This document shows positions 1-64,000 of a stretch of 64,000 nucleotides of DNA, piece after piece (position 1 is the stretch's first letter; each line of letters opens with the position of its first letter). Source of the stretch: Halalkalicoccus sp. CG83. Lineage in GTDB: Archaea > Halobacteriota > Halobacteria > Halobacteriales > Halalkalicoccaceae. Where the stretch lies: NCBI RefSeq assembly GCF_037081715.1, contig NZ_JAZDDH010000002.1:186001-250000 (forward strand), read 5' to 3'. The translations under genes were made by a program, and so were the position numbers. Under the pieces are notes generated by a model that was not told the DNA's origin, searched no databases, and saw only the letters and a list, made by a program, of their open reading frames with translations.

Positions 1-23
1 CCGATGAGCACGGTGACGGTGAA

Positions 24-596
24 ATGAGTGGAGAGATGCCACCAACTGAATTCGTCACTGAAGGCGAGTTCGAGGACGACGTCGATATCCTCAACTACGC
101 ACGTCTCCTCGAGTTCCTCGAGGCCGACTTCTACCGCCAGGCGCTCGAGAACATGAGCGAGCGAGATCTCGTCTGCTCGGATCCCATTCGAGCGTTCGGT
201 GATCCGATTCAGGATCGAGTCTACGGCGATCTGCAGACGATTCTGGAACACGAGGAGACCCACGCTGAAGTCCTCGGCGCGACGATCGAAGAGCTCGGGG
301 GCGAGCCGATCGACGAACCGGAGTTCGAGTTCGGTGCAGCCGTCGAAGAACCGACGGAGTTCCTCGCCACCGCAGCGCTGCTCGAGGACACCGGCGTCAG
401 CGCGTACGCCGGCGCGGCCCCCTCGATTCAGAACGCGGATCTGATTCCGCCGGCGCTCAGCATCCACAGCGTCGAGGCGCGCCACGCGTCGTTCCTGCGC
501 GTGCTCGGCGGTGAGATCGGCTTTCCCGCAGCGTTCGACCAGCCGCTCTCACGAGCGGAAGTCGAGGAGGCCGCCAGTCAGTTCATCGTTCAGTAA
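24..596 (+). CDS. Ferritin-like domain protein, start possibly outside window
   Basis: The 190-residue product is mostly helical and resembles ferritin-like four-helix proteins of the Ferritin_2/DUF4439 kind. Near residues 25-45 it has a first helix with LLEFLEADFYRQAL, near 70-85 an HEETHAEVLG helix, and near 145-155 a HSVEARHASFLR helix. The E..H/EE..H pairs are the sort that bind a di-metal site, so an iron or oxidative-stress role is a family-based inference. No signal peptide is visible from this start. The reading frame stays open upstream to the first base of the window, so ATG 24 may be internal and an N-terminal Tat leader could lie outside. It is followed by the tRNA-Asp repeat region. 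Confidence 0.72.
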   Translation: MSGEMPPTEFVTEGEFEDDVDILNYARLLEFLEADFYRQALENMSERDLVCSDPIRAFGDPIQDRVYGDLQTILEHEETHAEVLGATIEELGGEPIDEPEFEFGAAVEEPTEFLATAALLEDTGVSAYAGAAPSIQNADLIPPALSIHSVEARHASFLRVLGGEIGFPAAFDQPLSRAEVEEAASQFIVQ

Positions 597-798
597 CACC
601 TACACGCCTTTCCGATTTTCTAGCAAGTTCGCCGGTCGATAGAGACACTCTTCTGACCTACAGCTGGCATTCAAATGGAATTCAAACCGCTAAACCTTTC
701 TTCGCTCAGTTTCGCAGTTAGCTCCCTGGAGTCCCTTTCCGATTCCGGTCGTATTCGCGACGGCGAAGCCGTCGCTCATGGACGTGAAATCGAAGAAG

Positions 799-821
799 CG
801 CCCGAGCGGGATTTGAACCCC
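799..821 (-). other. tRNA-Asp 3'-end relic 1
   Basis: This segment matches the TPsiC arm and acceptor end of the intact tRNA-Asp gene (1087 onward) except for one missing G in the acceptor strand. No D-arm or anticodon arm follows, so it cannot be a tRNA. It may be an attachment-site scar left by an element that integrated at the tRNA 3' end, or a product of local duplication. Confidence 0.7.
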
Positions 822-942
822 GGTCGTTTCGCTCACTTCGTTCGCTACACTCCCTGCTTCAAATCCCTCGTCTGCGTTCCTCGAAATCGGGGTGTTCGCG
901 ACACAGCAAAGCTGGTCGCTCACGGGTTTGATTTCGAGAGAA

Positions 943-964
943 CGCCCGAGGCGGGATTTGAACC
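943..964 (-). other. tRNA-Asp 3'-end relic 2
   Basis: These 22 nt are identical to 1087-1108, the acceptor strand and T-arm of the complete tRNA-Asp. Identity stops within the T-arm, and the rest of the tRNA is absent. The relic lies exactly 144 bp downstream of the tRNA 3' end in tRNA orientation. Confidence 0.8.
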
Positions 965-1086
965 ACCACGACTTTGGTCGCTTCGCTCCCTCGTCGTGTA
1001 ATTCAAATCCCTTGGTAGCCGCTTTGTGATTCCGACCGGACTCGCGACGAGCGTACTCGTCGCTCGTGGATGTGGAATCACGAAAG

Positions 1087-1159
1087 CGCCCGAGGCGGGA
1101 TTTGAACCCGCGTCACGACCGTGACAGGGTCGTATGATGGGCCACTACACCACCCGGGC
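1087..1159 (-). tRNA. tRNA-Asp (GTC anticodon)
   Basis: The reverse complement folds as a 73-nt cloverleaf. The acceptor stem starts GCCCGGG and pairs with CTCGGGC, with a G discriminator. There is a D-arm with GTGTAGTGGCCC, an anticodon stem CGACC/GGTCG around the loop CTGTCAC (anticodon GTC), and a T-arm with GGTTCAAATCC. CCA is not encoded and no intron is present. It reads codons GAC/GAU for aspartate. An AT-rich box upstream (1188-1196) fits an archaeal promoter. Directly downstream is the tandem array of relics of its own 3' end. Confidence 0.95.
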
Positions 1160-1187
1160 CGTCGCATTCACCGATTGCGGGCTTGCA

Positions 1188-1196
1188 GATATAAGG
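1188..1196 (-). promoter_or_regulatory. TATA box of tRNA-Asp
   Basis: Reverse complement CCTTATATC is a strong haloarchaeal TATA element, centred about 33 nt before the mature tRNA 5' end. A start site 25-27 nt downstream would leave a leader of a few nucleotides to be removed by RNase P. Confidence 0.65.
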
Positions 1197-1262
1197 CTTT
1201 CCAAACGGATGGCGGTGTGGTGAACGCCCCCGTATCGCGCGTACGAGTCACGAGTAACAACG

Positions 1263-1269
1263 CTTAAAT
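1263..1269 (+). promoter_or_regulatory. TATA-like box of the rpo operon
   Basis: CTTAAAT lies in an otherwise GC-rich spacer about 84 nt before the rpoH start. If it is used, the operon transcript has a 5' leader of roughly 55-60 nt, unlike the many leaderless genes in this window. Confidence 0.45.
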
Positions 1270-1349
1270 GCGACTCGCCTGTACTGGCCTGTAGTATCTC
1301 GTGACAGCCGCTTCTCCCGTTAGCCAGCCACGCGCGACAACGACCAATC

Positions 1350-1574
1350 ATGGACGCAAGTGAACACACCCTGGTACCCGACCACTCCCTCATGGACGAG
1401 GAGGAACTGCAGTCGGTGCTCGACGAGTACGACATCAAGCGCACCGACCTACCGAAAATCAAACGCTCGGATCCGGCGCTGCCCGACGAGGCCGACGTCG
1501 GCGACGTCGTGAAGATCGTCCGCGACTCGCGGACGACCGATCGAGCGGTCGTCTACCGACTGGTGATCGACTGA
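1350..1574 (+). CDS. rpoH: DNA-directed RNA polymerase subunit H (Rpo5)
   Basis: A 74-residue protein equivalent to the C-terminal domain of eukaryotic Rpb5, which sits on the polymerase jaw near downstream DNA. Family features seen are the [14 protein letters not shown] start, [11 protein letters not shown] in the middle, and the [11 protein letters not shown]...VYRLV end. Length is normal for archaeal H. It is the first gene of the polymerase operon. Its TGA overlaps the ATG of rpoB2 by one base, so the two are translationally coupled. Confidence 0.96.
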
Positions 1575-3139
1575 TGGACCAAACCGACCGACGCACGATC
1601 TCCCGAGAGTACTTCTCGAAGGAACGGCTCGCGGAACACCACTTCCGCTCGTTCAACGACTTCCTGAACCGCGGCATGCAGCAGGTCGTCGACGAGAAGG
1701 AGACCATCGACACCGACATCGGCGACAAGGAGGGCGAGGAGCCGGTCTACGTCGAACTCGGCGACGTTCGCGTCGTCACCCCCCGCGTGCGGGAGGCCGA
1801 CGGCAGCGAGGAGCTGCTCTACCCCCAGGAGGCCCGCCTTCGCAACATCACCTACGCCGCCCCGGTCTTCATGGAGATGTCGATCGTCAAGGGCGGCGAG
1901 GAGGAGGAGGAACGGGTCGTCGACACGACCGAGACGAAAGTGGGGCGAATGCCGATCATGGTCGGCTCCGAGAAGTGCAACATCGCGGGCTTCTCCGACG
2001 AGGAGCTCGTCGAGATCGGCGAGGACCCCGCCGATCCCGGCGGCTACTTCCTCGTCAACGGCTCCGAGCGCGTGCTGATGACCTCGGAGGACCTCGCGCC
2101 CAACAAGATCCTCGCCGAGTACGACACGAAGTACGGCGACGAGATCCAGGTCGCGAAGACGTTCAGCCAGCGCCGGGGCTACCGTGCGCTCGTGCTCTGT
2201 GAGCGCGGTCGCGACGGGCTGCTCGAGGTGAGCTTCCCGAGCGTCTCGGGTTCGATCAACTTCGTCACGCTGGTCCGGGCGCTCGGACTCGAGTCGGACG
2301 AGGAGATCGTCCACCGGGTCTCGGACGACCCCGAGATCGTGAAGTTCATGCTCGAGAACCTGGAGGAGGCGGACGTCCAGAGCACCGAGGAGGCGATCGA
2401 GACGCTCGGAAAGCGCGTCGCCTCGGGCCAGGGCAAGAACTACCAGCTCAAGCGCGCGAACTACGTCATCGACCGCTACCTGCTGCCGCACCTCCACGAG
2501 GACGGCGTCCCCGACGAGGACGTCCGGATCAACAAGGCGTTCTACCTCTGTCGGATGGCCGAGGCGTGTTTCGAGCTCGCGCTCGGACGCCGCGAGTCCG
2601 ACGACAAGGACCACTACGCGAACAAGCGTCTGAAGGTCAGCGGCGACCTGATGACCGATCTGTTCCGGACGGCGCTGAACAAGCTCGCACGCGACGTGAA
2701 GTACCAGCTCGAGCGCGCGAACATGCGAAACCGCCAGCTCTCGGTCAACACCGTGGTGCGCTCGGACGTGCTGACCGAGCGGCTCGAACACCCGATCGCG
2801 ACGGGCAACTGGGTCGGCGGGCGCTCCGGCGTGAGCCAGCTGGTCGACCGGACCGACTTCATGGGCGTACTCAGCCACCTCAGGCGGCTCCGTAGCCCGC
2901 TCTCGCGGAGTCAGCCCCACTTCGAGGCGCGCGACCTCCACGCCACCCAGTGGGGTCGGATCGGCCCCTCCGAGACCCCCGAGGGGCCCAACTGTGGGCT
3001 GGTGAAGAACTTCGCCCAGTCGATGGAGCTCACCCAGGACATCGAGGACGAACAGGGACTCAAACGAGAACTGGCGTCGATGGGCGTCGAGGGCATTCCG
3101 GGCCTCGACTCGACCACGCGAACGCCGGCGGACGACTAA
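1574..3139 (+). CDS. rpoB2: DNA-directed RNA polymerase subunit B'' (Rpo2N)
   Basis: 521 residues covering the N-terminal half of the B subunit: protrusion, lobe and beginning of the fork. Recognisable stretches are GGYFLVNGSERVL near residues 155-167 and SQPHFEARDLHATQWGRIGP followed by SETPEGPNCGLVKNFA near 440-475, the highly conserved fork region of all B subunits. The gene stops where haloarchaea and several methanogens split B into two polypeptides. The remaining half is encoded 3 bp downstream. It is a cytoplasmic core enzyme subunit and contains no intein. Confidence 0.97.
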   Translation: MDQTDRRTISREYFSKERLAEHHFRSFNDFLNRGMQQVVDEKETIDTDIGDKEGEEPVYVELGDVRVVTPRVREADGSEELLYPQEARLRNITYAAPVFMEMSIVKGGEEEEERVVDTTETKVGRMPIMVGSEKCNIAGFSDEELVEIGEDPADPGGYFLVNGSERVLMTSEDLAPNKILAEYDTKYGDEIQVAKTFSQRRGYRALVLCERGRDGLLEVSFPSVSGSINFVTLVRALGLESDEEIVHRVSDDPEIVKFMLENLEEADVQSTEEAIETLGKRVASGQGKNYQLKRANYVIDRYLLPHLHEDGVPDEDVRINKAFYLCRMAEACFELALGRRESDDKDHYANKRLKVSGDLMTDLFRTALNKLARDVKYQLERANMRNRQLSVNTVVRSDVLTERLEHPIATGNWVGGRSGVSQLVDRTDFMGVLSHLRRLRSPLSRSQPHFEARDLHATQWGRIGPSETPEGPNCGLVKNFAQSMELTQDIEDEQGLKRELASMGVEGIPGLDSTTRTPADD

Positions 3140-3142
3140 CTC

Positions 3143-4969
3143 ATGGCACAGGCACGAGACGCGAAAGTATACGTCAACGGCAGTCTGGTCGGGACCCATC
3201 CCGACCCCGAACAGCTCGCAGAGCAGGTCAGAGAGGCGCGACGCCGCGGCGAGGTCAGCGAGATGGTCAACGTCTCGGTGAAGGACCGCACCCGCGAGGT
3301 CGTGATCAACGCCGACTCCGGGCGGGCGCGCCGCCCGCTGCTCGTCGTCGAGGACGGCGAGCCGCTGATCACCGAGGAGACGATCGAGTCGCTCAAGGAC
3401 GGCGAGATCGAGTTCGAGAGCCTCGTCGATCACGGCTACGTCGAGTTCATCGACGCCGAGGAGGAGGAGGACATCTACGTGGGCGTCGAGCGCGAGGAGC
3501 TCACGGAGGACCACACCCACCTCGAGATCGACCCGTCGCTGATCTTCAGTATCGGCTCGGGCATGATCCCCTACCCCGAGCACAACGCCTCGCCCCGGAT
3601 CACGATGGGCGCGGGGATGATGAAGCAGTCGCTCGGACTGCCGAGCGCGAACTACCGCATCCGGCCCGACACCCGCCAGCACCTGCTGCACTACCCCCAG
3701 CTGGCGATGGTGAAGACCCAGACCACCGAGCAGATCGGTTACGACGAGCGGCCCGCCGCGCAGAACTTCGTCGTCGCGGTCATGTCCTACGAGGGGTTCA
3801 ACATCGAGGACGCGCTCGTGATGAACCAGGGCTCGGTCGAGCGCGCGCTCGCCCGCTCGCACTTCTTCCGGACCTACGAGGGCGAGGAACGGCGCTACCC
3901 GGGCGGCCAGGAGGACCGCTTCGAGATCCCGCCGGACGACGTCCGCGGCGCGCGCGGCGAGGAGGCGTACACCCACCTCGACGAGGACGGCCTGGTCAAC
4001 CCCGAGACGGAGGTCGACGAGAGCTCCGTTCTGCTTGGGAAGACCAGTCCGCCACGGTTCCTCGAGGAGCCCGACGACATGGGCGGGCTGAGTCCGCAAA
4101 AACGCCGCGAGACCAGCGTGACGATGCGTTCGGGCGAGTCCGGGATCGTCGACACCGTCACCCTGATGGAGGGCGAGGACGGCTCGAAGCTCTCGAAGGT
4201 GAAGGTGCGCGACGAGCGCATCCCCGAGCTCGGCGACAAGTTCGCCTCGCGACACGGCCAGAAGGGCGTGCTGGGCCACCTCGCCCCCCAGGAGGACATG
4301 CCGTTCACCCAGGAGGGGGTCGTCCCCGACCTCGTCCTGAACCCCCACGCGCTGCCCTCGCGGATGACTGTCGGCCACGTCCTCGAGATGCTCGGCGGCA
4401 AGGTCGGATCCCTGGAGGGACGCCGCGTTGACGGGACGGCCTTCACCGGCGAGGACGAGGAGGAACTCCGAAGCTCGCTCGAGGAGCGCGGCTTCGAATC
4501 CTCGGGCAAGGAGGTCATGTACTCGGGGATCTCCGGCGAGAAGATCGAGGCCGAGATCTTCGTCGGCACCATCTTCTACCACAAGCTCTACCACATGGTG
4601 TCGAACAAGCTGCACGCCCGCTCTCGCGGGCCGGTGCAGGTGCTGACCCGCCAGCCCACCGAGGGACGCGCCCGCGAGGGCGGACTGCGGGTCGGCGAGA
4701 TGGAGCGCGACACCGTCATCGGCCACGGCGCGGCGATGACGCTCAAGGAACGCCTGCTCGACTCCTCGGATCGCGAGTACCTCGACGTCTGTGGCAACTG
4801 CGGGATGACCGCCGTCGAGAACACCCGACAGAACCGCGTCTACTGTCCGAACTGCGGCGAGGAGACCGACATCCACGAGATCGAGATGAGCTACGCGTTC
4901 AACCTGCTGCTCGACGAGATGAAGGCGCTCGGGATCGCGCCGCGGCTCGAACTCAAGGACGCGGTCTAA
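3143..4969 (+). CDS. rpoB1: DNA-directed RNA polymerase subunit B' (Rpo2C)
   Basis: 608 residues, the C-terminal half of B: hybrid-binding domain, wall, anchor and clamp. It contains [13 protein letters not shown], the [20 protein letters not shown] region, and the conserved [13 protein letters not shown] segment near residues 365-377. Lysine and acidic residues there contact the active centre in the family. At the C-terminus a zinc-ribbon pair (CGNCGM...CPNCGEE, about residues 552-575) is intact. It is co-transcribed with rpoB2, with a 3-bp gap, and the length is as expected for the split form. Confidence 0.97.
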
Positions 4970-4987
4970 TCTACCACTACCCAACCC

Positions 4988-7927
4988 ATGCCACCACAAA
5001 CCACCCCAAAAGAGATCGATCGGATCACCTTCGGGCTGATGGACCCCGAGGAGTACCGGGACATGAGCGCGACGAAGATCATCACCGCCGACACCTACGA
5101 CGACGACGGCTTCCCCATCGACATGGGGCTGATGGACCCCCGGCTCGGCGTGATCGACCCCGGCCTCGAGTGCAAGACGTGCGGGAAGCACTCGGGCGCC
5201 TGTAACGGCCACTTCGGCAACATCGAGCTCGCCGCACCCGTCATCCACGTCGGCTTCACGAAGCTCATCCGACGCCTGCTCCGCGGGACGTGTCGGGAGT
5301 GTTCGCGCCTCTGTCTCACCGAGGAGGAGAAGGAGGAGTTCCGCGAGGACCTCGTCCGTACCCGCGAGCTCTCGGACGACGTCAACGACGTGACGAAGGC
5401 GGCGATCCGCCAGGCGCGGAAGAAGGACCGCTGTCCCCACTGCGGGGAGGTCCAGTTCGACATCCAGCACGAGAAGCCCACGACCTACTACGAGGTCCAG
5501 CAGGTGCTGACCAGCGAGTACTCCGAGCGAATCGCCCAGGCGATGCAGCCCGATGAGGACGAGGAGGACGACGAGGGGACGAGCCCCCGGGCGCTCGCCG
5601 ACGAGACCGGCATCGACATGTCGAGGATCAACCAGATCCTCTCGGGCGAGTTCCGGCCCCGACGCGCCGACCGGGAGGCGCTCGAGAAGGCGCTCGACCT
5701 CGATCTGACCGAGGAGGACATGAACAAGCTGATGCCCTCGGACATCCGCGACTGGTTCGAGGACATCCCGGACGAGGACATCGAGGTGCTCGGGATGGAA
5801 CCCGCGAAGTCCCGGCCCGAGTGGATGATCCTCACCGTGCTGCCGGTGCCACCCGTGACGGCGCGGCCCTCGATCACGCTCGACAACGGCCAGCGAAGCG
5901 AGGACGACCTCACCCACAAGCTGGTCGACATCATCCGCATCAACCAGCGGTTCATGGAGAACCGCGAGGCGGGCGCCCCCCAGCTGATCATCGAGGACCT
6001 CTGGGAGCTGCTGCAGTACCACGTCACGACGTTCATGGACAACGAGATCAGCGGGACGCCGCCGGCGCGCCACCGCTCCGGCCGCCCGCTGAAGACGCTC
6101 AGCCAGCGCCTGAAGGGCAAGGACGGCCGCTTCCGTAACTCCCTCTCGGGCAAGCGGGTGAACTTCTCCGCGCGGACCGTCATCAGCCCGGACCCCACCC
6201 TCTCGCTCAACGAGGTCGGCATCCCCGACCGGGTGGCCCGTGAGATGACCCAGACGATGCAGGTCACGACGCGCAACGTCGAGGACGCCCGCCGGTACGT
6301 CGCGAACGGCCCGGAGGGCCACCCCGGCGCGAACTACGTCCGGCGGCCCGACAACCGCCGGCTGAAGGTGACCGAGAAGAACTGCGAGGAGCTCGCCGAG
6401 AAGGTCGAGGCCGGCTGGGAGGTCAACCGCCACCTCGTCGACGGCGACATCGTGATCTTCAACCGCCAGCCCTCGCTCCACCGGATGAGCATCATGGCCC
6501 ACGAGGTCGTGGTGATGCCGTATAAGACGTTCCGACTCAACACCGTCGTCTGTCCGCCGTACAACGCCGACTTCGACGGCGACGAGATGAACCTCCACGC
6601 GCTCCAGAGCGAGGAGGCGCGCGCGGAGGCCCGCGTGCTGATGCGCGTCCAGGAGCAGATCCTCTCGCCGCGCTTCGGCGAGAACATCATCGGCGCGATC
6701 CAGGACCACATCTCGGGGCTCTACCTGCTGACCCACACGAACCCGCAGTTCTCGGAGACGCAGGCGCTCGACCTGCTTCGCGGGACCGACATCGACGAGC
6801 TGCCCGAACCCGACGGCGAGGACGAGGACACCGGCCGGCCCTACTGGACCGGGCGAACGATCTTCTCACAGCTGCTGCCCAAGGGACTGAACCTCGAGTT
6901 CACCTCCGCCGCGGGCGATGCGGTCGTCATCGAGAACGGCGACCTCCTCGAGGGAACCGTCGACGAGGACGCGGTCGGCGCGTTCGGCGGCGAGGTCGTC
7001 GACACGCTGGTCAAGGAGTACAGCGAGACGCGCGCTCGCGTCTTCATCAACGAGGTCGCCAGCCTCGCGATGCGGGCGATCATGCACTTCGGCTTCTCGC
7101 TCGGCATCGACGACGAGTCGATCCCCGAGGCGGCCGGCGAACAGATCGACGAGGCGATCGCCAGCGCCTACGACCGCGTCGAGGAGCTCATCATGACCTA
7201 CGAGAACGGCGATCTCGAGTCGCTCCCCGGACGAACGGTCGACGAGACCCTGGAGATGAAGATCATGCAGACGCTCGGGAAGGCCCGCGACAGCGCGGGC
7301 GACATCGCGGAGGATCACTTCGCCGACGACAACCCCGCGGTGATCATGGCCGAGTCCGGCGCGCGTGGCTCGCTGCTGAACCTCACCCAGATGGCCGGCT
7401 GCGTCGGCCAGCAAGCCGTGAGGGGCGAGCGGATCAACCGCGGCTACGAGGGCCGGACCCTGAGCCACTACCCGAAGGGCGACCTCTCCGCGGAGGCACA
7501 CGGCTTCGTCGAGAACTCCTACCGCGCGGGACTCTCCCCGCGGGAGTTCTTCTTCCACGCGATGGGCGGTCGCGAGGGATTGGTCGACACCGCCGTCCGA
7601 ACGTCGAAGTCCGGCTACCTCCAGCGTCGGCTGATCAACGCGCTCTCCGAACTCGAGACGCAGTACGACGGTACCGTCCGCGACACGAGCGACAAGATCG
7701 TCCAGTTCGAGTTCGGCGAGGACGGCACCTCGCCCGTCCGGGTCTCCTCCTCGGAGGAGGTCGACATCGACATCGAGACGATCGCCGATCGCGTCCTCGA
7801 GGAGGAGTTCGACTCGGAGGACGAGCGGCGGGCGTTCCTCGGTCGGCGCGAGTCGCTGACGAACCTCTCGGAGCACGCGGACGCCCGTCGGATGGACTCG
7901 CCCATGGAGGTGGAGTCCGATGACTGA
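4988..7927 (+). CDS. rpoA1: DNA-directed RNA polymerase subunit A' (Rpo1N)
   Basis: 979 residues comprising most of the largest subunit. An N-terminal zinc site is formed by [16 protein letters not shown] (about residues 62-77), with further Cys pairs at CRECSRLC and CPHCGE. The catalytic magnesium motif NADFDGD is at residues 526-532. The bridge-helix region lies near [18 protein letters not shown]. Residues about 185-240 form an acidic insert followed by a segment that looks like a small helix-turn-helix (ALADETGI then INQILSGEF), which makes this subunit longer than methanogen A'. The gene overlaps rpoA2 by 8 bp. Confidence 0.97.
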
Positions 7928-9122
7928 ATACGACGTGAGCGACGACGTCGAGGCGGTCGTCGAGGACACCGAGCTTCCGCGACGGATCAAGGACCGGGTA
8001 TACGAGACGATCGAGACGCGTGACGGCGTCACCGTCGAACAGGCCGACGAGATCGCCCAGGCGGTCGAGAGCCGATACGTCGACACCCGGGTGGACCCGC
8101 TCGACCCCGTCGGGACCGTCTCGGCCCAGTCGATCGGCGAGCCCGGGACGCAGATGACGATGAACACGTTCCACTACGCCGGGGTCGCGGAGATCGACGT
8201 CACGCAGGGACTGCCACGACTCATCGAGCTGGTCGACGCCCGTAAGACGCCCGACACGCCGATGATGACGGTCTACCTCGAGGACGAGTACGCGACCGAC
8301 CGCGAGAAGGCCCACGAGGTGGTCTGGAACATCGAGGCGACGCGCATCCTCGCGCTCGGTGACGTCTCGACGAACGTCGCGGACATGAACGTCCAGATCG
8401 ACCTCAACGAGGGTACGCTCGAGGAGCGGATGATCGAGCCCGAGGAGGTCGCCGAGATCATCGAGGACGAGCTGGGCGTCACCACGATCCAGCAGGGCAC
8501 GAACGTCCAGTTCGGTCCCGAACAGCCGAGCTACCGCGAGCTGCTCCAGCTGGTCGAGGAGCTCCGCGAGATCGTCTTCAAGGGGATCGAGGAGGTCTCG
8601 CGCGTCGTCGTCCGCAAGGAGAACGTCGACTCGACGGACGAGGACGCGTCCGGCGAGGAGTTCGTCCTCTACACCGAGGGGTCGGAGTTCGGCGACGCGC
8701 TCGCGATCGAGGGCGTCGACGCCTCGCGGACCACGTGTAACAATATCCACGAAATCTACCGCAACCTCGGCGTCGAGGCAGCCCGCGAGGCGATCATCAA
8801 CGAGACGATGGATACGCTCCGCGAGCAGGGGCTCGACGACGTGAACGTTCGGCACCTGATGCTGGTCGCTGACATCATGACCACCCGCGGGACGATCGAG
8901 TCGATCGGCCGCCACGGGATCGCGGGCAGCAAGGACAGCGTGCTCGCGCGCGCGTCCTACGAGGTGACGGTCAACCACCTGCTCGACGCGGCGATCCACG
9001 GCGAGATCGACGACCTCAACGGCGTCATCGAGAACGTGATCGTCGGGAAACCCGTCAAGCTCGGCACCGGCGACGTCGACCTGCGGATGGGCTCGCTGAT
9101 GTCGGGCTCCGCCTCGGACTGA
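7920..9122 (+). CDS. rpoA2: DNA-directed RNA polymerase subunit A'' (Rpo1C)
   Basis: 400 residues, the C-terminal part of the largest subunit carrying the trigger loop and the jaw/cleft. The trigger-loop region is recognisable at [21 protein letters not shown] (about residues 67-86). The C-terminal part has [17 protein letters not shown], also conserved in the family. ATG 7920 starts inside the end of rpoA1 (8-bp overlap), as expected for the archaeal split A subunit. Confidence 0.97.
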
Positions 9123-9128
9123 CGACCG

Positions 9129-9554
9129 ATGGGACGGACGCTCTCGGACGACGCGCTCCGCTACATCACCGTCTTCGAGGACGTCACCGGCGCGCCCGCG
9201 ACCGACTGCGTGGTCGACGCGGAGGCCGACCGGCTGGTGTTCGTCGTCTCGACCGGCGAGATGGGCAAGGCGATCGGCCCGAACGGGCGGACGGTCCGGC
9301 GCCTCGAGGAGCGTCTCGGCAAGGACGTCGACCTCGTCGAGGACGCCGACACTCCCGAGGCGTTCGTCGCCAACGCGCTCTCGCCCGCGGCCGTCTACAA
9401 CGTCACGATCAGCGAGAACGAGACGACCGTCGCCTACGCCGAGGTCGACCGGGAGGACACCGGCGTCGCGATCGGTTCGGGCGGTCGAAACATCGAGACG
9501 GCACGGCTGCTCGCCGAGCGCCACTTCGACATCGACGACGTCCAACTGACCTGA
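9129..9554 (+). CDS. nusA: NusA-like transcription termination/antitermination factor
   Basis: 141 residues consisting essentially of two KH RNA-binding domains. A GKAIGPNGRTVRRLEERL motif is near residues 49-66 and a second GxxG segment, AIGSGGRNIETARLLAERHF, is near 115-134. Archaeal NusA lacks the S1 and N-terminal domains of the bacterial protein, so this short length is normal. It follows rpoA2 by 6 bp. The role in elongation or RNA binding is inferred from family and operon position. Confidence 0.93.
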   Translation: MGRTLSDDALRYITVFEDVTGAPATDCVVDAEADRLVFVVSTGEMGKAIGPNGRTVRRLEERLGKDVDLVEDADTPEAFVANALSPAAVYNVTISENETTVAYAEVDREDTGVAIGSGGRNIETARLLAERHFDIDDVQLT

Positions 9555-9616
9555 TTCGCCGTCGCGTCCTCCTCTCGAACCCCGTTTCTCCCGGCGCTCG
9601 ACTCCGATCCGAGTTC

Positions 9617-10510
9617 CTACCGCGTTCGAGCGGCGGGCACCTCGAACCGGGCGGTGTCGCCGCGACCGACGTACTCGACTCTGTCCTCGAGCCCCGCCTC
9701 GCGTACCGCCTGCTCGAACTCCTCGAGCGACGATTCGAACACGTCGTAGTCGTCGTAGTGGATCGGGATCGACGTCTCCGCGTCGAACAGTTCGACCGCC
9801 TCGACGCCCTGGTCCGCGTCCATCGTCAGCAGGAGGCCGAGCACCTTCGTCCCGCCGAGATGGAGGAGCGCGACGTCGATGCCGCCGTATCGCTCGGGAA
9901 TCTCCTCTAGCGCGTCGTACATGACGGTGTCGCCAGTGACGTAGAGTCGGAGCGCCGTCCTCCCGGGGGTCCCGTTCGGTCGAAACTCCAGCATGCTTCC
10001 CATCACGGGCGGCAACGCCTTCGAGACCCCGGGCGGTCCGTGTCTGCCGGGCATCGAGGTGACGTCGAGCCGGACGTCCCCCTTGCGGACGCGAGCCGCC
10101 TCCCAGGTATCGAGCGGGTACGTCTCGCGAAACCCCTTCCCCGCGAGGTCGTCGGCCGCGTGCTGGGTGGTCACGATCGGGAGGTCCTTATCGAGTTTCT
10201 CCTCGGCGATCCGATCGAAGTGATCGCCGTGCATGTGCGAGAGGAGCACGAAGTCGATCGGCGGGAGCTCCTCGATGTCGATCGCCGGCTCCGTCTGCCG
10301 TTCGGCGCGGATCCCGTAGCCGAGGTGGACGTGATCACCGCTGTGGAGGAAGTTCGGATCGGTCAGGATCGTGAACCCCGCGTACCGGACGATCACCGTG
10401 GCCGTTCCGACGAAGAAGATCGAGCCGTTCTCGAGGTCAGCGTCGCCGGCGTCGTCGGGGATCTCGAACTCGTGTCTCGGTGTCACGGCGGACGATCGGT
10501 TCGCCGTCAC
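9617..10510 (-). CDS. MBL-fold metal-dependent hydrolase (UPF0173/UlaG-like)
   Basis: 297 residues. The metallo-beta-lactamase signature is SHMHGDHFDR (HxHxDH) at about residues 92-101, with further metal ligands in GRHGPP, VTGDTV and PIHYDDYD. The arrangement resembles the UPF0173/L-ascorbate-6-phosphate lactonase-like branch, whose substrates are mostly unknown. It is convergent with nusA and divergent from rps12, so it interrupts the usual rpo-rps12 continuity. The reaction cannot be named from sequence. Confidence 0.85.
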   Translation of the reverse strand: MTANRSSAVTPRHEFEIPDDAGDADLENGSIFFVGTATVIVRYAGFTILTDPNFLHSGDHVHLGYGIRAERQTEPAIDIEELPPIDFVLLSHMHGDHFDRIAEEKLDKDLPIVTTQHAADDLAGKGFRETYPLDTWEAARVRKGDVRLDVTSMPGRHGPPGVSKALPPVMGSMLEFRPNGTPGRTALRLYVTGDTVMYDALEEIPERYGGIDVALLHLGGTKVLGLLLTMDADQGVEAVELFDAETSIPIHYDDYDVFESSLEEFEQAVREAGLEDRVEYVGRGDTARFEVPAARTR

Positions 10511-10591
10511 TTACGTCTCGTCCCTTCCGGATCCGGACGTTGATGACGTTCCGACTCCGGCTCGCGCCGTCGACGGCGCGGAAAGGCGATC

Positions 10592-10598
10592 CTTAAGT
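10592..10598 (+). promoter_or_regulatory. TATA-like box of rps12
   Basis: CTTAAGT, centred 30 nt before the rps12 ATG, predicts a transcript with a leader of only a few bases, distinct from the rpo operon transcript. Confidence 0.5.
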
Positions 10599-10624
10599 GG
10601 CTTCACGGGATAGAGACCGGTACT

Positions 10625-11053
10625 ATGGCGAACGGCAAGTACGCGGCGCGCAAGATCAAGCGCGACCGCCAACAGAGTCGGTGGTCCGACTCGGAGTACG
10701 CCCGCCGCGAGCGGGGCCTCCGGAAGAAGTCGGACCCCCTCGAGGGTGCTCCCCAGGGTCGGGGAATCGTCCTCGAGAAGGTCGGTATCGAGGCGAAACA
10801 GCCCAACTCCGCGATCCGAAAGTGCGTGCGGGTGCAGCTGATCAAGAACGGCAAGCAGGTCACCGCGTTCTGTCCCGGCGACGGCGCGATCAGCTTCATC
10901 GACGAGCACGACGAGGTCACCATCGCGGGGATCGGCGGCGCGAAGGGTCGCGCGATGGGCGACCTCTCGGGCGTGAACTACAAGGTCGAGAAGGTAAACG
11001 GCGTGAGCCTGATCGAACTCGTCCGCGGCAACGCGGAGAAACCGGTGCGCTAA
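10625..11053 (+). CDS. rps12: 30S ribosomal protein S12 (uS12)
   Basis: 142 residues of the archaeal/eukaryal S12 (S23e) type. Conserved features are the basic N-terminus, [31 protein letters not shown], and the KPNSA-type loop (here QPNSAIRKC) that lies at the decoding centre. It is the first gene of a str-type operon, with rps7 starting one base after its stop codon. Confidence 0.97.
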
Positions 11054-11054
11054 G

Positions 11055-11672
11055 ATGAGTGCAGAGGAAGAACAGCCGGAACCGGACCAGCCGGCCGGCG
11101 ACGAGGACGTCGACACCGACGCGAAGCTGTTCGGCCGCTGGGAGGTCGACGGCATCGAGTACGCGGATCCGAGCACCAAGCGCTACATCACGATCACGCC
11201 CATCGCCCACACGATGGGCCGCCACGCCTCGAAGCAGTTCCAGAAGAGCGAGATCAGCATCGTCGAGCGGCTGATCAACCGCCTGATGCAGACCGAGGAG
11301 AACACGGGCAAGAAACAACAGGCGCTCGGGATCGTCCGCGACGCATTCGAGATCGTTCACGAGCGCACCGAGGAGAACCCGGTGCAGGTGCTCGTTCACG
11401 CCGTCGAGAACGCCGGCCCGCGCGAGGAGACGGTCCGGCTGAAGTACGGCGGGATCTCGGTTCCCAAGGCCGTCGACGTCGGCCCGCAGCGGCGCGTCGA
11501 CCAGGCGCTGAAGTTCATCGCCGAGGGCGCCTACAGCGCCTCCTACAAGAGCTCGACCGACGCGAGTGAGGCGCTCGCACAGCAACTCATCGGCGCCGCC
11601 GACTACGACGTCCAGACCTCCGCGATCAACCAGAAGGAGGAGAAGGAACGCGTCGCCGCCGCCGCCCGGTAA
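11055..11672 (+). CDS. rps7: 30S ribosomal protein S7 (uS7)
   Basis: 205 residues. It has an acidic N-terminal extension typical of haloarchaea and then the S7 core: TPIAHTMGRHASKQF near residues 52-66, ENTGKKQQALGIVRDAF, and PRRE-like PREETVRLKYGGI. The C-terminus has SSYKSSTDASEALAQQLIGAA. S7 nucleates assembly of the 30S head. It is separated from rps12 by one base and is convergent with the HEXXH gene downstream. Confidence 0.97.
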   Translation: MSAEEEQPEPDQPAGDEDVDTDAKLFGRWEVDGIEYADPSTKRYITITPIAHTMGRHASKQFQKSEISIVERLINRLMQTEENTGKKQQALGIVRDAFEIVHERTEENPVQVLVHAVENAGPREETVRLKYGGISVPKAVDVGPQRRVDQALKFIAEGAYSASYKSSTDASEALAQQLIGAADYDVQTSAINQKEEKERVAAAAR

Positions 11673-11761
11673 CGCCTCTCTCGTCTGCTCTCCTTCGTTT
11701 CTCTCAGCTCCCTGCCAGTCACCGGCGCGTCCTCCGATCGACGGACCGCCGAGCGACGAGT

Positions 11762-12517
11762 CTAATCGGCGGCTCGTTCCGCGGGGACGACGTACGAACG
11801 GGTCGTCTCGACGAGCGCCTTGCGGTACTCGCTCTCGTCGGGGTCGTCCGCGAGGCCCTTGAACCGGCGCCTAAACGCCTCGAACGCCACCTCGGGCGCG
11901 TCCTGAGCGGCGGCGCGTGCCAGGTCGTAGAGGCGGTGGTCCTCCGAGACGAGGTCGTGACGTTCGACCAGCGCGAGCGCGAACGCCGCGTTGACGGCGG
12001 CGATGTCGGGATCCGTCGCCGTCGAGAGCCGCTGGGAGCCGGGTCGCGGTGGGACGCCGGGCCGATCCGCCAGCGCTGACGCGAGGCTCGACTCGAGGAA
12101 GGAGACGAGCTTGTCGGCGGGCCCGAGCGTGAGCGTGATGTCGTCGGCGTAGATGTCCTTCATGTGGTTCGCGATCTGGTAGCAGTGCGCGAGCTTCCGG
12201 CGCTCGACCGTCCGCCCGGTGAGCGCGAGAAAGAGCGCCTCGTCGGTCGACTGGGTGTGCGATGGGTGGGCCTGCTCGTTTCTGTGCATGTGAGCGAACT
12301 CGTGGAGCGCGAGTTCGCGGGCCATCGCGCTGGTGGCGGCCTGTCGGGAGATGTTGAGAACGTGGTACTCGCCGGGATGCGAGGTCCAGGTGCGCTCGTC
12401 GGGGTCCTCCCGGATGCGGACCTGGACCGGGAGTGAGAGGTCGTACTCGGTCTCGAAGACGTCACGAGCGCTCAGAAACGGGGAGGGCGGGGCGGCACCG
12501 GTCACGTGCACGTCCAT
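11762..12517 (-). CDS. DUF5781-type protein with HEXXH motif, putative metallopeptidase
   Basis: 251 residues from ATG 12517. The key feature is LALHEFAHMHRNE (HEXXH) at about residues 86-98, followed about 16 residues later by TDEALFLAL, where the Glu could be a third zinc ligand as in gluzincins. The sequence matches my recollection of the haloarchaeal family DUF5781. The TATA-like element at 12546-12553 is too close to the alternative start at 12532 and favours 12517. It sits on the opposite strand between rps7 and EF-2. A proteolytic role is an inference, and no substrate is known. Confidence 0.75.
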   Translation of the reverse strand: MDVHVTGAAPPSPFLSARDVFETEYDLSLPVQVRIREDPDERTWTSHPGEYHVLNISRQAATSAMARELALHEFAHMHRNEQAHPSHTQSTDEALFLALTGRTVERRKLAHCYQIANHMKDIYADDITLTLGPADKLVSFLESSLASALADRPGVPPRPGSQRLSTATDPDIAAVNAAFALALVERHDLVSEDHRLYDLARAAAQDAPEVAFEAFRRRFKGLADDPDESEYRKALVETTRSYVVPAERAAD

Positions 12518-12745
12518 GGTTACCGGTAACACGGGGTCCGAGACGTATTACTATTGTGTTAGGAGACGGCGATAGGGTCACCCTGAGGCGTCGAAACGGC
12601 CGGTCGGGCAAGGGGGCTCGATTCCCGTCTCGACGGCGCGTGCGGTTCGGCGACACGTCGCCGTCGAGGTCGCACCGTCGATCGTTCCGGTCCGGGCTCG
12701 CGAAAAACACTACGCTTTTCACGCCTCTTCCGATAGGAGACGGTA

Positions 12746-14932
12746 ATGGGTAGACGCAAGAAGATCGTTCAGGAGTGTGAACGGCTGATGGACAACCCGG
12801 AGCACATCCGGAACATCGCCATCGCCGCACACGTCGATCACGGCAAGACGACGCTGACGGACAACCTGCTCGCCGGCGCGGGCATGATCTCCGACGAGAC
12901 CGCCGGCCAGCAGCTCGCGATGGACACCGAGGAGGACGAACAGGAACGGGGCATCACGATCGACGCCGCGAACGTCTCGATGACCCACGAGTACGAGGAC
13001 ACCAACCACCTCATCAACCTCATCGACACGCCGGGCCACGTCGACTTCGGGGGCGACGTCACCCGTGCGATGCGCGCGGTCGACGGCGCGCTCGTGGTCG
13101 TCGACGCCGTCGAGGGCGCGATGCCCCAGACCGAGACCGTCGTCCGGCAGGCGCTGCGCGAGGGCGTCAAGCCCACGCTGTTCATCAACAAGGTCGACCG
13201 GCTCATCAGCGAGCTCCAGGAGGGCCCCCAGGAGATGCAACAGCGCCTCGTGTCGGTCATCGATGACGTCAACGAGCTCATCCGCGGAATGACCGAGGAC
13301 ATGGACGACATCGACGACTGGACCGTCTCCGTCGAGGACGGGACGGTCGCGTTCGGCTCGGCGCTCTACAAGTGGGGCGTCTCGATGCCGTCGATGCAGC
13401 GAACCGGCATCGACTTCGGCGACATCATCGAGCTCGAGCGAAACGGGAACCGCCAGGAGCTCCACGAGCGCACGCCGCTCTCGAACGTCGTGCTCGACAT
13501 GGTCTGTGAGCACTTCCCCAACCCCGTCGACGCCCAGCCTCGACGTATCCCGCGCATCTGGCGCGGCGACGACGAGTCGGACATCGCGGAGACGATGCGG
13601 CTGGTCGACGACGAGGGCGAGGTCGTCCTGATGGTCACCGACATCGGTATCGACCCTCACGCCGGCGAGATCGCCGCCGGTCGCGTGTTCTCCGGTACCA
13701 TCGAGAAGGGCCAGGAGCTCTACGTCTCGGGCACCGCGGGGAAGAACCGCGTCCAGTCGGTCGGCATCTACATGGGCGGCGAGCGCGAGGAGGTCGAACA
13801 CGTCCCCGCCGGCAACATCGCCGCGGTCACCGGGCTTCGGGACGCGATCGCAGGTTCGACCGTCTCCAGCGTCGAGATGACGCCGTTCGAGTCGATCGAG
13901 CACATCTCCGAGCCCGTCATCACGAAGAGCGTCGAGGCGAAGAGCATGGACGACCTGCCGAAGCTCATCGAGACGCTGCGCCAGGTCTCGAAGGAGGATC
14001 CCACGATCCAGATCACCATCAACGAGGACACCGGCGAGCACCTGATCTCGGGTCAGGGCGAGCTCCACCTCGAGGTCATCACCCAGCGCATCGAGCGCAA
14101 CCAGGGCATCCCGGTCAACACCGGTGAGCCGATCGTCGTCTACCGCGAGGCGGTCCGCGGGGCGACCGAGACCGTCGAGGGGATCTCGCCGAACCGCCAC
14201 AACCGGTTCTACCTCACCGTCGAGCCGCTCTCGGAGGAGATCGTCGACCAGATCAAGCTCGGCGACGTCTCGATGGACATGCCCGAACAGGAGCGCCGCG
14301 AGGCGCTCCAGGAGGCGGGCATGGACAAGGACACCTCCCAGAACGTCGAGCACATCTTCGGCACCAACGTCTTCATCGACGACACGAAGGGGATCCAGCA
14401 CCTCAACGAGACGATGGAGCTCGTCATCGAGGGGCTCGAGGATGCCCTCGACGAGGGGCCGCTCGCGGCCGAGCCCGTCCAGGGGACGCTGATCCGGCTG
14501 AACGACGCGCGCCTGCACGAGGACACCATCCATCGTGGCCCCGCACAGGTCATCCCCGCAGTCCGTCGGGCGGTCCACCGCGCGCTGATCCACGCTCGCG
14601 TCTCGCTGATGGAGCCGATCCAGAACGTCCGCATCGACGTGCCCAGCGAGCACATGGGTGCTGCGAGCGGCGAGATCCAGGGTCGACGCGGCCGCGTCGA
14701 CGACATGTACCAGGAGGGTGACCTCATGGTGATCGAGGGGATCGCCCCCGTCGGGGAGATGATCGGCTTCTCGAGCGACATCCGCTCGGCGACGGAGGGT
14801 CGTGCGTCCTGGAACACCGAGAACGCCGGCTTCCGCATCATGTCCGACAACCTCCAGCGCGAGAAGATCATGGAGATCCGCGAGCGAAAGGGGATGAAGC
14901 TCGAACTCCCTGAGGCCGTCGACTACTTCTAA
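12746..14932 (+). CDS. fusA: Translation elongation factor EF-2
   Basis: 728 residues of archaeal EF-2, the GTPase that drives translocation. The P-loop AHVDHGKTT is near residues 28-36, the switch II region is [10 protein letters not shown], and NKVD is present. Domain IV carries [12 protein letters not shown], with His 596 the expected diphthamide site. The C-terminus ends with the usual ELPEAVDYF. It continues the str cluster after an inserted opposite-strand gene. Upstream is a 210-bp spacer with its own promoter-like AT-rich stretch near 12710-12720. Confidence 0.97.
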
Positions 14933-14935
14933 ACG

Positions 14936-15030
14936 GACCTTTTTACGCCTCGGGGTCGCGAAGCGACCCCCTCGCCACAAAAAGCTCCACCAAAAAAGGC
15001 CGAGAGCGCAACAGGCGCTCTCGGTCCGCC
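14936..15030. terminator. Bidirectional terminator module between EF-2 and Get3
   Basis: The module comprises, in + order, a T5 tract (14940-14944) just after the EF-2 stop, stem 1 GGGGTCGC/GCGACCCC (14952-14970), a 27-nt linker with two A tracts (14971-14997), and stem 2, a perfect 10-bp hairpin (15000-15024). On the minus strand stem 2 is followed by T6 and T5 tracts, which is right for ending the Get3 transcript. The T5 tract serves EF-2. A near copy with the same order lies at 53806-53891. Confidence 0.7.
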
Positions 15031-15100
15031 AGCGGTGGACCGCGAACGGTACGATCCGAACGATCGGATTGGGATGCAGAGATAATGCAGTCGGACGACC

Positions 15101-16045
15101 CTACACGCCGAGCCGCTTCGCGATCGCCTCCAGGGACTCGATGCCGTGGACCTCGCCGACCCGGTCGGGGAGCGTCCGAACGTCGAGGCCGGCGAAGCGC
15201 TCGTCGATCTCAGCGAGGCGCTGTTCGTGGAGGTCCTGGCGGGTACGACACCGCTCGCAGTCCTCGTCGATCTCCTCAAGCACCCGGTTGACGACGGCGG
15301 TTCGTACCGGCAGACCCGCCTCGTCCAGCCGTTCGACCAGTCGCTCGGACTCGCTGATCGCCATCGTCTCGGGAAGCAACACGACGCGGAACTCGGTCCG
15401 ATCGGGGTCCTTCAGCAGGTCGCGGGCGCGCTCCATTCGCGCCTTCAGGTCGGCGAACCCGTCTCCCTCCTCGCTTCGCCGTCCGCCGCCGAAGTAGTAG
15501 GCCGGCCCCATCGTCATCCGCTTCGCGGAGTCCGCGAGCCGCTGGACCTGCCCTCGGACCGAGAGCGTCTTCTTGAGGGTGGCGCTCATCACGTCGGGCA
15601 GGTCGAGCAGTCGCAGGGTGTGGCCCGTCGGCGCGGTGTCGAGGACGACGTACTCCCAGCGCTCGGAGTCGGCGAACTCGACGAAGACGTCGAGCGCCGC
15701 CACCTCGTCGCCGCCCGCTGGCACTCCGGCGCCGAACACCTCCTCGACGTCCTCGTCGTCGAGCTGGAGGCCGGCCGACCGCAGGTCGGCTGCGAGTCCC
15801 GAGGCCAGTTCGCGGTACTGCTCGGCGCGCTCGTCGGGGTCGATCTCGGCCGCCCACAGCCGGGGGCGGACCTCCCGGGGCTCGCCGCCGAGGTCGGTCT
15901 CGAACGAGTCCGAGAGCGAGTGGGCCGGGTCCGTCGAGAGCACGAGCGTCTCGTGGCCCGATTCCGCGAGCGAGAGGCCCGTCGCGGCCGCACAGGTGGT
16001 CTTGCCGACGCCGCCCTTCCCGCCGTAGAGAACGAACTGGGTCAC
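15101..16045 (-). CDS. Get3/ArsA-family ATPase
   Basis: 314 residues, a single-domain ArsA/Get3 ATPase. The deviant Walker A motif YGGKGGVGKTT is at residues 7-17, the A-loop/switch region is STDPAHSLSD, and the switch II region is LDTAPTGHTLRLL. A CERC motif at about residues 262-265 matches the zinc-binding CXXC of the Get3 dimer interface. The family targets tail-anchored membrane proteins, and archaeal homologues are thought to act likewise. No arsenite-pump genes are nearby, which argues against an arsenite role. Confidence 0.85.
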   Translation of the reverse strand: MTQFVLYGGKGGVGKTTCAAATGLSLAESGHETLVLSTDPAHSLSDSFETDLGGEPREVRPRLWAAEIDPDERAEQYRELASGLAADLRSAGLQLDDEDVEEVFGAGVPAGGDEVAALDVFVEFADSERWEYVVLDTAPTGHTLRLLDLPDVMSATLKKTLSVRGQVQRLADSAKRMTMGPAYYFGGGRRSEEGDGFADLKARMERARDLLKDPDRTEFRVVLLPETMAISESERLVERLDEAGLPVRTAVVNRVLEEIDEDCERCRTRQDLHEQRLAEIDERFAGLDVRTLPDRVGEVHGIESLEAIAKRLGV

Positions 16046-16140
16046 CTCGATCGATAGGGGGGCGGAACGTAAACCTCCCCGGCCGGCAGTCGTCGGTACG
16101 GTTCGCCACGTTCAAGCCCGCGCCGTTCGAGCGGGAGGGT

Positions 16141-17313
16141 ATGACACGATCCGTCTGGCTCAAGGCCGACGACGCCGTCGGCGACTGGGAGGCGCGCAAA
16201 CGCCGAATCACCGCCGGCCTCGAGGCGGGGGTGGACTGGGTGCTCGTCGACGAGGGCGACGTCCAACGGGTTCGGGAACTCGGCGCGGTGAACGTCGCTG
16301 CCTTCCGGTCGGGCGGCGACGTCCACGTGATGGACGTCGAGGAGGCCGAACCGCCCGAGGTGGAGGCGACCGTCGTCGGGAAGAAGGGCGAGGGCGACGG
16401 GACGGTCGATCTCCCCGAGGACTTCTCCGGCTCGGCGGACCTCTCGGAGCTTCGGCGCGAGAGCGACGTCCCGCAGGGGGCGTACGTCCGCATCCTCGAC
16501 GAGTACTACGAGGCGTTCGCCGAGGAGGCGGCCCAGGAGGCCGAGTACACGTTCGTGATCGGCGAGGACTGGACGATCATCCCCCTCGAGAACCTCATCG
16601 CCCGCATCGGCGACGAGACGGAGCTGATCGCCGGCGTACAGACGCCCGAGGAGGCCCGCACCGCATTCGAGACCCTCGAACGGGGGGCCGACGCCGTCCT
16701 GCTCGACTCCGACGATCCCGACGTCATCCGCGAGACCGTCGCCGTGCGCGATCGCTCCCGGCGGGAGACGCTCGAGCTGGAGTGGGCCGAGATCACCGAG
16801 GTCGAGCAGACCGGCAGCGCCGACCGGGTCTGCGTCGACACCGGGAGTCTGATGGAACACGACGAGGGGATGCTCGTCGGCTCGATGAGTCGGGGGCTCT
16901 TCTTCGTCCACGCCGAGACCGCCGAGTCGCCGTACGTCGCCTCGCGACCGTTCCGAGTGAACGCCGGCGCCGTCCACGCCTACGTCCGCACGCCCGACGG
17001 CGGAACGCGGTACCTCTCTGAACTGGAGAGCGGCGACGAGGTCCAGATCGTCGACGCCGAGGGCAACACCCGCGAGGCGATCGTCGGCCGGGTGAAGATC
17101 GAACGCCGACCGATGTTCCGAATCGAGGCCGAGACCGATGGCGGCGACCGGGTGGCGACGCTGTTACAGAACGCGGAGACGATCAAGGTCCGGACCCGTG
17201 ATGGTCGCAAGGCCGTCACCGACCTCGATGTCGGCGACGAGGTGCTGCTCTACCACGAGACGGTGGCGCGTCACTTCGGCGAGGCCGTCGAGGAGCGAAT
17301 CATCGAGAAGTAG
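16141..17313 (+). CDS. aroB': 3-dehydroquinate synthase II (AroB')
   Basis: 390 residues of the archaeal DHQ synthase II family, which converts 2-amino-3,7-dideoxy-D-threo-hept-6-ulosonate to 3-dehydroquinate by NAD-dependent oxidative deamination. Recognisable segments are the SVWLKADD start, EEAAQEAEYTFVIGEDWTIIPLENLIA, CVDTGSLMEHDEGMLVGS near residues 231-248, and SRPFRVNAGAVHAYV. The partner enzyme that makes the substrate is encoded at 33790-34584, so the two early steps of the shikimate route are unlinked in this genome. The stop overlaps the convergent gene by 14 bp. Confidence 0.95.
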   Translation: MTRSVWLKADDAVGDWEARKRRITAGLEAGVDWVLVDEGDVQRVRELGAVNVAAFRSGGDVHVMDVEEAEPPEVEATVVGKKGEGDGTVDLPEDFSGSADLSELRRESDVPQGAYVRILDEYYEAFAEEAAQEAEYTFVIGEDWTIIPLENLIARIGDETELIAGVQTPEEARTAFETLERGADAVLLDSDDPDVIRETVAVRDRSRRETLELEWAEITEVEQTGSADRVCVDTGSLMEHDEGMLVGSMSRGLFFVHAETAESPYVASRPFRVNAGAVHAYVRTPDGGTRYLSELESGDEVQIVDAEGNTREAIVGRVKIERRPMFRIEAETDGGDRVATLLQNAETIKVRTRDGRKAVTDLDVGDEVLLYHETVARHFGEAVEERIIEK

Positions 17314-17716
17314 GAGCGGGCTCCTCGGCGTCGGCCGCGGCGCTCGGGAGCGGTTCGGTACACCAGTGACAGAAGTCGAGTTCGAGTTCCTCGTCCAGTT
17401 CGTGACCACAGTGAGGGCATCGCCGGCCCTCGACGCGCTGTTTCGTCCGGCTCGCCTGCCAGTAGGCGTCGCCCGCGCTGAACGCGATCACCGCGAACAG
17501 GGCGAGCTGGGCCTCGAACGGGAGCTCGGACGAGAGCGCGAACGCGCCGCTCACCGAACTGATCCCCTCGACCATCCCCTCCGGAACGAACAGCACCACC
17601 GACAGAACGACCATCCAGAACCAGAGCAACGCCCGGAACCACGACCGAAGATAGACGTGGCCGAGACCGGGCATGACGATGGCGAGGACTGCCGCCAGCC
17701 ACGGCCGTTTATGCAT
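17300..17716 (-). CDS. Small membrane protein with C-terminal zinc ribbon
   Basis: 138 residues from ATG 17716. Three hydrophobic segments occur near residues 6-22, 28-45 and 68-83, and an amphipathic glycine-rich turn PGLGHVYL resembles the TM2/DUF5683-type motif. A zinc ribbon CPHC...CHWC follows near residues 99-117. The start after a low-GC stretch was preferred because the longer upstream frame runs through two other small genes. The function is unknown. Confidence 0.65.
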   Translation of the reverse strand: MHKRPWLAAVLAIVMPGLGHVYLRSWFRALLWFWMVVLSVVLFVPEGMVEGISSVSGAFALSSELPFEAQLALFAVIAFSAGDAYWQASRTKQRVEGRRCPHCGHELDEELELDFCHWCTEPLPSAAADAEEPAPTSR

Positions 17717-17774
17717 ATTTCCGGTCACTACAGCGGCGTGAGCACCCCGGCTACTTAACCGGTTCGGCCTCGGC

Positions 17775-17918
17775 TCAGATCCCCAGGAGCCGTAGAACGA
17801 CGCCAACGAGGACGATGAGCAGGCCGAGACCGATCCCGATTCCCGGAATCGGCACCGGCAGGAGACCGATTCCGGCCACGATACCGAACAGGATGACCAG
17901 CGACGAGATTCTGACCAT
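17775..17918 (-). CDS. 47-residue single-helix mini-protein, copy 1
   Basis: Starts MVRISSLVILFG and continues with a glycine-rich hydrophobic core containing PVPIPGIGIG, then a second hydrophobic stretch ending RLLGI. It is paralogous to the gene at 17992-18132, with the same start (MVR), the same GIVAGI..L.P.PG pattern and the same length within one residue. The upstream block CCCAACCCCTTT ends 27 nt before the ATG in both, which points to a duplicated leaderless promoter. It is likely a small membrane-inserted protein. No function is known. Confidence 0.6.
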   Translation of the reverse strand: MVRISSLVILFGIVAGIGLLPVPIPGIGIGLGLLIVLVGVVLRLLGI

Positions 17919-17991
17919 GGTCGAGGTTCTCGCGTCCGGCCCAAAGGGGTTGGGCCGGCGCTCGCCGTCCCCCGACCCGCGGCCGTCGACG

Positions 17992-18132
17992 TCAGTAGCC
18001 CAGCCAGCGGCCGACGACGCCGGCGATCACGATCAGCAGCGCGACCAGGAAGGCGACTCCCGGGATCGGGATCAGGCCGGCGATCCCCGCGACGATTCCG
18101 ATCGCGATCGCGACCGTCGAGGCTCTGACCAT
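17992..18132 (-). CDS. 46-residue single-helix mini-protein, copy 2
   Basis: Starts MVRASTVAIAIGIVAGIAG, then IPIPG, then a second hydrophobic stretch ending GRWLGY. It is a paralogue of 17775-17918, with a shared upstream promoter-like block at identical spacing. Two hydrophobic runs with a PxPG hinge suggest a helical hairpin or one long transmembrane helix. Conservation of the protein pattern between two diverged DNA copies supports real coding. Confidence 0.6.
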   Translation of the reverse strand: MVRASTVAIAIGIVAGIAGLIPIPGVAFLVALLIVIAGVVGRWLGY

Positions 18133-18223
18133 GTCGTCGTTCGTCGCGAGCGACGGAAAGGGGTTGGGCCGTCGTTCGCCAGTCCATCACCATCGCTAAG
18201 TATCACAGGGTTGTTACCCCGGT

Positions 18224-19246
18224 ATGAGCGATCTCGGCAAGGTGGATCGGGCGTTCTTCGACGAGTACATCTACCCGAACCTCGGCGCGGACCGCGACGA
18301 CGTGAGCCTCGCACCGCAGCACGGCGTCGACTTCGGCGTGATCGAAACCGGAGGGAGGGCGATCGCGCTCGCGACCGACCCCGTGTTCGTCATGCCCTCG
18401 CTGGGGTTCGACCGGGCGGCGTGGTTCGCCTTCCACATCCTGATGAGCGACGTCGCGGTCTCGGGGATCCCGCCGACGCACCTCTCGGTCGACCTGAACC
18501 TCCCCGCGGAGATCACCGACGAGCAGTTCGCTACCGTCTGGGAGACGATGGACGAGGAGGCCCGCGAACTCGGCGTCTCGATCGTGACGGGCCACACCGG
18601 TCGGTACGCCGGCTGCAACTACCCGATGGTCGGCGGGGGCACCGCGCTCGCGGTGGGCGATCCCGGCGACCTCGTTCGGCCCGACGGCGCCCGCTCCGGC
18701 CAGAAGGTGCTGATCACGAAGGGGCCGGCGATCGAGGCGACCGGCCTGCTCTCGATCCAGTTCGAGGAGATCCTCGATCTCGAGGACGACGTGATGGCGG
18801 CGGCGAAGGACCGCTTCTACGACATGAGTCCCGTCAAGGACGCGCTGGTGGCCTCGGCTGCCGGGCCCGTCACCGCGATGCACGACGCCACCGAGGGAGG
18901 CATCTACGGCGGTCTCCACGAGATCGCCCGCGCCGGCGGCGTGCGCATCGACGTCGAGCGCGACGCGATCCCCGTCCTCGACGGCGTTCCGGAGACCTGC
19001 GCGGCGTTCGACATCGACCCGTGGATCTCGATCAGCGAGGGCACCCTGCTGTTGACCGTCGAGGAAGAGGGCGCCGCGGACGTCCTCGCCGCGCTCGAGA
19101 GCGAGGGGGTCCCCGCCGCGATCGTCGGCGAGACGAGCGAGGGCGAGGGCGTCCACTTCGACGGCGAGGCGGTCGAGCGTCCCGAGCGCGACCCCTTCTG
19201 GGCCGCCTTCGAGCAGGGGATGGCCGAACTAGAGGGCGAGCAGTGA
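18224..19246 (+). CDS. AIR synthase-related protein (PurM/HypE/ThiL-like fold)
   Basis: 340 residues. Early [14 protein letters not shown] and ATDPVF, a mid-protein [19 protein letters not shown] segment, the glycine-rich [13 protein letters not shown], and [17 protein letters not shown] are all typical of the ATP-binding AIR-synthase superfamily (PurM, HypE, SelD, ThiL). Its stop codon overlaps the GTG start of the thiD-thiN fusion, so a link to thiamine metabolism is likely. It is not a standard ThiL. The exact substrate is unknown. Confidence 0.8.
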
Positions 19247-20610
19247 CCCGCGAACCGGCTCCCCAGGCGCCGCCGGTCGCGCTGACGATCGCGGGCAGCG
19301 ACTCCGGCGGAGGGGCGGGGATCCAGGCCGACCTGAAGACGATGGAGGCCCACGGCGTCTTCGCGACGACTGCTCTGACCGCGATCACCGCCCAGAACAC
19401 CCGCGGCGTCGAGCGTTCGCACGTCCTCCCGCTCGAGGAGATCGACGCCCAGTTCGACGCGGTCGTCTCCGATTTCGACGTCGGTGCGATCAAGACGGGG
19501 ATGCTCGCGACGAGCGAGGTGGTCGACCTCGTCGCCGAGAAGCTCGCGAGCTACGACGCGCCTGCCGTGATCGACCCAGTGATGGTCGCCGCGACCGGGG
19601 ATCGGCTGCTCGAACCCGAGGCCGAGCGCGCCTACGAGCGGCTGATCGCCGAGGCGACGCTCGTCACCCCGAACGCCGACGAGGCGGCCGTCCTGACGGG
19701 CGTCGAGCCCGAGGACGCCGAGGACGCCCGCGAGGCCGGCGAGGCGCTGGTGGAGACGGGCGCGGAGGCCGCGCTCGTGAAGGGCGGGCACCTGCCGACC
19801 GAGGAGGTGAAGGACGTGCTCGTCACCGCCGACGGCGCGCGAACGTTCGAACACGCCCGTATCGAGACCGAGGCGAACCACGGCTCGGGCTGTACGCTGG
19901 CCTCGGCGATCACCGCCCGACTCGCCGCCGGCGAGGACCTCTCCGAGGCCGTCGAGGGATCGTTGGCGTTCATGGAGCGCGCGGTGCGCTACTCGCTCGA
20001 CGTGGGCGAGGGGCCGGGTGCGGTCCACCACCTCGCCGACCTACGAAACCGGGCCGAGCGCGAACCGACCGCCGAGGCCGTCCAGGGGATCGTCGACCGC
20101 TTCGGCGAGGAGAACGTGCGCGCGCTGGTGCCCGAGGTGGGGATGAACGTCGTCGGTGCAACCCCCTACGCCGAGGACGTCGGAGAGACCGCCGCGGTCG
20201 AGGGGCGGATCACCCGCACCATGAGGGGGATCAGTCCCAATGGAGGGGTGCGCTTCGGCGCGTCGAGCCACGTCGCGCGGTTCCTCCTCGCCGCCCGCGA
20301 GTTCGATCCCGCCCTCCGATTCGCCGTGAACTGCCGGTTCGACGAGGACGTGGAGCGGGCGCTCGGAGCGCTCGACGCGCCGAGCGCGGAGTTCGACCGT
20401 ACCGGGAAGCCCGACGGCGTGAAACGCGAGGATGGGGGTGCGATGGAGTGGGGCGTCCGGCGGGCGTTCGGCGACGGGCACGAGGACGGGGAGACGCCCG
20501 CGGCCGTGATCGACCGCGGCGAGGTGGGCAAGGAGGCGATCGTGAAGCTCGTCGCCCCGGACGCGGAGATCCTGGTCGAGCGGACGCTCGCGGTTCACGA
20601 CGCGCTCTGA
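19243..20610 (+). CDS. thiDN: HMP/HMP-P kinase fused to thiamine-phosphate synthase (ThiD-ThiN)
   Basis: 455 residues from GTG 19243. This start overlaps the preceding TGA (GTGA) and puts the conserved [19 protein letters not shown] at about residues 11-29. Residues 1-260 are ThiD, which phosphorylates hydroxymethylpyrimidine twice (NADEA, VVDPV-like [19 protein letters not shown]). Residues about 280-455 are ThiN, the archaeal thiamine-phosphate synthase, with [12 protein letters not shown] and [25 protein letters not shown]. The fusion is normal in archaea. The longer upstream frame is a shadow of the AIR-synthase-like gene. Confidence 0.92.
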
Positions 20611-20676
20611 AGCGGGGGTACGGCTCCTAGAGGACGGTCGTGGCGTTCGTTCTCGGGACGTCCTCGAGGGTCGCTC

Positions 20677-21390
20677 TCACTCCTCGATCTCGCCCTCCAG
20701 ACGACGGAGGACGGGAATCTCGTCGAGTCGTTCCTCCGAGAGGAGCGACCAGTCGATCCCCGCGGGCTTCCCGCCGGCCTCGGTCCGAATCGTCCGCTCG
20801 GGTGTGACGATCAGGTCCATCGAGACGTCGTGAGGCTCGATATCGACGTCCTCGTCGACGACCTGCATCCCGTGGACGGTGGTCGCCGTCGGGGTGTCGT
20901 CGGTCACGAGGTCGAGCTCGCGAAGGACGGCGAACTCCAGATCGGAGTAGCCCTCGCCCTTGCCGATTCGCGCGCCGTCCTCGGTGACCGCTACGCTGCC
21001 GGAGACGATCAGATCGATCTCGGGCATCTCGTCGGGCCCGACCGGAACGCCGTGATCCGAGACGCCCGAGACGGTGGTCGCCTCGTCGATATCGCTGACC
21101 TCCGCGGGATCGAGTTCGAGAAACGGCTTCTCGTCGCGGAGACGTGGCTGGGCCATGTAGAGGGTCTTTCCCGCCCGGAGAGCCCGCCTTCGTACGGGAA
21201 GCTGTGGGGCGTCGGGGTTTGCCTTCACCGTCCGAGCGTCCGCCCACTCGGGCCGGTCGGCCAGCGGCCGGGCGGCCTCATCGGCCCCCGCGAAGTTAGG
21301 GATGCGCCCGTGGGGCGGGAACGGAAAGCGCGCTTCGCCGCTCTGCTCGAGAGCGTCCCAGATCCGCTCACGGATCGTCGGTTTGTCCAT
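20677..21390 (-). CDS. 5-formyltetrahydrofolate cyclo-ligase family protein
   Basis: 237 residues of the archaeal MTHFS-like family, which uses ATP to convert 5-formyl-THF to 5,10-methenyl-THF. Features seen are the IRERIWDALE start, basic KTLYMAQPRL-like strand, the conserved GxGxGYSDLE segment (IGKGEGYSDLEFAVLREL, about residues 141-158), and the TPERTI near the end. Haloarchaea use folates, so the role is plausible. Convergent with thiDN. Confidence 0.85.
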   Translation of the reverse strand: MDKPTIRERIWDALEQSGEARFPFPPHGRIPNFAGADEAARPLADRPEWADARTVKANPDAPQLPVRRRALRAGKTLYMAQPRLRDEKPFLELDPAEVSDIDEATTVSGVSDHGVPVGPDEMPEIDLIVSGSVAVTEDGARIGKGEGYSDLEFAVLRELDLVTDDTPTATTVHGMQVVDEDVDIEPHDVSMDLIVTPERTIRTEAGGKPAGIDWSLLSEERLDEIPVLRRLEGEIEE

Positions 21391-21430
21391 GCCGCCGCCT
21401 TCGCGAGCGGGAGCAAAAGGGTGGCGCGTC

Positions 21431-22426
21431 TCAGCCGCGACGCTCGGCTCGCTCGTCGAGGAAGCGCTCGGCGCGCCGAGCGCCGCGCTGCATCAGCCGT
21501 TCGATGAACTCCGGATCGCGATCCAGTTTCGAGGACGTCGACAGCTCGCCACCCATCTCGATGAACTCGACGTCGACCGGCTTGTACTCCCCCGAGAGCG
21601 TCCCCTCCTCGACCCACTCGTTCACCTGCTCGATGAAGTCGACCTCCTGGTAGAGCGAGAGGTTGCCCGCGAGTTCGTTGCGGCGGTCGGCGATCTCCTC
21701 GAGCGACTCGGGCACCTCGTCGCGGCGTCGAGGGTTGATCTGAATGATCCAGATCTCGTCGGGCTTGTCCTCGAGATCGCGGGGCTCGAGGAACTCCCGG
21801 ATCGGCGGGTTCTGGCTGAACAGCCCGTCCCAGTACCAGTGGTCGTCGATCTCGACCGCCTCGAACAGGGTCGGGATCGCCGCCGAGGCGAGCACCGCCT
21901 TCGACGTGACCTCGCCGTTTCGGAAGGTGGCGAACTCGCCCTCGGTGACGTCGGCCGCCCCGACGATCAGGTCGAGGTCGGCGTCCGCAGCGAGGTCGGG
22001 CACCCGCTCGAAGTCGATGTGCGACTCGAGCGTGTCGAGAAAGCGCCGTCGTCCGACCGACGTGAAGGGCACGTCGTAGGGGCTTGCCTCGAGAACCGGC
22101 CAGCCCCGCTCGGCGATCTCCGCCGTTCGGACGGTCCACTCGTTGGCCATTCGATCGAACAGGGAGCGGGCTGCCATGTCCCGCCAGACCCCCTCGAGGG
22201 TCTCGATGGCCCGTTCGGCGTCGCCGTCGAGCAGCCCGTACCAGGCGGCGGCCGCACAGACGGCGCCCCCCGAGGTGCCGCTGAGCGCGACGGGCTCGAA
22301 CGAGCGATCCTCGCGTTCGCGGAGGAGGCGCCCGAGCACGCCGGCGGTGAACGCCGTGTGGCTTCCCCCGCCCTGACAAGCGATCGCGACGCGATCCGGG
22401 TCCTCGGCGTCGGTATCGGTGCTCAT
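21431..22426 (-). CDS. Patatin-like phospholipase
   Basis: 331 residues from ATG 22426. The oxyanion hole is CQGGGSHTAF (about residues 15-24), the nucleophile elbow LSGTSGGAV (GxSxG) lies near 46-54, and the catalytic Asp is in WDGLFSQNPP. This is a serine-aspartate dyad hydrolase. The start was chosen at MSTDTD because the oxyanion motif normally lies close to the N-terminus, and the upstream extension is not acidic. The C-terminal PTVLERPLMQR-like part includes FIERLMQRG, seen in patatin subfamilies of bacteria. The substrate lipid is unknown. Confidence 0.85.
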   Translation of the reverse strand: MSTDTDAEDPDRVAIACQGGGSHTAFTAGVLGRLLREREDRSFEPVALSGTSGGAVCAAAAWYGLLDGDAERAIETLEGVWRDMAARSLFDRMANEWTVRTAEIAERGWPVLEASPYDVPFTSVGRRRFLDTLESHIDFERVPDLAADADLDLIVGAADVTEGEFATFRNGEVTSKAVLASAAIPTLFEAVEIDDHWYWDGLFSQNPPIREFLEPRDLEDKPDEIWIIQINPRRRDEVPESLEEIADRRNELAGNLSLYQEVDFIEQVNEWVEEGTLSGEYKPVDVEFIEMGGELSTSSKLDRDPEFIERLMQRGARRAERFLDERAERRG

Positions 22427-22526
22427 GCGCGTTGATACGAGCGGCCTGGCTCTTAGTTCAGGGTGATGCCAGAGGAACCGAACGCCGACGACAGCGGTTA
22501 ACCGATCGGGGCCGTATCGCCGAGCC

Positions 22527-22898
22527 ATGACGAACGACTACGGCATGATCGACGTCACCGAAGCCGAGCGGACGCCCTCCGCCTCGTCGGGGACCGACCA
22601 CGTCGACCTCGTCTCCGAACTGGGCTGTACGGAGATGCGCCCGAAGCTGTGGGAGCTCTCGCCGGGCGATACGATGAGCTACCACCGCCAGCGCGAACAG
22701 GAGGAGTTCTACTACGTGCTCGAGGGGCCCGCGCGGATCCGTATCGGCGACGAACGGATGGACGTCCCCGAAGGGACGGCGATCCGGATCCCGCCCGAGA
22801 CCCCCAGACGGGTGTTCAACGACACCGACCACGAGCACCGCTGGTTGATCGTCGGCGCGCCCCCCGTGGAGAACGACGGCGAGGTGTTCGAGGAGTAA
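22527..22898 (+). CDS. Cupin-domain protein
   Basis: 123 residues forming one conserved beta-barrel. SYHRQREQEEFYYVLEG (about residues 51-67) is cupin motif 1, and RVFNDTDHEHRWLIVG (about 93-108) is motif 2. His and Glu in motif 1 could bind a metal. Such single-domain cupins have diverse roles, from sugar isomerases to sensors, and none can be assigned here. Divergent from the patatin gene. Confidence 0.8.
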   Translation: MTNDYGMIDVTEAERTPSASSGTDHVDLVSELGCTEMRPKLWELSPGDTMSYHRQREQEEFYYVLEGPARIRIGDERMDVPEGTAIRIPPETPRRVFNDTDHEHRWLIVGAPPVENDGEVFEE

Positions 22899-22946
22899 CG
22901 CTCCGGACCCAACACGGTTTTAGCCCTCACGGTCGACCCTACGGGC

Positions 22947-25619
22947 ATGACAACGGGCGGAATCGTCGGGGAGTTCCTCTCGCTGAAGGAGGGGACCGAC
23001 GCCGACCTGCTGGCGATGCAGTGTGGTGACTTCTACGAGTTCTTCGCCGACGACGCCGAGACCGTGGCCGAGGAGCTCGATCTCCGGGTCTCACAGAAGT
23101 CCTCGCACGGTTCGTCGTACCCGATGGCCGGCGTCCCGCTCTCGGAGCTCACGCCGTATTTGAAGGCGCTCGTCGAGCGGGGCTATCGCGTCGCCGTGGC
23201 CGACCAGTACGAGACCGAGGACGGCCACGCCCGCGAGATCACCCGCGTAGCCACGCCGGGCACCTTGCTCGAGACGAGCGACGACGACGCCCGTTATCTC
23301 GCTGGGATCGTCCGCGTCTCCGAGGGGCTCTACGGGCTGGCGTTCGCCGAGGTGACGACCGGGCGATTCCTCGTCACCCGTATCGAGGGCGAGAACGCCG
23401 TCGAACGGGCGATCACGGAGTGTTACCGTTACGATCCCGTCGAGGTGCTTCCCGGCCCCGACCTGCGGGAGGACGAGGGGTTCCTCGAACGACTCGAAGA
23501 ACGGGTCGACGCTTCGGTGGCGCTCCACGAGACGAACGCCTTCGCGCCCGGCGCGGCGACCCACCGCACCCGCGAGCAGTTCGGCCGCGAGACGCTCGCC
23601 GGCCTCGGACTCGAGACCGAGGGACCGGAGGTCCGGGCGGCGGGCGCGGTGCTCTCCTACGTCGAGGAGACCGGCCTCGGTGTTCTACCCTCGATGAGCC
23701 GGCTGCAGCCCTACCGGCCCGACGACTACGTCGCCTGCGACGTCACCACCCAGCGCAACCTCGAACTGGTCGAGACGATGACGGGCCACGGCGGCTCGCT
23801 GTTCGCGACGATCGATCACACCGCCACGGGGGCGGGCGGACGACTGCTGAAGGAGTGGCTCAAACGCCCCCGGCGGTCGCTCGGCGAGCTTCGGCGCCGC
23901 CAGGACGCGGTCGGCGCGCTCTGCGAGTCGGCGCTCGCCCGCGAGGACCTGTGCGGGACGCTCGGGGGCGCCTACGACCTCGAACGGCTGGCGAGTCGCG
24001 CGACCCACGGGAGCGCGGACGCCCGCGCCCTGCTTCGGGTTCGCGATAGCCTCGCACTCCTCCCCGCGATCGCCGAGCTGATCGAGGGTGACCGGCGCCT
24101 CTCGGAGTCGCCCCTCGTCGACGTGCTCGATCGGCCCGATCGGGAGGCGACCGCCGACCTGCGCGAGGAACTCGACGAGGCGCTCGCGGAGGAGCCCCCG
24201 AAGACCCTCCGCGAGGGCGGCCTTCTCACCCGGGGCTACGACGAGGAGCTCGACGCGCTCATCGAGGATCACGAGGCGGCCCTGGAGTGGATCGAGACGC
24301 TCGCCGGTCGCGAGAAGAACGAGCACGGACTCACCCACCTGCAGGTCGACCGGAACAAGACGGACGGCTACTACATCCAGGTCGGGAAGAGCGAGGCCGA
24401 CGCGGTGCCCGAGGACTACGAGCAGGTGAAGACGCTGAAGAACTCGGTTCGCTTTACCACCGACGCCCTCGAGGAGCGCGAACGCGAGATCCTCCGGCTG
24501 GAGGAGAAGCGCGGCGAGCTCGAGTACGAGCTGTTCTGCGAGCTTCGCGATCGCGTCGCTGAACGGGCTTCACTGCTGCAGGACGTCGGGCGAGCCTTCG
24601 CGGAGATCGACGTTCTAGCGAGTCTCGCGACCCACGCGGTGGAGAACCGCTGGAGCCGTCCCGACCTGGAGGAGGGAGACACACTCGACATCGAGGCCGG
24701 CCGTCATCCCGTCGTCGAACGCACGACGGAGTTCGTCCCGAACGACGCTCGACTCGATTCTGAACGAGCCTTCCTGATCGTCACCGGCCCGAACATGTCG
24801 GGGAAGTCCACCTACATGCGCCAGGTCGCGCTGATCGTTCTGCTGGCCCAGGTGGGAAGCTTCGTCCCCGCCGAGCACGCCCGGATCGGGCTCGTCGACG
24901 GCATCTACACCCGCGTGGGCGCGCTCGACGAGCTCGCACAGGGCCGCTCGACGTTCATGGTCGAGATGCAGGAGCTCTCGAACATCCTCCACTCCGCGAC
25001 GGAGGACTCGCTGGTGATCCTCGACGAGGTCGGGCGAGGGACGGCGACCTACGACGGCATCTCGATCGCGTGGGCCGCCACCGAGTACCTCCACAACGAG
25101 GTGCGCGCGAAGACGCTGTTCGCGACCCACTACCACGAGCTGACGGCGCTCGCGGAGCACCTCGATCGGGTCGAGAACGTCCACGTCGCGGCCGAGGAAC
25201 GAGACGGCGAGGTCACCTTCCTGCGGACGATCCGCGAGGGGCCGACCGACCGTTCGTACGGCGTGCACGTTGCCGGCCTCGCAGGCGTCCCCGACCCCGT
25301 CGTTTCCCGATCGCGCGACGTGCTCGATCGGCTGCGCGAGGAGAAGGCGATCGAGGCGAGAGGATCGGGATCGGCGGGATCGGACACCCAGCAGGTGGTG
25401 TTCGACGTCGGCTCCGGGCAGCTACGGACCGCGACGACCGACGGCGGCGACGGCAGCGATGGAACCAACACGGAGAACGGCGAGGACGACTCCGACGACG
25501 CGCTCGATCCCGAGTCGGAGGCGGTCCTCTCGGAGCTCTCGGGGATGGAGCTCGCGAACGTCTCGCCGGTCGAGCTCATGAGTCGGGTCCAGGAGTGGCA
25601 GGGGAGGCTCCCGAGATGA
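22947..25619 (+). CDS. mutS: DNA mismatch repair protein MutS
   Basis: 890 residues of the MutS1 type. An N-terminal mismatch-recognition domain is present with MQCGDFYEFFADDA (the Phe-X-Glu finger region, about residues 24-37). The ATPase domain has the P-loop GPNMSGKST at about 613-621, the signature QGRSTFMVEM, Walker B LVILDEVGRGTATYDG, and FATHYHELT. An acidic, low-complexity linker precedes the C-terminal tail, a haloarchaeal habit. It overlaps mutL by four bases (ATGA), so the pair is co-translated. Confidence 0.97.
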   Translation: MTTGGIVGEFLSLKEGTDADLLAMQCGDFYEFFADDAETVAEELDLRVSQKSSHGSSYPMAGVPLSELTPYLKALVERGYRVAVADQYETEDGHAREITRVATPGTLLETSDDDARYLAGIVRVSEGLYGLAFAEVTTGRFLVTRIEGENAVERAITECYRYDPVEVLPGPDLREDEGFLERLEERVDASVALHETNAFAPGAATHRTREQFGRETLAGLGLETEGPEVRAAGAVLSYVEETGLGVLPSMSRLQPYRPDDYVACDVTTQRNLELVETMTGHGGSLFATIDHTATGAGGRLLKEWLKRPRRSLGELRRRQDAVGALCESALAREDLCGTLGGAYDLERLASRATHGSADARALLRVRDSLALLPAIAELIEGDRRLSESPLVDVLDRPDREATADLREELDEALAEEPPKTLREGGLLTRGYDEELDALIEDHEAALEWIETLAGREKNEHGLTHLQVDRNKTDGYYIQVGKSEADAVPEDYEQVKTLKNSVRFTTDALEEREREILRLEEKRGELEYELFCELRDRVAERASLLQDVGRAFAEIDVLASLATHAVENRWSRPDLEEGDTLDIEAGRHPVVERTTEFVPNDARLDSERAFLIVTGPNMSGKSTYMRQVALIVLLAQVGSFVPAEHARIGLVDGIYTRVGALDELAQGRSTFMVEMQELSNILHSATEDSLVILDEVGRGTATYDGISIAWAATEYLHNEVRAKTLFATHYHELTALAEHLDRVENVHVAAEERDGEVTFLRTIREGPTDRSYGVHVAGLAGVPDPVVSRSRDVLDRLREEKAIEARGSGSAGSDTQQVVFDVGSGQLRTATTDGGDGSDGTNTENGEDDSDDALDPESEAVLSELSGMELANVSPVELMSRVQEWQGRLPR

Positions 25620-27601
25620 CTCGCCCCGAGATCCACGAGCTCGACGCCGCGACCGTCGATCGGATCGCCGCCGGCGAGGTGGTCGAGCGGCCCGCCTCCG
25701 TGGTGAAGGAGCTCGTCGAGAACGCCCTCGACGCCGACGCCTCCTCGATCACCGTGGAGATCGATTCCGGCGGCGTCGACCGGATCCGCGTCGTCGACGA
25801 CGGAATCGGGATGACCGAAAACGAGCTTCGGACGGCGGTGAAACAGCACACCACGAGCAAGCTCCGCGACGCCTCCGATCTGGAGGCGGGGATCGAGACG
25901 CTGGGCTTTCGCGGCGAGGCACTCCACACGATCGGCGCGGTCTCCCGGACGACGATCACCACGAGGGCGCGCGGTACCGAGGGTGCGGGGACGAAACTCA
26001 TCCTCGCGGGCGGCGAGGTCGAGTCGGTCGAGCCCGCCGGCCCGCCGACGGGCACGGCGGTCGAGGTGAGCGACCTCTTCTTCAACACGCCCGCCCGGCG
26101 GAAGTACCTCAAGCGCGAGGCGACCGAGTTCGACCACGTCAACACCGTCGTCACGCGGTACGCGCTCGCGAACCCGGAGGTGGCGTTCACGCTCGAACAC
26201 GACGGCCGCGAGGTGTTCTCGACGACTGGACAGGGCGGGCTCCGCGCGACGATCCTCGCGGTCTACGGCCGGGAGGTCGCCCGCGCGATGGTGCCGATCG
26301 AGGACGTAGTCGAGGGTCCCCTCGAGGCGATCACGGGCTACGTGAGCGACCCCGAGACCACCCGCTCGAGCCCGACCTACGTCTCGACGTTCGTCAACGG
26401 CCGGTACGTTCGCAGCGGGGCGCTCAGAGGGGCGGTCGTCGACGCCTACGGCACGCAGCTCGCGCCCGACCGCTATCCGTTCGCAGTGCTCGACCTCTCC
26501 GTGCCGGCCGAAACCGTGGACGTCAACGTCCACCCCCGCAAGATGGAGGTGAAGTTCGAGGAGGAGGCCGCGATCCGCGAGCAGATCGAGGCGAGCGTCG
26601 AACGGGCGCTGTTGGATCACGGGCTGGTCCGCGCCTCGGCCCCGCGCGGCCGCTCGGCGCCCGAGGAGACGACCGTCGCGCCCGAACCGGACACCGAGAC
26701 CGAGACCGAGACTGAGGAGGCGACCGGTGAGGCGAACTTCGAGGGCACGGCGAGCGCTGCGGGGGTGGAGTCGGCTGCGAAAGCGGGAGAAGAGGCGGGA
26801 ACGGGATCGAGCACCGGGACCGAGCGGGCGGCCGAACCGCGCCGTTCGGTCGGTGAATCGGCGAGCGCCGATCGAGACGGAGACGAGCGGGAGACGACGC
26901 CACGGCGGGACGAGCCGCGCTTCGTCGCGACCGAACAGTCCACGCTCGACGGACCCGCCGCGGGGCCCGAGGCCGTCGACGAGGGGTTCGAGCGGCTCCC
27001 CGACCTCCGGGTGCTCGGCCAGCTACGCGACACCTACGTCGTCGCCGAGGGCTCGGAGGGACTCGTCCTCGTCGACCAGCACGCCGCCGACGAACGGGTC
27101 CAGTACGAACGCCTGCGCGGGGCGCTCTCCGGCGGGACGACCACCCAGGCACTGGTCGAGCCCGTCGAGATCGGGCTCACCGCCCGCGAGGCCGAACTGT
27201 TCGACGCCCACGCCGAGGCGCTCTCGCGGCTGGGCTTCTCGGCCGACCGGGAGGGTCGCGTCGCACGGGTGCGGACCGTCCCCGCGGTCTTCGACGCGAC
27301 GCTCTCGCCCGAACTGCTCCGCGACGCACTCGGAGAGTGCGTCTCGGGCGACCCCGGAGAGACGGTCGACGCGACCGTCGACGGGCTGCTAGCGGATCTC
27401 GCGTGCTACCCCGCGGTGACGGGCAACGTCTCGCTGGCGGAGGGATCGGTCGTTTCGCTGCTCTCCGCGCTCGACGACTGTGAGAACCCCTACGCTTGTC
27501 CACACGGCCGACCGACGCTGATCCGCGTCGATAACGAGGAGCTCGCCGACCGCTTCGAGCGCGACTACCCCGGACACGCGAGCCGCCGCGAGCGCGAGTA
27601 G
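25616..27601 (+). CDS. mutL: DNA mismatch repair protein MutL
   Basis: 661 residues from ATG 25616. The GHKL ATPase domain has [21 protein letters not shown], and [15 protein letters not shown]. The linker (about residues 340-470) is acidic and low-complexity. The C-terminal domain contains [14 protein letters not shown], matching the DQHA(X)2E(X)4E metal motif of endonuclease-type MutL, near residue 487. It also has CPHGRPT, which belongs to the same active site. So this is a nicking MutL, consistent with the absence of MutH in archaea. Confidence 0.97.
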
Positions 27602-27607
27602 TCGGGA

Positions 27608-27614
27608 CTTTTAC
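27608..27614 (+). promoter_or_regulatory. TATA-like box of kdgK
   Basis: CTTTTAC, centred 26 nt before the ATG at 27637, predicts a leaderless transcript separate from mutSL. Confidence 0.5.
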
Positions 27615-27636
27615 GCCGGCGCGCGAATCACGGCGC

Positions 27637-28590
27637 ATGACCGATCTCGTGACCTTCGGCGAGACGATGCTTCGGTTCTCGCCGCCGGGCAACGAACGTC
27701 TCGAGACGACGACCGAACTCGAAGTCCGCGCGGCGGGCGCGGAGAGCAACGTCGCCGTGGCGGCCGCCCGGCTGGGTGCCGAGGCGGTCTGGATCTCGAA
27801 GCTACCCGACTCGCCGCTGGGTCGACGGGTGACGAGCGAGCTCGAGAGCTACGGCCTCGAGACCGACGTCGTCCGGAGCGACGAGGGCCGCCAGGGCACC
27901 TACTACCTCGAGTTCGCGGGCGAACCCCGGGGTACGAACGTGATCTACGACCGCGCGGACGCGGCGGTGACGACCGCGAGCGCGGAGGAGCTCCCCGCCG
28001 AACGGATTCGCTCGGCCGAGTGGTTCTACACCAGCGGAATCACGCCCGCGCTCTCGGAGACGCTTCGCGAGACGACCGAGACGTTGTTGTGGAGCGCGCG
28101 CGATTCGGGGACGAAGACGGCGTTCGACCTGAACTACCGGAGCAAGCTCTGGTCACCCGAGGAGGCCCGCGAGACGCTCACGAACCTGTTCGAGCACGTC
28201 GACGTGCTGGTCACTGCGGTCCGTGACGCACGTGAAATCCTCGGACTGTCGGGCGACCCCGAGTCGATCGGTCGCGAACTGGTCGACGAGCACGACTTCG
28301 AGACCGTCATCGTCACCCTCGGCTCGGAGGGCGCGCTCGCGATCCACGACGGCCGGACGATCGAACAGTCCGCCTTCGAGACCGAGACCCACGACCCGAT
28401 CGGCACCGGCGACGCGTTCGTCGGCGGCTACCTCGCCCGGCGGATCCGCGGCGCCGACGTCGAGGAGGCGCTCGAGGTCGGGGCGGCCACGGCGGCGCTC
28501 AAGCGCACCATCCCCGGCGACATCGCGGTCATCACCCCCGAGGAGGTCGAGCGCGTGATCCGCGAGGGCGGCGAGGGGATCTCGCGGTAG
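27637..28590 (+). CDS. kdgK: PfkB-family sugar kinase, probable 2-keto-3-deoxygluconate kinase
   Basis: 317 residues. The N-terminal [10 protein letters not shown] and [15 protein letters not shown] are typical of KDG kinases. The C-terminal PfkB signature [13 protein letters not shown] (about residues 250-262) has the catalytic Asp. It resembles haloarchaeal KDG/KDGal kinases that phosphorylate the intermediate of the semi-phosphorylative Entner-Doudoroff pathway. Other PfkB substrates (fructose, ribose) cannot be excluded. No glucose dehydrogenase or aldolase gene is adjacent. Confidence 0.8.
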
Positions 28591-28644
28591 CGACCGTTGC
28601 GGCCGATGAAACGGTTCTGACGCCGAGAGATACTGCGCCGTAAC

Positions 28645-28650
28645 CTTTAT
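28645..28650 (+). promoter_or_regulatory. TATA-like box of the PGF-CTERM-type gene
   Basis: CTTTAT, centred 29 nt before ATG 28677, fits a leaderless or nearly leaderless transcript. The surrounding 28640-28680 is notably AT-rich. Confidence 0.5.
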
Positions 28651-28676
28651 CGGATGATGATTTCACTGTATAAAAT

Positions 28677-29792
28677 ATGAAAAGAAGGGAGTTCATCGCG
28701 GCGCTGGCTCTCGGAGTGATGGGCGCTCCCGTCGCTGCACAGGGAGACGGCGAGGCGTACGCCGGGACGAACGTCTCGTTCGACGTGGACGATCGGGCCG
28801 TCGTCGACTATCAGGTCGGTGGCGCGCTGCTGTTCGAATCGGTTGCCGTCGAGGCACAGAGCGATCACGACGGCAGGTCCGGCGCCGGCGTCGGCGCGGA
28901 CGTCGAGCTGTCGGCCGTAACCGACCTGCGGGGGGCGGCGCTGTCGATGAGTGCACGGACCGAGACGCGCGCGACCGTCGAGACCGATGGAAGTGCCGAG
29001 ATGACCGCCCACGATAGCGAACGGGGACAACTCGTCGTCAGCGCGAACGGCGAGTCGCAGTTCGTCGAAGCCGAACTCGGTGCCGACGCCACCGTCGAGA
29101 CCGAGGACGACCGGCGGGCTGTCGTGACGACCGGCGACGGAGGCTACGTCACCGCGATCGTCGTCGGCGACGGCGGCGTCGCGGTCAACGGGAACGACGA
29201 CCTCGTCGCCGACCTCGACGGCAACGCGACGGTCGTCTTTCGAGCCAGCGGCGAGGAGCGCAGCGAGGACGACGAGGAGGCCGAGCGCCTGATCGCCGAC
29301 GGCGAGGCCGCAATCGAGGTCTACGTCGATCGCGCCGACGGTGAGGCCGTGAGCGACGCGGTCCGGTACGCCGACGACACGAGCGCCGGGGTGCGGGCCA
29401 GCGCCGAGAACACCGTCGAGGTGACCGTCGATCGGACCACTGACGAGGGGACCGTCGTGCTGACCAGCGTCTCCGAGGCGGCGATCGGCGCGACCGAGGA
29501 GTTCTCGGTGACCGTCGACGGCGAGGCGGCGACACGGGTCGAGTCAGCCGGTGAACTCGCAGGTGTCGCCGACGAGGGGCCCGCGTTCGCCGTGGCCCGG
29601 GGCGCGAGCGCCGACGCAAACGCCGAGGTGCTTGTCGCGGTCGATCACTTCTCCGAACGAACGATCGCGATGAGCGCCGACGACGAGACCGGCGACGACG
29701 CTGGCGGTGCGAACGCCGAGACCCAGCCCGGCTTCGGTGTCGCCGCCGCACTCGGCGCGATCCTGGCCGCCCTGCTCGCGGGACGGCGGTGA
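28677..29792 (+). CDS. Secreted, cell-surface protein with PGF-CTERM-like anchor
   Basis: 371 residues. The N-terminus MKRREFIAALALGVMGAPVAA has twin arginines before a hydrophobic run, which fits a Tat or Sec signal. The C-terminus has a Pro-Gly-Phe motif (QPGFGVAAALGAILAALLAG) followed by an arginine pair, the arrangement of PGF-CTERM proteins processed by archaeosortase A and lipid-anchored. The mature part is strongly acidic, Ala/Val/Asp-rich and beta-repeat-like (ATVET, RATVET, DATVET). No catalytic motif is visible. It is probably structural or S-layer-associated, with unknown function. Confidence 0.7.
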   Translation: MKRREFIAALALGVMGAPVAAQGDGEAYAGTNVSFDVDDRAVVDYQVGGALLFESVAVEAQSDHDGRSGAGVGADVELSAVTDLRGAALSMSARTETRATVETDGSAEMTAHDSERGQLVVSANGESQFVEAELGADATVETEDDRRAVVTTGDGGYVTAIVVGDGGVAVNGNDDLVADLDGNATVVFRASGEERSEDDEEAERLIADGEAAIEVYVDRADGEAVSDAVRYADDTSAGVRASAENTVEVTVDRTTDEGTVVLTSVSEAAIGATEEFSVTVDGEAATRVESAGELAGVADEGPAFAVARGASADANAEVLVAVDHFSERTIAMSADDETGDDAGGANAETQPGFGVAAALGAILAALLAGRR

Positions 29793-29850
29793 GGTGCGAG
29801 AGCCGTCAGATCACCGAACGGCTAAGCAGGCGGCGAACCCAGAGCATCGT

Positions 29851-31248
29851 ATGACACACGTCGCGATCGTCGGCGCGTACGGAAGCGCGGGCGTCGCCGT
29901 CGCCGGTTCGCTGGCGGAGGAGTCCGGAATCGAACTCACGTTGATCGACGACGGCGAGCCGGGCGGCGGCCTCTGCATCCTCCGGGGTTGTATGCCCTCG
30001 AAGGAGGTGCTCTCGGCCGGCGCACACCGATTCCAGGCGCGAAACGACCACCGCCTGAGCGGCGTTCCCGACGTGGATCTCGAGGAGGTGGTCGCGACGA
30101 AGGACGAACACGTCGAGTCGTTCGCCGAGCACCGGCGCTCGGCCGTCCACGAACTGGCCGAACGCGAGAACGTCGAGTTCCTCCACGAGACCGCCCGGTT
30201 CGTCGACGACCACACGGTGGCGGTCGGTGACCGGGAGATCGAGGCCGACTACGTCGTGATCGCGACCGGCTCGACGGTGAACGTTCCCGACCTCCCCGGG
30301 ATGGACGAGGTCGAGTACACGACGAGCGCCGACGTCCTCGACGCGACCGGGTTCGGCGAGCGCGGAATCGTCATGGGCTTCGGCTACGTCGGCCTCGAAC
30401 TCGTCCCCTACCTCTCGGAGGCCGGCGGCGTCGACTTGACGGTGATCGAACACGACGACGCCCCGCTCGACGAGGCCGATCCGGTCTACGGCGAGCGGCT
30501 GCTCGAGCTCTACCGCGAGAAGTTCGATCTCGAGATACTGACGACCACCCTCGAACGAACGGTCGAACCGACCGACGACGGGGGCGTCAGGATGGAGGTC
30601 GAACGCGACGGTCGCGAGGAGACGCTCGAGGCCGACGAGCTGTTTCTCTTCACCGGTCGCCGACCGAGCCTCGACGGGTTGGAGCTGGAGAACACCGCTC
30701 TCGAACCCGAGCAGGGGTGGGTCGAGCCCACGATGCGGGCCCGCGACGACGAGCGGACGTTCGTCGTCGGCGACGCCAACGGCCACGAACCGATCCTGCA
30801 CGTCGCAAAGGAGCAGGGCTTCGCGGCCGCGGAGAACCTCCTCGCCCACGCTCGAAACGAGCCGCTCGAACCCTACGAGAACGTCCACCACCACGTGATC
30901 TTCACGGCTCTCGGCGTCTACCCCTTCGCCCGCGTCGGCCACGCCGAGTGGACCGCCGAGGAGGCCGGGATCGACCACGTCGCGGTCACCCGCGAGGCCG
31001 CAAGCGACGGCATCTTCAAGACCAAGGACGTCCCCGAGGGGCTCGCGACGCTCGTGGTCGGCGAGGACGGCACCGTACTCGGCTACCAGGGACTGCACTA
31101 CCACGCGGACGTCATGGCCAAGACGATGCAGGTCGTGATCGAGACGGGCCTCGACGTGCGCGAGCTACCCGATCGGGCCTACCACCCGACGACGCCGGAG
31201 ATACTCGACGGGCTCTTTCGCGAGGCGAGCGCGCGCCTCGAGGAGTAA
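29851..31248 (+). CDS. FAD-dependent pyridine nucleotide-disulfide oxidoreductase (dihydrolipoamide dehydrogenase-like)
   Basis: 465 residues from ATG 29851. The start HVAIVGAYGSAGVAVA is a variant FAD-binding GxGxxG. GGLCILRGCMPSKEVL has the CxxxxC redox disulfide of class I enzymes (about residues 41-52). A second dinucleotide fold starts near GFGERGIVMGFGYVGLE. VFTGRRPS-like FLFTGRRPSLD and FVVGDANGH are also typical. The C-terminal dimer domain is present. No 2-oxoacid dehydrogenase genes are adjacent, so the substrate (lipoamide, mercury, other disulfide) is not fixed. Confidence 0.85.
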   Translation: MTHVAIVGAYGSAGVAVAGSLAEESGIELTLIDDGEPGGGLCILRGCMPSKEVLSAGAHRFQARNDHRLSGVPDVDLEEVVATKDEHVESFAEHRRSAVHELAERENVEFLHETARFVDDHTVAVGDREIEADYVVIATGSTVNVPDLPGMDEVEYTTSADVLDATGFGERGIVMGFGYVGLELVPYLSEAGGVDLTVIEHDDAPLDEADPVYGERLLELYREKFDLEILTTTLERTVEPTDDGGVRMEVERDGREETLEADELFLFTGRRPSLDGLELENTALEPEQGWVEPTMRARDDERTFVVGDANGHEPILHVAKEQGFAAAENLLAHARNEPLEPYENVHHHVIFTALGVYPFARVGHAEWTAEEAGIDHVAVTREAASDGIFKTKDVPEGLATLVVGEDGTVLGYQGLHYHADVMAKTMQVVIETGLDVRELPDRAYHPTTPEILDGLFREASARLEE

Positions 31249-31310
31249 GCGCGAGGACGACCGCGTTGCTCGACTCGGCTGGCACGGTCGAGACGGGTCG
31301 GCAGGAAAAG

Positions 31311-32099
31311 TCAGCAGATCTGCCAGCCGCCGTCGACGGCGAGCAGCTCCCCGGTCGTGTAGGCGGCCGCGTCGCTCGCCAGATAGAGGGTGGCGTCCGC
31401 GACGTCCTTCGGGAAGCCCGCCCGCCCCATCGGGATCGGCTTCAGGAACTCGCCATCGCCGGCGCGCTCCTGGGTGCTCTCGGTGCCGTTCTCGGTGAAC
31501 TCGGTCGCGATCTGGCCCGGCGCGGTGGCGTTCACCCTGATCCCCTCCTCGGCGAGTTCGAGCGCCGCGCCCCGCGTGAGCATGCGAAGCGCTCCCTTCG
31601 TGGTGTCGTAGGCGACCTGGCCGTGCTGGGCGAGGTTCGAACTGATCGAGGCGGTGTTGACGATCGAACCCTCGACGCCACGGTCGAGCATGTCGCTCGC
31701 GGCCGCCTGGGTGCCGACGAACATCCCCCGGACGTTGACGCCGTAGCCCGTATCGAGGTCGTCGGCGTCGTACTCGGTGAACGAGCCGCCGACGAACACT
31801 CCCGCGTTGTTGACCATGACGTCGACGCCGCCGTACTCGCGGGCGGCCTCGACCACCGAACGAACCTGCTCGGGATCCGAGACGTCCGTCTCGACGAACT
31901 CGGCGGTTCCGCCGGCCTCCTCGATCGTCTCGTGGGTCGGGAGGTCGGCGTCGGGATCCTTCGGATCGGCCCGTTGATCGGCGACGATCACGGTCGCGTC
32001 CGCCTCGGCGAACTCCAGCGCGATCGATCGCCCGATGCCCGATGCGCCGCCGGTGACGACGGCGGTCTCGTCGGCGAAGTCGTAGTGAACGTCGCCCAT
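31311..32099 (-). CDS. Short-chain dehydrogenase/reductase (SDR)
   Basis: 262 residues from ATG 32099 (MGDVHYDF), chosen since the Rossmann motif then begins near residue 15. The glycine motif VVTGGASGIGRSIA, NNAG, and the catalytic YxxxK (YDTTK) after a Ser in NTASIS are all present. The acidic residue after the second beta strand (VIVADQ) suggests NAD preference. It is a classical SDR of unknown substrate, convergent with the flavoprotein upstream. Confidence 0.85.
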   Translation of the reverse strand: MGDVHYDFADETAVVTGGASGIGRSIALEFAEADATVIVADQRADPKDPDADLPTHETIEEAGGTAEFVETDVSDPEQVRSVVEAAREYGGVDVMVNNAGVFVGGSFTEYDADDLDTGYGVNVRGMFVGTQAAASDMLDRGVEGSIVNTASISSNLAQHGQVAYDTTKGALRMLTRGAALELAEEGIRVNATAPGQIATEFTENGTESTQERAGDGEFLKPIPMGRAGFPKDVADATLYLASDAAAYTTGELLAVDGGWQIC

Positions 32100-32156
32100 G
32101 GTACGACGACGACGGCCCTCGGTCAAACCGGTTTTGCCTGCAGCCGGATGCTCGGG

Positions 32157-33404
32157 TTACGCGCCGTCGTGTTCGACGGTTACGGAGGTTCCTAACGGTC
32201 GGTAGGCGTTGTTGCCGTAGCCCTGTGTGTTCCACGGATAGGTGTCGTTCTCGATCCCCGTCTGCTCGGGGTCGGGTTCGGCGATCCGGGCCGGTTGAAC
32301 CCGTCCCTTCGCGTCGGTCGCCCGGGCGAGCAGTCGGTGTTCGCCCGCCTCGGGCGTCCACTCCGTTCTGAAGCGCCGCCAGGCGTAGCGCCCGAGCGCC
32401 GGCTCCAGGAGGTCGATGTCGGCCCACGTCTCGCCGCCGTCGGTCGAGAGCTCGACGCGTTCGACGCGGTTCTCGCCGGCCCACGCGAGCCCGGTGATCT
32501 CGACGGCTTCGCTCGCCCGCAGGGTCGCCCCGTCCGCGGGAGCGGTGATCAGCGACTTCGGTAGCTGGTCGTAGAAGTAGGCGTGGCGCGGCTCGTCGGC
32601 CGCCATCTGTTCGTAGGTGTCGGGCGTCTCCACGCGGTCGAGTTCCTCGGGTTTCTTCCCATCATCGAAGCGCAGGCGGTACTCCAACTGCTGGTACTTG
32701 GTGTACCCCTCCCACTCCTCGCCCGTGGGCATCGACTCCGCGACGTGGAGCCGCTCGACCCACTTCACGCTGTTGTTGCCGAACCAGCCGGGCACGAGCA
32801 GTCGGACCGGGTGGCCGTGATCCGGCGGCAGCGGGTGGCCGTTCATCTCGTAGGCGAGCACGCAGTCCTCCCGCACCTTCTCCATCGGCAGCGACCGACA
32901 GAAGACGTCCTCGCCCTCGGGGGCGTCCCCGCCCATGACCGTGACCCAGCCCTCGGCGGCCGCGTCGTACTCCTCGAGGAGCGCCCGGACGGGCGTGCCG
33001 GTCCAGACGGCGGTGCTCACCGCGCCGTCGGTCCACTGGTGTCCCTCCGCGTCGGGCTCGAAGAAGGCCCGGCCGTTGCCCGAACACTCCATCGTGTGGA
33101 CGACCGACTCGGCGGGGTAGTCCTCGCGCAGTTCGTCCATCCCGACGGTCGGGCCGTCGGCGTCCGGTCCCGTCTCGCCGCTTCCGCCGATCAGCCCCGT
33201 CAGCGAGACCGTCCATTCCTCGGCGTCGGTCTCGGGCGTCGGGTAGTGGTTCCGGACGTAGTGGGTCCCCTCGGGCGTCAACAGCCCGTCGAGGTCGGAT
33301 CGGGAGGCGACCTCGGCGTTCTCGGGCGACGCAGAAAGCACCTCGAGGCGCGGAAACTCCTCGTCGAGCGGCGGCTCGTCGTCGGGACGGAGCTCGCGTG
33401 GCAT
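32157..33404 (-). CDS. Sulfite oxidase-like molybdopterin-dependent oxidoreductase
   Basis: 415 residues from ATG 33404 (MPRELRP). The molybdopterin domain includes the conserved HTMECSGNGRAFF, whose Cys would ligate molybdenum, GVPVRALLE-like GTPVRALLEEY, and PLPPDHGHPVRLLVPGWFGNNSVKWVERL. A C-terminal Ig-like dimerisation domain has WAGENRVERVELSTDGGETW. There is no signal peptide and no haem domain, so a cytoplasmic enzyme with unknown electron acceptor is likely. Sulfite as substrate is only one option. Confidence 0.85.
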   Translation of the reverse strand: MPRELRPDDEPPLDEEFPRLEVLSASPENAEVASRSDLDGLLTPEGTHYVRNHYPTPETDAEEWTVSLTGLIGGSGETGPDADGPTVGMDELREDYPAESVVHTMECSGNGRAFFEPDAEGHQWTDGAVSTAVWTGTPVRALLEEYDAAAEGWVTVMGGDAPEGEDVFCRSLPMEKVREDCVLAYEMNGHPLPPDHGHPVRLLVPGWFGNNSVKWVERLHVAESMPTGEEWEGYTKYQQLEYRLRFDDGKKPEELDRVETPDTYEQMAADEPRHAYFYDQLPKSLITAPADGATLRASEAVEITGLAWAGENRVERVELSTDGGETWADIDLLEPALGRYAWRRFRTEWTPEAGEHRLLARATDAKGRVQPARIAEPDPEQTGIENDTYPWNTQGYGNNAYRPLGTSVTVEHDGA

Positions 33405-33552
33405 GGGTGGCGGTTCGCCGCGTCCGTCGGTAATCGTTGCGCTTGCGTACGGGTCGAGGAGACGGCCGTCGACACGGATCGAACCCGGCGCGTCTGCACG
33501 GGCGGCGCACGGGTGCGAAAGGAGAACCCACGTGGAGGGCCTTCGAACCCGC

Positions 33553-33744
33553 ATGACGATCGATTGCACCTACTGTGGGAGCGACGTCCGGGCACACGAA
33601 CCGCTGTTTCTCGAGCGGGAAGAGGACGGCGAGCGGCGACCCGCCGGCCGGTTCTGTAACTACGCGTGTCTGAGCACGTACGTCGAGGAGGAGGGGCTCG
33701 TGACCGGCGCGACCTGCGAGTTCGAGCCCGGATCGGGGACCTGA
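33553..33744 (+). CDS. Small treble-clef-like zinc protein
   Basis: 63 residues. CTYCGSDV near the start and RFCNYACLSTYV in the middle provide four cysteines in a CxxC...CxxxC pattern, like MYM/TRASH-type zinc fingers. It also has a late Cys (ATCEFEPG). Tiny zinc-finger proteins are frequent in haloarchaea and often unannotated; some control metal or development genes. The start lies just after the divergent sulfite-oxidase-like gene leader. Confidence 0.65.
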   Translation: MTIDCTYCGSDVRAHEPLFLEREEDGERRPAGRFCNYACLSTYVEEEGLVTGATCEFEPGSGT

Positions 33745-33789
33745 TCCCGGATCCCGGTTCGGGGCCGGGAACGAACGTCGGAGTCCTGT

Positions 33790-34584
33790 TCAGGCCTCGA
33801 CCGCCAGCCCCGCCTTCTCGATCGCCTCCTCGGCGCTCGCGTCGTCGTGGACGACCGCCGCCACGGCGCGCGCGATCGCCTCCGGGTCGTCGTGCTGGAA
33901 GATCGAGCGGCCCATCGAGATGCCTGCACCGCCGGCGTCCATCGTCCCGCGGACCTTCTCGAGGGTCTGGCGGTCGGTCCCGCGCGCGCCACCGGCGATC
34001 ACCACGGGTAGACGTGTCGACTCGACCACGTGCTGGAAGCTCTCGGCGTCGCCCGAGTAGCCCGTCTTGACGAGGTCAGCGCCGAGCTCCTCGGCGAGGC
34101 GGACCGCGTGGCCGAGCGCCTTGGCGTCGTCGCTCTCGATGTCGGGCCCGCGGGCGTAGGCCATCGCCAGGACGGGCATGCCGAAGCGATCCGCGCGTTC
34201 GGTGAGTTCGGCCAGGTCCTCGATCTGCTTCGGCTCGTAGTCGGAGCCGACGTTGATGTGAAATGAGACGGCGTCGGCGCCCGCGCGGATCGCCTCCTCG
34301 ACGGTGCCCGTCACCCGCTTGTCCTGCTCGTCGGGACCGATCGTCGTCGAACCGTTGAGGTGGACGATGTAGCCCGCGCCGTTCGTGTTCGGGTGGACCC
34401 GCGAGGCGATCCCCTTCTGGGTGAGTACGCAGTCCGCGCCGCCGCGGGTCACCGCGTCGATCGTCCCCTCGATGTCCTTCAACCCCTTCACCGCGCCCAT
34501 GGTGATCCCGTGGTCCATGGGGACGATCAGGTACTTTCCGTCGGTGCCGATCCGGTCGAGTCGTGCGTCGAACCCTGCGCTCAT
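33790..34584 (-). CDS. aroA': 2-amino-3,7-dideoxy-D-threo-hept-6-ulosonate synthase (ADH synthase)
   Basis: 264 residues of the archaeal class I aldolase/ADH synthase family. Features: LIVPMDHGITMGAVKGL near the N-terminus (Asp of the general acid), ADLVKTGYSGD (Schiff-base lysine, near residue 170), and IAGGARGTDRQTLE. ADH synthase makes the seven-carbon amino sugar used by DHQ synthase II (here at 16141-17313). Its place just downstream of trpA supports the aromatic role over a fructose-bisphosphate aldolase role. Confidence 0.88.
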   Translation of the reverse strand: MSAGFDARLDRIGTDGKYLIVPMDHGITMGAVKGLKDIEGTIDAVTRGGADCVLTQKGIASRVHPNTNGAGYIVHLNGSTTIGPDEQDKRVTGTVEEAIRAGADAVSFHINVGSDYEPKQIEDLAELTERADRFGMPVLAMAYARGPDIESDDAKALGHAVRLAEELGADLVKTGYSGDAESFQHVVESTRLPVVIAGGARGTDRQTLEKVRGTMDAGGAGISMGRSIFQHDDPEAIARAVAAVVHDDASAEEAIEKAGLAVEA

Positions 34585-34611
34585 AGTATGTGAGACTCCG
34601 GCATGGAGCGG

Positions 34612-35532
34612 TTATGGGCGTTCCGGTCGAGGCCGACGTTGCTCGAACCCCTCGAGTGCACCCTCCTTCAGTTCGCGGGCCTTCCGCTCGAGGCGTTCCG
34701 CGACGGTTTCCTCCTCGGTGTCGCCCTCGGCGACGTCGTCGGACCCCGTCCGACTGTCCGCTGAGGTCCCCTCGGCGACGATGTCGACCAGGGCCGAACC
34801 GACGATGATCCCGTCGGCCCCGCCCGCGACGATCCGTTCGGCGTGTTCGCGCTCGCTGATTCCGAAACCCACTGCCTTGGGAACGTCCCACTCCCGGAGA
34901 CGCCCGAGGCTCGCGTCGGTCTGGTCGCTCACGTCCGTTCGCGCGCCGGTCGTCCCCAGGCGTGCCTGGACGTAGACGTAACCCGAGACCTGCTCCATGA
35001 TCCGCTCCAACCGTTCGCCGCGCGTCGTCGGCGCGACGATGAAGATCAGGTCCAACCCGTGCTCGTCGCAGGCCTCCCGAAGGGGGTCGGACTCCTCGGC
35101 GGGCAGGTCGGGGACGACGAACCCGTCGATCCCGACCTCCGCCGCGCGGCGGACGAACGGCTCGGGGCCCTCCTCGTCCGCGGCACCGCTCCCGTCCGAG
35201 GTGCGTGCCGCCTCGCTCGCCCCGTAGCGGTAGATCAGGTTGTAGTAGGTCATGCAGACGACCGGCACCTCGACGTCCAGATCGTCGACCAGCTCGAAGT
35301 AGCTCTCCGGGGTCATCCCGCCCTCGAGCGAGCGGACGATCGCGTTCTGGATGGTCGATCCCTCCGCGATCGGTTCCGAGAACGGCAGGCCGAGCTCGAT
35401 CACGTCCGCACCGCCACGAACCAGCGCGCGGACGTACTCCTTCGTCGACTCGGTATCGGGATCGCCCGCCGCGAGATACGGGATGAAGGCGGGGCCATCG
35501 GCGAACGCCTCGGCGATCCGGCTCCGGCTCAT
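34612..35532 (-). CDS. trpA: Tryptophan synthase alpha subunit
   Basis: 306 residues, a TIM barrel that cleaves indole-3-glycerol phosphate. The catalytic Glu is E46 (in IELGLPFS). The residue at the position of the catalytic Asp 60 of E. coli is Glu 57 (PIAEGST), a conservative change. An insert rich in Ser/Gly/Asp (about residues 130-145) and a long charged C-terminal tail (about 35 residues) make it longer than the usual 265-280. It overlaps trpB by four bases. Confidence 0.93.
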
Positions 35533-36767
35533 AGTCCCCCGCTGAACACGTCCATGTCGGGCGCGCCCTCGATCTCGCGCTCGGCCGTCTCCTCGATCAC
35601 CGACTCGAGGTCCTTATCGCCCCGACCCGAGACGTTGACGACTACGACGTCGCCCAGGCTCTCGTGCTCGCGTTCGAGGTAGGCGAAGGCGTGGGCCGTC
35701 TCGAGCGCGGGGATGATCCCCTCGAGCTGTGAGAGGCGGTGGAACGCCTCGAGCGCCGCATCGTCGTCGACGTTCGTCGGGACGACGCGCCGCTCGTCGA
35801 CGAGGTGGGCGAGTTCGGGCCCGACGCCCGCGTAGTCGAGCCCCGAGGAGATCGAGTGTGACTCCATGATCTGGCCGTGTGCGTCCTGCAGGAGCCTGGT
35901 GCGCGCGCCGTGGAGCACGCCCTCGCTTCCCGTCGAGAGCGACGCGGAGTTGGGCGCGACGCCGCCCTCCTCGTCGACTTCCAAGCTACTCCCGCCGGCC
36001 TCGACGGCGTACAGATCGACGTCCTCGTCCTCCACGAACGAGTGGAAGGCGCCCATCGTGTTCGAACCGCCGCCGGCACAGGCGAGCACGCTGTCGGGCA
36101 TTCTCCCCGTTTTCTCCTCGATCTGGGCGCGTGCCTCCTCGCCGATCACCGCCTGGAAGTCCCGGACCATCCGCGGGAACGGGTGGGGACCGACCACCGA
36201 ACCGATCACGTAGTGGGTGTCCTCGACGCTCGTCGCCCAGTCGCGCATCGTCTCCGAGATCGCCTCCTTCAGCGTGCCCCGGCCCACGCTCACGGGGTTC
36301 ACCTCGGCGCCGTTGAGCCGCATCCGGAAGACGTTGGGGCGCTGGCGGTTGATGTCGCGCTCGCCCATGTAGATCTCACAATCGATCCCCAGATGCGCAC
36401 ACGCCATCGCCGTCGCGGTGCCGTGTTGGCCCGCGCCCGTCTCGGCGATGATCCGTTCCTTTCCCATGTACCTCGCGAGCAGCGCCTGGCCCAGCGCGTT
36501 GTTCAGCTTGTGTGCGCCCCCGTGGAGCAGGTCCTCGCGTTTGAGATACACCTCCGTGTCGTAACGCTCGCTCAGCCCCTCCGCGTGTTGGAGCGGCGTC
36601 GGTCGACCCCCGAAGTCCCGCAGCCGATCGCGGAAGTCGTCCATGAACCCCTCCTCGTTCTCGAGGACGTATCGTCGGTAGGCGTCCTCGAGCTCCTCGA
36701 TCGCGGGCATCAGCGCCTCGGGCACGTACTGGCCGCCGTAGCGTCCGAACTTCGCGTCCGTACTCAT
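35529..36767 (-). CDS. trpB: Tryptophan synthase beta subunit
   Basis: 412 residues of TrpB1 type. PLP lysine is K87 in [19 protein letters not shown]; the phosphate loop is [10 protein letters not shown]. Starts [21 protein letters not shown], typical for the alpha-complex partner, unlike TrpB2. It condenses indole with serine and channels indole from TrpA. Overlaps trpC by four bases (ATGA-type), so trpC-trpB-trpA form a translationally coupled operon. Confidence 0.96.
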
Positions 36768-37519
36768 GCTGTGGTGAACCCCTCGACGTTCTCCCGTACG
36801 TCGCCGTCCATGATGGCGGTACCGATCAACAGCGCGTCCGCGCCCGCCTCGCGCATCCGCCGGACGTCCTCTCTGCTACCGATCCCGCTCTCGGCTACCA
36901 GGATCGTCTCCTCCGGCGCCTCGCTTGCGACCCGCTCGAAGGTATCGAGATCGACCTCCAGCCGAGCCAGGTCGCGGTTGTTGATCCCGACGACGTCCGC
37001 CCCGGCCTCGATCGCTTCCTCGAGCTCGTCGCGGTCGTGGACCTCGACGAGCGGCTGGAAACCCCGCTCTCTCGCCGCGGCGATCAGTCCGGGAAGGTCG
37101 TCGACGAAGCGCGCGATCAGCAGGATCAGGTCGGCCTCGACGGCGTCCAGTTGAGCTTCGTCGAGCACGAAGTCCTTCCGGAGCACGGGCACGTCGACCG
37201 CTTCGCGAACCCGCGTGAGCGTCTCCGGCGACCCGCCGAAGTGCTCGGGTTCGGTCAGCACCGAGAGCGCGGCCGCCCCGCCAGCGACCATCTCCCGCGC
37301 CAGTTCGACCGGATCGCCCTCCCTGACCCCGTCGGTGGTCGGACTCGTCGGCTTCACCTCGGCGATCACCGGCACCCGTCCCTCGCGTTCGGCGGCGGTG
37401 AGCGCCCCGTCGAAGGGTCGTGCGTCGACGGAGACGCGCCCCTCCGGCGCCTCGCGTTCGCGCGCCGCCCGAAGGATCGACCGCACGGCCGGTGCGATCG
37501 AGTCGCTAGCGTTCATCAT
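36764..37519 (-). CDS. trpC: Indole-3-glycerol phosphate synthase
   Basis: 251 residues. The family core is [15 protein letters not shown] (substrate-binding lysine), [44 protein letters not shown], and [15 protein letters not shown]. The start at 37519 (two adjacent ATGs) is favoured by a TATA-like element 26 nt upstream. The first gene of the trpCBA operon; trpD, E, G, F are not in the window, as is common for haloarchaea with two trp loci. Confidence 0.95.
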
Positions 37520-37541
37520 TGTACGATAACGGACGGATCTG

Positions 37542-37549
37542 TACATAAG
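37542..37549 (-). promoter_or_regulatory. TATA box of trpCBA
   Basis: Reverse complement CTTATGTA is centred 26 nt before ATG 37519 and predicts a leaderless trpC mRNA. There is no room for a leader-peptide attenuator, so control must act at the promoter. Confidence 0.6.
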
Positions 37550-37594
37550 ACTTGCGTCATCGGGTTTGAAGGGTCGGTCGAGCGTTCTCCCGAC

Positions 37595-38059
37595 ATGGAC
37601 GCTTCGGACACGGGAATCTACGCCGGCGAGGTGGCGGGACTCGATCGCGTCGTCCAGATCGGGATCGCCTCCGGGCGGGTGATCAGCCTCTCCTTGCCCG
37701 ACGAACCCGACGAGGACGCGAGCCGAAACCACGCACTGCTCGACCGACTGGGTGCGTACTTCTCGGGTGAGCGCGACGAGTTCTCGGACGTGCCGGTCGC
37801 GCTGACGGTGCCCACCGATCACCGCGCCGTGCTCGAGAGAGTGGGCGAGGTCCCCTACGGCGAGACGACCGACGTCGCGACGCTCGCCCGCGCCGTTCCC
37901 GGAATCGATGCCGAGGACGAGGGGGAACGAATCGTCCGGGCCGCCCTCGAGGCGAACCCCGTTCCCGTCCTGATCCCCGACCATCGGGTCCGCGACGGAC
38001 CGAGCGCGACTCCGGACGAGGTGGCCCGCGCGCTTCGCTCGCTCGAATCCTCGGCGTGA
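37595..38059 (+). CDS. MGMT-fold alkyltransferase-like protein lacking the acceptor cysteine
   Basis: 154 residues with the DNA-binding fold of O6-alkylguanine-DNA alkyltransferase: [16 protein letters not shown] (helix-turn-helix), an arginine-finger candidate in [12 protein letters not shown], and the active-site position [12 protein letters not shown]. The Cys of the canonical PCHRV is replaced by Asp 129, so it cannot take up an alkyl group. It may act like ATL proteins that mark lesions for other repair, which is inference. I recall similar PDHR forms in other haloarchaea. Divergent from trpC. Confidence 0.8.
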
Positions 38060-38072
38060 TGTCGGCAGAAAG

Positions 38073-38080
38073 ATATTTAT
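38073..38080 (+). promoter_or_regulatory. TATA box of the 83-residue membrane protein gene
   Basis: ATATTTAT is centred 28 nt before ATG 38105. It rules out the upstream ATG at 38087, which would precede the transcription start. Confidence 0.6.
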
Positions 38081-38104
38081 TTCAATATGTTTCTATACGG
38101 TAGT

Positions 38105-38356
38105 ATGGCTACTTCGCTCGCGGATCTCGCCCCCTCGACCGGCCGTCGCCACGCCGGCAACTGTCTGGCCTGTGGACTCGTCATGGGCTTCGGCTGGATC
38201 GCGCTCCTGTTCGGCACGCACCTGTTCGTCACCGAGTACCTCCCCGAACTGGAGCCCCAACTGCTCGCGCTCTCGGGTGGCTGGACGGTGCTCGGAACGA
38301 CGCTGCTGCTCGTCGGCTGCGTCCGTGCGTACAACGTCCTCTTTCGGCCCTACTGA
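38105..38356 (+). CDS. Two-helix membrane protein, uncharacterised
   Basis: 83 residues from ATG 38105. Two hydrophobic segments lie near residues 22-40 (VMGFGWIALLFGTHLFV) and 54-73 (SGGWTVLGTTLLLVG). A Cys pair (NCLACGLV) precedes the first helix. It ends VLFRPY. I do not recognise a family. Its neighbours (alkyltransferase-like protein, CPBP protease) do not define a role. Confidence 0.6.
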   Translation: MATSLADLAPSTGRRHAGNCLACGLVMGFGWIALLFGTHLFVTEYLPELEPQLLALSGGWTVLGTTLLLVGCVRAYNVLFRPY

Positions 38357-38413
38357 GGCACCGACTCGCCGATTACTCCTCTTGACAGACCCCGTCTCCC
38401 GCGAGTCCGACGA

Positions 38414-39136
38414 TTACCCCGCCCAGTCGATCCCCAACCCCTCGTGGACGACGAACTCCAGGGCGTTCACGACGTAATGGGCGATCACGACGACCAGCAG
38501 GCTCCCCGTGAGGACGAACGCCGCCGCGAGGACGAACCCCAACAGGCCCGTGACGACGACTCCCGTTCGGCCCTGCGCGCCGTGGCCGAGCGCGAAGAGG
38601 ACCGACGAGACGATCGCCAGCAGCCAGGGCGAGACGCCGTAGCCCGCCGCCACGGCACCGATCAGCGCCGCTCGGAAGAGGAACTCCTCAAAGGCGGCGA
38701 TGACCGGGAGCACGAGGCCGAGCAGCACCGCCCACCCGCCCGCGGAGCGGGGTGCGAGCAGTCCCCGGAGGCGTTCGTCGTAGGTGAATCCCAGACGGTC
38801 GGCGAGCGCTCCGCCCGCCTCGCTCGCGAGGTACAACGCGAGTCCGAGGCCGAGGCCGATCCCGACGGCCCCGAGTCCGCTCGTGCCCGCGTCCGTCCCG
38901 ATCCCCAGCGCGGCGGGCGGGATCTCCGTATACCAGGCGGCAGCGAGCAACACGGCGGCGAACAGCCCCTGTGAGAGCGCGACGTTCGCGAGGAGCGCTC
39001 CGGGGGTGATCTCCGGGTCCGGGGTCTCCGTCCGTTCGTCACGTGGCTCGACGACCGTCCGGGAGAGGTGTGCGAGCGCGAGAAGGAGAACGCATACGAC
39101 GCCCGTCAACCCGACGAACGTCGCCCACTCCGCCAC
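38414..39136 (-). CDS. CPBP-family intramembrane glutamic protease
   Basis: 240 residues with about seven to eight hydrophobic segments. The diagnostic motifs are AAFEEFLFRAAL (EExxxR, about residues 144-155), SSVLFALGHG (FxxxH), and VVIAHYVVNALEF (HxxxN/B-type). These match the Abi/CAAX-protease-Rce1 type (CPBP). Members cleave prenylated or membrane peptides; the substrate here is unknown. It lies 3 bp downstream of lonB on the same strand and may be co-transcribed, suggesting a joint membrane-proteolysis unit. Confidence 0.85.
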   Translation of the reverse strand: MAEWATFVGLTGVVCVLLLALAHLSRTVVEPRDERTETPDPEITPGALLANVALSQGLFAAVLLAAAWYTEIPPAALGIGTDAGTSGLGAVGIGLGLGLALYLASEAGGALADRLGFTYDERLRGLLAPRSAGGWAVLLGLVLPVIAAFEEFLFRAALIGAVAAGYGVSPWLLAIVSSVLFALGHGAQGRTGVVVTGLLGFVLAAAFVLTGSLLVVVIAHYVVNALEFVVHEGLGIDWAG

Positions 39137-39139
39137 GAC

Positions 39140-41185
39140 TTACTGGGGCGTGGGACTGCCGCTCGGGACCTGCCGGTCGCGATCCAGCGCGGTCGTGATG
39201 TTCTTCAGGCGGTCGACCAGCCCGTCCTTCTCCGGTTCGCCGACCAGCGCGATGTCGAGCACCTCGCTGATGTGCGAGACGGGGATGACCTCGACCTCGT
39301 CCTTGTACTCGTCCTCGATCATCACGTCCTGCTCGTTCGACTTGGGGATGATCACGGTGTCGATGCCGGACTTCGCGGCGGCCTCGATCTTGTGGGTGAC
39401 CCCGCCGACCGGGAGGACGTCGCCCCGAACGGAGAGCGAACCGGTCATCGCGACGTTCTGGGCGACCGGGATCTCCTCGAGGGCGCTGATCACCGCGGTG
39501 GCGATCGAGATCGACGCCGAGTCGCCCTCCACGCCCTCGTAGGACTGAAGGAACTGGATGTGGACGTCCATCTCGTTGATGTCCTTGTTGGTGAACTTCT
39601 TGATGATCGCGGAGACGTTCTGGACCGACTCCTGGGCGATCTCCTGGAGCTTTCCTGTTGCAATTACCTCGCCGTGGCCCTGGGTCACCTCGGCCATGAT
39701 GGGCTTGACGATACCCGAATCGTCGCCCATCACCGCCAGTCCGTTGACCCGGCCGACGACGCCGCCCTCGTTCATCGTCATGTCGTAGTCGCTGTAGCGC
39801 TCGATGAACGTGTCGGCGAGCTGCTGTTCGATCGAGCGCGAGCGCTTCTTCGCCGCGAGCACGTGATCGCGGGTCGTGTACTCCGTGCCCTCCGCTCGCG
39901 CGAGGTCGCCCGCGACGCGGATGAGCCCGCCGAGGTTACGCAGCTGAAGCGTCAAGTGGCCCTTCCGGCCGGAGCGTCGCTTGGCCTCGAGGATGACCTC
40001 CTCGATCGCCTCGCGGGTGAAGTGGGGCAGGCGGCCGTCGTTCTCGACCTCCTGGGCGATGAACCGGGCGTACTTGCGGCGCATCTCCGGCTCGTCCTCG
40101 ATGGTGTCGTCGAAGAACACCTCGTAGCCGTAGCCCTTGATCCGCGAGCGGAGCGCGGGGTGCATGTTCTCCAGGGCGTCGCGGTTGCCCGCCGCGACCA
40201 TGATGAAGTCCGTCGGGACGGGCTCGGTCTGGACCATCGCACCCGAGGAGCGCTCGCTCTGGCCGGTGATGGCGAACTCGCCCTCCTGGATCGCCGTCAT
40301 CAGGTGCTGTTGGGAACGGACGTCGAGCGTGTTGATCTCGTCGATGAACAGCACGCCGCGGTGGGACTTGTGGATCCCGCCGGCCTCGACGCGGTCGTGA
40401 CTCGGCGTCTCCATGCCGCCCGACTGGAACGGGTCGTGGCGGACGTCGCCGAGCAGCGCGCCGGCGTGGGCGCCGGTGACGTCCTCGAAGGGCGCGGTGG
40501 TGTTGTCGGCGTTGTTGATCAGGAGGTTCGGGACCATCGCGTCGCTGCCGCGGTTCGCGTACTTGAATGCGAGGTAGATGATCGCGGCGGCGATGATCCC
40601 CAGTAGGATGTTCCCGATGAACAGCGAGTAGCCGAGGATCACGATGATGATCAGCCACATGAGGATGGTCCGCATCGTGTTGCGCTTGCGGGCCTCCTCC
40701 TTGTGGGCCTCGACGATCTGTTCGCCCTTGCCCGCGGGCACGGTCCTGATCTTCGGCTCGTTGCCGTCGTCGGGGTTGTGGTAGACGAGGACGTCCTGGA
40801 GATCCTCGTTGGGCAGCAGCTGGCTCATCGCCTTCGCCAGCATCGACTTACCCGTCCCGGGCGAGCCGATCATCAGCATGTGGCGTCGTTGCTTTGCGGC
40901 CTTGCGGGCGACCTCCTGGGCGTGGTCCTGGCCGATCACCTGATCGACCAGCTTGTCGGGGACCTCGATGTCCTCGGTGGAGTCGATCTTGAGCCCGCCG
41001 AGGAGGTCGTCCTCGTTCTCCTCGTCGATCTCGGCCTCGAAGCCGACGTCGACGTCACTGCCGAGCGCGTCGTCCTCCGACTCCGGCTCGGAGCCGTCGC
41101 CGACGTCGGGCTCGGGCCCCGCGTCCGAAGACTCGTTCACCCCGTCCTCGTAGGGGGGTTCGCCGGTGTCTCTCTCGTTGCTCAT
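39140..41185 (-). CDS. lonB: Membrane-bound ATP-dependent protease LonB
   Basis: 681 residues from ATG 41185. An acidic N-terminal tail precedes the Walker A GSPGTGKS (107-114). Two transmembrane helices at about 172-190 and 191-208 anchor it within the AAA domain, the hallmark of archaeal LonB. Walker B is VLFIDEINTLD. The protease domain has catalytic Ser near residue 556 (EGDSAS) and Lys in VTHKIEAAAK. Essential in Haloferax, where it controls lipid and carotenoid enzymes. Its promoter has a palindrome. Confidence 0.95.
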   Translation of the reverse strand: MSNERDTGEPPYEDGVNESSDAGPEPDVGDGSEPESEDDALGSDVDVGFEAEIDEENEDDLLGGLKIDSTEDIEVPDKLVDQVIGQDHAQEVARKAAKQRRHMLMIGSPGTGKSMLAKAMSQLLPNEDLQDVLVYHNPDDGNEPKIRTVPAGKGEQIVEAHKEEARKRNTMRTILMWLIIIVILGYSLFIGNILLGIIAAAIIYLAFKYANRGSDAMVPNLLINNADNTTAPFEDVTGAHAGALLGDVRHDPFQSGGMETPSHDRVEAGGIHKSHRGVLFIDEINTLDVRSQQHLMTAIQEGEFAITGQSERSSGAMVQTEPVPTDFIMVAAGNRDALENMHPALRSRIKGYGYEVFFDDTIEDEPEMRRKYARFIAQEVENDGRLPHFTREAIEEVILEAKRRSGRKGHLTLQLRNLGGLIRVAGDLARAEGTEYTTRDHVLAAKKRSRSIEQQLADTFIERYSDYDMTMNEGGVVGRVNGLAVMGDDSGIVKPIMAEVTQGHGEVIATGKLQEIAQESVQNVSAIIKKFTNKDINEMDVHIQFLQSYEGVEGDSASISIATAVISALEEIPVAQNVAMTGSLSVRGDVLPVGGVTHKIEAAAKSGIDTVIIPKSNEQDVMIEDEYKDEVEVIPVSHISEVLDIALVGEPEKDGLVDRLKNITTALDRDRQVPSGSPTPQ

Positions 41186-41197
41186 AGAATCTGGTTG

Positions 41198-41232
41198 CTG
41201 ATGAAAATCAGGGTTGCGCAACTGATATACTT
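41198..41232 (-). promoter_or_regulatory. lonB promoter with palindromic candidate operator
   Basis: The TATA element AAGTATATC (41224-41232, minus strand) is followed at once by the 10-bp palindrome GTTGCGCAAC (41213-41222), between TATA and the predicted start site near 41200. A further short inverted repeat CTGAT/ATCAG spans 41198-41211. Such placement would let a dimeric repressor block polymerase recruitment. Confidence 0.5.
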
Positions 41233-41304
41233 TCTCCCTGCTCGTGATCGATGGACCGACTCGCTACGCTTTTGAGGGCACGGATTGTCGGTTCGAGCAG
41301 AAAT

Positions 41305-41826
41305 ATGAGGCGGGGCTTCTACATCGGCCGGTTCCAGCCGTACCACAACGGCCACCACCGCATGGTCGACCGGATCGCGAACGAGGTCGACGAGCTCGTC
41401 CTCGGGATCGGCAGCGCGGGCGACTCCCACTCGAGACACGATCCGTTCACCGCCGGCGAGCGCATCATGATGCTCACCAAGTCGCTGGTCGACTACGATA
41501 TCGTGACCTACGCCGTTCCCATCGAGGACCTCGATCGAAACTCGGTCTGGGTCAGCCACGTCCAGAGCATGAGCCCGGACTTCGAGGTCGCGTACTCGAA
41601 CAACCCGCTCGTGATCCAGCTGTTCAGCGAGGCCGGCGTCGAGGTGCGCCAGTCGCCGATGTTCAACCGCGAGGAGCTCGAGGGTACCGAGGTACGCGAG
41701 CGCATGATCGAGGATCAGAACTGGGAGAAGCTGGTCCCCGATCCCGTCGTGGAGGTCGTCCGCGAGACCAACGGCATCGAACGACTCCAGCGGGTCAGCG
41801 AGACCGACACGAACGGAACAGAATGA
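41305..41826 (+). CDS. nadM: Nicotinamide-nucleotide adenylyltransferase
   Basis: 173 residues from ATG 41305. GFYIGRFQPYHNGHH (residues 4-18) is the (H/T)xGH nucleotidyltransferase motif with a preceding GRFQP loop typical of archaeal NadM. DPFTAGERIMM follows, and MFNREELEGTEVRERM is the ISxTxxR-like motif. It makes NAD from NMN and ATP. It overlaps the following SAM hydrolase gene by 4 bases. The upstream extension was rejected because NadM begins directly with the strand before GRFQP. Confidence 0.95.
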   Translation: MRRGFYIGRFQPYHNGHHRMVDRIANEVDELVLGIGSAGDSHSRHDPFTAGERIMMLTKSLVDYDIVTYAVPIEDLDRNSVWVSHVQSMSPDFEVAYSNNPLVIQLFSEAGVEVRQSPMFNREELEGTEVRERMIEDQNWEKLVPDPVVEVVRETNGIERLQRVSETDTNGTE

Positions 41827-42602
41827 TCACGCTCGCTTCGGACTTCGGCACGCCGTATCCGGCGGCGATGAAGGGCGTGATCCTCTCGCGAATCGACGCC
41901 CGGCTCGTCGATATCGCCCACGACTTCCCTCGCCAGGACCCCCGTACCGCGGCGTTCTGGTTGCGCGAGATCCTGCCCTGGTTCCCGCCCGCAGTCCACC
42001 TCGCGGTGATCGACCCCGGCGTCGGCACCGACCGCGCGGCGCTGGTCGTTCGAGCGGGCGAGGGTGCGCTCGTCGGCCCCGACAACGGCGTGCTCCTCCC
42101 GGCGGCCCGCCGTCTAGGGGAGCCCGAGGTCCTCGCGATCGACCCCTCGGACGAGACGTTCCCCGACATCGGCGGGGAGGGAAGCACGTTCGACGGCCGG
42201 GACGTCTTCGCGCCCGCGGCCGCCGAGATCCACGAGGCCGGGGTCGACACCCTCGAGGAACTCGAGTGGCTCTCGCCCGTCGAGGACGAGGAGTACGTCG
42301 ACCTCGAGTTCCCCGAGCCCGAGATCCGCGAGAGCGAGGCCATCGGCGAGGTGCTCGTGCTCGACGGCTTCGGCAACGCGATCACCAACGTTCCCGGGAG
42401 CGTGCTGGAGGGCCGGTTCGGCACCGAGGTGGCGGTCAACGGCACCGCCGTCCCCGCCGAACGGAGCTACGCACACGTCGACCCCGGCGAGCGTCTCGTG
42501 ACGGTCGGGAGCCACGGCAACGTGGAGCTCGCGGCCAACGCGAGCCGCGGCGACGAGGCGTTCGGCGTCGAACCCGGCTCGGAGGTTCGGATCGACTTCT
42601 GA
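41823..42602 (+). CDS. S-adenosyl-L-methionine hydroxide adenosyltransferase family (DUF62)
   Basis: 259 residues. Features: ITLASDFGTPYPAAMKGVI (Asp 7 is the strand-1 adenosine ligand), AVIDPGVGTDRAALVV, GPDNGVL, DGRDVFAPAAAE, and VLDGFGNAITNV. These are the signature of the SAM hydroxide adenosyltransferase/fluorinase family, which cleaves SAM to adenosine and methionine with water. It is coupled to nadM by an ATGA overlap, so a function in adenine-nucleotide or SAM recycling is plausible, but the physiological role is open. Confidence 0.92.
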   Translation: MITLASDFGTPYPAAMKGVILSRIDARLVDIAHDFPRQDPRTAAFWLREILPWFPPAVHLAVIDPGVGTDRAALVVRAGEGALVGPDNGVLLPAARRLGEPEVLAIDPSDETFPDIGGEGSTFDGRDVFAPAAAEIHEAGVDTLEELEWLSPVEDEEYVDLEFPEPEIRESEAIGEVLVLDGFGNAITNVPGSVLEGRFGTEVAVNGTAVPAERSYAHVDPGERLVTVGSHGNVELAANASRGDEAFGVEPGSEVRIDF

Positions 42603-42664
42603 TCAGCGGGATCCGCCGTCAGTCCCGGAACGATCTCTTATGCCCCTCGTCCATCAGGTGGTCC

Positions 42665-42673
42665 CTCTATACG
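42665..42673 (+). promoter_or_regulatory. TATA-like box of the 49-residue basic protein gene
   Basis: CTCTATACG is centred 27 nt before ATG 42696, the spacing of a leaderless gene. It is the main support for that short gene besides its codon composition. Confidence 0.45.
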
Positions 42674-42695
42674 GTCCGCTAGCGTTCTACTACGT

Positions 42696-42845
42696 ATGGG
42701 TGCCCCTTCCCCTCGGTCCAAACGAACGGCATATGCAGCGAAAATCGCTCGCGCACGAGGAGGTGCTGATGAGTATGACGAGCGAGCGAAAGAGCAGCGT
42801 CCGCGGTCCTTTGCGGCACGGATCGCCTGGGCTCGCAACCGGTAG
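42696..42845 (+). CDS. 49-residue arginine-rich mini-protein
   Basis: Begins MGAPSPRSKRTAYAAKIARA, has DEYDERAKEQRPRSFAAR in the middle and ends WARNR. It is basic, unusual in a halophile with acidic proteins, and would be an amphipathic helix. A TATA-like box is 27 nt upstream. It could bind nucleic acid or the ribosome, which is speculation. No homologue is recognised. The overlapping open frames in other phases lack a promoter at the right distance. Confidence 0.45.
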   Translation: MGAPSPRSKRTAYAAKIARARGGADEYDERAKEQRPRSFAARIAWARNR

Positions 42846-43191
42846 CCACGGCTGGCCGTTCTCGAGAGTCGTCCGGTTCCTTCCCGTCGGTATTTCGGCC
42901 TCGAACCGTGATGATTCTCGGATCGAACTCAAGCGTTCCCCTGAAGGAAACGACACGCTCGTGGATAGCCTCGAATCATCGAAGGGAGTGGAGCCTTAGA
43001 TGAACCACTCGGCAGTCGAGAGATGTGCCGTGCTGAATACAGAGCGCGTATTTCTCACTCGACGCTTCCGGACGGAGTCGATCGAATCGGCGTAGACGGC
43101 CGATACGGATGGTACTGACTACGGCACGGGGCATCGATAAAAGTAGGGTCGTGTTTCAGTGTCGCCGATAGGCGACGGGCTGAAGCAGGTA
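42846..43191. other. Intergenic stretch with no clear gene
   Basis: 346 bases between the mini-protein and cspA. The composition is less GC-rich than the flanks and frames lack coding bias. Its right end holds the cspA terminator hairpin at 43161-43176. I see nothing else supported. Confidence 0.5.
43161..43176 (-). terminator. cspA terminator hairpin
   Basis: GTCGCC/GGCGAC with a GATA loop, extended by outer TTCAG/CTGAA pairs, begins about 15 nt after the cspA stop on the minus strand and is followed by a CTTTTATC tract around 43137-43143. Confidence 0.6.
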
Positions 43192-43386
43192 TTACGCGCG
43201 AACGACGTTCGTCGCTCGGGGGCCCTTGGGAGCCTGTTCGATATCGAACTCGATGTCCTGTCCTTCCTCGAGGTCCGGGCCGCCGACGTCCTCCATGTGG
43301 AAGAAAACGTCATCGTCCGCATCCTCAGTGGAAATAAATCCGTAGCCGCCAGTGTCGTTGAAGAAATCAACCTTTCCGTTTGCCAT
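43192..43386 (-). CDS. cspA: Cold-shock domain protein
   Basis: 64 residues, a single five-strand OB fold. RNP1-like GGYGFIST is at residues 13-20, and RNP2-like DVFFHMEDV is at 26-34. It starts ANGKVDFFNDTGG, the usual haloarchaeal form. These proteins bind single-stranded RNA/DNA and act as RNA chaperones. There is a long upstream spacer without an obvious close TATA box, so the mRNA may carry a 5' leader, which is common for cold-shock control. Confidence 0.95.
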   Translation of the reverse strand: MANGKVDFFNDTGGYGFISTEDADDDVFFHMEDVGGPDLEEGQDIEFDIEQAPKGPRATNVVRA

Positions 43387-43794
43387 TGCAAACAGACGTA
43401 GACCTGAAGTGCGGATAACGGTTCCGAGAGTCGTGGTATCACGACCGCCGTCGAGTCCGAATGGGGATCATCCCTGATTCGACCCTCCCACAGCAGCTAC
43501 TAACCGCCCTCTTAGCACGATCGTATGCTACTCTCCAGGAAAGCTAGCGACGAGAAGTGAAACGAACCGCGGCCTGTCCTGACGAATTCGTCCTCTGGAT
43601 CGTGTTCAGACGCCGAGCAAGCACGGTTTTGCCGGCTTCTGCGGATAGCATTACCGGCTCAGCATTTCTTCACGGGGTTTCATCGTTACCGATCTAACTA
43701 CTCTGTACGATCCACACCACGTCTAAACGCGACCCGGAGGATGAGAAATACAGATACGACGCTGATCGATGGAGGTGACCCCATCAGCGGGCCA
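43387..43794. other. Intergenic stretch upstream of cspA
   Basis: 408 bases with lower GC and no frame showing convincing coding bias. It would contain the cspA promoter and leader and the 3' end of the gene transcribed from 44127. No repeats or strong hairpins were seen. Confidence 0.45.
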
Positions 43795-44127
43795 TCAACG
43801 GGATATCAGTCCCTGTATTCGGTTTCGAACGTCGTCGGCGGAGTTGTATAGTTCATCGTCGATCGAAGCAAGCACTTCTCTAATGGTTTTCGACCCGCCC
43901 TGTGTTTCGACTTCATGGTCGCCGTGGGCGCTGATGAGTTCGTCGGTGGTCGTCGGATAGTCGTGATTTTCGAGCTCTTCATCCAGGTCGCCGAGCTGAT
44001 CGTTGGATTCGGAGTCTATCGGTTCGGGTTCGTCGGCGCGGTCACGCGCCTCCTGAAGTTCCCGTTCTCGTTGGCGTCGCTCTTCGTCATCCGCTTGCTT
44101 ATCTCGTGTGTTTTTGGTATCTGCCAT
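43795..44127 (-). CDS. DUF5789-like small acidic protein
   Basis: 110 residues. The first half is highly charged and probably disordered or coiled (ERRQRERELQEARDRADE). The second half, with NHDYPTTTDELISAHGDHEV and KTIREVLASIDDELYNSADD, matches what I recall of haloarchaeal DUF5789, a small predicted winged-helix-like domain of unknown function. The start MADTKNTRDKQADDEE is preceded by an AT-rich stretch. Confidence 0.65.
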   Translation of the reverse strand: MADTKNTRDKQADDEERRQRERELQEARDRADEPEPIDSESNDQLGDLDEELENHDYPTTTDELISAHGDHEVETQGGSKTIREVLASIDDELYNSADDVRNRIQGLISR

Positions 44128-44726
44128 CCTACGATTTAGAACTGGGAGCGGGATAAGGGTGTGGCCGTTCGCCGGTCCGTTCCTCCCGGATTCACCTGAC
44201 GGCCGAGTACACGGTATCGACCACCGGGTCAGTTACTCTGCACACGTACTGAGCAGCCGATTCAGCGTCGCTCACTCGAACGCTCGAAATCTGCGTGCTG
44301 AACTCAGCCTCCGTATTCAACACGCCGACCCCGATCAGTTCGCGATCCGTGACGTTGAGTATGGACGACTGGAAAGGGGCGAAGCACGCGCCGTGCGCCG
44401 ACGGGAGCGATGCGACGAGCGGGACTACGGCTGTCGGATCTGCGGCTCTCCGTACCGGTCGAGACCCGCGGTCCGTTACGACTGCGGAACGAGACGGTCG
44501 TGGCGATCGAACGCGTCCTCGCCGGAAGCAATCCGTAGCGGCGTCACACGACACGTTCATCGGCGATCGTCCTCATCGGGCGGTTCCTCGGAGAGGGCAG
44601 CCGTCTGGAGCTCAAGAAACGCATACCGCGATTGAGAAATCGCCGACCGTCCGAAACGGCGTCGGATGACGGTTCGGAACGGAGCCGACGGAAACGGGTT
44701 TTCGAAGCGCGTTGGGCGGTCTCTGT
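44128..44726. other. Low-density intergenic region with a coding-like remnant
   Basis: 599 bases between the DUF5789-like gene and an SDR gene, both on the minus strand. Only 44192-44365 (minus) looks protein-coding. Everything else lacks coding bias on either strand. GC is lower than in surrounding genes. It may be decayed accessory DNA. Confidence 0.4.
44192..44365 (-). pseudogene. Possible gene remnant
   Basis: The minus-strand frame reads SILNVTDRELIGVGVLNTEA and on to DTVYSAVR before the stop, with acidic, haloarchaeal-like composition. Upstream the same frame turns Arg/Pro-rich and non-protein-like, and no start with a promoter is seen. It could be the 3' end of a decayed gene. I do not recognise the family. 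Confidence 0.2.
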
Positions 44727-45611
44727 TCAGCCGTTGACGACCGATCCGCCGTTGAGATGCAGCGTCTGGCCGGTCATGTACGAGGAGTCCTCGCAGGCGA
44801 GGTAGACGTACGCCGGGCCCAGTTCGCTGGGCTGGCCCGGACGTCCCATCGGGACGTCGGTGCCGAACTCCTCGACCATCTCGGGGTCGTACTGGCCGAT
44901 CGTCGCCGGGATCAGCGGCGTCCAGATCGGCCCCGGCGCGACCTGATTGACCCGGATGCCCTCGCTCGCGACCTGCTGGGAGAGCGAGCGCGTAAAGGCG
45001 ACGATCGCGCCCTTCGTCGAGGAGTAGTCGACCAGCGTGGCCTTGCCGACGTAGGCGTTGATCGAGGTCGTGTTGATGATCGCGTCGCCGTCGTCCAGGT
45101 GCGGCAGCACCGCCCGCGCCATGTAGAAGTAGCCGTGGACGTTGGTGGCGAACGTCTCCTCCCACTGCTCGTCGGTGATCTCCGCGAGATCGCTCTTGAC
45201 GACCTGCGTCGCCGCGTTGTTGACCAGGACGTTCACGCCGCCGAACTCCTCGGCGACCTCCTCGACGACGGCCTGACAGAACGCGCTGTCGCGGACGTCT
45301 CCCTCGATCGTCAGGCAGTCTTGTCCCTCCGCCTCGATCATCTCGGCCGTCTCCGCCGCGTCCTCCTCCTCCTCGAGATAGACGACGGCGACGTCGGCGC
45401 CCTCCCGGGCGAAGTGCACCGCGGCGGCCCGCCCGATGCCGCTGTCCCCGCCCGTCACGATCGCGACCGTCCCGTCCATCTTTCCGCTTCCCCGGTAGTC
45501 GTCGCGGATGAACTCGGCCGAGGGCTGCATCTCGCCCTCGACGCCCGGGCGTCGGTCCTGTTCCTGTGGCTCGATCTCTTCGGCCTTCTCGCGCGCGTCC
45601 TGATGCGTCAT
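44727..45611 (-). CDS. SDR-family oxidoreductase (glucose/general stress dehydrogenase type)
   Basis: 294 residues from ATG 45611 (MTHQDAREKAE); an upstream ATG at 45656 is also possible. N-terminal extension of about 40 residues (PGVEGEMQPSAEFIRDDYRG) is typical of the YhdF/YdaD-like SDR group. The Rossmann motif is VTGGDSGIGRAAA, with NNAA, TTSINAY and YSSTKGAI as the Ser-Tyr-Lys site. C-terminal SSYMTGQTLHLNGG closes the family pattern. In bacteria related genes belong to general stress regulons; the substrate is not established. Confidence 0.88.
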   Translation of the reverse strand: MTHQDAREKAEEIEPQEQDRRPGVEGEMQPSAEFIRDDYRGSGKMDGTVAIVTGGDSGIGRAAAVHFAREGADVAVVYLEEEEDAAETAEMIEAEGQDCLTIEGDVRDSAFCQAVVEEVAEEFGGVNVLVNNAATQVVKSDLAEITDEQWEETFATNVHGYFYMARAVLPHLDDGDAIINTTSINAYVGKATLVDYSSTKGAIVAFTRSLSQQVASEGIRVNQVAPGPIWTPLIPATIGQYDPEMVEEFGTDVPMGRPGQPSELGPAYVYLACEDSSYMTGQTLHLNGGSVVNG

Positions 45612-45725
45612 GGACGGCGATACTCCCGGAGGCGTGTTGAGCGTCCGCGTTGCCATGGAATGCTTTCGCCCTCCCGGATCGCCGACATCCACGCGTTTAG
45701 GCCCCTTCGACGAGGACGATGGTCC

Positions 45726-46934
45726 GTGACGCGTTCCGCGGGCCGACGGAGCTACCTCGCGCTCGTCCTCGGGAGCGCGAGCTACGCCTGTCTGTTGTTC
45801 GTCTGGTTCCTGCTCCCGGCGTTTCTCACGCCGGTCATCGACGACCTCGGCCTCACGGGCTGGCAGGCCGGCGTGCTCGTCGGGGCCGTTCCCCTCACCT
45901 ACATCCCGCTCTCGCTGATCAGCGGGCTCGCGATCGACCGGATCGGTCCCCGCTGGGGAATCGGCGTCGGCCTGCTGGTCTTCGGCGCCGCGGGCGCCGC
46001 CCGCGGGTTTGCGACCGGCTTTCCGACGATGCTCGTACTGACGCTGTTGGTGGGGGTGGGCGCGACCGGCATCACGTTCGGGCTTCCCAAACTCGTCGCG
46101 GCGCTCTTTCTCGAGGACAGGGTGGGCTCCGCCTCGACGGTCTACGTGCTCGGATCGTACGCGGGATCGGCGTCGGCGTTCGCGATCGGCCGGCCCGTTC
46201 TGGGACCGGCGCTGGGCGGCTGGCGGCCCACCTTCGTCCGCAGCGGCCTCGCCGTCATCGCGTTCGCGCTCGTCTGGTTCCTCGGGACGAGACGCATCGA
46301 CCCCCGCGACGCGGACGACGGACGGGCCTTCTCGCTCGGTTCGCTGCGCGAGGACGCCGCTCGGGTGCTCTCGAACCGCTCGATGGCGCTGCTCGTGGCG
46401 ATCGGGACGGCCTACCTGCTCGTGAGCCACGGCCTGCAGGGCTGGCTCGTGACGCTCTTCGAGTCCCGCGGCGTCCGTCCCGCGCTCGCCGGACTCACCA
46501 CCACGGTGCTCGTCGCCGGACAGGTCGTCGGCGCGCTCTCGATTCCACCCCTGTCGGATCGACACTCGGCGCGCCGGCCGGCGGTCGTCCTCGCGGGGTT
46601 GCTCGTGACCGCCGGGACGACGACCCTGCTGGTGTCTGACTCCACGCTCGCGCCCGCGGCCGTCGGCATCGTCGCCGTCGGGATCGGTCTCGGCGGGATC
46701 GGGCCGCTGTTGCGCGCGATCCCGGTCGAACTGGAGGGGATCGGTCCCGGTCTCACTGCGACGGCGGTCGGGTTCGTCTTCGCCGTCGGCGAGATCGGCG
46801 GTTTTCTGGGGCCGTTTCTCGTCGGCTCGCTTCGCGACGCGACCGGCTCGTTCGTCCCCGGGCTGGCGGCGATCGCGCTGGCGGGACTGGCGATCGCCGC
46901 CGCGGGCTGGCAGATGACCGGGATCGACTCGTAA
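45726..46934 (+). CDS. MFS transporter
   Basis: 402 residues from GTG 45726 (VTRSAGRRSYLALVLG), with twelve predicted hydrophobic helices. Features are DRIGPRWGIGVG after helix 2 (the MFS A-like motif), GATGITFGLPKLVAALF in helix 4-5, and the second-half loop PPLSDRHSARRPAVV. It resembles nitrate/cyanate-like or sugar-phosphate MFS groups only vaguely. The longer open frame upstream runs antisense through the SDR gene and is not coding. The substrate is unknown. Confidence 0.82.
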   Translation: MTRSAGRRSYLALVLGSASYACLLFVWFLLPAFLTPVIDDLGLTGWQAGVLVGAVPLTYIPLSLISGLAIDRIGPRWGIGVGLLVFGAAGAARGFATGFPTMLVLTLLVGVGATGITFGLPKLVAALFLEDRVGSASTVYVLGSYAGSASAFAIGRPVLGPALGGWRPTFVRSGLAVIAFALVWFLGTRRIDPRDADDGRAFSLGSLREDAARVLSNRSMALLVAIGTAYLLVSHGLQGWLVTLFESRGVRPALAGLTTTVLVAGQVVGALSIPPLSDRHSARRPAVVLAGLLVTAGTTTLLVSDSTLAPAAVGIVAVGIGLGGIGPLLRAIPVELEGIGPGLTATAVGFVFAVGEIGGFLGPFLVGSLRDATGSFVPGLAAIALAGLAIAAAGWQMTGIDS

Positions 46935-47042
46935 CACGAGAACCTGCCGGTCGCTCCGGCTCGACGTACGAACCGGTTCGGCGTCGGCTCGTCGGGACGA
47001 CTCGGGCGAACGAACTCCGCACCGATCACGTGAATAGGGGTG

Positions 47043-47669
47043 ATGGTCGAGTTGTGCTCGGAGATGAGCGACGCTTTCGCGCTGATGAACGTGATCGGCC
47101 TGCTCGCGTTCGCCATCGTCGGATCGCTCAAGGGTGCGGAAGCCGACCTCGATCTGTTCGGCGTCGTCGTTCTCGGGGTTCTGACCGCGCTCGGCGGGGG
47201 GACCGTCCGAGATACCCTCGTCGGTCAGGTCCCGCTCGCGCTCCGCGCGACGACCGACGTGCTGGTAGTGCTTCTGGGCGTCGGCCTCGCGCTCGTCGTC
47301 ATCCGATCGTTCGGCGATCTGCGTGATCACCCGATCGTGTTGATTCCCGACGCGGTCGGACTCGCGGCCTTCGCGGCGACCGGCGCGTCCGTCGGCTACG
47401 AGGCCGGCCTCACCCCGTTCGGGATCGTCGTCCTCGCCGCGCTGACCGCCGTCGGCGGTGGGAGTCTCTGTGATCTCCTCCTCGTTCGTGTGCCGGTCGT
47501 CCTCCGTGAGGGTTTCTATGCGACCCCTGCCGTGATCGGCGGGGTAGCCTTCTGGATCGCCGTTTCCATCGGTATCTCGATCGGTCTCGCGACGATCGGC
47601 TGTGCCGGACTCGTCCTCGCGCTTCGCCTGCTCGCGCTGCGTCGTGGATGGGGATTGCCGACGGTGTAG
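47043..47669 (+). CDS. TRIC/UPF0126-family cation channel
   Basis: 208 residues with seven hydrophobic segments arranged as two related halves of three helices, each with a glycine-rich kinked motif: TALGGGTVRDTLVG (about residues 49-62) and TAVGGGSLCDLLLV (about 136-149). These GGGxxRD-like repeats define prokaryotic TRIC channels, which form trimers conducting potassium. ATG 47043 was preferred to the adjacent GTG 47040. It is convergent with the thermosome gene across a hairpin-rich spacer. Confidence 0.88.
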   Translation: MVELCSEMSDAFALMNVIGLLAFAIVGSLKGAEADLDLFGVVVLGVLTALGGGTVRDTLVGQVPLALRATTDVLVVLLGVGLALVVIRSFGDLRDHPIVLIPDAVGLAAFAATGASVGYEAGLTPFGIVVLAALTAVGGGSLCDLLLVRVPVVLREGFYATPAVIGGVAFWIAVSIGISIGLATIGCAGLVLALRLLALRRGWGLPTV

Positions 47670-47721
47670 CGGCCCGCGTCTCACACTCACGAGCGAGCCG
47701 CGAAGCGGTGAGCGAGCGTCC

Positions 47722-47863
47722 CGAAAAGTGCGTAGCACTTTTCGTGTGCCAACCAGATCGTGCAGCGATCTGGTGACGGTAGCAGGAGCCTCCCGGTGGT
47801 CGACTCCTGTGCTTTTGCGCTAGAAACCTCCGATTTCTGGCTGCTTGCCGGACTGTGTCCGGC
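47722..47863. repeat. Cluster of five hairpins between TRIC and thermosome genes
   Basis: Perfect stems: CGAAAAGTGC/GCACTTTTCG with loop GTA (47722-47744), ACCAGATCG/CGATCTGGT (47752-47774), GCCGGAC/GTCCGGC with loop TGT (47847-47863). Weaker ones: AGGAG/CTCCT (47784-47808) and AGAAA/TTTCT (47822-47838). The convergent position suggests a double terminator, yet five different stems exceed that need. Confidence 0.65.
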
Positions 47864-47916
47864 ACTGGTCCTGCTTTTGCAAGCGAGCCGAAGGCGAGCG
47901 AAGTAAAAGGTGGGCG

Positions 47917-49500
47917 TTAGTTCGCGGCGATGACGTCGTCGATGCGGACGATCATCGTCGCGGCCTCCGTGGCGCTCTCGACGGCCTCACGCTTGACGGC
48001 GGCGGGGTCGAAGACCCCCTCCTCGAAGGGATCGCCGACCTCGCCGGACTGGCCCTTCGAGATGATGCCCGCGCGGCCGCTGGCGTCGTACTCCGAGCGC
48101 AGGTCCACCAGCGCGTCGATCGGGTCCATCCCCGTGTTCCGCGCGAGCGTCCGAGGCAGCACCTCGACCGCGTCGGCGAACGCCTCGACGGCGAGCTGTT
48201 TGCGGCCCGAGACGCCGGCGGCCTCGCTGCGGACGCGCTCGGCGATGGCGATCTCGGTCGCGCCCGCACCGGGGACGACGCCGCCCGAGTCGATCGCGGC
48301 GGTGACGACGTCGATCGCGTCGGAGATCGCGCGCTCGAGCTCGTCGACGACGTGCTCGGTGCCGCCGCGGACGAACAGCGTGACGGTCTCGGCCTCGGCG
48401 CCGCCCTCGACCACCGCGAGCTCGTCGTCGCCGTACGTCTCGACGCGGATCGACTCGGCGTGGCCGAAGTCCTCGCCGTCGAGGTCCTCGACGGCTCCTA
48501 GACGCTTCGCGCCGACCGTGCGGGCGACCGCACGGGCGTCGCTGTCGTCGACGTTCTCGAACGCGAGGATGCCGGCGTCGGCGAGCGCGCTCGCGACGCG
48601 GTCCTCGATGTCGTCCGTGACGAACGCGACGTCGACGCCGGCCTCCGAGAGCGCCTCGGTGTAGCCTCGAAGCTGGTTCTCCTCGGCCTCGATCGCGGCG
48701 TTGAGCTGGTCGATGTCGGTGATGTTGTACTCGGCGTCGATGTTCGCCTGTCGGACGTCGAGCTCGACGTCGAGCACGGCGACCGTGGCGTCCTCGATCG
48801 AGCGGGGCATGTTGTCGTTGGCGGGCTCCTCGTCGACGACGACGCCCTCGACGAGTTCGCTCGCGCCCGAGCTGGCGCCGACCTGGGTCTGGATCTGGAT
48901 CTCGTCGCGCTCGATGCGCTCGTCGGTCTGGACCTGCCTGACCGTCCGGACGACGAGCTCCGCGAGCCGCTCGGCGCTGACGTCGCCGGTGCCCTTGCCG
49001 GTCATGCTGGACTCGGCGACCGCCCGCAGGCGCTCGTCGTCGGGCTCCTCCTCGAGGGTGAGCTCCTCGATCGCCTCCTGGGCGATCCGAGCGGCCTCGT
49101 TGTAGCCCTCGACGATCGTCGTCGGGTGGACGTCGTCCTCGACGAGGTCCTCCGCCTGCGCGAGGAGCTGACCCGCGAGCACCGCGGCGGTCGTGGTGCC
49201 GTCGCCGACCTCCTCCTCCTGGGTCTGGGCGACCTCCACGATCATCTGTGCCGCGGGATGCTCGATGTCCATCTCATCGAGGATCGTCGCGCCGTCGTTG
49301 GTGATGACGACCTCGCCCGAGTTGTCGACGAGCATCTTGTCCATCCCGCGGGGACCGAGCGTCGTCCGTACGGACTCGGCGACCGCCTTGCCGGCGGCGA
49401 TGTTCGCGGTCTGTGCGTCCCGGCCCTGCGTTCGCTCGGCGTCGTCGCTGAGGATGAACACCGGGCGTCCGCCCATGCGTCGCTGTGATGACTGTGACAT
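47917..49500 (-). CDS. ths: Thermosome (group II chaperonin) subunit
   Basis: 527 residues. Equatorial-domain motifs include [17 protein letters not shown] near residues 40-56, [13 protein letters not shown] (ATP binding; about 96-108), and the C-terminal [18 protein letters not shown] and [16 protein letters not shown]. It forms the double-ring CCT-like folding chamber. It ends [10 protein letters not shown] without the Gly-rich tail of some paralogues. The short 5' leader and strong TATA fit high, heat-inducible expression. Haloarchaea have two or three paralogues; which one this is cannot be told. Confidence 0.96.
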
Positions 49501-49532
49501 GTGTACTGCTCGGATGAACTGTCGTTAGCGGT

Positions 49533-49541
49533 TCTATATAA
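49533..49541 (-). promoter_or_regulatory. TATA box of the thermosome gene
   Basis: Reverse complement GTTATATAG is about 36 nt before the ATG at 49500, predicting a leader of about 10 nt. It lies within 15 bases of the stop of the upstream glycosyltransferase gene. Confidence 0.7.
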
Positions 49542-49547
49542 CGTTTG

Positions 49548-50543
49548 CTACTCCGGTCGTCGGGGTCGACGGCGACGATGCCAGTCGTATCGCTCGACGG
49601 CGCGGTCGCTCCGGCTCGAGATGCCGTTGGGGTTGCGCCTCGACGTCCGGTCGCTCACGCGGGCTCGGAGCCCGTCTTTTAGGCCGTAGAGCGTGCTCGT
49701 CGTGACCGTCCGGCCGCCGCCGAGCCAGCTCGTCGGCGTGACCTCGCCCTTCAACACGCCACGGATCGACGTGGCGCCGTCGGTCGTCGTATGGCCGGCC
49801 AGCCGGCGGAAGACGGTGGGACGAGGGCCGTAGTTCTTCGCGAGGCGATAGGCGAGCGAGCGGTACTTCCAGGCCCATCGCTGCTGGATCTCGCCGCCCA
49901 CGATCGTCCGGCCGTGTCCGTGGCGGACGATCCGCGGATCGCCCCCCGGATCGTCGCCGCCGTCGGTCTCGATGCTGTCCCGGACGCCCATCCCCGGTCG
50001 CCAGTCGACGGTCCGCCCCTGACCGGCCAGCCGGTGGGCGAGGTCGCGAGCGCCGCCGGTCTCCAGGTACTCGTCGAAGCCGTCGAGCTCCTCGATCGCC
50101 TCGCGGGTCAGCGCGACGTTCCCGCCGTCGAAGTAGGTTACCTCCCGACCCGCGATCGTCCGACGCTCCCTCGCCTCGGTCGTGACCCCGCCGCGGACGG
50201 GCCGATGGCTCGGGCCGGTCACTACGTCCGCCCCCGAGGCGATCGCCTCCTCCACCGTTGCGAGCCACGTCGTCTCGACCAGGTGGCTCTCATCGAGCAG
50301 CGCCACCACGTCGCCGCTCGCGGCGTCCAACCCGGCGTTTCTGGCGACGTTGAGGTTCCGGTCCGCGATCTCGACGAGCACGTCCACGTCCGAACGCTCG
50401 TGGATCATCCCGCTCGTTCCGTCCGTCGAGGGCCCGTTGACGACGACGACCTCGGCGTCCGACAGGCGCTCCTCCAGCGCGTCGAGACACGCCGCGAGCT
50501 GGCGCCGACCGTTGAGCGTCGGTACCACGACGGAGAACTCCAT
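49548..50543 (-). CDS. Family 2 glycosyltransferase
   Basis: 331 residues. FSVVVPTLNGRRQLAACLDALE at the start and VVVNGPSTDGT are the GT-A nucleotide-binding strand. LNVARNAGLDAASGDVVALLDESH follows, where the metal-binding DxD is reduced to DES, and FDGGNVALTREAIEELDGFDEYLETGGARDLAHRL is the acceptor-side ED-like motif. The C-terminal third is basic and arginine-rich. No membrane helices are seen. Sugar donor and acceptor are unknown. Confidence 0.85.
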   Translation of the reverse strand: MEFSVVVPTLNGRRQLAACLDALEERLSDAEVVVVNGPSTDGTSGMIHERSDVDVLVEIADRNLNVARNAGLDAASGDVVALLDESHLVETTWLATVEEAIASGADVVTGPSHRPVRGGVTTEARERRTIAGREVTYFDGGNVALTREAIEELDGFDEYLETGGARDLAHRLAGQGRTVDWRPGMGVRDSIETDGGDDPGGDPRIVRHGHGRTIVGGEIQQRWAWKYRSLAYRLAKNYGPRPTVFRRLAGHTTTDGATSIRGVLKGEVTPTSWLGGGRTVTTSTLYGLKDGLRARVSDRTSRRNPNGISSRSDRAVERYDWHRRRRPRRPE

Positions 50544-50615
50544 ACCACCCCGTAGCGACTCCCATCACTAAAAGCTCCGTGGATGAAACCCGTCGTTCCG
50601 CGGAGGTCGCAACTG

Positions 50616-51344
50616 CTATCGGTCGATCTCGGGCTGTTCGCGGATCCGGCTGTTCCAGTAGGTAACCGACGCCAGGTTCTCGCCGACGTCGGTTCGTCCG
50701 AGGCGTTCGTCGGCCCGGTAGATCGCCTCGGCGATCGATCCCGGGATCGCCCGATAGAGACCGTAGGGTACGAGGAAGTCGTGCTCGGCGGAGACGAGGT
50801 CGAACTCGGTCCGATCGAGCATCCCTCGGACGTCCATCTCCGAGTAGAGCCGTGATCCCATCGGCAGCAGCCAGTTGTAGACGGCCCGCGTGCTCGGCGT
50901 GTTGAACGTGTCGAACACCAGTTGGTCGTCGGTTACCCGGCGGATCTCGCGGAGATACCGGTCGGGGTTGGGGATCAGGTGGAAAAACCGCATCGCCAAC
51001 ACCGCGTCGAAGTGATCGTCGGGAAACGGGAGTCTGGAGGCGTCACCGCGGACGAACTCCAAGTGATCATCGACGCCGCTCCGATGGGCCTTCTCGCGGC
51101 CCTGCGACAGCATCGCGTCCGAGATGTCGAGACCGATCACGTCCGCGCCCTGCGAGGCGAGCATCGCCGAGAACCGCCCGGTACCACAGGCGATCTCGAG
51201 GACTCGTTTTCCCTCGAGGGGGTCGAGCGCCGAGAGCACTGCCTCCTTCTCCCGGCGATCGATCAGGCGGCCGCCGCGGGAGAAGCGCTTGTCCTCGTAT
51301 TCCTCCGCGACCTCCGCCGTCTGGTACCACTCCTTGCCCTTCAC
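50616..51344 (-). CDS. Class I SAM-dependent methyltransferase
   Basis: 242 residues from GTG 51344 (VKGKEWYQTAEVAEEYE). Motif I is VLEIACGTGRFSAMLA, with GLDISDAML and FDAVLAMRFFHLIPNPDRYLREIRRV in order, typical of UbiE/Methyltransf_11. The GTG was chosen because a TATA-like GTTTTATT lies exactly 27 nt before it, and because the longer upstream frame is basic and non-conserved-looking. The acceptor is unknown; quinone or small-molecule methylation is possible. Confidence 0.85.
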   Translation of the reverse strand: MKGKEWYQTAEVAEEYEDKRFSRGGRLIDRREKEAVLSALDPLEGKRVLEIACGTGRFSAMLASQGADVIGLDISDAMLSQGREKAHRSGVDDHLEFVRGDASRLPFPDDHFDAVLAMRFFHLIPNPDRYLREIRRVTDDQLVFDTFNTPSTRAVYNWLLPMGSRLYSEMDVRGMLDRTEFDLVSAEHDFLVPYGLYRAIPGSIAEAIYRADERLGRTDVGENLASVTYWNSRIREQPEIDR

Positions 51345-51367
51345 GACCCCTGCTACTCCCGCCGGGG

Positions 51368-51375
51368 AATAAAAC
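51368..51375 (-). promoter_or_regulatory. TATA box of the methyltransferase gene
   Basis: Reverse complement GTTTTATT is centred 27 nt before GTG 51344. This spacing supports a leaderless mRNA with a GTG start. Confidence 0.55.
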
Positions 51376-51592
51376 CCTGCCGTCTCCCGTCGCCGGGAGC
51401 GACGGGCCGTCCCGTCGATCGGGAAATCGAGCGTTCGTCCCACCGCGAACGGCACCGCTCTCGTCGATCGGTTCGAGTTATCCTCTAGTCAAAGGCGACC
51501 AGTAGGTATGACAATAATACTCTTTACGGTGTATATATTGTTTCCACCTCCATATAGCCAAGGTTTACCACCGGGAGGCGGCGAGAAGGGGT

Positions 51593-51871
51593 ATGAGCAC
51601 CAGTACCGAGGACCGCGCCATGGGGGGCGAGACGATCCTCTCGGAGGAGGAGTACAGGGAGAGGCTCGTCGAACTGCCGCCGAGCGCGAAGCTCGTCGCG
51701 AAGGTCCTCGAGACCGACGCGCCGCTCTCGCAGGGCCAGCTCGCCGAGGAGTCGCTCCTGCCCGATCGAACCGTGCGCTACGCGCTGAACCGTCTCCAGG
51801 AGGTCGACATCGTCGTCTCCCGGTACAGCTTCCGCGACGCGAGAAAGCAGGTCTATCACCTGCGTCGATAG
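51593..51871 (+). CDS. MarR/TrmB-like winged-helix regulator
   Basis: 92 residues: an 18-residue acidic leader and then a single winged helix, with LPPSAKLVAKVLETDAPLSQ, the recognition part QLAEESLLPDRTVRYALNRLQ, and a wing ending SRYSFRDARKQVYHLRR. No ligand domain is present. The upstream spacer is AT-rich (TATATATT near 51527-51534), suggesting a 5' leader of about 35-40 nt. It heads a run of + strand genes (MBL, YkgJ, TRAM); whether it regulates them is unknown. Confidence 0.8.
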   Translation: MSTSTEDRAMGGETILSEEEYRERLVELPPSAKLVAKVLETDAPLSQGQLAEESLLPDRTVRYALNRLQEVDIVVSRYSFRDARKQVYHLRR

Positions 51872-51897
51872 CGGCTTCTTCCCCGAACGCGATCGCC

Positions 51898-52641
51898 ATG
51901 AGGATCGATCGATTCCCCGTTCCGACGACCACCAGCGCTCCAGCCGGTGCGACGAACGCCTACGTCGTCGGGGACCTCGTCGTCGACCCCGCCACCCGGA
52001 GCGACGCCCTCGATTCGGCTGCCGTGGACGCCTCGCACGTCGCGGTCACGCACACCCATCCGGATCACGTCGGCGCTTTGGCCGAGTACGCCGACTCCCG
52101 AACGGTCTGGGCGCTCTCGGGCCACGAGGACCGACTGCGTGAGGCGACGGGCGTCGATCCCGACCGGAGCTTCGAGGACGGTGACTCGATCGGCAGCCTC
52201 ACCGTCCTCGAGACGCCCGGCCACGCTCCCGATCACGTCGCGTTCGCCGCCGACGACGCCGTCCTCTGTGGCGACCTCGCGATGGCCGAGAGCAGCGTCT
52301 TCGTCGGCGGCGAGGGCGCCGACATGGGAGCGTACCTCGACTCGCTCCGTCGAATCCGCGAGCGCGAGCCCTCTCGCCTGCTTCCGGGCCACGGCGAACC
52401 GATTGAGGCGCCCGCGGAACGGCTGGAGTGGCTGATCGACCACCGGCTCGAACGCGAACGGCGGGTGCTTCGCGCGGTCGAGGACGGTAATCGAACCGTC
52501 GAGGGGATCCGCGACGCCGCCTACGAGAAGGAACTCTCGGGGCTCGAGGAGCTCGCGAGCGCGACGGTCCGCACCCACCTCGCGAAGCTCGCCGAGGAGG
52601 GTCGGGTCGAGTTCGACGGTACGCGGGCCCGTCCCACGTAG
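51898..52641 (+). CDS. MBL-fold hydrolase (LACTB2-like) with C-terminal winged helix
   Basis: 247 residues. THTHPDHVGAL (HxHxDH, about residues 51-61), ETPGHAPDHVAF, CGDLAMAE, and LLPGHGEPI supply the zinc ligands. NAYVVGDLVVDPAT is an N-terminal strand typical of glyoxalase II-like hydrolases. A C-terminal helix-turn-helix-like domain (about 185-240: RRVLRAVEDGNRTVEGIRDA and ATVRTHLAKLAEEGRV) is as in LACTB2 proteins, which cleave RNA in animals. The substrate in archaea is unknown. Confidence 0.87.
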   Translation: MRIDRFPVPTTTSAPAGATNAYVVGDLVVDPATRSDALDSAAVDASHVAVTHTHPDHVGALAEYADSRTVWALSGHEDRLREATGVDPDRSFEDGDSIGSLTVLETPGHAPDHVAFAADDAVLCGDLAMAESSVFVGGEGADMGAYLDSLRRIREREPSRLLPGHGEPIEAPAERLEWLIDHRLERERRVLRAVEDGNRTVEGIRDAAYEKELSGLEELASATVRTHLAKLAEEGRVEFDGTRARPT

Positions 52642-52686
52642 ACGGCCCGGCGACGGGCTTTTGGCCGGCGGCCCGCTTCTCGAGGT

Positions 52687-53382
52687 ATGGAGTCGCTCGA
52701 GACCGAACTCGATCGCGCGCGAGCGCTGGACCCGGGGAAGCTCGCGGACGCCATCGAGTCGATCGGCTTCGAGTGCACCCGATGTGGGGCCTGCTGTAAG
52801 AGCGAGGCCGAGGATCCCCACACCGCCACGGTGTTCCCCGACGAGGTGCGCGAGCTGCAGGAACGTGGAGATTACGATTGGCGCGACGTCGCCCGTCCGA
52901 TGCCGTACGGACTCGACGCGGGCGAGGACGGCGAGGGCGAGACCTTCGAGTGGGCGCTCGCGACCGACGGCTGTGGCGACTGCACCTTCTACGAGGAGGA
53001 GGACGGCGTCGGCGCCTGCACCGTCCACGAGGATCGCCCGCTGATCTGTCGGACCTACCCCTTCAGCGTCGTTCTCTCCGAGGACTCGGAGGGAGGCCAG
53101 CCGATGGGCGAGGCAGTTGACCGTAAGGGACCCGTCCGCGCCCACGAGTGCGAGGGACTCGGCCGGGAGATCGATCGCGAGGACGCCGAGGAGCTGGCCG
53201 AAGCCCTGAAAGAACGCGCGATCCGCGAACTCGAGGAGGCGATCGGCGTTCGCGAGAACTACCGACCGGTCGAGCGTGCTCCGGGCGAGGTCGTCGTCCA
53301 CGACTCCGAGGGACCGAAACGGGGCGACGGAACCTCCGTAACGGCCGGCGACACTTCTATAACGCGCGACGCCGACGGCTAG
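52687..53382 (+). CDS. YkgJ-family cysteine-cluster protein
   Basis: 231 residues. The metal-binding set is FECTRCGACCKSE near residues 34-46 and CGDCTFYEE...GACTVHEDRPLICRTYP near 98-128, so at least eight cysteines could hold a zinc or iron-sulfur cluster. The Pro-Leu-Ile-Cys-Arg-Thr-Tyr-Pro segment is the family hallmark. The function of YkgJ proteins is unknown; some are linked to flagellin lysine N-methylation (FliB). The C-terminus is acidic. Confidence 0.85.
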   Translation: MESLETELDRARALDPGKLADAIESIGFECTRCGACCKSEAEDPHTATVFPDEVRELQERGDYDWRDVARPMPYGLDAGEDGEGETFEWALATDGCGDCTFYEEEDGVGACTVHEDRPLICRTYPFSVVLSEDSEGGQPMGEAVDRKGPVRAHECEGLGREIDREDAEELAEALKERAIRELEEAIGVRENYRPVERAPGEVVVHDSEGPKRGDGTSVTAGDTSITRDADG

Positions 53383-53395
53383 TCCGGAGGTCTCC

Positions 53396-53800
53396 ATGGA
53401 AATATCTGATAAACTCCTGTGTCTGTTCAACGCCGAGCTCACCGAGACCGACGACGGCTACGTCGTCGAGGTCCCCGAGAGCGAGATCGAGACCGGCTCT
53501 CTCGATTCCGGCGAAACCTACCGCGTCGCGCTCATCTCACGTGAGGCGATCGAGAGCGAGTCGGGCGAATCGAGCCGTTCGTCGCGCCCGTCGACCGAGC
53601 CACAGCCGCCGGTCGAACAGGGCGAGATCCGCTACGTCGAGATCGAGGACATCGGCAAACAGGGCGACGGCATCGCCCGCGTCGAGCGCGGCTACGTGAT
53701 CATCGTCCCCGGCGCCGAGATCGGCGAACAGGTCAAGGTCGAGATCAGCGAGGTCAAGTCGAACTTCGCGGTCGGCGAGGTCATCGAGGAGACGCTATAA
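53396..53800 (+). CDS. TRAM-domain protein
   Basis: 134 residues. Residues 1-50 form a small strand-rich N-terminal part with ELTETDDGYVVEVPESE, then a Ser/Pro linker, then a TRAM beta-barrel (about 78-134): IEDIGKQGDGIARVERGYVIIVPGAEIGEQVKVEI and FAVGEV. Stand-alone TRAM proteins in archaea act as cold-shock-like RNA chaperones. It starts 13 bp after the YkgJ gene and converges on a radical SAM gene across a terminator module like the one after EF-2. Confidence 0.9.
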   Translation: MEISDKLLCLFNAELTETDDGYVVEVPESEIETGSLDSGETYRVALISREAIESESGESSRSSRPSTEPQPPVEQGEIRYVEIEDIGKQGDGIARVERGYVIIVPGAEIGEQVKVEISEVKSNFAVGEVIEETL

Positions 53801-53805
53801 CGCAC

Positions 53806-53891
53806 GTTTTTCCGACTCGGGGTCGCTTCGCGACCCGCTCGCCGCAAAAACCTGCACTAAAAAACCGCGAGCGAACGACGTTCGCTCGCGG
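53806..53891. terminator. Bidirectional terminator module between TRAM and radical SAM genes
   Basis: In + order: T5 tract (53807-53811), stem 1 GGGTCGC/GCGACCC with loop TTC (53820-53836), 27-nt linker (53838-53864) matching 14971-14997 at 23 of 27 positions, and stem 2 of 12 bp (53865-53876 with 53880-53891). Stem 2 is unlike the EF-2 copy in sequence but equally paired. Confidence 0.7.
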
Positions 53892-53939
53892 ACCACACCG
53901 CTATCTTCTTACAAGCGCGACCGTTTCGTCCTCAGTCGC

Positions 53940-55640
53940 TCACGCGAATCGACCCAGGTCGACGCCGAGTTCCTCCTTGAGTGTACGCGCTGATTCGTGG
54001 GGTCGGCCGACGACGATGTCGCCCGCCGTCGACCGGCCGACACCGGGGATCGCCGTGAGCTCGTCCATGCTCGCGCCGTTGAGGTCGAGCGGGTAGGGGA
54101 CGCCGGTCACCGATCGGTAGCCGTGGTCCACGACCGCGACGTCGATCGTCCGCCCGAGTTCGCGCTCGCCCGGGATGCCGATCAGCAGCGAGTAGGTGCC
54201 GGGCTGGCGGCCGAACGTCCGGCCGTCCTCGTGGTACTCGAGGTGGACGTCCTCCAGGACGGTGCCCGGCGGCACGACCCGCTTCAGCATCGGATTGTCG
54301 ATCTCCTTGCGGACCTCGCGCTTGTACGTCTTGAACAGCTGCTTGTGCTCGCGGGCGATCTCCGCGCCGGTCTCGCCCATCTCCGTACCTGCGAACGCCA
54401 TCACCTGGCGGATGTTGATCCGCCGTAGCATCAGCCCCTCGTCGTAGACCCGCTGGAGGAAGCGCTTGTTGTGCTCGTAGGTCTCGCGGCGCTCGCCCTG
54501 TAGCCCGTGGACGAGGTTGATCCCCGGCAGGAGTTTGGGAAGGCGGTTCGGGGCGTCGGTGCCAGTTGCGGGACCGGATCCGGGCTCCTCGCCCGGTCGC
54601 CAGCCGCCCTCCTCGTTGACGACGCGTACCGCCTCGAGGCACTCCTCGGCGGTGACCAGCAGGTCGTTCTCCTCCTGGACGACCGGATCCGCGCTCTCGA
54701 GGCCGAACGCGGCGGTGTCGCCGGGGGTGTTGTGCTCGGCGATGGTCCGGATCCCCTCGCGCGAGCGCTCCGGGTAGTCGACGATCGTCACGGGGTTCAT
54801 GTTGTCGAGATGCAGCGTCCGGAGGTCGGGCGCGACCTCGCGAATGCCGCCGTAGAGCTCGCGGAGCGCGTCGGGGTTGGGTGCCTCGCCGTCGCCGCCG
54901 AACGCGAGGATGTCGGCCTGGCGTCCCAGTCGGAAGTGCCGAGCGCCGCGATCCGAGAGCCCATCGACCTCCTTCACCACGCTCTCGGCGCTGCGGAACG
55001 CGGGGTCGCCGTAGAGCGGTTCGGTGCAGAACGAACACCGGTAGGCACACCCTCTCGACGTCTCCATCTCGCAGATCAGGTAGTCCGGGTGGTTGGGGTG
55101 CTGTTCGATCACGAACGCACCCTTCCGTGCCCACCGGTCGATCTCCTCGTTGCTCCGCATCCGGTCGCCGAACCCCTCGAGTCCGCCGTCGACCAGGTCG
55201 TAGGCGGCGGCCTCGACGTCGCCCTTCGCGACGAACTCGTAGTCGAGGTCCTTCCGCTCCATGTCCTGTGCACCGGCGTTCTCCTCGCCGACGCCGAACC
55301 GCACGGGTCCGCCCATCAACGAAGTCCCCCGAGACACCCACGCCAGTTTCTTCACCTCGTCGGGCTCGGCGGGCGTTCCGCCGACGTAGTTTCCGGGGAC
55401 GGTCATCCCGCCGATGTAGATCATCAGGTCCGCCTCCTCGACGTCGCGCCACTTCGACCGGTCATCGCGTAGTTCGTCGATCGTGTGGTAGGTGACGTTC
55501 CCGGGGGAGACGCCCGCGTCGACGAGCGCGCCCGCCGTGTACCGTGGGTAGGTCGAGATGTAGGGAGGGACGCCGAAGTGCGCCGGCTCGTCGACGTAGC
55601 CGTCGACGAGCGTCACCGAGAGATCCGCCGGATCGGTCAT
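53940..55640 (-). CDS. Radical SAM enzyme with C-terminal helix-hairpin-helix
   Basis: 566 residues from ATG 55640. An N-terminal domain of about 190 residues (MIYIGGMTVPGNYVGGTP) precedes the radical SAM core, whose CxxxCxxC cluster is CAYRCSFC near residue 200. A GLESAD-like motif and VHGLQGE follow. The C-terminus has HhH, MDELTAIPGVGRSTAGDIVVG (about 515-535), a DNA/RNA-binding fold. This is the archaeal COG1031 type. The reaction is unknown; the HhH suggests a nucleic-acid substrate. The adjacent metallophosphoesterase follows in the same direction 32 bp upstream. Confidence 0.88.
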   Translation of the reverse strand: MTDPADLSVTLVDGYVDEPAHFGVPPYISTYPRYTAGALVDAGVSPGNVTYHTIDELRDDRSKWRDVEEADLMIYIGGMTVPGNYVGGTPAEPDEVKKLAWVSRGTSLMGGPVRFGVGEENAGAQDMERKDLDYEFVAKGDVEAAAYDLVDGGLEGFGDRMRSNEEIDRWARKGAFVIEQHPNHPDYLICEMETSRGCAYRCSFCTEPLYGDPAFRSAESVVKEVDGLSDRGARHFRLGRQADILAFGGDGEAPNPDALRELYGGIREVAPDLRTLHLDNMNPVTIVDYPERSREGIRTIAEHNTPGDTAAFGLESADPVVQEENDLLVTAEECLEAVRVVNEEGGWRPGEEPGSGPATGTDAPNRLPKLLPGINLVHGLQGERRETYEHNKRFLQRVYDEGLMLRRINIRQVMAFAGTEMGETGAEIAREHKQLFKTYKREVRKEIDNPMLKRVVPPGTVLEDVHLEYHEDGRTFGRQPGTYSLLIGIPGERELGRTIDVAVVDHGYRSVTGVPYPLDLNGASMDELTAIPGVGRSTAGDIVVGRPHESARTLKEELGVDLGRFA

Positions 55641-55672
55641 GGAGGTCCTAGTCGCCCGAACGACAAAAGCGA

Positions 55673-56170
55673 TTACACCCTGACCTCGAGGAACCGCACC
55701 TCGTCCGTCTCGGTGTCGAGGATCGCCACCGTTCGGTGTTCCTCCGGTACCGTCGGGAAGTGCGCCCCGGGGTTCACGACGACGGTGTCGTCGACCTCCC
55801 GGCGCTCGCGTTCGTGGTGGTGGCCGTAGAGCACGTAGTCGTACTCGCCGGACTCCGCGTAGCCCTCGACCTCCTCCTTCGATTCGCCGTGGAGCACCGC
55901 GAAACGCTTCCCGCCCAGCTCGAGGTCGGCGAAGCGGCCGTGGAGCTCGCCGTCTATCGCCTCGAAGCCGGCCTCGAGCCCCTCGAGTTCGCCGTCGTTG
56001 TTGCCGAGCACGCCGTGGAGCGAGAAGTCCTCGAAGAAGGGGAGTACCGGCGGCGCGATGAAGTCGCCGCAGTGGATCAGCGTCTCCACGCCCTCCTCGC
56101 GGAACCGCTCGGTCGCTCGCTCGATCGCCGCGACGTTGTCGTGGGTGTCCGAGACGATGCCGAGTCGCAT
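55673..56170 (-). CDS. YfcE/MJ0936-type metallophosphoesterase
   Basis: 165 residues. Metal motifs in order: GIVSDTHDN (residues 4-12), IHCGDFI, LGNNDGE, LHGES, and LYGHHHERER. These are the five blocks of the calcineurin-like YfcE group, which hydrolyse phosphodiesters in vitro with an unknown natural substrate. The promoter TATA lies 26 nt upstream. It precedes the radical SAM gene, possibly in one transcript. Confidence 0.92.
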   Translation of the reverse strand: MRLGIVSDTHDNVAAIERATERFREEGVETLIHCGDFIAPPVLPFFEDFSLHGVLGNNDGELEGLEAGFEAIDGELHGRFADLELGGKRFAVLHGESKEEVEGYAESGEYDYVLYGHHHERERREVDDTVVVNPGAHFPTVPEEHRTVAILDTETDEVRFLEVRV

Positions 56171-56192
56171 GGCCGGCGCTTCGGGTTCGATC

Positions 56193-56200
56193 CATAAAAC
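56193..56200 (-). promoter_or_regulatory. TATA box of the metallophosphoesterase gene
   Basis: Reverse complement GTTTTATG is centred 26 nt before ATG 56170, consistent with a leaderless transcript. Confidence 0.55.
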
Positions 56201-56457
56201 GATGGACGGCGACTACGGTTGTACCGAACGGCTCGCCGGTCTGCCTCAGACGTCGGGCCGTCCGTTCTCTCCCTTCGACTCCTCGACCCGTTCGTGGGTT
56301 TCCCGGGCCGTTCGTCGGCCCCGTCACGACGCGGACCGGATCCATCCAGCGTCCGTTCTGTCATGGTCGGCTGTGGATGGGGAAGGTAGATGCGTGACCC
56401 CGACGACTGGCGACCGGACCGGGGTCGCACGCCCCGGCAACCGGCGGCATGCCGGGC

Positions 56458-56464
56458 GTTTATG
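56458..56464 (+). promoter_or_regulatory. TATA box of the zinc-ribbon/Hsp20 pair
   Basis: GTTTATG is centred 28 nt before ATG 56489 and predicts a leaderless transcript for the pair. Confidence 0.55.
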
Positions 56465-56488
56465 CGTCTGGCAGCCGTACGCCGATCC

Positions 56489-56647
56489 ATGCCAGCGACC
56501 CTGGAACTCGTCTGTACGGACGACGACTGTGAACTCGACATGTTCGAACTCCACTACACCTACGACATGCCCGACGACGTGGGCGTCGACGACTTCCAGT
56601 GTCCCTACTGTGGCGGCGTCGACTGCCTCGAGGCGGTCGAGCTATGA
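56489..56647 (+). CDS. 52-residue zinc-ribbon protein
   Basis: Begins MPATLELVCTDDDCELDMF and has CPYCGGVDCLEAVEL at the end: two CxxxxC/CxxC knuckles for one zinc. Acidic. It overlaps the Hsp20 gene by four bases (ATGA). The start is set by the TATA 28 nt upstream and by homologous-looking start after a short distance to the first Cys. Its co-expression with a small heat-shock protein is the only clue to function. Confidence 0.7.
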   Translation: MPATLELVCTDDDCELDMFELHYTYDMPDDVGVDDFQCPYCGGVDCLEAVEL

Positions 56648-57192
56648 ACGTATGGGAGGTCGGCCGATCGATCGGCAACCGGGTCGCCGAGAGCGTCGGA
56701 CGCGTCGCGAGCCGGGTCCAGGAGAGCCGACCGCTGGGCGCCGATCTGCTCGAGAGCGAGGACGCCTACCTCGTGGTGTTCGACGCTCCCGGCGTCGAGA
56801 AACGGGACGTCCAGGTCCGGTTCGCCGACGGCGACGTGCTCGTCCGCATGGATCGGTTTCGGGAGTTCTACGAGGACTTCGAGATGCGCTTTCCCGGTCG
56901 CGGACTCTCGCTCGACGGCCGGGTGCGGCTGCCCGATGACGCGGTCGACGCGGACTCGGCGACCGCGACGCTGCGGACGAACGGCACGCTGCAGGTCCAC
57001 ATCCCCAAACGAGAGGTCGACGCGAACGTCACTACCGTCGAGATCGAGGAGACCGCGGCGGAGGCCGACTCCGACGTCGGCGTCGGAACCGACGACTTCG
57101 ACGACGGTGCGGACGCCGGCTTCGACGCGGACGGCATCGCCGACGACGAGGACCCGGACGTCGACCCCGACGAACCGGTCGGGAACGCCTGA
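56644..57192 (+). CDS. Hsp20/alpha-crystallin family chaperone
   Basis: 182 residues from ATG 56644. An amphipathic N-terminal segment is followed by the alpha-crystallin domain (about residues 38-130: AYLVVFDAPGVEKRDVQVRF, RGLSLDGRVRLPDDAVD, GTLQVHIPKRE). The C-terminus is a 50-residue very acidic tail (repeating Asp with Gly/Ala) replacing the usual IxI extension; the tail is likely disordered. The canonical AxxxxGVL motif is weakly kept, and the oligomerisation may differ from typical small heat-shock proteins. Confidence 0.82.
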   Translation: MNVWEVGRSIGNRVAESVGRVASRVQESRPLGADLLESEDAYLVVFDAPGVEKRDVQVRFADGDVLVRMDRFREFYEDFEMRFPGRGLSLDGRVRLPDDAVDADSATATLRTNGTLQVHIPKREVDANVTTVEIEETAAEADSDVGVGTDDFDDGADAGFDADGIADDEDPDVDPDEPVGNA

Positions 57193-57196
57193 CCGA

Positions 57197-58363
57197 TCAG
57201 TCGACGGCCATCCCCTCGACGATCGCGAACTCCTCCTCGCCGGTGAAGCGCGTCGGATCGAACGCGTCGATCCCCGGCTCGCCGCATAGCTCCCGTGCGA
57301 TCCGCTCGCCCAGCGCCGGCGATCGCATGAACCCGTGGCCCTGCCAGCCGGTCGCGACGTAGAGGCCTCGGTCCTCGTCGAGCCAGCCCAGAAGCGGGTT
57401 CCGGTCGGGAGTGGCCGTGCAGAGACCCGCCCACGCCTCCTCGACGGCGAGTCCCTCGACGGCGAGCCGTTCGCCCGCCCGCTCGAGCGCGCTCTCGACG
57501 AACTCCGGATCCGCGCCGCGTTCCCACTCGTCGGGGTCCGATTCGACCTCCTCGGTGCCGTCGCCGATCAGCAGTCCGTCGGGGTGGGGCCGGAGGTAGA
57601 ACCCCGCGGTGGCGTCGTAGACCATCGGCACTCCGGCGTCGTCGGTCGTCCGTCGACTCCCGTTTGGCTCGCCTCGGGCCTGAAACCCGGCGGTCAGCGC
57701 CTGCACCCGGTAGGGTTTCGTCGCGATCCGATGGCCGGCGTCGGCGAGCAGTCGTTTCGTGTGCGCGCCGGCCGCCACCACCACGGCGTCGAACGACTCT
57801 TGCCCGTCGTCGAGCACGACCGCTCCGTCGAACCCAGCGTCGAGCGAGACGGTCGTCCCAGTCCGTACCGTTGCACCCTCGCGTTCGGCCTTCCGAACCA
57901 GCAGCCGGGCATAGCTCGCCGGGTCGGTTCGGCCCGCGTCGCGGGCCACCGCGGCGGCTCCGACGTCGTCGGTCCGCAGCGCGGGCGCGACCTCGGCGAG
58001 TTCCCCGGGAGCGAGGAGTTCGACGTCCACTCCGTGGACCCGCATCCGCCGGACCTGCGTCTCTATCGCCTCTCCCCGCCGCTCGTCGCCCTCGCGGGCG
58101 AGCCAGACGTACGGCGTCTCGCGGAACTCGAAGTCGCCCTCGCCCGAGAGCTCGCGAAACCGCTCGATCGACCGCCGGCCGATCGCGGCGTCGCGGTCCT
58201 CGGCGAACGCGCCGTAGAGCACGCCGGCCGCCCGGCCGGTGCTTTCGCCCGCGATCCCGCCGCGCTCGAACAGCGTGACGCGCACGCCACGGCGTACGAG
58301 ATCGTACGCGGCCGTCGCGCCGACCGCGCCGCCGCCGATCACGGCCACGTCGTTCGGCCTCAT
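57197..58363 (-). CDS. FAD-dependent oxidoreductase (DAO family)
   Basis: 388 residues. Rossmann motif DVAVIGGGAVGATAAYDLVRRG (residues 4-25), GGIAGESTGRAAGVLYG (FAD pyrophosphate part), VVVAAGAHTKRLL, and the C-terminal TPDRNPLLGWLDEDRGLYVATGWQGHGFMRSPALGERIA. This pattern belongs to glycine/D-amino-acid/sarcosine oxidase-like enzymes. The substrate is unknown. It ends four bases from the Hsp20 stop (convergent). Confidence 0.88.
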   Translation of the reverse strand: MRPNDVAVIGGGAVGATAAYDLVRRGVRVTLFERGGIAGESTGRAAGVLYGAFAEDRDAAIGRRSIERFRELSGEGDFEFRETPYVWLAREGDERRGEAIETQVRRMRVHGVDVELLAPGELAEVAPALRTDDVGAAAVARDAGRTDPASYARLLVRKAEREGATVRTGTTVSLDAGFDGAVVLDDGQESFDAVVVAAGAHTKRLLADAGHRIATKPYRVQALTAGFQARGEPNGSRRTTDDAGVPMVYDATAGFYLRPHPDGLLIGDGTEEVESDPDEWERGADPEFVESALERAGERLAVEGLAVEEAWAGLCTATPDRNPLLGWLDEDRGLYVATGWQGHGFMRSPALGERIARELCGEPGIDAFDPTRFTGEEEFAIVEGMAVD

Positions 58364-58401
58364 CGGTGAACGGGCGAACGCAGGAGGGATAGCCCTGTCG
58401 A

Positions 58402-59181
58402 TCAGTCGAGGAAGGACTCGATCCCGCGGGCGGGATAGCCCACGATCGTGTCGGCGCCCGCCTCGCGCAGGCCGTCGATCCGCTCGCGGATCGCCTTCGG
58501 GGTGCCCACGAGCGCGAAGTCCCCGGCCGCAGCGAGCAGCACGTCACGGGCACGACCCTCGGCACCGGCGTCGGTCGGCGCGTCCGGGGGAAGCGCCCGA
58601 GCGACGGGCCGACGACGGGCGACGTAGGCGCCGACCGCGTCGAGCACCGCGTCGGCGTCGTCGGTCAACACGGTGGGCGCGTAGACGGCGATCTCGCCGT
58701 CGAACCCGGCCGCTCGGAGCGCCCGGACGTCCCGCTCCGTCGAGCGCCCGAGCAGTTCGAACTGCGTCGCGCCCGTCGCCAGCGCGATCCGCTCGACGCC
58801 CTCGGTGCCGACCCAGGCGTCGGGCGCCTCCGCGATCGCGGCGCCGAAGCGCGGCGCGAGCGCCCGCGAGCGCTCCGATTCCTCGAGGTAGGCGGCGTGG
58901 CCGGCGACGAGCACCCGCCGTGCCTCCTCGGGAATCCGATCGAGCAGCGAGTCGTCGCCCAGCGGGTCGAACCCGTCGGCCCGCACGGGGGTGGTCAGGT
59001 GCAGTTCGTGCGTGACGGCGAGCGTCTCGAGGGTCCCTCGCTCGGGCAGGTGCTCGCGACCCTCGTAGTCAATCACCACGGTGTCGAACGCTAGCCCGGT
59101 CGCCCGCGAGACGTCACACTCAGCGGGCTTGAGCGCGGCGGCGTCGATGCCGGTCTCGAGAACGGACTCACCTCTCGCCAT
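58402..59181 (-). CDS. Uncharacterised haloarchaeal protein, luciferase-like monooxygenase-related
   Basis: 259 residues from ATG 59181. The sequence is a TIM-barrel-like series (ALKPAECDV, DTVVIDYEGREHLP, HLTTPVRADGFDP, GVERIALATGATQFELLGRS, GEIAVYAPTVL). The end ALVGTPKAIRERIDGLREAG and TIVGYPARG resembles the C-terminus of F420/FMN-dependent LLM enzymes. It resembles a DUF-type haloarchaeal family I recall (perhaps DUF7388). Catalysis is not evident. Confidence 0.65.
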   Translation of the reverse strand: MARGESVLETGIDAAALKPAECDVSRATGLAFDTVVIDYEGREHLPERGTLETLAVTHELHLTTPVRADGFDPLGDDSLLDRIPEEARRVLVAGHAAYLEESERSRALAPRFGAAIAEAPDAWVGTEGVERIALATGATQFELLGRSTERDVRALRAAGFDGEIAVYAPTVLTDDADAVLDAVGAYVARRRPVARALPPDAPTDAGAEGRARDVLLAAAGDFALVGTPKAIRERIDGLREAGADTIVGYPARGIESFLD

Positions 59182-59326
59182 CGACCCCTCCGGAGAACGT
59201 GAACGCGTCACTGCTGGCGCGGAACCCGAGCGTTCGCGGGGTTCCATCCCGCGAGCGTTCGAGCGTGGCTCCTCGTTCGTGCGATCATACTCCGCGGTAT
59301 CGCGCTCGCGCGCAAAAGCGTGTCGC

Positions 59327-59908
59327 TTAGCCGTAGGACTCCGGATCGAGGCGGACGGGGGCACGCCAGTCGGTGGCGAGTTCGAGGAACTGGACGACGA
59401 TCCGTCCCGTCGCCCCCCAGACGGTGTAGCCGTCGATGCGGAAGTAGTGGATGACGATCTCGCCGTAGTAGGGGTGTTCGCGGCGTTCGTGCTCGTGGTT
59501 CGTCTCGTCGACGAGCGCCGCGATCGGGAGGACGGCGATCTCCGCGACCTCGCGGTCGTCGGGCTCGTAGCGCCGATCCGGGATCCGGACGACGAACGGG
59601 GTGATCGAGTACTCGGTGACGGTGCGGATGTCGTCGAGCCGGCCGACGAGTTCCGCCTCACCGTCGAGAAGGCCGATCTCCTCGTTGCCCTCCCGCAGCG
59701 CGGTCGCGTAGCGGTCCTCGTCCTCGGTCTCGCGCCCGCCGCCGGGGAAGCTCATCTGACCGGGGTGATCGCGGAGGTCCTCCGATCGCTTCGTAAACAG
59801 CAGATGCGGTCCGCTCTCGCGCTCGATCACGGGGACCAACACCGCGGCCTCGCGCTTCTGGTCGGTGACCCGCCGCGGCGTGTGTTCGGCGACCCGGCTG
59901 AGGTCCAT
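59327..59908 (-). CDS. NUDIX hydrolase (CoA pyrophosphatase-like)
   Basis: 193 residues from ATG 59908 (MDLSRVAEHTPRRV). Nudix box: GGGRETEDEDRYATALREGNEEIGL (Gx5Ex7REUxEExGU; spread over residues about 66-90), preceded by KRSEDLRDHPGQMSFPGG, the UPF0035/CoA-specific motif region. An alternative GTG start at 59944 overlaps the upstream stop (GTGA) and would add 12 residues. The substrate is likely CoA or a related nucleotide by family. Confidence 0.88.
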   Translation of the reverse strand: MDLSRVAEHTPRRVTDQKREAAVLVPVIERESGPHLLFTKRSEDLRDHPGQMSFPGGGRETEDEDRYATALREGNEEIGLLDGEAELVGRLDDIRTVTEYSITPFVVRIPDRRYEPDDREVAEIAVLPIAALVDETNHEHERREHPYYGEIVIHYFRIDGYTVWGATGRIVVQFLELATDWRAPVRLDPESYG

Positions 59909-59940
59909 TGGCCCCTCTTGCGTCCGGTCCGTATTGGCGT

Positions 59941-60363
59941 TCACGATTCCTCCCCCTCCGACTCCAGGCGAGCGCGTACGTCGCTCGCGTCGACCGGCGC
60001 CCACGCCTCGAGGTCGTAGCTCAGTTCGCGCAGTCGTTCCGGATCGTCCCTCTCGACGGCCGCGAGCAGGTCGTCGCGGACGCGCTCGCCGATCTCCTCG
60101 TGATCGACTTCGCGTTCGGGCACGTCCACGATATACGGGAGGTCCGACGCCTCCGGCGGCAGCGTCGGGAACGCCGCGGGTCCGGCGACGAGCAGTCCCT
60201 CGTGTTCGACCAGCGCGTACTCCTCGAGCGCGGCGTCGACCGCCGCCGGGTCGGGCTCCTCCTCGCCCTGCCGGAACGCGAGCTCCGAGCGTGCCTCCGC
60301 GAGCTCCTCGCGAGTGAGCGCGCCGAAGAGGTCGACGACCCCGGCGAGCTCGTCGTGTGTCAC
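59941..60363 (-). CDS. Small haloarchaeal protein of unknown function (DUF7109-like)
   Basis: 140 residues from GTG 60363 (VTHDELAGVVDLFGALTREELAE). Mostly helical, acidic; ARSELAFRQGEEEPDPAAVDAALEEY and FPTLPPEASDLPYIVDVPERE are conserved-looking. It is upstream of the NUDIX gene with stop and start nearly or truly overlapping (GTGA at 59941-59944), so they are an operon. No catalytic motif is visible. Confidence 0.65.
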   Translation of the reverse strand: MTHDELAGVVDLFGALTREELAEARSELAFRQGEEEPDPAAVDAALEEYALVEHEGLLVAGPAAFPTLPPEASDLPYIVDVPEREVDHEEIGERVRDDLLAAVERDDPERLRELSYDLEAWAPVDASDVRARLESEGEES

Positions 60364-60420
60364 GTCCGTAGCTACGCCCCCGCCCGCAAGGCCCTTTCGG
60401 CCCGGCGTGGTAGTTCCGGC

Positions 60421-60672
60421 ATGGACGACGCCGACGTGCTCGAGGCGGTCCGCGACTGTGACCCCGCGACGGCGAAGCGGATCGCCGATCGACTCTCGAT
60501 ATCCCCCGAAACCGTCCACGAACGCCTCGCGACCCTCGAGGAGGACGGTCGAATCGAGCGTGCCGACGACGGAGACGGGGACGACGGGCGGTGGACGGTC
60601 ACTCGGGACCCCCGCATCGACGAGAGCGTCGATCGGATGACCGATCGCCTGGGCCGCGAACGACGGCGCTAG
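60421..60672 (+). CDS. Winged-helix DNA-binding protein
   Basis: 83 residues. VLEAVRDCDPATAKRIADRLSISPETVHERLATLEEDGRIER is a MarR/ArsR-like helix-turn-helix with a wing (DDGRWTVTRDPRIDE). No effector domain. Overlaps by four bases with the convergent glycosyltransferase gene. Divergent from the DUF7109-like gene, so it may control that short operon, which is an inference from orientation. Confidence 0.72.
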   Translation: MDDADVLEAVRDCDPATAKRIADRLSISPETVHERLATLEEDGRIERADDGDGDDGRWTVTRDPRIDESVDRMTDRLGRERRR

Positions 60673-61760
60673 CCCGAGTCGATCGCGTCGGCCGAGACGG
60701 CCGCGACCCTTCCGGGATCGACGGGGACGGCCGACCACGGCGGTAGCCGGCGATCCGCTTCAGGGGGTACGATCGCCTCGACGTACCGACCCACCTGGGC
60801 ACGCTCCTCGTCCGGATCGTACGAGAGGCCGTTGAACGCCGCGTCGGCCGCGTACTGCCGGACGAACCGTGTCGCGACCTCGGGGTAGCGCTCGGCCAGC
60901 CGCTCGAAGTCGGGCTCGATCCCCTCGTCGGCGAGGACGCGGAACAGCGCCGCCCCGACCCCCCGACTCATCTCCGCCAGCCCGGCCGAGCCGCCGACTG
61001 CACGGTGGTCGTGCTCGTGGGCTCCCAGGTCGACCTGTGCGGTCCCCGCGAAGCCCGCCCGGGAGAAGGCGTCGCCGAGGACGCCGACCTCCAGCCCCCA
61101 CGTCGGCTCGACGCGGAGCTCGCGAGCGAGGTCGGCGGTCATCCCCATCTCGCCGGCCAGCGCGTAGCGGAACGCCCCCAGGTACTCCAGGATCGCCGCG
61201 TCGTGGCGTTCGGCCAGCGCGGCGACCAGCGGCTCGTAGAACAGCCGGAACAGCCGGCCGTAGAGCCGTCCGTGCTCGACGCGGGCGTAGTAGCCCTTCG
61301 CGAACTCGAAACCGGTCGAGAGCGGCGCGAGCAGCCGGGCGACGTGGCCCGGACCGTACGTCCTCGCGTCGGCGTCGTGGACGACGACGAACTCCTCGCG
61401 TTCGGCCGCGAGTCCCGTCCCGAGCCAGACGTCGCGGCCCTTGCCCGCCTCGCCGTCCAGCCCGTGTTCGGCGAGCAGCGCCTCGACGGCGGGGGCGTTA
61501 CACCACAGCACCGTGAGGTCGAGATCGAAGTCCGACAGCCACTCGACGAAGGGGCCGACGCGCTCCTCGGGCGCGCGAAGCGGGACGATCACGCGTCCCG
61601 GATCCACCGTCTCGAGCGTCGCCAGGGTGTGTTCGGGCGCCAGCCCCGCGTACTCCCGGTCGGTCATCGGCATGACGACCGCCGCCCGGCCCGTCGGCGT
61701 CTCGGGCGTCGGGTCGGTCAGGTCGTGGAGGGTGGCGATCCGCTCCTGGACGTACTCCAT
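60669..61760 (-). CDS. Glycosyltransferase, GpgS/MPGS-like
   Basis: 363 residues from ATG 61760, placed 27 nt after a TATA-like CTTTTAGT (61783-61790). Starts MEYVQERIATLHDLTDP. GT-A domain with AAVVMPMTDREYAG, GKGRDVWLG, VVHDADARTYGP (DxD), FAKGYYARVEHGRLYGRL, and GLEVGVLGDAF. This order matches GT81/GT55-type glucosyl- or mannosyl-3-phosphoglycerate synthases, which make compatible solutes. No phosphatase gene is adjacent, so the product is uncertain. Confidence 0.78.
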   Translation of the reverse strand: MEYVQERIATLHDLTDPTPETPTGRAAVVMPMTDREYAGLAPEHTLATLETVDPGRVIVPLRAPEERVGPFVEWLSDFDLDLTVLWCNAPAVEALLAEHGLDGEAGKGRDVWLGTGLAAEREEFVVVHDADARTYGPGHVARLLAPLSTGFEFAKGYYARVEHGRLYGRLFRLFYEPLVAALAERHDAAILEYLGAFRYALAGEMGMTADLARELRVEPTWGLEVGVLGDAFSRAGFAGTAQVDLGAHEHDHRAVGGSAGLAEMSRGVGAALFRVLADEGIEPDFERLAERYPEVATRFVRQYAADAAFNGLSYDPDEERAQVGRYVEAIVPPEADRRLPPWSAVPVDPGRVAAVSADAIDSG

Positions 61761-61797
61761 CATCCGGCCCTTGGCGCGAGCGACTAAAAGCGGGCCG

Positions 61798-62970
61798 TTA
61801 CGCGTCCGTCGCCGCCGGCAGGCGTCCCGTCGCGCCCAGCAGCGCGAACGCACAGACCAACAGCCCGAGCGCGAGCGCGAGTCCTTGGAACACCGCGTCG
61901 TAGGCGAACCCGTACTCGACCAGCCCGCCGACGAACCAGCTGCCGAGCGCCTGGCCGAACATCATCCCGCCGCTGAACGTGGCGTACGCCCCCCCTCGAT
62001 GCTCGTCGGGGAACGACGAGAGGAGGAACGTATCGGCCGCGGGGAACATGCTGTGGATGACGTAGCCGACGACGGCGCTGAGGACGACGATCCCGAGCAG
62101 GCCGTTCGTCACGGTCAGCAGGAGGACGCTCGCGACGAACGCCCCGATGACGGCGAGCAGGTAGGGGAACGTCGGCAGCCGGTCGACGAGCAGTCCGCTG
62201 ATCCAGAAGGCGGGCACGCCCGCGGCGAACGCCACCGTCAGCAGGTTCCGTGCCGTGCCCGGGGAGAACCCGCGTGCGGTCTCGAGGTAGGACGGGTAGA
62301 AGTTGAACAGTCCCTGCCAGAGGAAGCTCGCCGCGCCGAAGATCGCGATTCCGAGGGCGATCAGACGCCACTGAGCCCTGATTGCGCCGAGGAAGTCACG
62401 GTCGGCGCCGCTCGCCGCGGGGAACTCGGTCCGTTTCGCGGTCCGGTAGAGGACGACCGTCGAGACGAGCGCGCCGGCCGCGATGGCTGCGAACACCAGC
62501 CGCCAGGAGACGAACAGCGCGAGCGTCACCATCGGCGCGGCGACCACGGCAGCGAGCTGGGTCGCCGTGCCGTGGATGCCGAGCATCCGTCCGACCTGCC
62601 CCGTGTAGAGCTCACTGATCAGCGGGTTCGCGGCGACGAAATACCCGCTGGTCGCGGTTCCGATCAGGAAGGCGCCGAGCGCGAGCGTGAGCACCGAGTT
62701 CGCGAACGTCGCGACGAGCGAGGCGCCGCTCAGCATCGTGCCCGCCAGCAGCACCACCCGATGGCGGGGGACGATCGTCAGCAGGTAGCCGATGGGGATC
62801 CTGGGGAGCGCGCTGCCGGTCCACACCAGGGTGACGATCAGTCCGATCGTGCCCGGCCCGACCGAGAACGCCGCCTGTAGCGGCTCGACCAGCGGCGCGT
62901 AGACGACGCGGACGAGGTTGATCAGGAACGCCATCGAACACAGCGACGCGAACAGCCGGGTCGATGCCAC
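61798..62970 (-). CDS. MFS transporter
   Basis: 390 residues from GTG 62970, with twelve hydrophobic helices. Features: helix 1 SMAFLINLVRVVYAPLVEPLQ, MFS loop RIPIGYLLTIVPRHRVVLLAG, YFVAANPLISELYTGQVGRMLGIHGTATQ, and HSMFPAADTFLLSSFPDEHRGGAYATFSGGMMFGQALG in the C-half. It lies 37 bp upstream of the glycosyltransferase on the same strand. The substrate is not predictable. A TTG at 63000 is an alternative start. Confidence 0.82.
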   Translation of the reverse strand: MASTRLFASLCSMAFLINLVRVVYAPLVEPLQAAFSVGPGTIGLIVTLVWTGSALPRIPIGYLLTIVPRHRVVLLAGTMLSGASLVATFANSVLTLALGAFLIGTATSGYFVAANPLISELYTGQVGRMLGIHGTATQLAAVVAAPMVTLALFVSWRLVFAAIAAGALVSTVVLYRTAKRTEFPAASGADRDFLGAIRAQWRLIALGIAIFGAASFLWQGLFNFYPSYLETARGFSPGTARNLLTVAFAAGVPAFWISGLLVDRLPTFPYLLAVIGAFVASVLLLTVTNGLLGIVVLSAVVGYVIHSMFPAADTFLLSSFPDEHRGGAYATFSGGMMFGQALGSWFVGGLVEYGFAYDAVFQGLALALGLLVCAFALLGATGRLPAATDA

Positions 62971-63143
62971 TGTCTCGAACGAGGCGGGGTCGGATGGCAA
63001 CCCTTTCGAAACGCGGCGGCCTTGCCGTCTACCGTCCGTCGTGTCGGACGAAAACGGTGTCCGCGTCGATCCGGGCGCTGCCGGCGAGTGCTCGACGTAT
63101 CGTCCGTACGGATCGCCGGCTTGGAGACGGCTATCGCGTCCGC

Positions 63144-63668
63144 TCAGTCGAGCGTTACGCTTCGGTCGGAGAACGCGTACGTCGCCCCACCGAGGGCGAT
63201 CCGATTTCTTCGGACGACCCTCGCCGTCCGCAGCCCGATCGAGCCGTCGACCCAGATCGTCCGCTCGTCGGCGAGCCACCCGTCCGGAAGTACGCACTCG
63301 AACGAGACCCGTCCGTCACCGGCCGGCGTGATCGACTCGAGCTCGACGTCCGCCGGCGGCGGACCGACGTCGTCGGACCAGTGGACGCGGTGAAGCGTCT
63401 TCCCTCGCCGGGTCGCCCCGATCCGCAGGTCACACCCCGTGATTTCGGCGTGCGCGTTCGTCGGACCCCGAAACCGAAGGGCGAACCGAACGCCGGCGGG
63501 GGGTTGCTCGTCGTGGATGGTCTCGATCGCCGCGAGTTCGACGTCGCGGGCCACCTCGTCGGCGGCGCGACGATGCACCCGTCGCGAGAGACGCGTCCCG
63601 AACACGGGGACGACCTTTCCGACCGCCTTCACGAGCAGGTAGTAGAGGAGGTACAGCAGCGGGATCAT
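63144..63668 (-). CDS. Membrane-anchored protein of unknown function
   Basis: 174 residues from ATG 63668. An N-terminal hydrophobic segment (MIPLLYLLYYLLVKAVGKVV) acts as an anchor, followed by a soluble, beta-rich domain (EQPPAGVRFALRFRGPTNAH, GCDLRIGATRRG, VELESITPAGDGRVSFEC). No family recognised. The upstream gene (aldo/keto reductase) runs in the same direction 52 bp away. Confidence 0.6.
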   Translation of the reverse strand: MIPLLYLLYYLLVKAVGKVVPVFGTRLSRRVHRRAADEVARDVELAAIETIHDEQPPAGVRFALRFRGPTNAHAEITGCDLRIGATRRGKTLHRVHWSDDVGPPPADVELESITPAGDGRVSFECVLPDGWLADERTIWVDGSIGLRTARVVRRNRIALGGATYAFSDRSVTLD

Positions 63669-63720
63669 CTCGGCAGAGAGTCGCGGGGCGTCTCGGTGCC
63701 GGATGGGGCTCGATCCGGGC

Positions 63721-64000
63721 TCATTCGAACACCGAGTCGAACGCGTCGGCACCCATCGGATCGTAGCGTCCGGCGTCGAGGTTCTCCGCGACGTGGTTCC
63801 GATCGCTCATTCCGACGAGCGCGCTCGTCACGCCGGGGGCGCTTCGTGCGAAGTTGATCGCCCGCTGTGCGGACGTCTCGCCCTCCAGACGGTCGGCTAC
63901 CGCCTCGGGCAGCCCCTCGGCGAGCCGTCCCTGACCGATGCTCGCGCTCGCGAAGACGTTCAGTCCGGCGTCCCGGGCGAACCGGAGCGCGCTCTCGACC
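63721..64000 (-). CDS. Aldo/keto reductase, C-terminal part (runs off the window)
   Basis: About 92 C-terminal residues are visible: a helix-strand unit LRFARDAGLNVFASASIGQG, then INFARSAPGVTSALVGMSD (the conserved AKR strand binding the 2'-phosphate region of NADPH), NHVAENLDAG, ending DSVFE. The catalytic Tyr/Lys/His lie outside. The family identity rests on this C-terminal motif only; it may be a ribosome-associated or general AKR. Confidence 0.7.
   Translation of the reverse strand, partial: VESALRFARDAGLNVFASASIGQGRLAEGLPEAVADRLEGETSAQRAINFARSAPGVTSALVGMSDRNHVAENLDAGRYDPMGADAFDSVFE

Follow-up and report, generated by a model that had tools for sequence, protein, structure and literature searches.

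Two module copies in the window

Two copies of a structured module were found in the window (the whole 64-kb stretch of DNA analysed here), one located between the convergent genes for EF-2 and an ArsA/Get3-family ATPase and the other between those for a TRAM-domain protein and a radical-SAM protein (Table 1). This convergent setting had been claimed in an earlier note on the same DNA and was confirmed for both copies, as was the fixed order of the parts, which in copy 1 are T5, an 8-bp stem, a linker (14971-14997), and a 10-bp stem. Comparison of the two linkers upheld the reported match at 23 of 27 positions, with the differences falling at linker positions 7, 14, 17, and 21, and the second stem does change in sequence while remaining paired, as had been stated (10 bp in copy 1 and 12 bp in copy 2). 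The module was found to begin earlier than first noted, with a left arm in each copy (GGACC or GCACG) that pairs with the linker. The earlier description of a linker between two stems was retained in part: the linker is conserved, but it is better described as making up the 3′ half of a single long hairpin with a clamp, in which GxA/TyC plus T5/A5 surround stem 1. On the minus strand, hairpin 2 of copy 1 is followed by CC-T6, an arrangement like that of an intrinsic terminator for the ArsA/Get3 gene. The 64-kb window has seven intergenic A/T tracts of at least 5 nt, and six of them belong to the two modules. At locus L313, in another family, a gene with a C-terminal end similar to that of the TRAM gene likewise ended in a module. 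Rfam returned no family for the module in the 64-kb window, the sole match being a tRNA gene at 1087-1159 on the minus strand.

Table 1. Positions of the two module copies and their neighboring genes in the window
Feature	Positions	Strand	Remarks
EF-2 gene	12746-14932	+	Upstream neighbor of copy 1
Copy 1 left arm GGACC	14935-14939	+	GGA (14935-14937) pairs with TCC (14986-14988)
Copy 1 T5 tract	14940-14944	+	8 nt past EF-2 stop codon; predicted plus-strand termination point
Copy 1 hairpin 1, GGGGTCGC gaa GCGACCCC	14952-14970		Arms 14952-14959/14963-14970; RNA z-score -4.1
Copy 1 first A5 tract	14979-14983		Partner of T5; T5 on the minus strand
Copy 1 conserved linker core GCTCCACC (n-CT-y-CAC-z)	14984-14991		
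Copy 1 second A tract	14992-14997		T6 on the minus strand, immediately past hairpin 2
Copy 1 hairpin 2, 10 bp	15000-15024		Arms 15000-15009/15015-15024
ArsA/Get3-family ATPase gene	15101-16045	-	Convergent neighbor of copy 1
TRAM-domain protein gene	53396-53800	+	Left neighbor of copy 2
Copy 2 left arm GCACG	53802-53806	+	GCA pairs with TGC (53853-53855)
Copy 2 T5 tract	53807-53811	+	7 nt past TRAM gene stop codon
Copy 2 hairpin 1, GGGTCGC ttc GCGACCC, 7 bp	53820-53836		Arms 53820-53826/53830-53836
Copy 2 A5-CCTGCACT-A6 linker	53846-53864		Within linker 53838-53864
Copy 2 hairpin 2, 12 bp	53865-53891		
Radical-SAM gene	53940-55640	-	Convergent neighbor of copy 2

Anatomy and taxonomic range of the module family

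The genome-wide linker search called for in the earlier note was performed with the pattern AAAAANCTSCACNAAAAA, which matched seven sites in the 3.64-Mb genome while its reversed form matched none, indicating that the sites are not due to chance. The same pattern was detected in 23 of 59 genomes (home genome included) and 12 of 30 genera, again with no reversed matches, and a looser form with flanks was detected in 66 of 293 genomes of the haloarchaeal order, with two reversed matches. The linker is thus conserved far beyond a plain T-tract, which bears out the claim that its conservation exceeds the needs of a plain terminator. From 140 distinct haloarchaeal copies, the full module was found to be GxACz-T5-[variable GC hairpin]-A5-nCTyCACz-A5, to which a further hairpin is often added. 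T5 is present in 130 of the 140 copies; the stem sequence is variable and often flanked by (c)TCGGG...CC(a/g)CTCG. A linker-free search (GCACCTTTTT, followed by A5 within 45 nt) identified 89 distinct places; G was base y in 84 of them, and 74 had a second tract of A4 or longer 6-10 nt further on. Conservation hence extends to the second tract and to the pairing base, neither of which the search required. Six of the eight GSACY-T5 sites of the home genome were modules. A hairpin 2 with 6 bp or more followed 51% of the copies between ++ genes and 41% of those between +- genes, compared with about 11% in shuffled sequence, and was found in only 1 of 20 '--' copies. A GC hairpin directly before a T tract occurs on the minus strand, via hairpin 2, in about half of the gene-end copies, and hairpin 1 has no directly following T tract on either strand.

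Within the order, a covariance model (R1, E-value ≤ 0.001) detected the module in 105 of 116 genomes, which represent 42 of 45 genera; the home genome had about 17-26 such places. In the rest of the phylum the model matched 1 of 30 genomes. Matches to a strict pattern occurred in 17 of the 393 genomes of the phylum, all within the order. A plasmid BLAST with the window copy as query gave no match, and very similar copies were identified on plasmids of Natrinema, Natrononativus, and Halorussus. Matches on viral contigs were set aside as chance occurrences in AT-rich DNA. A contig scan with the linker alone returned AT-rich bacteria and Acetobacteraceae. The latter (Komagataeibacter and relatives; L083, L092, L105, L107, L108, L112, and L123) carry a frequent repeat, GAAGCTTTTTGAAAAAAGCTTCACCAAAAACTT, which fits the linker pattern but has another hairpin and belongs to another phylum; it was taken as unrelated and is probably a terminator-like repeat of their own.

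Several lineages displayed variations on the module. In one genome (G083; L409-L421) and in Halorussus (L492, L493, and L497), a CCACC/TGGACC subclass was positioned about 40-60 nt upstream of start codons. The second hairpin of this subclass is extended (GACGC...AAATCTG..CAGATTT..GCGTC; 31 matches in one genome), several of its copies in G083 and on named Halorussus plasmids lie between divergent genes, and a promoter-insulating role is possible for this start-codon class. Tandem copies about 100-200 bp apart were observed in several genera (L046, L053, L054, L214, L280, L283, and L290), where the 3′ tail of the neighboring gene seems to be repeated along with the module. In several genomes (L304-L312, e.g., L307, L310, and L312), the linker is broken after (T/C)CTG by hairpin-rich inserts of 50-100 bp (TTCTGCGAAC... 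and GTTCTCGTGAGCGAG...), which end near CACCAAAAA and look as if they were small mobile repeats targeting the module.

Pairing of the clamp and placement at gene ends

Bases x and y, with y left free in the second search, were found to be complementary in 125 of 127 copies (C-G in 76, G-C in 44, and A-T in 5), whereas shuffled data averaged 62.6 and reached at most 85, or at most 115 when the shuffling was done within genomes. Several of the A-T cases are copies in which the GxA shares bases with a TGA stop codon (TGAAC-T5) and TTC stands opposite. RNAalifold analysis of 60 copies returned exactly GxA/TyC plus T5/A5, and the pair counts concurred. Among 66 sequence-divergent copies identified by the covariance model, whole triplets paired in 60 (shuffled mean 25), a result partly favored by the pairing terms of the model, although CCA, CGA, and GTA were absent from its training set. 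These paired triplets included CCA/TGG (37), CGA/TCG (13), GGA/TCC (5), GCA/TGC (2), GAA/TTC (2), and GTA/TAC (1), a variety which reveals that the first clamp pair switches too. The six kinds of triplet pair are mixed within genomes, and 12 genomes have at least two complementary types. The letters z and n were also linked, appearing as C.T or T.C, or as G-C/C-G, and rarely as C.C or T.T. That the parts stay paired while their letters change shows that the module is a real conserved element.

Gene context was assigned by calling genes from codon usage, which placed the 140 copies in 69 convergent, 57 tandem, 7 divergent, and 7 other settings (52%, 43%, and 5% of the 133 classified), while the background gaps of more than 40 nt (n = 225), a rough comparison drawn from the flanks of the same loci, comprised 29 convergent, 119 tandem, and 77 divergent. 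The expectation of mainly convergent placement therefore held as an enrichment (69/133 versus 29/225) but not as an exclusive rule, since tandem and divergent copies were also found; divergent gaps were depleted among the copies relative to this background. A plus-strand gene ended just left of the module in 92 of the 140 copies, in most cases with its stop codon between -2 and +8 nt of GxAC, and a minus-strand gene had its stop 8-59 nt right of the linker in 29 copies. Several other copies lay directly past the 3′ ends of tRNA genes. The 66 sequence-divergent copies were convergent in 24, tandem in 33, and divergent in 7 cases, with a stop codon adjoining the left arm in 29. What the copies of the main class share is thus the 3′ end of a gene and not convergence. 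The neighbors were diverse housekeeping genes, a mix that led us to reject a special pathway as the shared theme. Of 113 neighbor proteins, 64 fell into 22 ortholog clusters, about 11 of which span at least two families (including PhoU, a PINA-type ATPase, thermosome, EF-2, and GGPP synthase). In about nine clusters x-y differs between the orthologous sites (G-C, C-G, or A-T) with complementarity kept. This retention at orthologous genes with switching of x-y is the strongest evidence for selection in place.

Candidate role in transcription termination

Overall, these results suggest, with moderate confidence on our part, that the module is a conserved, structured, and bidirectional transcription terminator/insulator of the haloarchaea. 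RNA polymerase leaving the left gene would meet T5 a few bases past the stop codon and stop there, and polymerase arriving from the right would meet two T tracts (T5-GGTGxAGA-T5), with hairpin 2 before them where present. Together, the middle stem-loop and the GxA/TyC clamp of 3 bp bring the two T tracts into a single long hairpin. This hairpin can form only in extruded DNA or in read-through transcripts of either strand, and it may serve as a back-up that blocks polymerase passing either way. In H. volcanii, a T5C insert caused 95% termination in vivo and T stretches mark intergenic ends (PMC7237163), and U-tracts act with aCPSF1 in termination in other archaea (PMC8716108); the simplest reading based on this literature is that T5 would end the left transcript and the mirrored tracts would end right-hand transcription, with the clamp and hairpin presumably adding something in both directions. 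The terminator reading is favored by the position at gene and tRNA ends, the convergent enrichment, the retention at orthologs, the conservation of the second minus-strand T tract, and the housekeeping neighbors. Counter to it, (i) a lone T5 already terminates well, leaving the clamp and hairpin without demonstrated need; (ii) hairpin 2 occurs in only about half of the gene-end copies and is rare in the '--' class; (iii) the Halorussus start-codon copies, several of them between divergent genes, have no gene end to stop; and (iv) the module has multiplied and been duplicated in tandem in some lineages, with multiplication seen in Halorussus.

The intrinsic terminators that act bidirectionally in bacteria consist of an A-tract, a GC hairpin, and a T-tract, with the T tract after the hairpin, and serve convergent genes. 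The module is similar in its convergent genes, inverted symmetry, and GC hairpin, but its T tract precedes hairpin 1 on each strand, and a conserved linker and second A tract are added. Archaeal U-tract (oligo-T) terminators, whether intrinsic or assisted by aCPSF1 (FttA), share with the module a T5 a few bases past the coding region, an intergenic location, and housekeeping genes, yet in these the T tract alone suffices, and they lack a conserved hairpin, a clamp, a fixed linker, and T tracts in mirror arrangement (PMC7237163, PMC8716108). The module has the oligo-T tract shortly downstream on the coding strand, but departs from the absence of conserved secondary structure in having a conserved hairpin and covarying clamp, which makes it a variant of the archaeal U-tract terminator; we classify it as a new structural variant of putative function. 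No description of the module turned up among the papers searched, which dealt with terminators and hairpins of haloarchaea, with REP, and with bidirectional termination and included few subscription titles, so that this is not proof of novelty. More tentatively, the module may represent a new archaeal regulatory class, in which a clamp-locked hairpin that bears T tracts in mirror image and is retained at the same genes throughout the order would be recognized by a dedicated putative factor (RNA polymerase- or aCPSF1-associated) that stops transcription from both sides. Archaeal termination has been described in terms of a bare U-tract with no required structure; if the terminator reading is true, a structured, covarying, and bidirectional module in about 90% of the haloarchaea tested would change this picture for a major archaeal group. 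The module would also provide a handle on how haloarchaea keep transcription out of neighboring genes and useful parts for Haloferax genetics, and the compensatory changes point to exact mutants.

REP/BIME palindromes and RAYT elements are short extragenic hairpins in multiple copies, often at gene ends, with a short conserved 5′ foot. The module resembles them in being a short extragenic hairpin at gene ends, in several copies and with a short 5′ foot, and a REP-like mobile origin is a serious rival, if on the whole an unlikely one. According to this rival the module would be a REP/MITE-like mobile element, its hairpin and 3-nt arm read as single-stranded DNA by a putative Y1 (IS200/IS605-type) HUH enzyme, with the clamp pairing as a guide-target contact and any terminator role secondary. 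The G083 copies, which are alike over about 140 bp including the second hairpin and lie in varied gaps, the tandem copies with gene tails (L046, L053, L054, L214, L280, and L290), and the near-alike plasmid copies are consistent with such an origin; the likeness in G083 and the tandem duplications make a mobile REP-like history possible for part of the family. However, the exact stop-codon placement and the retention at orthologous genes across families argue against it, as does a foot that includes T5/A5 and whose triplet varies, even inside one genome, and covaries with the 3′ triplet. Known REP tags are fixed, with GTAG- and CGTC-tagged REPs named in the title of PMC3733652, and the fixed guide tetranucleotide of REP/RAYT (IS200/IS605 Y1) was not found among the six triplet pairs of the module.

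The earlier note had also raised a stable RNA. If the RNA acted from a single strand, G-U pairs would be expected in excess on that strand, but the isolated stem mismatches on the plus strand were evenly split (26 G.T versus 32 A.C), which disfavors a one-strand RNA and is expected if both strands matter, as for a bidirectional terminator. The same absence of bias renders improbable a 3′ UTR RNA element acting after transcription (in processing, in stability, or as a U.A-U triple helix on the minus strand), even though its strong folding, the minus-strand order of U5, U5, and A5, and the linked letters (z, n, z′) fit such folds; in addition, about a quarter of the copies lie between tandem ++ genes, where the minus strand is antisense, and if T5 terminates, the plus-strand RNA would lack the hairpin. 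Less probable still is a DNA-level site (a cruciform or putative protein-binding site) for chromosome architecture or promoter insulation: the strand symmetry and the Halorussus copies that precede start codons by about 40 nt agree with it, but the main class is tightly coupled to stop codons and tRNA ends. Further identities were dropped, namely a tRNA-like 3′ ACCA end, as z varies, and, by inspection only, a kink-turn, as the bulge is on the wrong side, and an attC-like integron site, as there are no GTT/AAC boxes and the copies are single at housekeeping genes.

The clamp-locked hairpin class may also exist in a short-loop form outside the order. In the one genome outside the order that model R1 matched (G297; L469-L488), the pattern NNACC-T4/5-loop-A5-nCT-NN-ACC-A4 had complementary triplets in five of six matches and no reversed matches; two matches to a looser pattern seem, by eye, to lie inside open reading frames. 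The triplets of this form include AAA/TTT and CAA/TTG.
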